A stretch of 27,837 bases of DNA from IMG/VR virus record IMGVR_UViG_3300028571_001709, positions 1 through 27,837 of that record; one strand, 5' to 3'. Origin of the DNA: a virus. The notes below the pieces were generated by a model. It worked only from the letters and a program-made list of their open reading frames with translations. It was not told the origin of the DNA and did not search any database. Position 1 is the stretch's first letter. Every line of letters starts with the position of its first letter. This document shows positions 1 to 27,837 of this stretch, piece by piece. The position numbers were made by a program, and so were the translations under genes.

Positions 1-230
1 GTTTAGGTAGAAGTAAAAGAAACAATTTAGTATTGAGAGCTTGGGATGAAGAAGGTGCTTCTCACCGTGGATTGTTAGGTACACGTCCAATGCCAGGTTG
101 GAGACTATTTAAATTAGATAAAATATTGACTTTTAAGCCAACCGGTGAGACCTTTGATACACCAAGACCCAACTACAATCCAAATGGTGATAAAAGTATG
201 ACTTCGGTTATTATTAATGCAAAATTTTAA
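1..230 (+). CDS. SH3/WYL-like domain phage protein, 5'-truncated
   Basis: The reading frame is open from base 3 at the window edge, so only the C-terminal 75 or so residues are present and the real start lies upstream. The visible part has the pattern RAWDEEG, then PGWRLFKLDKI, then TPRPNYNPNGDKSM. A Trp-rich strand followed by a 'WRLF.LDKI' strand resembles the small beta-barrel (WYL/SH3-like) domains of many uncharacterised phage proteins. That is a resemblance recalled from the family, not a demonstrated match. The next gene starts 3 bases after the stop, so the two are probably co-transcribed. No function can be assigned. Confidence 0.5.
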   Translation, partial: LGRSKRNNLVLRAWDEEGASHRGLLGTRPMPGWRLFKLDKILTFKPTGETFDTPRPNYNPNGDKSMTSVIINAKF

Positions 231-233
231 TTT

Positions 234-821
234 ATGGACATTCAAAAATTAATGATGGCTAAAGCCATTATGGATAAAACCACACAGATGGATAATAGTG
301 GTGTAAAACCACAATCAAGACCACAAATGCAAGTTGAAAACTTTTCAGCTCCTGCAGCAAAATACAATATTCCATCGGATATGTTGGAAAGTGTTAACCC
401 AATGCAACAACCTGTATCAACTAAGTTTATGAACCAAGGTTATCCATCAGCTTCAGCGGATGCAATTTCTAAGTCAAAATTACCCGACGAAATCAAAAGA
501 TTAATGCTTGAACACCCAATTGAACAACCTAACGGTTTTAGTAATGTTGGGTTATCTGATGATTTGATTGAAAAGGCTTCAAGATTAATGGGAACTCAAC
601 GTAAAGATATTAAGGAGTCAGTTCAAGAAACAAACGTACCTCAACAAAAAACTACAGACACGTCATCACTAAAGAAAATGATGAAACAAGTTGTAAAAGA
701 GGTTTTGAAAGAAAATGGTATGTTAGTTGAATCTGTTGAAAGGTCTAATGACAATTTCAAATTTCAAGTTGGTAATCACATTTTTGAAGGTAAGTTAACT
801 AAAATCAAAAAATTGTCCTAA
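234..821 (+). CDS. hypothetical protein with C-terminal VLKE helix and beta domain
   Basis: A 195-aa protein I do not recognise by function. The N-terminal half is Gln/Met/Pro/Ser-rich and probably disordered. The middle contains the paired motif LPDEIKRLMLEHPIEQP and LSDDLIEKASRLM (about residues 83-123). The C-terminus has a Lys-rich helix (KKMMKQVVKEVLKENG) followed by a short, probably beta segment ending in FEGKLTKIKK. The helix resembles ones in three other proteins of this window (17879-18361, 19662-20066, 22186-23625) and carries an L-K-E tripeptide like T4 prohead-protease sites. This hints at a virion or head-associated protein, which is inference only. ATG 234 follows the previous stop by 3 bases without a Shine-Dalgarno. 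Confidence 0.7.
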   Translation: MDIQKLMMAKAIMDKTTQMDNSGVKPQSRPQMQVENFSAPAAKYNIPSDMLESVNPMQQPVSTKFMNQGYPSASADAISKSKLPDEIKRLMLEHPIEQPNGFSNVGLSDDLIEKASRLMGTQRKDIKESVQETNVPQQKTTDTSSLKKMMKQVVKEVLKENGMLVESVERSNDNFKFQVGNHIFEGKLTKIKKLS

Positions 822-876
822 AGAACTTTTATAATTTTCTTATTTGTCTTATATTTTGTAAACAAAGTATAAGTAC

Positions 877-2091
877 ATGTCAAAAATTAATGTTTTAGTT
901 ATTCCATCAGACCGTTCAGGAGTCGGTAAGTTCCGCTCAATGGACCCTCACATTTTCCTACAATCTAAATACCCTGACGAGTTTCACGTTGAGATAGATT
1001 TTCAACCTCCTGTAGATAATATGGAGTTTTGGAAAAAATATCAAATTGTTCATTATCACCGTGCTATCAGTCAAAACTACGACTATTCAGCACAGTTAGT
1101 TGAAAAACTAAATGCTATGGGTATTATCACCATATGTGATATTGATGACTATTGGTTACCAACAAAAGACCACCCAATCCACGATATTATTGTTTTCAAT
1201 AAGATTAATGAAAAGATTGTTGCCAATCTGAAAGTTGCGAAATACGTTACCACAACAACACCACATTTTGCCGATGAGATTAGAAAACTCAACAAGAATG
1301 TCTACGTTCTACCCAACGCAATCAATCCTGACGAACCACAGTTTAAGGAACAAACTCCTGAACACGATAAGTTACGAATCGGTTGGTTAGGTGGTTCTTC
1401 TCACTTGGCGGATTTACAACTACTTGACGGAAGTTTTGCCAAGATTGTAGATAAGAAAGATAAATACCAATTTGTATTGTGTGGTTTTGACACTCGTGGA
1501 ACTATCACAGAAATCATCGCTCAAACAGGAGAACACAAAAAACGTGATATCAAACCTGAAGAAACCGTGTGGGCAAGATACGAAGAGATTTTCACTCAAA
1601 AATACAAAACAATATCTCCCGAGTACCAAAAAAAATTAATGTTGTTCCAACAACAAGAGTATCCTGAATTTATTGACGAGTCATACCGAAGAGTTTGGAC
1701 TCTACCTGTTACAAGTTATGCTAAGAACTACGCAAAGTTTGATGTATCTTTGGCACCAATTAAAAACCACATCTTTAATAGAATGAAGTCACAACTAAAG
1801 ATAATTGAAGCAGGTTTTTACAAAAAAGCGATTATTGCATCAAATGTAGGACCTTACACAATTGATTTGAAACATTGTTTAGAAAATGGTAAATTTGTTG
1901 ACGGGAACGCTATGCTGGTTAACGAGGCACGAAATCACGCCGATTGGGCCAAATACATCAACAATCTAATTGCCAATCCAAATATGGTTAAAGATATGGG
2001 TGAGAGATTATACGAAACCGTTAAGGACACATACGATTTGAATACCGTAACAAAAACAAGAGCTGATTTATACAAAAGTTTAGTAAAATGA
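877..2091 (+). CDS. GT-B fold glycosyltransferase (GT4-like)
   Basis: A 404-aa protein with the two-domain layout of GT-B glycosyltransferases. The N-terminal domain includes SGVGKFRSMDP, IVHYHRA and DIDDYWLP. The C-terminal nucleotide-sugar domain starts near residue 167 (LRIGWLGGSSH) and includes a KIIEAGFYKKAIIASNVGPY segment, where GT4 enzymes place the donor-binding Glu and a conserved small-residue stretch. Such enzymes transfer a sugar from an activated nucleotide donor; donor and acceptor cannot be read here. The gene follows a 55-base AT-rich gap and its last bases overlap the next gene (ATGA), so it may open the operon. It is one of four glycosyltransferase genes in the plus-strand block. 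Confidence 0.85.
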   Translation: MSKINVLVIPSDRSGVGKFRSMDPHIFLQSKYPDEFHVEIDFQPPVDNMEFWKKYQIVHYHRAISQNYDYSAQLVEKLNAMGIITICDIDDYWLPTKDHPIHDIIVFNKINEKIVANLKVAKYVTTTTPHFADEIRKLNKNVYVLPNAINPDEPQFKEQTPEHDKLRIGWLGGSSHLADLQLLDGSFAKIVDKKDKYQFVLCGFDTRGTITEIIAQTGEHKKRDIKPEETVWARYEEIFTQKYKTISPEYQKKLMLFQQQEYPEFIDESYRRVWTLPVTSYAKNYAKFDVSLAPIKNHIFNRMKSQLKIIEAGFYKKAIIASNVGPYTIDLKHCLENGKFVDGNAMLVNEARNHADWAKYINNLIANPNMVKDMGERLYETVKDTYDLNTVTKTRADLYKSLVK

Positions 2092-2798
2092 TAAAAATAC
2101 CATTACCCAAAATTCTTTTCTTAGACATTGAAACTGTCGGTTTATGTAAAGATTACGACACATGTGTCATTGACCATCCAAAGATTGCCGAACAATTTGA
2201 CAAATACTTTGATTGGTTTTTAAAACGTTTTCCTGAGGACTCATTAATTGAAGAAAACCAAAAAAACAAAGTGTTTGCAACCCGTTGTGCTTTGGTACCT
2301 GAATTTGCAAAAATTGTTTGTATCAGTGTTGCCTTCGTTATGGAAAACGGTGATGTTAAAAAACAAACTTTTTCAAACGACAACGAAACTCAACTGTTAC
2401 AAGATTGTCAAAAACTTCTTGACCGTTGTGGTAAATTGGAGTTTTGGCTCTGTGGACATAACCTGAAGAACTTTGACATCCCTATGATGGCAAAAAGAAT
2501 GATTATAAACGGACTTCTCCCACCGTCAATCCTTCCTTCCTATGATACCAAACCTTGGGACATCAAAGCAATTGATACCCGTGAAATTTGGCAATTCGGT
2601 GCATACACCGCAATTGGTTCTTTGGACTTGATGTGTGCTTCTATGGAAGTACCTTCACCCAAAGATGGTGAAGTGACTGGAGATAAAGTTCACGACGCAT
2701 ATTGGAACAAGGGTATGTTGAAAGAAATTTCAGAATACTGTGAAAGAGACGTAAACGTTTTGATTGATATTATTAAAAAATTAAAAGCACTTAAATAA
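2088..2798 (+). CDS. DEDDy 3'-5' exonuclease (DNA_pol_B_exo2-like)
   Basis: A 236-aa protein with all three exonuclease motifs of the DnaQ/PolB superfamily: FLDIET (Asp13, Glu15), GHNLKNFDIPMM (Asp130) and YCERDV (Tyr217, Asp221). The Tyr-x3-Asp spacing of the third motif puts it in the DEDDy class. The pattern most resembles the stand-alone 'predicted PolB-associated exonuclease' family rather than a polymerase domain. It would hydrolyse DNA or RNA 3' ends using two metal ions, for proofreading, repair or nucleotide recycling. The start ATG overlaps the preceding stop (ATGA), and the stop overlaps the dUTPase start (TAATG), so translation is probably coupled. The dUTPase neighbour fits a nucleic-acid metabolism role. 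Confidence 0.85.
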   Translation: MIKIPLPKILFLDIETVGLCKDYDTCVIDHPKIAEQFDKYFDWFLKRFPEDSLIEENQKNKVFATRCALVPEFAKIVCISVAFVMENGDVKKQTFSNDNETQLLQDCQKLLDRCGKLEFWLCGHNLKNFDIPMMAKRMIINGLLPPSILPSYDTKPWDIKAIDTREIWQFGAYTAIGSLDLMCASMEVPSPKDGEVTGDKVHDAYWNKGMLKEISEYCERDVNVLIDIIKKLKALK

Positions 2799-3409
2799 TG
2801 GAAAATATAAATTTAAATGACCCCGAACTTGATAATGAGTTCATCAAACTTTTAGAAGAAATTAAAAATTTCAAACCCGACGGTGAAACAGATGTGTTGG
2901 ATGAATTGAAAACAAATATAGGTTTTGACCTCAATGACTTTGAAGATTTTTTAGCTAACGGTCTTAGCCGAAAGATTTTGGCATACAAGAAACTACATCC
3001 CGATGCAGTTGACCCTGAATATGCATACGAGTCAGATTCAGGATTTGATTTATGGTCGGTAGAAGAAGTTAATTTCCTTCCATTTGAAAGGAAACTTGTT
3101 TCAACAGGATTGTCATTTGACATCCCCGAAGGACATGAAATTCAAGTAAGAACCAAGAGTGGTTTAGCTCTTAAACAAGGTCTTATGGTTTTGAATAGTC
3201 CTGGTACTGTTGACCAAGGTTATACCGGTGAAGTCAAAGTTATTTTGATGAACATGAACAACATGGCAATGACTGTGGATAAGGGACAAAAAATTGCACA
3301 AGCAGTTCTATGTTCTGTAGAGTCAGGAAAGAAAATTTACCTACACCATGTTGAAGAGTTCAACGAAAAAGAACGTGGTGATAATGGTTTTGGTTCAACA
3401 GGAATTTAA
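2798..3409 (+). CDS. dut: dUTPase (deoxyuridine 5'-triphosphate nucleotidohydrolase)
   Basis: A 203-aa protein with the five trimeric-dUTPase motifs in order: DSGFDLWS (80-87), RTKSGLALK (118-126), a GTVDQGYTGEVKV segment (136-148) holding the catalytic Asp, GQKIAQAV (163-170) and the P-loop-like RGDNGFGSTG (193-202). It converts dUTP to dUMP and pyrophosphate, keeping uracil out of phage DNA and supplying dTMP synthesis. It is longer than the usual ~145 residues because of an acidic N-terminal extension of about 65 residues, whose role is unknown. Motif 5 has Asp-Asn where Gly-Gly or similar is common; the rest is intact, so it should be active. The next gene starts 1 base after the stop. 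Confidence 0.95.
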   Translation: MENINLNDPELDNEFIKLLEEIKNFKPDGETDVLDELKTNIGFDLNDFEDFLANGLSRKILAYKKLHPDAVDPEYAYESDSGFDLWSVEEVNFLPFERKLVSTGLSFDIPEGHEIQVRTKSGLALKQGLMVLNSPGTVDQGYTGEVKVILMNMNNMAMTVDKGQKIAQAVLCSVESGKKIYLHHVEEFNEKERGDNGFGSTGI

Positions 3410-3410
3410 T

Positions 3411-3797
3411 ATGGAAAATGTAAGCCCTGTTTTACCTGAAGGTACCAAAAATTACCTCATTGACATTGATGGAACAATCACCGAAGATGTTCCAAATGAG
3501 GAACCATGGAGAATGTTAGAATGTGAACCATATGAAGGTTCTGTGGACATCATCAACCGATGGTTCAGTGATGGACACGTTATCACATTCTTCACATCAA
3601 GAACCGAAGAACATCGTGAAATAACCGACACATGGTTACAGAAAAATGGTTTTAGATTTCACAATTTATTAATGGGAAAACCTCGTGGTGGTAACTACCA
3701 TTGGATAGATAACCATATTGTTCGCGCAACAAGATATAATGGAAAGTGGACACCACTTACAACAGTTAAAACAGATATTGAAGTTTTTGAGAAATGA
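3411..3797 (+). CDS. small HAD-superfamily phosphatase
   Basis: A 128-aa protein from ATG 3411; the frame runs further upstream inside dut, but the ATG one base after the dut stop is the sensible start. It has HAD motif I (DIDGTI, nucleophile Asp18 and acid Asp20) and motif II (FFTSRTEE, about 60-67), then a GKPRGGNYHWIDN segment that may provide the Lys and late Asp. There is no cap domain, as in small HADs acting on phosphorylated sugars, nucleotides or protein/DNA ends. The substrate is unknown. Its last bases overlap the large glycan enzyme (ATGA), so a sugar-phosphate substrate is a reasonable guess. Confidence 0.8.
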   Translation: MENVSPVLPEGTKNYLIDIDGTITEDVPNEEPWRMLECEPYEGSVDIINRWFSDGHVITFFTSRTEEHREITDTWLQKNGFRFHNLLMGKPRGGNYHWIDNHIVRATRYNGKWTPLTTVKTDIEVFEK

Positions 3798-6286
3798 TTA
3801 CAGTCGCATTTAGTACAAGAAAAATAGACCCTTCCTTTGTAGAATTACTTAAGAAAACCTCAGGGATTAAATCTCTTGAGGTTTTACCTTTTGAAAACAA
3901 CGGAGAATATTCCTTAACTCAGGTGTATAACATGGCACTTGAGAAATCATCAAATGACATTGTTGTTCTTTGTCACGATGACCTTTATTTTGATTCAAAC
4001 AATTGGGGTCAAAAAGTGTTAAATCATTTCAAAAGAAATCCCGATTACGGTATCTTGGGTGTCGCAGGAACCACCAAACTACCCAAGTCAGGAATGTGGT
4101 GGGAAGACCGTTCAAAGATGAAGGGTATTGTTAACCATGAAAGTGGTGGAAAGAAATGGGAATCAAAGTATTCACCAACTAAAGGAAATGAGGTTGATGA
4201 AGTAGTTTTAGTTGACGGATTATTTATCGCAGTTGACAAAACAAAAATTCAAGAAAAGTTTGACGAATCTGTAGTTGGATTCCACTTCTATGATGTGGAT
4301 TTCTGTTATAGAAATTTCCAAAAAGAAGTTTCAATTGGTGTTGTTTATGATGTCAGAATTACACACAAATCTATTGGACAAACAAACGAACAATGGGAGT
4401 TAAATCGTAAAGTTTTTTCTGAGAAATATTCAGAGCATTTACCAATTAAAGTAGTTCCAAATTTGGATATGACTTCCAAATTAAAAGTGATGATTACTTG
4501 TTTATCATTTAAGAATTTTACGGGTTCAGAAATGTATGTTTTTGAATTAGCAAAAGGTTTACGAAAATTAAACTGTGAAGTTACTGTTGTTTCAACTATT
4601 GGTGGCCCATTGACAACCATGGCAAACAAAATTGGAATTAAAACTTTGGGATTCACCGAATTCCCTGGTTTTAAATTAGGTGATGGGAAATGGGGTTTTG
4701 ACACCGCTCAAGGTGTTCAACCAAGTAAAGCCGGTGTGATGTATAAGGTGTCTGACCCTGATTACGATATTATCCACGTACAACACAAAAACATCACAGA
4801 TAAAGTGGTTGAAGTTTATCCAAAAATACCAAAAATTGCAACCATTCACTCTGAAGTAATCGCTTTAGAAAATCCAGTAAAAGATAAGACCATTGTAAAT
4901 TACATTGCAATACGACCTGAAATTCAAAACCATATCATCAATGTTCATGGAATTCCTGAAGAAAATACCCAAGTAATTTATAACCCAATTGATGATACCC
5001 GTTTTAACACAAAAGGAATTAAAGATGATGGTTATATTTTATTTGTTGGAACCATAGATTATTTGAGAGACAAAACAATTACAGAATTGTCAGAATATGC
5101 CGAAGAAATTGGTAAGGAATTGTGGATTGTGGGAGAGATGAATGGTGGTAATATTGGTCACGTTTTAGAAAAACCATTTGTTAAGTATTTTCCATCAACA
5201 AATCAGGTAGAAAAGTTTGTTAAAAATTGTTCTGAAACTGCCGGTATTTTACTTGGTAGAACAACTATTGAAGGATGGATGTGTGGTAAACCCGGTTGGA
5301 TTTTTGATGTTGACCCTTTTGGTAATGTTTTATCAAAAGAAAAACACGAGGTTCCTGAAGATGTTTCAAAATATTCTTCAACAGAAATTGTAAAACAAAT
5401 CAAACAATATTACATTGATACCCTTAACCTTTGGTGGGATGAAAGAGAAGACAAAATTGAATCTGAAAGTTTCAATAAACTTTATTTCAACGGTAGAAAA
5501 ATTACCCCCGATAACACGAAAAACTGGGGTGATATGGTTCCATACAAAATCTTAAAAGAACTCTCAAAGAGTGAAAAACTAAAAGTTTCTCAAGTTTTTA
5601 ACGTAAAGAATCCTATGGTAAAATATCCAATTATATCAACAGGAAGTGTGATGCACTTTACCAATCCTGATTCAATTGTTTGGGGTACAGGATGTATTGA
5701 TGAAAAGATGGTTGGTGAGGAACCAAAGAAAATATATGCCGTTAGAGGACCTCTAACACAACAAGAATTGGAACTCAAAGGATGGGAATGTCCCGAAGTA
5801 TACGGTGACCCCGCTTTGTTGTATCCAATGATTTATAACCCCCAAGTTCAGAAGAAACATAAGTGGGGTTTTATCCCTCACTACATTGAGTTTGAATCTG
5901 ATTCAGATTTGGATGTGATTCACCATATGGAGAAACTTGGATTCCAAATTATTGATGTTTGTTCAGGTTCAGAGAAGTTTATTGATGAGTTGTTAGAATG
6001 TGAAAACATCATTTCATCATCACTACACGGATTAATTGCCGCAGACGCATACGGTATACCAAATGCAAGAGTTAACGTGTCTAATAAACTAATTGGTGGT
6101 GACTTTAAATTCAAAGACTATTGTTACTCAGTTGAAAGAGAATTGGATTACGGTTATCAATTAACAAACGAAACAACTGTGGAAAACATTATGGATTTAC
6201 ATTACAATAAATCCATTATCTTTGATAGAGAAAAATTACTAGAATCAGCACCTTGGAATTACGAAGAAAATAAAGAACTATTTTGA
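3794..6286 (+). CDS. three-domain glycan enzyme: GT2-like + GT4-like + polysaccharide pyruvyltransferase
   Basis: An 830-aa protein that looks like a fusion of three enzymes. Residues 1-225 form a GT-A/GT2-like domain (YNMALEKSSNDIVVLCHDD, with HDD at 61-63 in the DxD position, and GFHFYDVDFCYR at 162-173). Residues 229-545 form a GT-B domain of GT4 type (MITCLSFKNFTGSEMYV, YILFVGTIDYLRDK, EGWMCGKPG). Residues about 565-800 resemble polysaccharide pyruvyltransferases: NWGDMVPYKIL (577-587), WGTG (630-633), VRGPLT (650-655), GDPALLYP (671-678) and SSLHGLIAADAYGIP (742-756). It could add two sugars and a pyruvyl ketal to a phage or host glycan. The domains are read from motifs; activity is inferred. 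Start and stop are tightly packed with neighbouring genes. Confidence 0.85.
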   Translation: MITVAFSTRKIDPSFVELLKKTSGIKSLEVLPFENNGEYSLTQVYNMALEKSSNDIVVLCHDDLYFDSNNWGQKVLNHFKRNPDYGILGVAGTTKLPKSGMWWEDRSKMKGIVNHESGGKKWESKYSPTKGNEVDEVVLVDGLFIAVDKTKIQEKFDESVVGFHFYDVDFCYRNFQKEVSIGVVYDVRITHKSIGQTNEQWELNRKVFSEKYSEHLPIKVVPNLDMTSKLKVMITCLSFKNFTGSEMYVFELAKGLRKLNCEVTVVSTIGGPLTTMANKIGIKTLGFTEFPGFKLGDGKWGFDTAQGVQPSKAGVMYKVSDPDYDIIHVQHKNITDKVVEVYPKIPKIATIHSEVIALENPVKDKTIVNYIAIRPEIQNHIINVHGIPEENTQVIYNPIDDTRFNTKGIKDDGYILFVGTIDYLRDKTITELSEYAEEIGKELWIVGEMNGGNIGHVLEKPFVKYFPSTNQVEKFVKNCSETAGILLGRTTIEGWMCGKPGWIFDVDPFGNVLSKEKHEVPEDVSKYSSTEIVKQIKQYYIDTLNLWWDEREDKIESESFNKLYFNGRKITPDNTKNWGDMVPYKILKELSKSEKLKVSQVFNVKNPMVKYPIISTGSVMHFTNPDSIVWGTGCIDEKMVGEEPKKIYAVRGPLTQQELELKGWECPEVYGDPALLYPMIYNPQVQKKHKWGFIPHYIEFESDSDLDVIHHMEKLGFQIIDVCSGSEKFIDELLECENIISSSLHGLIAADAYGIPNARVNVSNKLIGGDFKFKDYCYSVERELDYGYQLTNETTVENIMDLHYNKSIIFDREKLLESAPWNYEENKELF

Positions 6287-6287
6287 T

Positions 6288-6737
6288 ATGATATATTGGT
6301 TTACAGGACAACCCGGAAGCGGTAAAACAGTTTTGAGTGTTTTACTTAAAGATTATTTAGAAAAAAATTATTTAAAAAATGTGATTCACATTGATGGTGA
6401 TGATTTGAGAGAAATTTTTGAAAACAAAGATTACTCTAAAGAAGGTAGAATTAAAAACATTGTTTTTGCTCAACAATTAGCCCAATTTTGTCACACCAAA
6501 GGGTTTGACGTTGTTGTGAGTTTGGTGAGCCCTTACAAAGATGTTAGAGAATCCTTTAAAGAGAAAATGAAAAATCACATTCGTGAAATTTATGTTCACA
6601 CCACCGATATACGTGGAAGAGAAGATTTTCATGTTAAGGATTACGAAGCACCTACGGATGAATTTATTGAAGTAGACACCACATATGAAACTCCTGTGGA
6701 ATCAATACGATACATTACATCGGGGGTGGGTATATGA
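6288..6737 (+). CDS. cysC: short adenylylsulfate (APS) kinase-like P-loop kinase
   Basis: A 149-aa kinase with a Walker A loop (GQPGSGKT, 7-14), the APS-kinase signature IDGDDLRE (35-42) and the SPYKDVRESF segment that matches the CysC SPYR..R block. CysC phosphorylates APS to PAPS, the universal sulfate donor. It is shorter than typical CysC (~200 aa): the lid region that normally reads R..KGLY.KAR is reduced to a brief RGREDFHVKDYEAP stretch, so substrate specificity may differ. It starts one base after the triple-domain glycan enzyme and overlaps the next HAD gene (ATGA). No sulfotransferase is visible in the window. The family call is firm; the exact substrate is not. Confidence 0.8.
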   Translation: MIYWFTGQPGSGKTVLSVLLKDYLEKNYLKNVIHIDGDDLREIFENKDYSKEGRIKNIVFAQQLAQFCHTKGFDVVVSLVSPYKDVRESFKEKMKNHIREIYVHTTDIRGREDFHVKDYEAPTDEFIEVDTTYETPVESIRYITSGVGI

Positions 6738-7084
6738 AATATAACACCTATTTTTGTGACATAGACGGTACGGTTTTTAAATACAGGTTGTTTGACGAAT
6801 TACAGACAACACCGGTTGAAATTATTGAATCAACCAAAGACTTGTTGGTTAAATGGTATAACGAAGGACATCACATTGTTATGACCACCGCAAGACCTGA
6901 AGAATTAAGACATTTCACTGTCATGGAACTATTCAATAATAGTATTCCTCACCATCAGTTAGTTATGGGTATAGGAAGAGGAATTAGATTTGTTATAAAC
7001 GACATGGACCCACAAAAAGAAGGAAAAAGGGCTCATGCGATTAACCTTTATAGAGATAAAGGTTTTGATAGTAATGTGGACTAA
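6734..7084 (+). CDS. small HAD-superfamily hydrolase
   Basis: A 116-aa protein with HAD motif I (CDIDGTVF, Asp9 and Asp11) and motif II (MTTARPEELR, about 50-59). Later motifs are weak: FVINDMDPQKEGKRA may contain the late acidic residues. It overlaps the CysC-like gene by 4 bases and the nucleotidyltransferase by 11 bases, so the three are probably translated as a unit. It is similar in plan to the HAD at 3411-3797 but not obviously a recent duplicate. A role in removing phosphate from sugar or nucleotide intermediates made by its neighbours is inferred from position only. Confidence 0.75.
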   Translation: MKYNTYFCDIDGTVFKYRLFDELQTTPVEIIESTKDLLVKWYNEGHHIVMTTARPEELRHFTVMELFNNSIPHHQLVMGIGRGIRFVINDMDPQKEGKRAHAINLYRDKGFDSNVD

Positions 7085-7472
7085 AAATATACATGTTCAG
7101 TCTTCTTTGGAAAGAAAAGACGGACAATTCGCAATGTTTGTAGGTAGATGGCAACCTCTTCACAAAGGTCATCAAGAATTATTTAAACAAGCGATGGACG
7201 AGGGTAAGAATGTTCTAATCTGTATTAGAGACATAAAACCTGATGAAAAAAATCCATTTTCTGCGGAGGAAGTTAAAAATAATATAATGAATTTTTATTC
7301 AACTGAATGTGTTGAAGGTAAGGTCACAGTAATGGTTATTCCCGATATCTGCTCTATTGAATTTGGTAGAGGAGTTGGTTATGACATTATTGAACACATA
7401 CCACCAACAGAAATTGGTGAAATATCTGCAACCAAAATTAGGGAGGAAATGAGACAAAATGGTAAGTTATAA
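7074..7472 (+). CDS. cytidylyltransferase-like nucleotidyltransferase (NMNAT-type)
   Basis: A 132-aa protein; I place the start at ATG 7074, which overlaps the HAD stop by 11 bases, because the N-terminal motif follows at a normal distance. It has the HxGH nucleotide-binding signature GRWQPLHKGH (24-33) and the C-terminal ISATKIRE (117-124), the two hallmarks of the nicotinamide-nucleotide / glycerol-phosphate nucleotidyltransferase superfamily. It would transfer AMP or CMP to a phosphorylated acceptor. NMN adenylyltransferase (NAD salvage) is the likeliest family label, but a role in making an activated glycan precursor is possible given the neighbours. It overlaps the DUF2061 gene by 14 bases. 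Confidence 0.75.
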   Translation: MWTKNIHVQSSLERKDGQFAMFVGRWQPLHKGHQELFKQAMDEGKNVLICIRDIKPDEKNPFSAEEVKNNIMNFYSTECVEGKVTVMVIPDICSIEFGRGVGYDIIEHIPPTEIGEISATKIREEMRQNGKL

Positions 7473-7674
7473 ACGACACTTATTAAAAACAATTACATGG
7501 AGAGTTGTTGGTACAATTGACACCATGTTGTTGGGCTGGTTTGTTACCGGTGACATTAAATTGGGTTTAGCAATTGGAGGTTTTGAGGTTATAACCAAAA
7601 TGATATTATACTTCCTACATGAAAGAGTTTGGTACAAATATATTAGATACGGTCTAAATAACGATGAGAAATAA
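7459..7674 (+). CDS. DUF2061 small membrane protein
   Basis: A 71-aa protein with the DUF2061 pattern: KRHLLKTITWRVVGTIDTM near the N-terminus, then a first hydrophobic segment, a GLAIGGFEVITKMILYFLHE second segment and WYKYIRYG at the end. Two transmembrane helices are expected, so it should sit in the inner membrane. In bacteria DUF2061 genes often lie beside or fused to sulfate-activation genes such as cysC; here cysC is three genes upstream. The function of the family is not established. The start overlaps the nucleotidyltransferase gene by 14 bases. Confidence 0.85.
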   Translation: MVSYKRHLLKTITWRVVGTIDTMLLGWFVTGDIKLGLAIGGFEVITKMILYFLHERVWYKYIRYGLNNDEK

Positions 7675-7722
7675 CCCTTTTGTTTTTTTATTTTAATTTT
7701 ATCTTCTTAAAAAGAAAACACC

Positions 7723-7851
7723 ATGGAGAAGATTAATTCTGAGGAATCAAAAAAAATCTACATTTATGAAAGTCCCGATAAAGGTAAAACAATTTATCAA
7801 AGAGAATTTTCAAAACCTCACGATACCCGTGAATTAATAATTACAGAATAA
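7723..7851 (+). CDS. 42-aa conserved-looking small protein upstream of phoH
   Basis: A short open frame from ATG 7723 to TAA 7851 fills most of the 179-base gap before phoH. The product contains KKIYIYESPDKGKTIYQRE, a motif I recall from tiny proteins near phoH-type genes in marine T4-like phages. The stop is 2 bases before the phoH start, which fits translational coupling. The upstream 48 bases (7675-7722) are T-rich and without a clear promoter. Function unknown. Confidence 0.6.
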   Translation: MEKINSEESKKIYIYESPDKGKTIYQREFSKPHDTRELIITE

Positions 7852-7853
7852 TA

Positions 7854-8594
7854 ATGAGAAAAAAACAAACACCAACTGCAACTCCATCAACAACGGCAAT
7901 AGAATACGGTCACAAAACTAAAAAAGAGGTTATTTGTTCAATCTTAAAAAGAAAAACAAAAGAGAAATTTTTATCACAAAGTCAAAAATTATATTACGAT
8001 AAATTAAATAATGGTGAAATTATAATTTGTTCAGGTCCTGCAGGTGTTGGTAAGAGTTACATCGCAATGAAAGCAGCTGTAGATTTATTATCTGACCCAA
8101 CAAACAACTACGAAAAAATTATCATTGTAAGACCCGCAGTCGAAGCTGAAGAAAAGTTAGGGTCACTTCCAGGTAACGTTGAAGAAAAACTTGACCCATA
8201 TATTTTCCCATCATACTATCTTTTGAATAAAATTATTGGTAAAGAAGTTCGTGAAAAATTAAAAGAAATTGAAGTTATTGAAGTTTTTGCTTTGGCGTAC
8301 ATGAGGGGTATGAACATTGATAATTCAATCTTAATCTTTGAAGAAGCTCAGAACTCAACACCAAACCAAATGAAATTGTTACTTACAAGAATTGGTTTTA
8401 ACAGTAAATTTTTTATTTCAGGTGATTTGGAACAGACCGATAGATATAAAGATAAAAAACAGTCAGGTTTGTGGGATGCAATCCACAGGTTCCAAGATAT
8501 GGATAGTATCTTAACACACGAATTCAGTGATACTGATGTTGTGAGAAATCCATTGATTACAAAAATATTAAAAAAATACGTAGACAAAGAATGA
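7854..8594 (+). CDS. phoH: PhoH-family ATPase
   Basis: A 246-aa P-loop NTPase. Walker A is GPAGVGKS (61-68), the RPAVEAEEKLGSLPG motif (93-107) is typical of PhoH, and Walker B is IFEEAQN (161-167), followed by the SGDLEQTDR sensor region. PhoH proteins are predicted RNA-acting ATPases and are common in phages, where their role is unsettled. Length is usual for phage PhoH. The last 4 bases overlap the next gene (ATGA). Confidence 0.93.
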   Translation: MRKKQTPTATPSTTAIEYGHKTKKEVICSILKRKTKEKFLSQSQKLYYDKLNNGEIIICSGPAGVGKSYIAMKAAVDLLSDPTNNYEKIIIVRPAVEAEEKLGSLPGNVEEKLDPYIFPSYYLLNKIIGKEVREKLKEIEVIEVFALAYMRGMNIDNSILIFEEAQNSTPNQMKLLLTRIGFNSKFFISGDLEQTDRYKDKKQSGLWDAIHRFQDMDSILTHEFSDTDVVRNPLITKILKKYVDKE

Positions 8595-9175
8595 GAATTG
8601 CGGTAGACATTAACGGTGTTTTAAGAGATACTCTCACCAAGATTCAACAGGTGTACGAGAGGTGGTATATTGATAACCAAATCAAGCAAGAAGATGAAAG
8701 TTTTGAATATGAAATAATCTCTCCATTAACTTCATTAGAAATTAGAGAACATCTAAAATTTAAAGATGATGACGAATTGTATGATTTTCTTTATGTTGAC
8801 CATACAATGGAAATTTTTGCACATTCACCATCAGCAGAAATGAGTACCTTTGTGGATTTTAATGAATTCTATTTAGAAAATAGAGACAATCACGATATTC
8901 TTTTAGTTTCTGACGAAATTGGAAAATCAAAACCAGCAACATTATTCTTCATTTCAAAGTTTGGATGTCAAGTAGAAAAAATCAAATTTTATAGTAAAGT
9001 AACTTTATCATCTCTTTGGGATGAACTTGATGTATTAATAACTGCGAACCCTGAATTGATTTTAAATCATCCTGAAGATAAAAAAGTGATAAAGTTTAAC
9101 ACAATTTACAATAGTAATATTGATTGTGAAACTTATATTAGTAATATTAAAGAATTAAAAGAACTTAAGTTTTAA
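8591..9175 (+). CDS. HAD/5'-nucleotidase-like protein with altered motif I
   Basis: A 194-aa protein. The N-terminus reads AVDINGVLRDT, the place of HAD motif I (DxDG), but the second Asp is Asn (Asp6, Asn8). That residue acts as general acid in normal HAD phosphatases, so hydrolysis may be impaired or the protein may have a binding role. Later parts fit the fold: LLVSDEIGKSKPATLFFISK (motif II/III-like, with Lys) and DELDVLITANPELI (motif IV-like Asp). It overlaps phoH by 4 bases. It is the third HAD-type gene within 6 kb. Confidence 0.65.
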   Translation: MRIAVDINGVLRDTLTKIQQVYERWYIDNQIKQEDESFEYEIISPLTSLEIREHLKFKDDDELYDFLYVDHTMEIFAHSPSAEMSTFVDFNEFYLENRDNHDILLVSDEIGKSKPATLFFISKFGCQVEKIKFYSKVTLSSLWDELDVLITANPELILNHPEDKKVIKFNTIYNSNIDCETYISNIKELKELKF

Positions 9176-9179
9176 ACAT

Positions 9180-9461
9180 ATGCAAACAATTTTTGGTGAA
9201 ACTTACTACATAGATTTTGATAGAATTGAAACTTTTATTGATACTAACATTGTAGATGAAGCAATATCTAGTGGTGAAACACCTGAACAACGTATTAATA
9301 TTGTGAGATATGAATTAATTAAATTAATGCTAGATGTTCTTCTAACTGAACATGACGAAATTGATGAAAAAATGGGTATGAAAGGTTCAAACGGTCCATC
9401 AATTCCCTTTAAGTTAGCATTTAATTCTCTCTTAAATAAAAAAATATTAAACCATTATTAA
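9180..9461 (+). CDS. hypothetical protein (93 aa)
   Basis: An acidic protein, mostly helical by composition, starting FGETYYIDFDRIETFID and containing RYELIKLMLDVLLTEHDEIDEKMG. The pattern recalls short unknown proteins found in other T4-like phages of marine and Bacteroidota hosts, but no function is known to me. It sits between the degenerate HAD gene and a glycosyltransferase with gaps of 4 bases and 1 base, so it belongs to the same transcription unit. Confidence 0.75.
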   Translation: MQTIFGETYYIDFDRIETFIDTNIVDEAISSGETPEQRINIVRYELIKLMLDVLLTEHDEIDEKMGMKGSNGPSIPFKLAFNSLLNKKILNHY

Positions 9462-9462
9462 A

Positions 9463-10518
9463 ATGAACTCAGAACAAATAGACAAAATCAAAGAATCTAT
9501 TAAAAACCTAAGAGATAAAAACTCAAGGATTTACTTTTTTGTACACGATACAAAAGGAAACGCAAAAGCGTCAATTAAATTTATTTATGATTGTGCAATC
9601 ACTCTAAAAAAAGAAGGATACAATACATTTATTCTACACGAGAAAAAAGATTATGCGGGTGTCGCATCTTGGTTAGGTGAAGAATACATGAATGAAGTTC
9701 CACACCAAGTAATTGAAGGTGAGAACATTCAAGTATCACCTGAAGATTTCTTAGTGGTTCCTGAAGTATTTGGATTCATGATGGAACAAGTTAAAAACTT
9801 ACCTTGTGGTAAAATTGTTTTAGCACAATCTTACTCAGCAATGTTAGAAACTTTACAACCGGGTCAAACATGGAATCAGTTTGGATTTTTAAAATGTATT
9901 ACAACTTCAAACAAACAAAAAGAATACATTGAGGGTATTATGAGAAATCAGTCATTTGATATCATTGAACCTTACATTTCAGATACATTCAGAAAATCTG
10001 ATAAACCACCAATGCCAATTATTGGTATTCACACAAGAGAACATCTTGATACTATTAATTTAATTAAAACCTTTTATTTGAGATTTCCTCAGTTCAGATG
10101 GTTTACATTCCGTGACTTGAGAGGATTGAGTCATGACGAATTTGCTCAAGCAATTTCTGAATGTTTCTTAACCGTGTGGGTTGACAGACAAAGTGGATAT
10201 GGTACTTTCCCACTTGAATCTATGAAGTCAGGAGTTCCCGTTATTGGAATTGTTCCTGATTTGGTACCAAGTTGGATGAATGAAAATAATGGTATTTGGA
10301 TTAAAGACCAAATTTTACTTCCTGAGTTGATTGCTGACTGGTCTCAGAATTGGTTAGAAGATAATATTTCTCAGGAAATTATTGCTAAAATGGATGAAAC
10401 AGTTGAAAAACTACCAACAAAAGAATCTTTTGAAAAACAAATAGTGGATACCTTCTCAGCATACATAAATAACAGAGCTTCTTCAATGGAAGAACAAATT
10501 TCAAAATTTATAGAATAA
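9463..10518 (+). CDS. GT-B glycosyltransferase-like protein
   Basis: A 351-aa protein with a GT-B style C-terminal half: PIIGIHTREH (about 183-192), WFTFRDLRGLSHDEFAQAIS, and GYGTFPLESMKSGVPVIG (about 246-263), which matches the E-x-M-x-x-G-x-P-V-I/V donor-binding region of GT4-type enzymes. The N-terminal half (RIYFFVHDTKGNAKASIKFIYDCAI-type start) fits the acceptor domain. Donor and acceptor are unknown. It is paired with the GT2 gene that follows after a single base, so they probably act on the same glycan. Confidence 0.75.
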   Translation: MNSEQIDKIKESIKNLRDKNSRIYFFVHDTKGNAKASIKFIYDCAITLKKEGYNTFILHEKKDYAGVASWLGEEYMNEVPHQVIEGENIQVSPEDFLVVPEVFGFMMEQVKNLPCGKIVLAQSYSAMLETLQPGQTWNQFGFLKCITTSNKQKEYIEGIMRNQSFDIIEPYISDTFRKSDKPPMPIIGIHTREHLDTINLIKTFYLRFPQFRWFTFRDLRGLSHDEFAQAISECFLTVWVDRQSGYGTFPLESMKSGVPVIGIVPDLVPSWMNENNGIWIKDQILLPELIADWSQNWLEDNISQEIIAKMDETVEKLPTKESFEKQIVDTFSAYINNRASSMEEQISKFIE

Positions 10519-10519
10519 C

Positions 10520-11326
10520 ATGAAAGAAACATTAGACGTAACCGTAATTTTACCAATCAAATCATCTTTACCAAGAGATTTTGATGAATATTTTGATAGA
10601 GCAATTCAGTCTCTAAAAAATCAAAAAACAGGGTATAAAGAATTAATCATTGTCTCATCACAAGAAGAAAAACTTCAAAATTATTTGAAACAATATGACT
10701 TCCAAGATGTTCCTCACAGAATTTTAACTTGGGAGGGTGAGGCAAGTTATGCAAATCAAATCAATTATGGTATTGAAAATGCAAACTCTGAATGGGTAAC
10801 ACTGTTTGAGTTTGATGATGAATACGCGGCAATTTGGTTTGATAATGTTAAAAAATACTCTTCATATTACCCTAACGTTCAAGCATTCATGCCTGTTGTA
10901 GTTGATGTAGATGAGAAAGGTGTTTTTGCAGGATTTACCAACGAAGCGGTATTCGCAGCAAACTTTGCAATGGAGTTGGGATATTTGACAAACGATATTC
11001 TTCAAGACTATCAGAATTTCCAATCAGCTGGTATGGTATTTAAAAAATCCGTATATGATGACTTTGGTGGGTTTAAATCAAGTATCAAATTAACCTTTGT
11101 TTATGAGTTTTTACTTAGATTAACTTATAACTCTGTCGTGATGATGACTATCCCAAAATTTGGATATAAACACACAAATATGAGAGAAGGTTCAATTTTT
11201 TGGAACTACAAAAATGGTGGTGACAGAATGATTGACGATGAAGTTAAGTTTTGGGTACAAACCGCAAAAAAAGAATATTTCTTCAAAGAGGATAGAACCA
11301 TAAAATACGAATCATCAAGTAATTGA
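10520..11326 (+). CDS. GT-A family 2-like glycosyltransferase
   Basis: A 268-aa protein with the GT2 layout: VTVILPIKSSLP at the N-terminus (nucleotide-binding strand), KELIIVSSQEEK, ANQINYGIENANSEWVTLF, and the metal-binding FEFDDEY at about 92-98 in the DxD position. The rest (FQSAGMVFKKSVYDDFGGF) fits the acceptor side. It would add a sugar from a nucleotide donor. The gene starts one base after the GT-B gene stop, and its own stop TGA overlaps the ATG of the sigma-factor gene (TGATG), coupling glycan genes and late-transcription control in one operon. Confidence 0.8.
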   Translation: MKETLDVTVILPIKSSLPRDFDEYFDRAIQSLKNQKTGYKELIIVSSQEEKLQNYLKQYDFQDVPHRILTWEGEASYANQINYGIENANSEWVTLFEFDDEYAAIWFDNVKKYSSYYPNVQAFMPVVVDVDEKGVFAGFTNEAVFAANFAMELGYLTNDILQDYQNFQSAGMVFKKSVYDDFGGFKSSIKLTFVYEFLLRLTYNSVVMMTIPKFGYKHTNMREGSIFWNYKNGGDRMIDDEVKFWVQTAKKEYFFKEDRTIKYESSSN

Positions 11327-12072
11327 TGTTAGAATCTCTCACAGCAACTACTGAAGAGTCATTATCTAAAAAAAGGGGAAGAAAAGCTGTTCAAGTTAAT
11401 TATTTTGATGTCAGAGAAGAAGAGGCTGTAAGAGCGTTTTTATTGGCAGAGTCTTTTGAAGAAAAGAACAAAATATACAACGAATATCTTAGAGGTCCAT
11501 TAGATAAAATGATTTCTTCAATTATCCGAAGATACAAACTGTATCGTAAGGATATGGATTTCCGTGAAATTCACACGGATACCCATTCTTTTTTAATGAC
11601 AAAAGTAGATAAATTTAAACCTGCAAAAGAAAAAAAGGCTTATTCTTATTTTGGTACAATTTGTAAAAATTATTTAATGGGTCAAATCATTAAAGACCAA
11701 AAAGAAACAAATAGAAAAGTTTCATATGAAGATATTTCATCTTCATTAGAGGAAAGACCTGATATGATGTACACCATTGATAACGATGTTGTAGAATCGG
11801 ACTTTGTAATATCAAAATATTTGGATGAACTTCGTGAATACGTCCGATTGGAAAGTTTATCGGATAGTGAGAAAAAACTTGGTTTTGCCTTAATAGATTT
11901 ATTTGAAAATTACGAAACTATATTTTCAGGAACTGACAACAACAAATTTAATAAAAATATTATTTTACTTTCATTAAGAGAGATGACTAATTTATCCACC
12001 AAAGAAATTAGAAACGCAATGAAAAAATTTAAAAAATTATATGTTGTTGTTCAAACCAAAGTTAATATTTAA
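11326..12072 (+). CDS. T4 gp55-like late RNA polymerase sigma factor
   Basis: A 248-aa protein with a sigma region 2-like core: NEYLRGPLDKMISSIIRRYK (about 57-76), then SFLMTKVDKFKPAKEKKAYSYFGTICKNYLMGQIIKD, where the Tyr-Ser-Tyr-Phe and Asn-Tyr-Leu pattern matches gp55-type and other phage sigma factors. The C-terminal LSLREMTNLSTKEIRNAMKKF could be a region 4-like helix-turn-helix, which T4 gp55 lacks. It would direct host RNA polymerase to late promoters. The start is ATG 11326, overlapping the upstream TGA. It is the last gene before the structural block, in front of a candidate late promoter. Confidence 0.8.
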   Translation: MLESLTATTEESLSKKRGRKAVQVNYFDVREEEAVRAFLLAESFEEKNKIYNEYLRGPLDKMISSIIRRYKLYRKDMDFREIHTDTHSFLMTKVDKFKPAKEKKAYSYFGTICKNYLMGQIIKDQKETNRKVSYEDISSSLEERPDMMYTIDNDVVESDFVISKYLDELREYVRLESLSDSEKKLGFALIDLFENYETIFSGTDNNKFNKNIILLSLREMTNLSTKEIRNAMKKFKKLYVVVQTKVNI

Positions 12073-12088
12073 CATTTTACAATTTTTC

Positions 12089-12111
12089 AAATACTTTTTA
12101 TAAAAGTATTT
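12089..12111. promoter_or_regulatory. 10-bp inverted repeat overlapping a late-promoter motif
   Basis: AAATACTTTT at 12089-12098 and AAAAGTATTT at 12102-12111 are perfect inverted repeats around a 3-base loop. The right arm runs into the TATTTATA motif at 12107-12114. It may be a weak AT-only hairpin ending the sigma-gene transcript, or an operator. No poly-T tract follows, so a strong terminator is unlikely. Confidence 0.5.
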
Positions 12112-12114
12112 ATA
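12107..12114 (+). promoter_or_regulatory. candidate late promoter motif TATTTATA
   Basis: TATTTATA lies 4 bases before the ATG of the first gene of the structural block. Similar TATTTAT motifs lie upstream of several other late genes here. The reverse complement is TATAAATA, the T4 late consensus, so orientation is ambiguous. The very short distance to the ATG would imply an almost leaderless mRNA or a start further on. Confidence 0.45.
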
Positions 12115-12117
12115 CGT

Positions 12118-12489
12118 ATGCCAAGACCACAAAAAAAAGAAATTACATTTACGAAAGATTCTATTCTTTCTTTGATGCAAGAAATCTACAATGAACTTGT
12201 AGAGCAAAGAAACACCGCGATTAGAATTCAAAACAAAATGATTTCTATGATGAAAGAACCTGAGGATATGAAAGAAATTGGGCCTGTTTTAGAAAAACAA
12301 CAAAAGATAGTAAATGACTGTGTTGAAAAAAAATTAACACTTTCAAAATTACAATCATCAATTTGGGAAAAATCAAACGTCCAACAAGAATCTTTTTCAT
12401 TATCTGACTTTGATGACGATACTTTTGCAAAATTAGTAGATAAGGATTCTGACGTGGAATCTGACACTCAAAATTATAGAATGAAGTAA
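12118..12489 (+). CDS. hypothetical coiled-coil protein (123 aa)
   Basis: Starts MPRPQKKEITFTKD and continues with long heptad-like helices (SLMQEIYNELVEQRNTAIRI, LEKQQKIVNDCVEKKLTLSK), then an acidic, Asp/Ser-rich tail. It resembles small structural or chaperone proteins but I do not recognise it. Its stop overlaps the start of the next, large virion gene (TAATG), so it may be an assembly partner of that protein. Confidence 0.7.
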   Translation: MPRPQKKEITFTKDSILSLMQEIYNELVEQRNTAIRIQNKMISMMKEPEDMKEIGPVLEKQQKIVNDCVEKKLTLSKLQSSIWEKSNVQQESFSLSDFDDDTFAKLVDKDSDVESDTQNYRMK

Positions 12490-14636
12490 TGCCAACATTA
12501 AATTCAAACCCTACCGATTTATCTGCGGGATATAAAAATATATCTTCACAGATTTCTGCATTTCAGGCGTATACTGCGGTGTCTACAGCATCAAAAGATG
12601 TTGATTCAACCCAAGGTAATTCAGATGCTCAAAGTGCAGGTAATATCGCCACGGGTCTGAATCAAATAGCTAAGGAACAAAAAAGGTTTCAAAGAAACGT
12701 TCCGACATCATACAATGAACTAGTTAAATTAATAGGTAAATCAAGTGGTAACGGAAGTGCAACAACACAAGAACTAAGAAAAATTTTGTTACAAACGGCT
12801 CTTAAAATGGAACCGTATGTTAACCAAATCGTAAAAGAACAAGCATTAAAACTATTAGGTTGTTCACAACAACAAACATATCAAGGTATTAATCAATTCC
12901 AAATTAATCAAATACCCTCACTAGGAACATTGCCAGCTCAAGAAGGTATCTACGTTAAATTAGAAGATATTGATTTTAATAAAACACTAAAAATAAAACC
13001 AACGTCTATTATTGGGAAAGCATCTTATGATGCAACACAGTTAAAACCTTTAACAGTTTACAAAAACTATAAAGGTCCAAAACCATTTCCAATGAACTAT
13101 GAATTATGGTCCCGAACACAATTACCAACGCAAACATTCAGAGATGAATTTGAAGTGTTTTATAATGGTGGTGGTTCAAAACAAAGGATATTTGATATAT
13201 CCTATGTTAAACAAGATAGTTTAGGTAATTCTGGAGATTTTTTCAGGGTGTTTTTAATTAACAGAGAAGACGCTCCAACAGGTTCAACCACAAATAAATT
13301 AGCGTTTTCCGCTCAAACGGTTTCAAAATCTCTTAGTGATTATTATCAATCTATCAAAATTTTTGAAGCTAAAAGTTTTGCGGGTACTTTGTTAAATTTA
13401 CTTGTTGGAACTTTAAGTTCAGGTTTATCAATAACTCAAATTGAAAAACAAACAAAATTATCATTAATCATCAATAGAATATTTGGTAGATGTGAATCAG
13501 GTGAAAGTGAAATTGATGTTAGCGGTGTAGCAAAGGTTTCTGAAGTTGACGTTGATGACAACGAATTTTTTGACTTTGACCAAATTGATTTAAAAAATAT
13601 TGATACAATCACAAATAACATCAAACAAAATGTGGTTGAATTTGAAGAATGTGGAAACGTTAAATTTCCCGTTGACAATAATTCAATTTTAACTCAATTA
13701 GGTAACTTAGATGAAGTTATTGAAGATTTATCCATTGAAGAACAAGTTCAAGAAATTGAAAATATCTTGGATTCTATTCCTAACACAATAAATCAAACAA
13801 CTCAAAGTATTAATTTTACAAATCCATTTAATCAAAATGTTTTGCAAAAAATACCTGAAGCATTGGCATATACGGTATTAAACCCTAAAGTTCTTTTACC
13901 AATTTTCACATTTAAACAATTGTTAGAAAACCAAGTATTGGGTTTTGCAAACCAAATAATTACCAGTGGTGGTACGGTAATCAACGTTGTTAATGGATTA
14001 GTTCAATCGGCCAATACAATTAACCAATTGTCAAATCCAATTATTAATGATGGTGTTGAATTTGCAAGAAAACTCAGACAGTTTATATTTGGTGTTGTAG
14101 GCGCAATTGCAGAAAAATTCTTAGAGGTTTTATTTAATATTCTAAAAAAGAATTTACTCAATCTAATACGAGTAATTCTTGGTGATATTGCAAAAACCAC
14201 AAAAGACATACGAATCAGAAAAATTCAAGCATTATTAGATGCTGGTGAATTCTTGGTAACGGCATTTGTAACCGCTAAGAATTATAGAGAATGTAAAAAC
14301 CTAATAGGACAGATTCAAAAAATCTTAAAATTAATTTCAAGACAGATACCAAATACCAATCCAATATCTAAATCGTTAATTGGATTGGCAAATTATTTAC
14401 CCGGTGTATCCCCTGAACGAGCAACAATAAATGCTATTGAGATTGCACAAAAATTCGGATTGCCAACAGGCGCCCTTGCTGACGGCCAACCAAATAAAAT
14501 GATTTTCTACCAATTAGCAACTCAAAGAGGTCTCAAGTTTGAAGAAGCATCAAATGGTGTTGTTGATATTGGGGTAGACCCTATACAAACTGCCGCCGCT
14601 GGAGGTATACCTATATTAGTTGGAAAAAATAGATGA
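12489..14636 (+). CDS. large virion structural protein, probably baseplate or tail
   Basis: A 715-aa protein. The N-terminus is Ser/Gln/Asn-rich; residues 85-340 look like a mixed globular domain (LWSRTQLPTQTFRDEFEVFY); the middle is acidic; the C-terminal third has long hydrophobic or amphipathic helices (FIFGVVGAIAEKFLEVLFNILKK) and ends in a Gly/Ala-rich tail. I cannot match it to a specific T4 gene product. The virion call rests on size, the downstream gp5-like baseplate gene and position after the late sigma gene. The stop (TGA 14634-14636) is 1 base before the next start. Confidence 0.65.
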   Translation: MPTLNSNPTDLSAGYKNISSQISAFQAYTAVSTASKDVDSTQGNSDAQSAGNIATGLNQIAKEQKRFQRNVPTSYNELVKLIGKSSGNGSATTQELRKILLQTALKMEPYVNQIVKEQALKLLGCSQQQTYQGINQFQINQIPSLGTLPAQEGIYVKLEDIDFNKTLKIKPTSIIGKASYDATQLKPLTVYKNYKGPKPFPMNYELWSRTQLPTQTFRDEFEVFYNGGGSKQRIFDISYVKQDSLGNSGDFFRVFLINREDAPTGSTTNKLAFSAQTVSKSLSDYYQSIKIFEAKSFAGTLLNLLVGTLSSGLSITQIEKQTKLSLIINRIFGRCESGESEIDVSGVAKVSEVDVDDNEFFDFDQIDLKNIDTITNNIKQNVVEFEECGNVKFPVDNNSILTQLGNLDEVIEDLSIEEQVQEIENILDSIPNTINQTTQSINFTNPFNQNVLQKIPEALAYTVLNPKVLLPIFTFKQLLENQVLGFANQIITSGGTVINVVNGLVQSANTINQLSNPIINDGVEFARKLRQFIFGVVGAIAEKFLEVLFNILKKNLLNLIRVILGDIAKTTKDIRIRKIQALLDAGEFLVTAFVTAKNYRECKNLIGQIQKILKLISRQIPNTNPISKSLIGLANYLPGVSPERATINAIEIAQKFGLPTGALADGQPNKMIFYQLATQRGLKFEEASNGVVDIGVDPIQTAAAGGIPILVGKNR

Positions 14637-14637
14637 T

Positions 14638-14847
14638 ATGACACAAGAAGAATTTAAAGTAATTAGTGAAATCGTAAAAGAAAGTAAAAACATACCCAAC
14701 GCCAAATTAGAAGAAACAATGGATAAATTGACTTCTGAATTTGAGACAAGTAAAAACGCAATCATCGGAATGAGTTTTTATTTGGATAAATTGGAAGAAC
14801 TTTATAATACTCTTTTAAAAGAATATAAGGAAAGAACTAATGGCTAG
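14638..14847 (+). CDS. small coiled-coil protein (69 aa)
   Basis: From ATG 14638 the product is almost entirely charged helix (EEFKVISEIVKESKN, KLEETMDKLTSEFETSKNA, FYLDKLEELYNTLLKEYKE), a likely coiled coil. A TTG at 14620 in the same frame would add six residues but overlaps the upstream gene; the ATG just after that stop is preferred. It overlaps the next gene by 8 bases. It could be a baseplate assembly chaperone or bushing, by position only. Confidence 0.65.
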   Translation: MTQEEFKVISEIVKESKNIPNAKLEETMDKLTSEFETSKNAIIGMSFYLDKLEELYNTLLKEYKERTNG

Positions 14848-16345
14848 GAATTGGTATTACGCTAAAGTTATAGATAGTAATGACCCACTTAACTTAGGTA
14901 GGGTTAGAGCAGATATTTTAACCGATGATAAAAGCGCAATTCAAAAGTCAGACACGTTTGACCCTGTAAAAGATATTTGGACTGAAAATGACCCATTTAC
15001 CTTTAATTCATTATTGCCAATATACCTATTTACCGTCCCACTAAAGGACGAATTAATTCAGATATATTATCACGACAACGAAACGGCACAATTCCTTAAC
15101 GCGTATTACATCCAAGGACCAATTAACCGAATACAAAATATTGGTTTTGAAAACTTTAATCAATCGGGAAAATATACCGATATTAAAGGTATCCAAGTAT
15201 TAGGGGCAAAAGACTTAAGAAACACCGACGGAACATATAAAGATATTGACCCTGATGGTGTATTCCCAAACCCTGGTGATGTCGCCCAATTAGGTCGTGG
15301 CTCAACAGACGTTATTCATACCAATGATACTGTGTTAATGAGGGCGGGTAAATACAAAGGAAAACTTACAGGTAATGCCAATCCTGTTGGTAACCCAAAC
15401 AGAGCCTTTTTACAGTTATCAAAATTTGGTATCAAAACAACAATTGGTAAACCTCAAGTCTTTGTTGATACAAAGGTAAAAAATCTTCAAATAAAGTATT
15501 TGGTTGAGTGGGATATAACAAATCCTGAAAACCAATTAACAACTTCCCCTGTATTCAGTGGTGCAATTAGACTTTATAGATTGAGACCAGATGAGAACAC
15601 ACAATCCAAAAATGTAAAAGTTAGTTCAAATCTTGAGCAGTACAAGTTTATTATAAATCAACAAGATTTTAATAATGTTACACTCAATGATGTTACCAAA
15701 TTAATCAACAATTACATTAAAGTGTGTAACTCAAAAACAAAACTGCCATCAGGTGAAGTTTTATTTAGTGTGATTGAAGACAGGTACCCAATCTATTTTA
15801 GACCAACAAATAGGATTTACGATTACATGTTAAATTCTGTAGATGTAAAAACTAAAGAAAACTTAAATACCGTATTTAAAGACGTTAAATTGAACCCAAA
15901 TGATAAACAGGGTGGTTATGGGTTAATATACGCGTTAGACAAGACCGGTGAACCTATAAACGTTAGTTTAAAGGGTATTACCCCCACGGATAACATAGAA
16001 CTCCCTGAAACTCACGCAGCTTTGGGTGGTCAATATGTTTATCTGTTATCACAATACGCTCAAATACCCGGTAAAGATAAGATTAACTTCTTAAACAACC
16101 TATACGGTATTGATGAACCACAGTTTAACACACAAATTCAACCCAATACCTCAAGTATGGTAAGGGGTGAGCAACTTTTAGAACTACTAAACGTAATTGT
16201 TAGATTCTTAATTACCCACGAACACGGATATCCAGGTGAACCACCAGTTACTATAACTCAAGATGGTTCTTCGGTGTCAAATGTGTTAAAAGAACTTAAT
16301 GACGCTTACGAAAATGTTCTCAATCAATATATTCGATTGAATTGA
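14840..16345 (+). CDS. baseplate protein with gp5/VgrG-like OB-fold N-terminus
   Basis: A 501-aa protein whose first 30 residues (WYYAKVIDSNDPLNLGRVRADI) match the OB-fold start typical of T4 gp5, VgrG and other baseplate hub or spike proteins (V.D..DP..LGRV.V). The central part is beta-rich, with LPIYLFTVPLKDELIQIYYHD fitting the OB-fold end. The C-terminal third contains HGYPGEPPVTI and ends in a helix (VSNVLKELNDAYENVLNQYIRLN). No lysozyme domain is seen. It probably sits at the centre of the baseplate, where the puncturing device is anchored. A late-promoter motif for the next gene starts directly after its stop. Confidence 0.7.
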   Translation: MARNWYYAKVIDSNDPLNLGRVRADILTDDKSAIQKSDTFDPVKDIWTENDPFTFNSLLPIYLFTVPLKDELIQIYYHDNETAQFLNAYYIQGPINRIQNIGFENFNQSGKYTDIKGIQVLGAKDLRNTDGTYKDIDPDGVFPNPGDVAQLGRGSTDVIHTNDTVLMRAGKYKGKLTGNANPVGNPNRAFLQLSKFGIKTTIGKPQVFVDTKVKNLQIKYLVEWDITNPENQLTTSPVFSGAIRLYRLRPDENTQSKNVKVSSNLEQYKFIINQQDFNNVTLNDVTKLINNYIKVCNSKTKLPSGEVLFSVIEDRYPIYFRPTNRIYDYMLNSVDVKTKENLNTVFKDVKLNPNDKQGGYGLIYALDKTGEPINVSLKGITPTDNIELPETHAALGGQYVYLLSQYAQIPGKDKINFLNNLYGIDEPQFNTQIQPNTSSMVRGEQLLELLNVIVRFLITHEHGYPGEPPVTITQDGSSVSNVLKELNDAYENVLNQYIRLN

Positions 16346-16353
16346 TATTTATT
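16346..16353 (+). promoter_or_regulatory. candidate late promoter motif TATTTATT
   Basis: TATTTATT lies 14 bases upstream of ATG 16368, a reasonable distance for a short leader. It matches the motif in front of the minus-strand head genes. It begins directly after the stop of the baseplate gene. Confidence 0.55.
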
Positions 16354-16367
16354 ACTAAAAGAAGTAA

Positions 16368-17882
16368 ATGTCAATCTTAAGGTCATATTTTGTTAGAAAC
16401 AATACGTTAATTTCCAATCTGTATACAAATACAGCACGAAACCCTGTAATTGAACTTAATTTTGGTGCATCAGATTTGATTGTCCCAAATTATGGTTTCA
16501 CTCGTTTTATTTTTGATTTAGATTTAGATTACCTGCAAGAACAAATTGCATCGGGGGTAATATCAACAGGTTGTACTTCAGCTATGACCCACACACTTAC
16601 GATGACAAATACGTCATCTTTTGAAGCCGACCTAATCAACACTAACATGTCAAACGGACGAAAAAGAGCCGCGTCGTTTGATTTAATTTTATTCAGAATA
16701 CCAAAATATTCAGGAACAACAGGCTCACCTCAATTATGGGACGAAGGAGTTGGGTATGATTATAATATGTTTGGGACAACAAGTAACGGGGTTTCAGGTT
16801 CAATGACATCAATTGAACAATTCAATGATTCTATGTTCTCAACAAGACCATCCAACTGGTACCAAACAACAACAGTTACCAATTGGTCACAACCAGGTAT
16901 CTACAACAACGCAAATTCATTAACAGGTTTAACAGGATTAAATTACTCGGCAATTACAATCGTTGACACACAACATTTTGAATTGGGTAACGAGGATATT
17001 GATTTTGATATGACCAATGAAATTAACGCAATACTTGATGGTTCACTAACAGGTGTAACAGGATGGGGTATCGCATACAAACCCGACATTGAAAGAATTA
17101 CAGGTTTGACAGAATCATACTCTGTTGGATTCTTTGGGAAATATACTCAAACATTCTATCAACCATTCCTACAAACCACATACGATGATTTGATTAAGGA
17201 CAATAGAAATATGTTCCTTAAAAACCAAGTAAACAAATTATACCTTTATGTTTATCAAAATGGTGACTTTGTTAATTTGGACAATCTACCAGTGGTTAAT
17301 GTTGAAGATTCTGCAGGAACCTTAATATCTGGTGCAACAGGACTAACAACTTGTTTGGTTACCAAAGGTGTATATGAAGTTACCATACCAAACGCGTTTA
17401 CCACACAACCCACACCATGTGTTTTTTATGACGTATGGAGTGATTTGTCAATAAATGGACAGTCTATACCAAACATAACAAATCAGTTCGTCCTGCAACC
17501 CTATAGTAACGGAATCAACATAGGCACACAATCAAGAGAACCCGAGAAATTCGGTTATGACTTTTACGGTATCCTACAGAATGAAAAAATCCTTAACACA
17601 GAAATCCGTAAAGTGGGTGTTGTGGTTAAAAAACAATGGAGCTCCAACCAACAAATACCAAACATTGACATATACTACAGAATATATGTTAGAGAAGGTA
17701 CCACAGAAGTACAAGTACAAGATTGGACACCTGTAAACAGAACGCCAAACGAATATTATTTCATATTTGATATGAGAGATAAAATTCCAAATGAATATTT
17801 TGTAGATATTAAAGTGAACACTTCAGGTGAAACAGATATTTATAAAGACACATTACAATTCCAAATAGTTAACAAAAAATGA
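16368..17882 (+). CDS. beta-rich virion structural protein (tail or fibre type)
   Basis: A 504-aa protein, rich in Thr, Asn, Gly and aromatic residues and poor in Lys, which is typical of virion surface proteins. The N-terminus (ILRSYFVRNNTLISNLYTNTARNP) followed by FDLDLDYL and later LILFRIPKYSGTTG resembles the 'disaggregatase/DNRLRE-type' beta domains of appendage proteins. The C-terminal half has Ig-like strands (KLYLYVYQNGDFVNLDNLPV, PNIDIYYRIYVREGTTEVQV). It could be a fibre, neck or adhesin protein. No specific T4 counterpart is recognised. Its end overlaps the next gene (ATGA). Confidence 0.6.
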   Translation: MSILRSYFVRNNTLISNLYTNTARNPVIELNFGASDLIVPNYGFTRFIFDLDLDYLQEQIASGVISTGCTSAMTHTLTMTNTSSFEADLINTNMSNGRKRAASFDLILFRIPKYSGTTGSPQLWDEGVGYDYNMFGTTSNGVSGSMTSIEQFNDSMFSTRPSNWYQTTTVTNWSQPGIYNNANSLTGLTGLNYSAITIVDTQHFELGNEDIDFDMTNEINAILDGSLTGVTGWGIAYKPDIERITGLTESYSVGFFGKYTQTFYQPFLQTTYDDLIKDNRNMFLKNQVNKLYLYVYQNGDFVNLDNLPVVNVEDSAGTLISGATGLTTCLVTKGVYEVTIPNAFTTQPTPCVFYDVWSDLSINGQSIPNITNQFVLQPYSNGINIGTQSREPEKFGYDFYGILQNEKILNTEIRKVGVVVKKQWSSNQQIPNIDIYYRIYVREGTTEVQVQDWTPVNRTPNEYYFIFDMRDKIPNEYFVDIKVNTSGETDIYKDTLQFQIVNKK

Positions 17883-18361
17883 AAAGGGTAATTAAATTAA
17901 AAGAAAGTGATTTAACAGAAATCATTAAAAGAGTTCTCTCTGAAGGGGGGGACATGGAAACTAATAGATATATGTTCTTTTCAAATTTAGAACAAATGAA
18001 AAGACAATGTGAATTACTCCTTGACTTAGATGTTGATATGGTATCACAAATTCTTGACGATGGTCATGATTGGGCTGATGACCACATCACCGAAGCTAAA
18101 AATAACTTAGACCAAGTTTTTGATTTCTTAATGAATGAGACAAATGAGGAAGGTTATGAAGAAACCGATGTTGAGATGGATGTAATGATGGAAGGTCGTA
18201 AAAAAACCGGTACAAAACTATGTGCCAGAGGTAAAGCCGCGGCTAAGTCAAAGTTCAAAGTTTACCCCTCAGCTTATGGAAATGGGTTCGCCGTACAAGT
18301 ATGTAAAGGTCGTATGAAAGGGTTGGACGGAAAAAAAAGGTGTTCTCCTCCTTATTGTTAA
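17879..18361 (+). CDS. small protein with possible capsid-targeting leader and Lys/Cys-rich C-terminal domain
   Basis: A 160-aa protein with three parts. Residues 1-22 (KESDLTEIIKRVLSE) form an amphipathic helix ending L-S-E followed by Gly-Gly, which fits the T4 prohead-protease consensus (Leu/Ile-x-Glu before Gly/Ala/Ser). Residues 23-110 are acidic and helical. Residues 112-160 form a Lys/Cys-rich block (TKLCARGKAAAKSKF, then YPSAYGNGFAVQVCKGRMKG, ending CSPPYC) seen in many phage proteins of unknown function. A packaged internal protein that is trimmed and binds DNA is a plausible reading, but inferred. A strong terminator follows. Confidence 0.75.
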   Translation: MKRVIKLKESDLTEIIKRVLSEGGDMETNRYMFFSNLEQMKRQCELLLDLDVDMVSQILDDGHDWADDHITEAKNNLDQVFDFLMNETNEEGYEETDVEMDVMMEGRKKTGTKLCARGKAAAKSKFKVYPSAYGNGFAVQVCKGRMKGLDGKKRCSPPYC

Positions 18362-18367
18362 AATTTT

Positions 18368-18394
18368 AAAAAGGTAAAAATTTTTACCTTTTTT
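18368..18394 (+). terminator. rho-independent terminator after the plus-strand structural block
   Basis: AAAAAGGTAAAAA and its complement TTTTTACCTTTTT form a perfect stem of about 13 pairs, with A-tract and T-tract sides, 6 bases after the stop of the 17879 gene. It closes the virion operon before the accessory cassette. Confidence 0.85.
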
Positions 18395-18417
18395 CTTGTC
18401 TTTTATGTTTAGCCATA

Positions 18418-18429
18418 TATTTATTTATA
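18418..18429 (+). promoter_or_regulatory. overlapping TATTTAT motifs at the HNH gene start
   Basis: TATTTATT (18418-18425) and TATTTATA (18422-18429) overlap, and the last A is the A of the ATG of the HNH gene. If this is a late promoter the mRNA would begin inside the gene, so it may be a chance or derived copy. Confidence 0.3.
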
Positions 18430-18917
18430 TGGATACAAAACTATGTGTTATATGTAACACCGAAAAAAACATAGATGATTTTTATAAATCTCAAAGAGGA
18501 CGAAAATGTATTGACTGTGTTTTGAAAAAAGCTAAAACGTATAAAAAAATAAGAAGGTCAAACCCTGAAGTTAGAAAATTAGAGGGGTTAAAACAGAAAG
18601 AAAGAAGGGTACGACTTTGGCAAAATACTTTAATCCACGACTCCAAACGGAAAGGTGTTGAAAACACATTAAAAGTGGAAGACATTAATGAAATGTATGA
18701 AAATCAAAATGGTCTATGTTTTTGGTTCAAAATACCTCTTATTCCTTCAAACAGTTCAAAACACCCTCAACAACCTTCATTAGATAGATTAGATAGACTA
18801 AAGGGGTATACAAAAGATAATGTAGTATTAACGTGTTACTCGGCAAATATAGGAAGAAATGAAAACGATTTGGAAACTTGGAAAAAATTTTTATCTATCT
18901 TTTTGGAGAATAAATAA
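18429..18917 (+). CDS. HNH endonuclease with N-terminal zinc ribbon (homing-type)
   Basis: A 162-aa protein from ATG 18429; an upstream TTG at 18396 in frame would add residues lying in the terminator/leader and is unlikely. The N-terminus has paired CxxC motifs (CVIC at 6-9, CIDC at about 26-29) around FYKSQRGRK, a zinc ribbon of the type that precedes phage HNH domains. The C-terminal half reads GLCFWFKIPLIP, PSLDRLDRLKGYTKDNV and CYSANIGRNEND, the HNH beta-beta-alpha signature of homing-like nucleases (SLDRID..KGY..GNV). The usual final His is Cys here. It sits alone after a terminator, as free-standing homing genes do. Probably a DNA nickase or nuclease promoting its own inheritance. Confidence 0.75.
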   Translation: MDTKLCVICNTEKNIDDFYKSQRGRKCIDCVLKKAKTYKKIRRSNPEVRKLEGLKQKERRVRLWQNTLIHDSKRKGVENTLKVEDINEMYENQNGLCFWFKIPLIPSNSSKHPQQPSLDRLDRLKGYTKDNVVLTCYSANIGRNENDLETWKKFLSIFLENK

Positions 18918-18933
18918 ATTCGTGGTATATTTG
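18902..18933 (+). promoter_or_regulatory. Bacteroidota vegetative-type promoter
   Basis: TTTG at 18902-18905 and TATATTTG at 18926-18933 are separated by 20 bases, matching the Bacteroidota consensus TTTG (-33) and TAnnTTTG (-7). A start of transcription near 18939 would give a short leader before ATG 18951. The -33 element lies inside the end of the HNH gene. Confidence 0.75.
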
Positions 18934-18950
18934 TAGTGAAATAATACAAC

Positions 18951-19355
18951 ATGAACAAACATTTACACTTTTTACGTAGGTCCATACAAAAGTTTTCGAT
19001 TTACTTATTTAGAATAACACAGGTTCCTGTGAAAAAATCTGAATATGAACGTGATTGCATTCAAATTTGTAAAAAACTAATCAAAAATCAAACAACAGAA
19101 TTATTGTTAACACCTATTAGTGGTAAAAGGTATATTAATAATGAAGAATTACAAATTTCAGTAATTTTAAATTCACACAATGTTCAAATCATTAACCACA
19201 TTTACTCATACACAATTTTTATTGAAGGTAAAGAATGGGAAAGATTAATTGATTTTTTCAATCAAGAAGTTGAATCTCGTAGAGAAGTGTTAGAACAACA
19301 TATTACTTCTAATATCAAACACTCACTACAAAACATTTTGGTCAACATCAAATGA
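18951..19355 (+). CDS. hypothetical protein, possible host-derived moron gene
   Basis: A 134-aa protein with a basic, aromatic N-terminus (HLHFLRRSIQKFSIYLFR) and the segment TTELLLTPISGKRYINNEELQISVIL, which I recall from conserved unknown proteins of Flavobacteriia; the end reads REVLEQHITSNIKHSLQNIL. Function is unknown. It is preceded by a good host-type promoter rather than the TATTTAT motif, and overlaps the next gene by 4 bases (ATGA). This suggests expression independent of the late programme, for example early or in a carrier state. The resemblance is from memory and should be treated as weak. Confidence 0.7.
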   Translation: MNKHLHFLRRSIQKFSIYLFRITQVPVKKSEYERDCIQICKKLIKNQTTELLLTPISGKRYINNEELQISVILNSHNVQIINHIYSYTIFIEGKEWERLIDFFNQEVESRREVLEQHITSNIKHSLQNILVNIK

Positions 19356-19669
19356 AAAACAATTACTTTAAAATAACATTTTGGTTTGGTATTATATCTA
19401 TAATACTTGTAACATCAATTGTATCTCTTATTTGGATAAATCTATATCCATTTGTTATGGATAGACTACCAAATAAACATATTGGTAAAGATAACAATAT
19501 GAGTATTCCGATAGATACAATGGTTTATGTTGATACTGTAAGGTTTATTGTACCTATAGAAAAAAAACAAGAAGTAATACATCCAAAAACTTTAATACAA
19601 GAAAATAAGACTAAAGATACTTCAATTAATCAGGATACCACAAAAAGTAATCCTAAAGATACTATTTAG
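19352..19669 (+). CDS. small membrane protein with one transmembrane segment
   Basis: A 105-aa protein with a hydrophobic helix at residues 8-34 (ITFWFGIISIILVTSIVSLI) after a short basic start, then a Lys/Thr/Asp-rich tail (KTKDTSINQDTTKSNPKDTI) that is probably disordered. It should be anchored in the inner membrane with the tail outside or in the periplasm, though orientation is uncertain. It forms a two-gene unit with the preceding gene. A role in superinfection exclusion or envelope modification would suit the context, but nothing in the sequence proves it. Its 3' end overlaps the opposite-strand gene by 8 bases. Confidence 0.65.
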   Translation: MKNNYFKITFWFGIISIILVTSIVSLIWINLYPFVMDRLPNKHIGKDNNMSIPIDTMVYVDTVRFIVPIEKKQEVIHPKTLIQENKTKDTSINQDTTKSNPKDTI

Positions 19670-20066
19670 ACAAATGTTCCTTAAGAACATCTTTAATCAA
19701 TTCTCTTAGACTTTCGTTTTTTCTTGGTTTGTAAGATACCATAGTTGGTTTATTACCTTTACCAATTTTTGGGTCTTTCTTTTCCTCTCTTCTTTTCTGA
19801 GCACATGCTGCTTTCTTTTGAGCGTCAGTCATTTTAGATGCAACACCCGCAGCTCTACATTTTGGATAACTTTTTGAATCCGCATCAGGTCTACCACATG
19901 GAGGATGACCACCACCCTCTTTTTTTCTACATATATTAACCCAAGGACCCGAGGGTTGTTTAGACCCTTTTGGTTTTTTTTTGGTACCAAACCAAACTGC
20001 CAAATCCTCTTTTAATAAATTATTTAAGATTTCTTCTTGATTCTGATTATTCATAGATAAAGACAT
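19662..20066 (-). CDS. basic Cys-containing phage protein (WFGTKKKPKG family)
   Basis: A 134-aa Lys/Arg/Cys/Gly-rich protein. The core WFGTKKKPKGSKQPSGPWVN, CRKKEGGGHPPCGRPDADS, YPKCRAAGVASKMTDAQKKAAC is a recognisable phage protein pattern without an assigned function. Four Cys residues plus a His suggest metal binding. The C-terminus ends in ESLRELIKDVLKEHLSK, the VLKE helix shared with other proteins here. It may be a packaged or DNA-associated virion component. Start ATG 20066 is favoured; an internal ATG 12 bases on would also serve. A TATTTATA motif lies 9 bases upstream of the ATG. Confidence 0.75.
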   Translation of the reverse strand: MSLSMNNQNQEEILNNLLKEDLAVWFGTKKKPKGSKQPSGPWVNICRKKEGGGHPPCGRPDADSKSYPKCRAAGVASKMTDAQKKAACAQKRREEKKDPKIGKGNKPTMVSYKPRKNESLRELIKDVLKEHLSK

Positions 20067-20075
20067 TAGTTACTT

Positions 20076-20083
20076 TATAAATA
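20076..20083 (-). promoter_or_regulatory. candidate late promoter motif TATTTATA (minus strand)
   Basis: Read on the minus strand, TATTTATA lies 9 bases before the start of the 20066 gene. On the plus strand the same bases read TATAAATA, the T4 late consensus, 20 bases before ATG 20104, so the site could serve both divergent genes. Confidence 0.5.
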
Positions 20084-20103
20084 TCTTGGTTTATTTTTAG
20101 TAT

Positions 20104-20307
20104 ATGGAAGATACTTTAAATTCACAAATAATTTTATTTGACACTATCGTCATTAAAAATTCTGAAGACTTTGATAAATTCTTGAATGAAATCACCGATG
20201 AACAAAAAATTTATGTTCTAAAGTTAGGGATTCAAAAAGCTTTTGAATCGGGAGTATTTTCACTACAAGAATCCGAAATATTATCTAAATCTGTAAGAAC
20301 TATCTAA
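20104..20307 (+). CDS. hypothetical protein (67 aa)
   Basis: A small acidic, helical protein with ILFDTIVIKNSEDFDKFLNE, DEQKIYVLKLGIQKAFESGV and FSLQESEILSKSVRTI. The pattern looks like a conserved tiny phage protein, but the function is not known to me. It is divergent from the 20066 gene and convergent with the capsid gene, and the strong hairpin at 20315-20338 ends it. Confidence 0.65.
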   Translation: MEDTLNSQIILFDTIVIKNSEDFDKFLNEITDEQKIYVLKLGIQKAFESGVFSLQESEILSKSVRTI

Positions 20308-20310
20308 AAT

Positions 20311-20340
20311 AAAAAAAGGGGACCATTTGGTCCCCTTTCT
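20311..20340. terminator. bidirectional terminator between the 67-aa gene and the capsid gene
   Basis: GGGGACC and GGTCCCC flank an ATTT loop; with flanking A/T pairs the stem is about 10 bp, with A-tract on one side and T-tract on the other. It can end transcription from both directions between convergent genes. Confidence 0.92.
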
Positions 20341-20357
20341 TATTATCATCAAATTGA

Positions 20358-22154
20358 TTATCTCAATTCTCTCAAGTCGAATGTTCTAACACCATCAACT
20401 GTAACTCTACCATAAAAACGGTTGTTAACCATTTTCTTAGCGTATCTTGTCATGATACCCTTGATAGGTGTGAAGTTGAATGGGTTATACATTGTTGGAG
20501 TTAATTGTAGAGGTACATACGGTGCGTAGATGTAACCTGTGTCTAACAATGATGTTCCTTTGTGTCCCAATAACACTTGGTTAGCTGGGAAGTAAGGGTC
20601 ACGGTAAACTTGGTATCTACCTGCCAATGTTCCAACTCTTTCAATACCCATGTTGTATTGGTCTTGCTCAGGAGCTGCGTTTGATACGTGGAAGTACTCC
20701 AAGTCATCAAAGATTGCAGATACCTCAGAAGATACAACAATCCAGTTAGCTCCACCTCTTAAGGTAGATTTGTGGATTTGAGCTGAGATTTGGTTGATTG
20801 CAGTGATAAGAGTTTGGTTCCAATCCTTTTGAGTGTAAGGAACTGCGTTTCCGCCTAATCTCTTCCATCCGTTGTAATCCCAACGTAAGTTCCAAGCCGC
20901 GCCTTTTCTAAGGTCTCTTAAGATTTCACGGTCGATTTCAGCCGCAACTTGTTCAGACAATAAAGCTGTCAATTCAGCTTCAGCGTCAATGTTGTGGAAC
21001 GCCGCAACGTCTTGAGCCATTTCAGGTGACCATTGTGCTCTTAACTTTCTTTCAGTCACAGAAACTGTAACAGACTGAAGGTCAAAAGAAACTTCACCAA
21101 TCTTATCTTCAAATTCAAGGTTTTTGTAAACTTTGTAAGTAGTAACAAACGCGTTGCTATCTGCACTTGAAGAAGAGAATGGAGTTCCACAGTAACCATC
21201 AATAGAGTTAGTTGAAACTGTACATGGAGTAGTTAAATCAACTTCCAAGTAAATTCTACCTGTTGCGTCACATACGTCATAGTAAGTACCACCGTCGGTC
21301 TTAGAACTTGGGAACGCTAAGGTTTGGTTTTGACCGTATTGAACAATACCCTTACCGTATCTCTGAGTTACAACTCTGAACAAGTAGTTATTAGCTGTGT
21401 TAGCTGAAGTATAAACGTTTCCTTGAGCACCTCTAATAGTCATACCAGCCAAGAAAGTCTCAGTGTCCATAGGTTGACCATCAGGACCGATAAGTTTACC
21501 CGCTCCGTCTGGTGCGAAACCTGACATAACCAACAATACTTTTGTAGTTGCTGAGTTATAAGCGTAAGCCGCGGGAAGCATAACATCACCAATCCACTTA
21601 ACAGTAGCGTTAGGTGCAGTTATAGCAGTCCACTCACCTCTAGAGTAATCGTAAAGACCTGGTGGGTCAAGAGCTGGTTCGTTACCTTCATAGAACTTGT
21701 CATACAAGTCTTTCTGAGTGTTAGGGTTGTAACCACTGTTTGGTGTTTGACCTGAAGGAGCGTTAGGTGCTCCATAAGGTGCGTAGTGTTGAGCGTTTGT
21801 TGCAGATTCAACTTCGTATTCCTGAATGAAAGGTACGAAGTAGAACAACTTACCGATAGGAAGGTTCATTGCTTGTACAGAAACGATGTCGTTAGCCAAA
21901 AGTTTAGAGAATACTCTTCTTACGATTGGGAAAACTACAGTTTCGAAAGAACCTGAGTCAGCAGTTGTTGATGCTTCATTGATGAGGTGTGACGCTTGGT
22001 TTTCATATAATTGAGCGACGTTCTCTTTTAGGTGACCTTTTAAGCCTTCTAGGAACCCTAATTTGTCCCATTTGTTAATTGTGTCTTCTTTGATAACTTT
22101 CAAGTGCTTAAGACCGATGTTACCTACAAGACCTGATTCTAATAATGCTCCCAT
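20358..22154 (-). CDS. 23: major capsid protein (T4 gp23-like)
   Basis: A 598-aa protein whose N-terminal part matches T4 gp23: a leader of 60 residues, then ASTTADSGSFETVVFPIVRR, FSKLLANDIVSVQAMNLP and LFYFVPF. The C-terminal half has QWSPEMAQDVAAFHNIDAEA, EIDREILRDLRKGAAWN and ANWIVVSSEVSAIFDDL, also typical of the HK97-fold gp23 family. The likely prohead-protease site is Glu60-Ala61 in HLINE/ASTT (Ile-x-Glu before Ala). It is somewhat longer than T4 gp23 (521 aa), with an insertion-like Gly/Asn/Pro-rich stretch around residues 125-170. It is the last gene of the minus-strand head operon; no own promoter motif is seen in the 31-base gap to the scaffold gene. Confidence 0.93.
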   Translation of the reverse strand: MGALLESGLVGNIGLKHLKVIKEDTINKWDKLGFLEGLKGHLKENVAQLYENQASHLINEASTTADSGSFETVVFPIVRRVFSKLLANDIVSVQAMNLPIGKLFYFVPFIQEYEVESATNAQHYAPYGAPNAPSGQTPNSGYNPNTQKDLYDKFYEGNEPALDPPGLYDYSRGEWTAITAPNATVKWIGDVMLPAAYAYNSATTKVLLVMSGFAPDGAGKLIGPDGQPMDTETFLAGMTIRGAQGNVYTSANTANNYLFRVVTQRYGKGIVQYGQNQTLAFPSSKTDGGTYYDVCDATGRIYLEVDLTTPCTVSTNSIDGYCGTPFSSSSADSNAFVTTYKVYKNLEFEDKIGEVSFDLQSVTVSVTERKLRAQWSPEMAQDVAAFHNIDAEAELTALLSEQVAAEIDREILRDLRKGAAWNLRWDYNGWKRLGGNAVPYTQKDWNQTLITAINQISAQIHKSTLRGGANWIVVSSEVSAIFDDLEYFHVSNAAPEQDQYNMGIERVGTLAGRYQVYRDPYFPANQVLLGHKGTSLLDTGYIYAPYVPLQLTPTMYNPFNFTPIKGIMTRYAKKMVNNRFYGRVTVDGVRTFDLRELR

Positions 22155-22185
22155 TTTAGTTTTGGTTTTTTTGTTTTTAGTTTAT

Positions 22186-23625
22186 TTAGATTTTAGACAT
22201 TAAATCTTTAATTCTTAAGAATTGTGGATTTTCGTATGTCTTTGACTCGATTAAGTTTTGTGATGAACCTGAACTCATTGAGTTGTTAACAACTTTGTCA
22301 ACACTCTCATTGATGTTTTTAGTATCAACATGACCTAACTGGTCTTTGATTGTTTTATAGAGTTGTTTTGATTCTTTTAAGGATTCTACAGAATCAAATC
22401 TTCTCAAAATGTTTATTTTTTCTTTTTTGGTAGTAGAATGTTCAGTGAACAATCTAGTTGCGTAAGCCAAGTTTGAATTGAAAACAGCCACTTCGTTGAG
22501 TTTTTCTCTGAATACATTTAATGCTTTTCTATATTCTTCGTTTTTCTCTCTAAGTACTTTTATTTCACTATCAACAGATTCTACTTTAACACCGTTATTA
22601 GTGTAATTGTAATTTCTGTTATTAGTAATACCTTTTCTCAAACCTCTACCTTCTTTAGACCCCATACCATAAGTTCTAGCAGCTTCTTTAGTTTCCTCTT
22701 TTTCGTAATCTTTATAGTGTCCTTTCTTTTCACCAGCTTTCTTTTCAACACCGTCTACATCCTTACGTTTGTATTCATGTTTTTTAGAACCATAGTTTTC
22801 TTCCATTTCACCTTCTTTGAATTCGAATTTAGCTTTACCAGTACCCATAGTTTTTGGACCCTCTTTTTTCTTTTCGTCGAAACCCTTTTTTGGTAATGTT
22901 TTACCGTACTTAAATTTAGGATTTCCCATTCCAACGCCTTTTGGTTTTACAGTCATTTTAGCTTCTTCGAGGTGATAGTCTTCAGAATTCATGTCTTCAT
23001 CATCTTCTTCAATTTCCATGTCTTCTTCAGACATTTCAATTTCGTAAACAACTTCATCATCTTCTTCGTACATTTCACTGTCCATTTCTTCATCAAGTCC
23101 TAAAGCACTTAATACAGCATCTAAATCAGTGTCTTCTTCATCCAACTCTTCGTTGAATTCTATGTCCTCTGACTCGTCAAGTTTTACGATGTACTCAACA
23201 TCTTCATCAGTGTCTTTGATGTGTACGTCTCCACCGTCTTTCTTAACGATGATACCATCTTCTTCACTCATAGATTTGAAAATTTTCAAGATTTGTTCGT
23301 CTGAAGCGTTTGTCAAATCCATAACATCTTCGTCTTCCATGTCAGACATTCCCATGTCATCCATGTCAGACATTCCCATGTCATCCATTCCGATTTCTTC
23401 ATCCTCGTCGTTATCAACTTCGTCGTCCATGTCAACCATGTCCAACTCAGTACCCATTTCAATCTCATCTTCAGTTTCTTGTTCTGAAAGAGATTCTTTT
23501 ACTAACTGACTGATTTCTTCCTTCATAGTAGAAGCAAGTATTCCTTTTGCGTTTTCGGCAATTACTTCTTCAACATTTCTCATTTGAATCAAAGCCTCTT
23601 CAACTAAATTTTTAGTTTCTTGCAT
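22186..23625 (-). CDS. 22: prohead core scaffold protein (T4 gp22-like)
   Basis: A 479-aa protein of strongly biased make-up: an acidic N-terminal half (Asp/Glu/Met-rich runs, including a DMGMSDMD repeat), a Lys/Gly-rich middle (MGNPKFKYGKTLPKKGFDEK), then a helical C-terminal part. The last region (FREKLNEVAVFNSNLAYATR, then LFTEHSTTKKEKINILRRF and ESKQLYKTI) is the gp22-type scaffold signature. It lies between the gp21-like and gp23-like genes, as in T4. It would form the assembly core and be digested by the protease during maturation. Candidate LxE-type sites include VKESLSEQ near residue 48. It has its own upstream TATTTATT motif and double terminator. Confidence 0.88.
   Translation of the reverse strand: MQETKNLVEEALIQMRNVEEVIAENAKGILASTMKEEISQLVKESLSEQETEDEIEMGTELDMVDMDDEVDNDEDEEIGMDDMGMSDMDDMGMSDMEDEDVMDLTNASDEQILKIFKSMSEEDGIIVKKDGGDVHIKDTDEDVEYIVKLDESEDIEFNEELDEEDTDLDAVLSALGLDEEMDSEMYEEDDEVVYEIEMSEEDMEIEEDDEDMNSEDYHLEEAKMTVKPKGVGMGNPKFKYGKTLPKKGFDEKKKEGPKTMGTGKAKFEFKEGEMEENYGSKKHEYKRKDVDGVEKKAGEKKGHYKDYEKEETKEAARTYGMGSKEGRGLRKGITNNRNYNYTNNGVKVESVDSEIKVLREKNEEYRKALNVFREKLNEVAVFNSNLAYATRLFTEHSTTKKEKINILRRFDSVESLKESKQLYKTIKDQLGHVDTKNINESVDKVVNNSMSSGSSQNLIESKTYENPQFLRIKDLMSKI
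23338..23385. repeat. 24-bp tandem direct repeat inside the scaffold gene
   Basis: Two perfect copies of a 24-base unit (23338-23361 and 23362-23385) encode DDMGMSDM twice on the minus strand; a partial third copy follows. It lengthens the acidic tract and is a likely site of copy-number change. Confidence 0.9.
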
Positions 23626-23636
23626 TATTTTTTCTT

Positions 23637-23644
23637 AATAAATA
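23637..23644 (-). promoter_or_regulatory. candidate late promoter motif TATTTATT (minus strand)
   Basis: TATTTATT on the minus strand lies 11 bases before the scaffold-gene ATG and just after two terminators, so the scaffold and capsid genes probably form their own late transcription unit. Confidence 0.6.
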
Positions 23645-23654
23645 TTGCACCAAA

Positions 23655-23706
23655 CAAAAAAATCCATTTTTGAGACCTTCATTAAGAAAAAATCTCAAAA
23701 ATGGAT
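23655..23706 (-). terminator. long-stem terminator (second of a tandem pair)
   Basis: Perfect 14-bp stem between 23662-23675 and 23693-23706 with a 17-base loop; on the minus strand it is followed by a run of Ts, so it can end leftward transcription. Confidence 0.8.
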
Positions 23707-23735
23707 AAAAAAAAAGTGGTCAAATTGACCACTTT
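23707..23735 (-). terminator. rho-independent terminator after the DUF4494-like gene
   Basis: Stem AAAGTGGTCA/TGACCACTTT (23713-23722 with 23726-23735), followed on the minus strand by about nine Ts. It lies 4 bases after the stop of the 23949 gene. Confidence 0.88.
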
Positions 23736-23739
23736 AATA

Positions 23740-23949
23740 TTATTCAATTACTTCATCAATTTTACTCTCACCAACCGAAACGATTCTCCAATCGTGTTGA
23801 AAGCCTTGGTACTTCTCAGTAACCTTGGCTTCTACGTCGGTTACGGAATAACCTCTAACCAATTTCTCTTCTCGAATTTTTTTTAATCTACCTGAATTTT
23901 CGTCGGGTAACTCGTAAACAATTTTTGCCACAAAGAATTTCTCATCCAT
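23740..23949 (-). CDS. DUF4494-like small protein
   Basis: A 69-aa protein: FFVAKIVYELPDENSGRLKK, IREEKLVRGYSVTDVEAKV, then YQGFQHDWRIVSVGESKI. The order of a beta strand, an Lys/Glu-rich strand and a 'YSVTDVEAKV' helix matches DUF4494, a family typical of Bacteroidota and their phages. Function unknown. It starts 14 bases after the gp21-like gene stop, inside the head cassette, at the place where T4 has no gene. A late-expressed accessory is likely. It supports a Bacteroidota host. Confidence 0.6.
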   Translation of the reverse strand: MDEKFFVAKIVYELPDENSGRLKKIREEKLVRGYSVTDVEAKVTEKYQGFQHDWRIVSVGESKIDEVIE

Positions 23950-23963
23950 AATTTAAAGTTTTT

Positions 23964-24680
23964 TTATCTACCCAAAAAATCGGATAATTTTTTCATTAAG
24001 TCAACTGATTTTTCCATTCCGTTGTCTTTAATGTGTTGTTTTTTTTCCTCATCCAAGTTTTCTTCGTAATTAACCCTATCCTCAGGGTTGTTGAAGAGGT
24101 ATGCACCAGGTGTTGACGGTGACGATACTAAATCAAAACAGATAAGTTCAAAATCATCTTGTACTTCATTTTGTTCCCCAACTTTCTTTATTGAACCAAC
24201 TCCACGAGAAGATACACCCATAGTAACACCTTGTCTCATTAAGTTAGCTGCAATGTCACCTTTAGTAGAAACAATACCTTTTTCGTGAAATCCTGGTGAA
24301 GTCAACAATTTTAATTTACCCATTAGAGCATTACCATCCCACCAAATATCGGTAATTAGATGTGAAACTCTATCTAAGTCAATAAGAGATGACTCAGGGT
24401 GATTTAATTCAGAAGTTGACAAACCTTTTTTAATTGCGGTCTTGTATTTTTCAGATTCTCTCTTTAAAATCTTTTCAGGATATATTCTACCGTTTCTATT
24501 AGGTACACCGTACTTCTGTAATACAGCATAAAACTCAAAAGGATTCCTATAGTCTAATTCTTTTTGTTCACGAAGAATGTCAACATTTTTTGGGTCTGAT
24601 GGTGATACCCATCCCGCATCCATTTCAACTAAAATACCCTTACCCGTTTCACTGGCGTTTAATATTCTATAATCTTTCAT
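23964..24680 (-). CDS. 21: prohead core protease (T4 gp21-like)
   Basis: A 238-aa serine protease of the phage prohead class. Key parts are VPNRNGRIYPEKIL (59-72), ELNHPESSLIDLDRVSHLI (91-109, catalytic His94) and GVSSRGVGS (155-163, nucleophile Ser157 or Ser158), then FDLVSSPSTPGA. These match gp21 and related prohead proteases. It would trim the capsid protein and core proteins after Leu/Ile-x-Glu during head maturation and degrade the scaffold. It lies between the probable core genes and gp22, as in T4. A TATTTATC motif lies 14 bases upstream of the ATG. Confidence 0.93.
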   Translation of the reverse strand: MKDYRILNASETGKGILVEMDAGWVSPSDPKNVDILREQKELDYRNPFEFYAVLQKYGVPNRNGRIYPEKILKRESEKYKTAIKKGLSTSELNHPESSLIDLDRVSHLITDIWWDGNALMGKLKLLTSPGFHEKGIVSTKGDIAANLMRQGVTMGVSSRGVGSIKKVGEQNEVQDDFELICFDLVSSPSTPGAYLFNNPEDRVNYEENLDEEKKQHIKDNGMEKSVDLMKKLSDFLGR

Positions 24681-24694
24681 CTTATCTTTTAAAT

Positions 24695-24702
24695 GATAAA
24701 TA
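24695..24702 (-). promoter_or_regulatory. candidate late promoter motif TATTTATC (minus strand)
   Basis: On the minus strand TATTTATC (in GTATTTATC) lies 14 bases before the protease ATG, the same distance as at 16346-16353. Confidence 0.55.
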
Positions 24703-24707
24703 CTAAG

Positions 24708-25160
24708 TTATAGGAATGTTTTCTCCGATATAGGGTTTTTGGATGATGAAAATAAAAATTTAGTATTTCGTATGATACAATTTTTATAGATTTCTTTGAT
24801 AATTTTTTTGACAGAATCTTTAACTATTGTTGATTTAAAATCTAATTCATTTTTAGTGAACAAGGTTATTTCAAGATTCATAAAACTTTTTTTACCTACT
24901 TGAATCCCGCTAGTTCTCAAATCTAAATCAACGATAAAATTTTCATTGAATAGTTCCCCATTTAAACTTTCATAAACAGAATGTTTAATATCTCTACTGA
25001 GATTTCCAACAATTCTTACCCAATTTTCATATTCATCTTTAGGTAATACCCACGTTTGAAGGTTTATGTACAATGACTTTAAATTCTTAGAATCAACTGT
25101 ACCATAAGATGTTTTCAAAGATTCATATTGATTAATTTTAATTGTTTTACCTTTTTTCAT
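24708..25160 (-). CDS. hypothetical protein in the head cassette (150 aa)
   Basis: A Lys/Asn-rich protein with LYINLQTWVLPKDEYENWVR (about 30-49), FIVDLDLRTSGIQVGKKSFM and MNLEITLFTKNEL, which look like alternating beta strands, then a C-terminal helix. I do not recognise it. It lies between the 26112 gene and gp21, in the area where T4 has small prohead core genes 67 and 68, but its composition is unlike those. Between it and the divergent bS21 gene lie 78 bases (25161-25238) without a TATTTAT motif or a clear promoter. Confidence 0.65.
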   Translation of the reverse strand: MKKGKTIKINQYESLKTSYGTVDSKNLKSLYINLQTWVLPKDEYENWVRIVGNLSRDIKHSVYESLNGELFNENFIVDLDLRTSGIQVGKKSFMNLEITLFTKNELDFKSTIVKDSVKKIIKEIYKNCIIRNTKFLFSSSKNPISEKTFL

Positions 25161-25238
25161 TAAGTTAAATTTCTAACTTTTATTGTCTTTTTAAAAATTA
25201 TAACTGAATTTTACCAAATTACCAAATATTTCTTGTAT

Positions 25239-25424
25239 ATGTTAATAGTTGTTGTAAAAGGTAACATTGAGAAGTCTCTGAAAGAACTTAAGGGAAAGGT
25301 AATCAAAACCAAGCAAACAAAAAAACTCCTTGAACTTAAGGAGTTTGATAAAAAATCAGTAACTAAGAGAAAGAAAAAATTGTTAGCCCAATACAAACAA
25401 AAGATTAGGATTCAAGAACAATAG
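25239..25424 (+). CDS. rpsU: phage-encoded ribosomal protein bS21
   Basis: A 61-aa basic protein from ATG 25239; an upstream in-frame TTG is less likely. It matches bS21: MLIVVVKGNIEKSLKELKGK, then TKKLLELKEFDKKSVTKRK and KLLAQYKQKIRIQEQ, with the family pattern of a short beta start, a 'sLk..K.k' helix and an Arg/Lys-rich second helix (K-S-V-x-x-R-K-K). It is of the Bacteroidota length and type. In the ribosome bS21 sits near the anti-Shine-Dalgarno and helps start translation. There is no Shine-Dalgarno before this ATG. It is the only plus-strand gene in the head cassette and ends in a 20-base convergent overlap with the 26112 gene. Confidence 0.87.
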   Translation: MLIVVVKGNIEKSLKELKGKVIKTKQTKKLLELKEFDKKSVTKRKKKLLAQYKQKIRIQEQ

Positions 25425-26112
25425 ATTCACCAAGTTGTTTCAATCTTACATAATTAAGTTGGTCAAATTTTTCAGACTGAATTTTTTCAATAGTCTCTTT
25501 AATAGTTTTTACAACATCACTTTCAGATTCATTGTCTTTTAAAGACGATAATTTTTGAATTGTATTTTCTTTTAACGTTTCAAATTCTATTTCTAAATCT
25601 TCTTGGTTACCGGCGAAAACGTGAAAAACATTCTTTTTGGTTGTTTCATCCAAAGTATCCAAATACCTTTGAATTGTTTGATTAGCAATAGTTACCATAG
25701 ATTTTAATGGAATTTGTGTAAAATTCTCATTAATTTTAGGTTTTGACATTAACACACCTAAAACATTTTTCTTAGATTGAACCCTTTCTTGAATGTTAAT
25801 TGAATCAAGATACACCAAGATGTCTAAATCTTTGTATATGTTTTCAACATTACCACCATTTTTTGGTAATTTCACATTTTCTAATATCTGTCTAATCAGT
25901 GAGATACCTTCTTCCAAGTATTCTTTAGCGTCTTCACTACTAAGATTTTTGGGTTTAGACAAGTCGTCATACAACGAATATAACCTCGAGTAAGATTTGT
26001 TTTCTAAAATATTATGTTTAAATTCTTTAAGAGTTTTCTTAAAGTTGGCTGGATTACTGTAAGATTCCAGTAGGTTTTTTTCGATAATTGATTTAATTTC
26101 TCCGAATGTCAT
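25405..26112 (-). CDS. probable prohead core or head-associated protein
   Basis: A 235-aa, mostly helical protein. It starts GEIKSIIEKNLLESYSNPAN: L-L-E followed by Ser (Glu16/Ser17) fits the gp21 cleavage consensus, so the first 16 residues could be a removable targeting leader. The rest (FKKTLKEFKHNILENKSYSR, LYSLYDDLSKPKNLSSEDAK) recalls unknown proteins beside portal genes in other distant T4-like phages. Position between portal and protease is that of T4 core genes 67/68. No enzymatic motif. TATTTAT motifs lie 22-26 bases before its ATG. Its 3' end overlaps the bS21 gene on the other strand. Confidence 0.7.
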   Translation of the reverse strand: MTFGEIKSIIEKNLLESYSNPANFKKTLKEFKHNILENKSYSRLYSLYDDLSKPKNLSSEDAKEYLEEGISLIRQILENVKLPKNGGNVENIYKDLDILVYLDSINIQERVQSKKNVLGVLMSKPKINENFTQIPLKSMVTIANQTIQRYLDTLDETTKKNVFHVFAGNQEDLEIEFETLKENTIQKLSSLKDNESESDVVKTIKETIEKIQSEKFDQLNYVRLKQLGESIVLES

Positions 26113-26134
26113 GTTTGCAGGGGTTATTTGGATT

Positions 26135-26146
26135 CATAAATAAATA
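26135..26146 (-). promoter_or_regulatory. candidate late promoter motif (two overlapping TATTTAT units, minus strand)
   Basis: On the minus strand the run TATTTATTTATG holds two overlapping TATTTAT units right after the portal stop and 22 bases before ATG 26112. Confidence 0.5.
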
Positions 26147-27837
26147 TTACGAACCAAGTAACTTATCCAATTCCTCAGCAATTTTTCCTAAGTTTTGTTG
26201 ACCAATACTTAAATCAAGAAATTTTGAACCATGAATATCATTTTCTAAGAGAATATTTAAGTCTTTTACATTGGTAGATTCAGGTGTTACCGCAGCTTCT
26301 TCACCAGGTGGAGTTTCTGGTGTTTCAGGTGCTCCTCCTCCTCCGAACTCAGCATCAAATCCACCACCTAATCCACCGGGGAAATCTGTTGCTGCTGGTT
26401 CACTAACCTCACCTGGAGGTGCTGCCGGAGCTCCCGCACCTTCTTTAGTACCATATAACTTATCCAATGTATCAAAGATACCTGTCTTAACAATAACTGT
26501 AGGAGTATTTTTAAGTTCCTCACCAATGGCTCTTTCCATTCTTTGTTGTAGTAAGTCAGTTCTAATTTCATCATCAGACCAACCAAATATGTGCTTTTTA
26601 GCCCATGTTGAAGATGCTGGTTGAATACCGTTTCCTGGGTCTGTAACAACATCTTTATACAACAACATTTTTTCCTTCCACAAATCAACTTTTAACAAAT
26701 CAGCTTGTGTTGAAGGGTTTGTTAAACCTAAAGTAAAGTTTGAAACTTCTTCTTCAAATCCCAATAAGAAAAGGTGAATAATAGCAATTTTATTCATCTC
26801 TTGCAACATTGATTTTTGAATCCTGTTGATAGTTCTAGCAAAACGAATATCCTGTAGTGCTAATGATTTTCCATCACCAACAGTTTCTTCAAATCCCAAG
26901 AATGTTTTTGGAATACGAAGTGCTGTTACAAGTTTTTTCTGAATATATTCAATATCGGCAATTTCAGAAAGGTTTGTAGCACCTGGCAAAGTTTCAATCG
27001 GAGAAGGTTGTGCCGGGTCTCTTACAGGGATAAAATAATCTTGGTCAACCGCCATTTGGTTGAATCTCATATCAACATTACCTGTCTTTGAATCTACAAT
27101 TTGTTCTCTTTTGAATTTGTTGGCAACTCTTTGTACGTATGCTTCAATATCATCATCTTCCATGTTACCAACATACACTTTGAAAATTCTTCTTTCAGGC
27201 GCTCTTGATGTTCTGTAAATTAACATCGCATCTTCTGATAACAAAAGTTGTTTCCAAGTACGTCTTGATTTTTCCAACATGGATGTACCATAAGGAAGTT
27301 TTCTATCATCCCCCAATAATCTGAAATGACCTACTTCCCATGGTTGAAAATCTATATTTCTTGATTTCCAAGTAAATTTAAGACCTTTACTATTGTCAGG
27401 TGTTTTTATGTTAGAGGTACCCATCCTTTCCGACATACCCAACTCATATCTTTCAATTTCAATGTTTGGAAGTTGGATACTACCAATAACCCCTTTTTCA
27501 GGGTCAAGTCTGAGATAAATAAAGTTGTCACCATACTTGCATGTGTTTCTTGTCCACATGGGTAAGTTAGTGTTAATATCTAAAGAATTATTAAATAAAT
27601 CGGCTAATACGGATTTTATTCTTTTAGATTCTGAATAAATTTGTAGAATAAAACCATCTTCGTTTGGTGTTGTAGATTCTTCGGCGTAAATGTCCAATGC
27701 CGCGGCAATTTCAGGAGTATTATGTGAAAAAATAGTGTCGGTGGCAAAATTTTTATAACCAGGAACTGTCAAGTCATACACAGGAATAACACCATAAGGT
27801 TCAATAGATTCAATTTTGTGATTTAAATTGATTACAT
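26147..27837 (-). CDS. 20: portal vertex protein (T4 gp20-like), C-terminal part, with intein end upstream
   Basis: The frame is open to the window edge, so the 5' part is missing. After the intein end, the C-extein of 523 residues begins TPEIAAALDIYAEESTTPNE and continues LADLFNNSLDINTNLPMWTR, CKYGDNFIYLRLDPE, LPNIEIERYE and YGTSMLEKSRRTWKQLLLSE, all close to T4 gp20. It forms the dodecameric ring for DNA entry and tail joining. The C-terminal 110 residues hold a Pro/Gly/Ala/Glu-rich low-complexity linker, unusually GC-rich for this genome, then a final helix. A GTG at 27781 could look like a start, but coding sequence runs further upstream, so it is not. Confidence 0.92.
   Translation of the reverse strand, partial: VINLNHKIESIEPYGVIPVYDLTVPGYKNFATDTIFSHNTPEIAAALDIYAEESTTPNEDGFILQIYSESKRIKSVLADLFNNSLDINTNLPMWTRNTCKYGDNFIYLRLDPEKGVIGSIQLPNIEIERYELGMSERMGTSNIKTPDNSKGLKFTWKSRNIDFQPWEVGHFRLLGDDRKLPYGTSMLEKSRRTWKQLLLSEDAMLIYRTSRAPERRIFKVYVGNMEDDDIEAYVQRVANKFKREQIVDSKTGNVDMRFNQMAVDQDYFIPVRDPAQPSPIETLPGATNLSEIADIEYIQKKLVTALRIPKTFLGFEETVGDGKSLALQDIRFARTINRIQKSMLQEMNKIAIIHLFLLGFEEEVSNFTLGLTNPSTQADLLKVDLWKEKMLLYKDVVTDPGNGIQPASSTWAKKHIFGWSDDEIRTDLLQQRMERAIGEELKNTPTVIVKTGIFDTLDKLYGTKEGAGAPAAPPGEVSEPAATDFPGGLGGGFDAEFGGGGAPETPETPPGEEAAVTPESTNVKDLNILLENDIHGSKFLDLSIGQQNLGKIAEELDKLLGS
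27719..27837 (-). other. C-terminal end of an intein inside the portal gene
   Basis: Before the portal sequence the frame encodes HKIESIEPYGVIPVYDLTV, then PGYKNFATDTIFSHN, directly followed by Thr. This is the Hint/intein C-terminal signature: block F (VYDLTVPG..NF) and block G (His-Asn at the splice junction), with Thr as the +1 nucleophile of the C-extein. The usual His in block F (HNF) is Lys here. The junction Asn is at 27719-27721 and Thr at 27716-27718. The N-terminal splicing block and any homing endonuclease are outside the window. Confidence 0.88.

Follow-up and report, generated by a model that had tools for sequence, protein, structure and literature searches.

The portal gene of a T4-like phage was found to be interrupted by an intein at the very end of the viral contig studied here. 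Based on the sequence comparisons below, we consider the element to be a class 1 cis-splicing homing intein, with an HNH endonuclease inside its Hint splicing domain, occupying a fixed portal site (SMEY^TPEI, the caret marking the insertion point), and we assign this reading a probability of about 0.94. The contig, hereafter the window, makes up an entire IMG/VR virus record (27837 bases); it ends at 27837 and holds just the last 39 residues of the intein. Neither the N-extein nor the first ~280 residues of the intein of this phage are covered by the contig, and a complete element in the window phage is proposed because near-identical relatives carry one.

A minus-strand open frame of 562 residues enters at the contig end (27835) and runs to a stop at 26147. 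Its first 39 residues, VINLNHKIESIEPYGVIPVYDLTVPGYKNFATDTIFSHN, are specified by 39 whole codons (27835-27719), end in FSHN and are followed by the portal residues TPEIAAALDIYAEE. The frame is open to the contig end and the intein part has no ATG. The TIGR01443 profile for the intein C-terminal splicing region scored 33.1 bits on the 40-residue tail (E 4e-8; cut-off 15.6 bits); with the whole ORF as input, the score was 28 bits. The Pfam Intein_splicing domain (PF14890) matched residues 5-39 at profile positions 120-155 of 155 (E 2e-4), with a score of 21.7 bits that is below the Pfam cut-off because just one quarter of the domain is present. Block G, in which His-Asn is followed by Cys, Ser or Thr, reads FSHN^T in the window, and block F contains the catalytic Asp (VYDLTV), the same Asp being invariant in all alleles. 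At the level of sequence, these results confirmed that the stretch is an intein C-terminus followed directly by Thr+1 of a T4-like portal (Table 1). A chance resemblance was excluded: at least 26 other viral contigs carry a complete copy at this position, and near-identical intein-free alleles exist as well.

Table 1. Coordinates of the intein tail, its portal host gene and neighboring head genes in the window.
Feature	Position	Strand	Evidence
Intein C-terminal splicing region, block F (VYDLTVPGYKNF) and block G (FSHN), cut by contig end	27719..27837	-	TIGR01443, PF14890, identity to L053 tail
Thr+1 of C-extein (ACT), predicted transesterification nucleophile	27716..27718	-	intein-free homologues read SMEY^TPEI here
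C-extein, T4-like portal (gp20 family), 523 aa + stop	26147..27718	-	PF07230 E 5e-72; phrog_213 portal E 1.5e-59
Prohead protease gp21-like, downstream, same head gene cluster	23964..24680	-	PF03420 E 5e-25
Major capsid protein gp23-like	20358..22154	-	PF07068 E 3e-72

The C-extein matched the T4 gp20 structure 3ja7 in a profile comparison (E 6e-28), the Portal_T4 domain (PF07230) begins at ORF residue 39, right at the splice junction, and the head genes follow the T4 order 20-21-23 (PF07230, PF03420, PF07068). Intein-free portals extend ~92-98 residues further upstream and read SMEY^TPEI across the site. The original prediction, which had placed an intein C-terminus at these coordinates, in a T4-like portal and at this insertion point, with a 523-residue C-extein lacking the normal gp20 N-terminus, was thus borne out; an N-extein of ~90-105 residues was seen in the relatives. 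Based on the Pfam register, Thr+1 aligns with N85 of T4 gp20 (N84 ^ N85 Y86 E87 V88), while MAFFT alone put the insertion site off by a few residues. By this alignment, the site is the equivalent of T4 gp20 N84/N85, at the start of the wing domain. An unspliced insert of 320 residues at this point would probably prevent assembly of the portal ring or of the prohead, and survival of the phage thus demands efficient splicing.

A free-standing endonuclease VII/HNH-like gene in the structural region (18396-18917, plus strand; phrog_1035, E 7e-21) is possibly a free homing endonuclease. A glycosyltransferase-like gene (877-2091, plus strand) was assigned from a weak Pfam match, and ORFs 3794-6286, 9463-10518 and 10520-11326 resemble it by eye; these ORFs are near genes for dUTPase (2798-3409) and PhoH (7854-8594).

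The window ORF, used as query, retrieved 51 loci, the majority matching only from residue 40 (i.e., intein-free) and a minority from residue 1. Further copies were sought with the complete 320-residue intein of L020, the nearest allele, together with the junction pattern. The complete element was identified in at least 26 other IMG/VR contigs, with several more copies cut by contig ends, and all were at SMEY^TPEI. The complete copies are ~320-387 residues long, contain blocks A, B, F and G as well as an HNH_3 domain, and form one open frame with the portal, reading SMEY-CI(A/H)G(D/E)TKIAT...SHN-TPEI without interruption. Block A reads CIHGDTKIATPDG and block B IIATWEHQLMKRDG. Residue 1 is Cys in all complete relatives except L075, L076 and L186, which have Ser, and block B has its TxxH in every one (TWEH, TYGH or THGH). 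The HNH_3 endonuclease of the element reads EEVHHIDFNGKNNQPENL...EHRAYH, and the segment that follows it was read, by sequence only, as a putative helical DNA-binding part. The HNH_3 domain was identified in L020, L065, L075 and L076. The L020 intein scored 53.9 bits for Intein_splicing and 24.2 bits for HNH_3, slightly under the Pfam cut-off of 24.8, and L065 scored 36 bits for HNH_3. The upstream parts that had been predicted, namely a Cys1, a block B with TxxH, an endonuclease and an N-extein in the same frame, were accordingly all present in the relatives, with no stop codon between them and the C-extein.

Residues conserved among the alleles included C/S1, the TxxH, D302, K309, H319 and N320 of the splicing domain and H147, H148, N160 and H169 of the HNH domain. 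The splicing domain is under purifying selection, the median pN/pS being 0.09 for the N-terminal and 0.14 for the C-terminal portion; the value for the HNH part was 0.18. An AlphaFold model of the complete intein, built with 16 relatives, was of low confidence (pLDDT 47, pTM 0.28). The missing N-terminal half of the window phage's gene was sought by the N-extein/intein junction pattern, which returned 8 contigs; no window-type allele was recognized among those inspected. A search of bacterial genomes for the intein found one full-length relative only, on a contig that is phage by gene content.

Splicing is proposed because the motifs are intact and the domain is under purifying selection. With Cys1 and Thr+1, the pathway would consist of an N-S shift, transesterification, Asn cyclization and ligation, yielding a seamless portal protein. 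The HNH domain is predicted to cut the empty portal alleles of co-infecting phages, after which recombination would copy the intein into the cut allele. The intein would then be a selfish element of no or low cost, for which a regulatory role would be superfluous.

The distribution of the element indicated that it moves. The DNA of the window is 98.6-99.3% identical to that of intein-free L002, L003 and L004 over 3.6-5.5 kb, and each of these alignments ends at 27720, which is the splice junction, two bases matching by chance. The C-extein differs from these three alleles at only 7-9 of 1569 positions. The intein was thus inserted in frame, the empty alleles reading SMEYTPEI where the window match stops. 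By contrast, the intein tail of the window is identical to those of L053 and L020 (119/119 nt), the L053 intein being complete, whereas the portal of L053 shows 53 differences in the 283 nt that follow the junction (~19%) and the flanking genes of L053 and L020 are only 75-84% identical to the window where aligned. The same pattern was repeated in other pairs. Between L053 and L073, synonymous differences (pS) amounted to 0.12-0.31 for the intein but to 0.76-0.85 for the two exteins; between L060 and L062, the corresponding values were 0.07-0.12 and 0.68-0.98. Because the tail is identical across portals that are ~19% divergent, near-identical alleles are empty, and the pattern recurs in the other two pairs, the comparisons show that the intein is transmitted independently of its host gene and that the lineage of the window acquired its copy very recently. 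Loss from L002-L004, rather than gain in the window, is less likely since such a loss would have to be seamless.

Because the tail alone is visible, other structures of the gene were weighed. The 39 residues are about the size of an IntC fragment, and split inteins are known in fractured phage genes (Dassa et al. 2009, as cited in PMC10448857), so that the window might hold only the C-half gene of a portal joined in trans. We consider this extremely unlikely, as the relatives, including L053 with its identical tail, have one continuous frame with N-extein and endonuclease, and the frame of the window is open to its very end with no start codon in the intein part. The upstream part of the window copy lies outside the contig and could in principle be broken, leaving a degraded remnant and an unspliced portal. 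We consider this very unlikely as well: the visible DNA is identical to that of a distant phage with an intact allele, pointing to recent transfer, the portal C-extein is intact, and, as the portal is an essential virion protein, breakage of the intein would be lethal to a phage that had no second copy.

The contig also ends in sequence common to several phages, and L021-L023 and L081 end likewise in this element; an assembler might have joined the intein tail to the wrong portal allele. The positions of the ends make such a chimera very improbable. In L021, L022 and L023, the contig end is 122 intein nt from the junction, and 5 C-extein nt are shared with the window allele, a total of 127; for the window, the figures are 119 intein nt and 8 extein nt shared with the ACTCCTGAG alleles, again a total of 127. 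These ends would fit an ordinary branch point at a 127-base assembly word, arising where one intein is present in several portal alleles per sample, and the extension across the junction would then be read-supported. Such a branch would also account for only an intein tail being visible in the window. Several assemblies break inside the intein (L021-L023, L078-L081 and the window end) at positions fitting a 127-base branch word, and metagenome assembly probably fragments portal genes systematically where they share an intein.

The original prediction had further proposed that Lys in place of the usual block F His alters splicing kinetics or makes splicing conditional, such that slow splicing would tie portal supply to infection conditions. 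The residue is indeed non-consensus, and an unspliced insert in an oligomeric protein would be expected to block assembly. However, this Lys (K309) is invariant in 16/16 aligned alleles, and Lys was found at the same place in the shortened L186 copy and in the unrelated portal intein of LR756511 (VYDLSVEKHKNF). Since it is invariant in every allele, the alignments identify it as a family trait and not a lesion. In addition, the block F Lys aligns with an Arg in PDB sequences of the M86 variants (VPGLRNF; wild-type DnaB has VPGPHNF). M86 is an evolved Ssp DnaB intein that splices with more junctions than the wild type (PMC6333167). By analogy, an intein can splice well with a basic residue other than His at this place, which does not in itself prove fast splicing here. 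Our literature search on the block F histidine found nothing. The fixed Lys of the alleles and the Arg of active M86, with the catalytic Asp present, take away the case for either a defect or a switch. Intein-free portals 99% identical to that of the window are common, and the distribution of the intein is explained by homing. We therefore regard a conditional intein as very unlikely; the proposed link to infection conditions was unsupported, and parasitism and homing suffice for the data.

The nearest solved structures were the Ssp DnaB mini-intein (1mi8) and its M86 variants (6frg, 6frh, 6fre). Ssp DnaB/M86 was the best solved match of the allele profile and, with the M86 variants, also of the tail, and the block F/G layout is the same by sequence. 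Ssp DnaB differs in its host protein and in having the wild-type His rather than Lys, and the portal intein has Thr+1 and carries an HNH endonuclease. Inteins in phage portal genes have been described from different phages, namely the six PORT examples of mycobacteriophage cluster C1 (Kelley et al. 2016, PMC5050341). The inteins of the T4-like phage Maynard and of phiCbK (PMC3868846, PMC3556154) are likewise in an essential packaging gene of large phages, although this is the large terminase and not the portal. No paper on inteins in T4-like gp20/portal proteins was found in a partial coverage of the literature, with most subscription journals outside it. This kind of intein is already known, and the more interesting wider observation is that the portal gene is an intein hotspot.

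Inteins were seen at no fewer than six sites in T4-like portals of large uncultured phages, with as many as four in one gene; they start with Cys1, Ser1 or Pro1 and carry HNH or LAGLIDADG endonucleases. L065 and L074 have a second portal intein (ORF 4716-8744) with a Pro start, RNT^PIRENTMIPLLDG...VFLSN^CKYGDN. Its block F contains a Cys, and Ser replaces the penultimate His; from these residues, its chemistry looks like that of class 3. In L076 (ORF 4701-8936), the portal gene holds a Ser1 allele of the window's intein and also a second one, IYRT^C...HN^TRAPE, whose endonuclease is of the LAGLIDADG type. In huge phages, the portal of LR756508 (L082, 1027-5187) has three inteins at other sites and that of LR756511 (L083, 2701-5277) has one, FADEA^[C1...HN]C, all unannotated. 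These are likewise inside T4-like portals, but at other insertion sites than the window's and only ~28% identical to its family. The most extreme case was L186 (NVTD01000053.1, 3239-8875), a 1879-residue T4-like portal precursor with four inteins in one open frame, in which four Intein_splicing stretches were identified. Its sites are the present one, which holds a mini-intein with no recognizable HNH, that of LR756511, that of L065, filled here as well, and one new site; a sibling of the L065 element is at another site in L186. The L186 contig was binned as a Candidatus Wolfebacteria MAG, yet it has terminase-like and portal genes and is a phage contig. That several splicing events per gate subunit make portal maturation rate-limiting, and possibly regulated, seems to us very unlikely.

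Together, these data describe an allele family of homing inteins in T4-like portals with matched, near-identical empty and filled natural alleles. Annotators should bear in mind that inteins are break points in the portal genes of these phages: contigs stop at them, and the N- and C-terminal halves can be miscalled. An intein with a Lys-type block F at a precise conserved site may interest protein-splicing engineers. For the phages themselves, the matched empty and filled alleles make homing between co-infecting phages directly testable.
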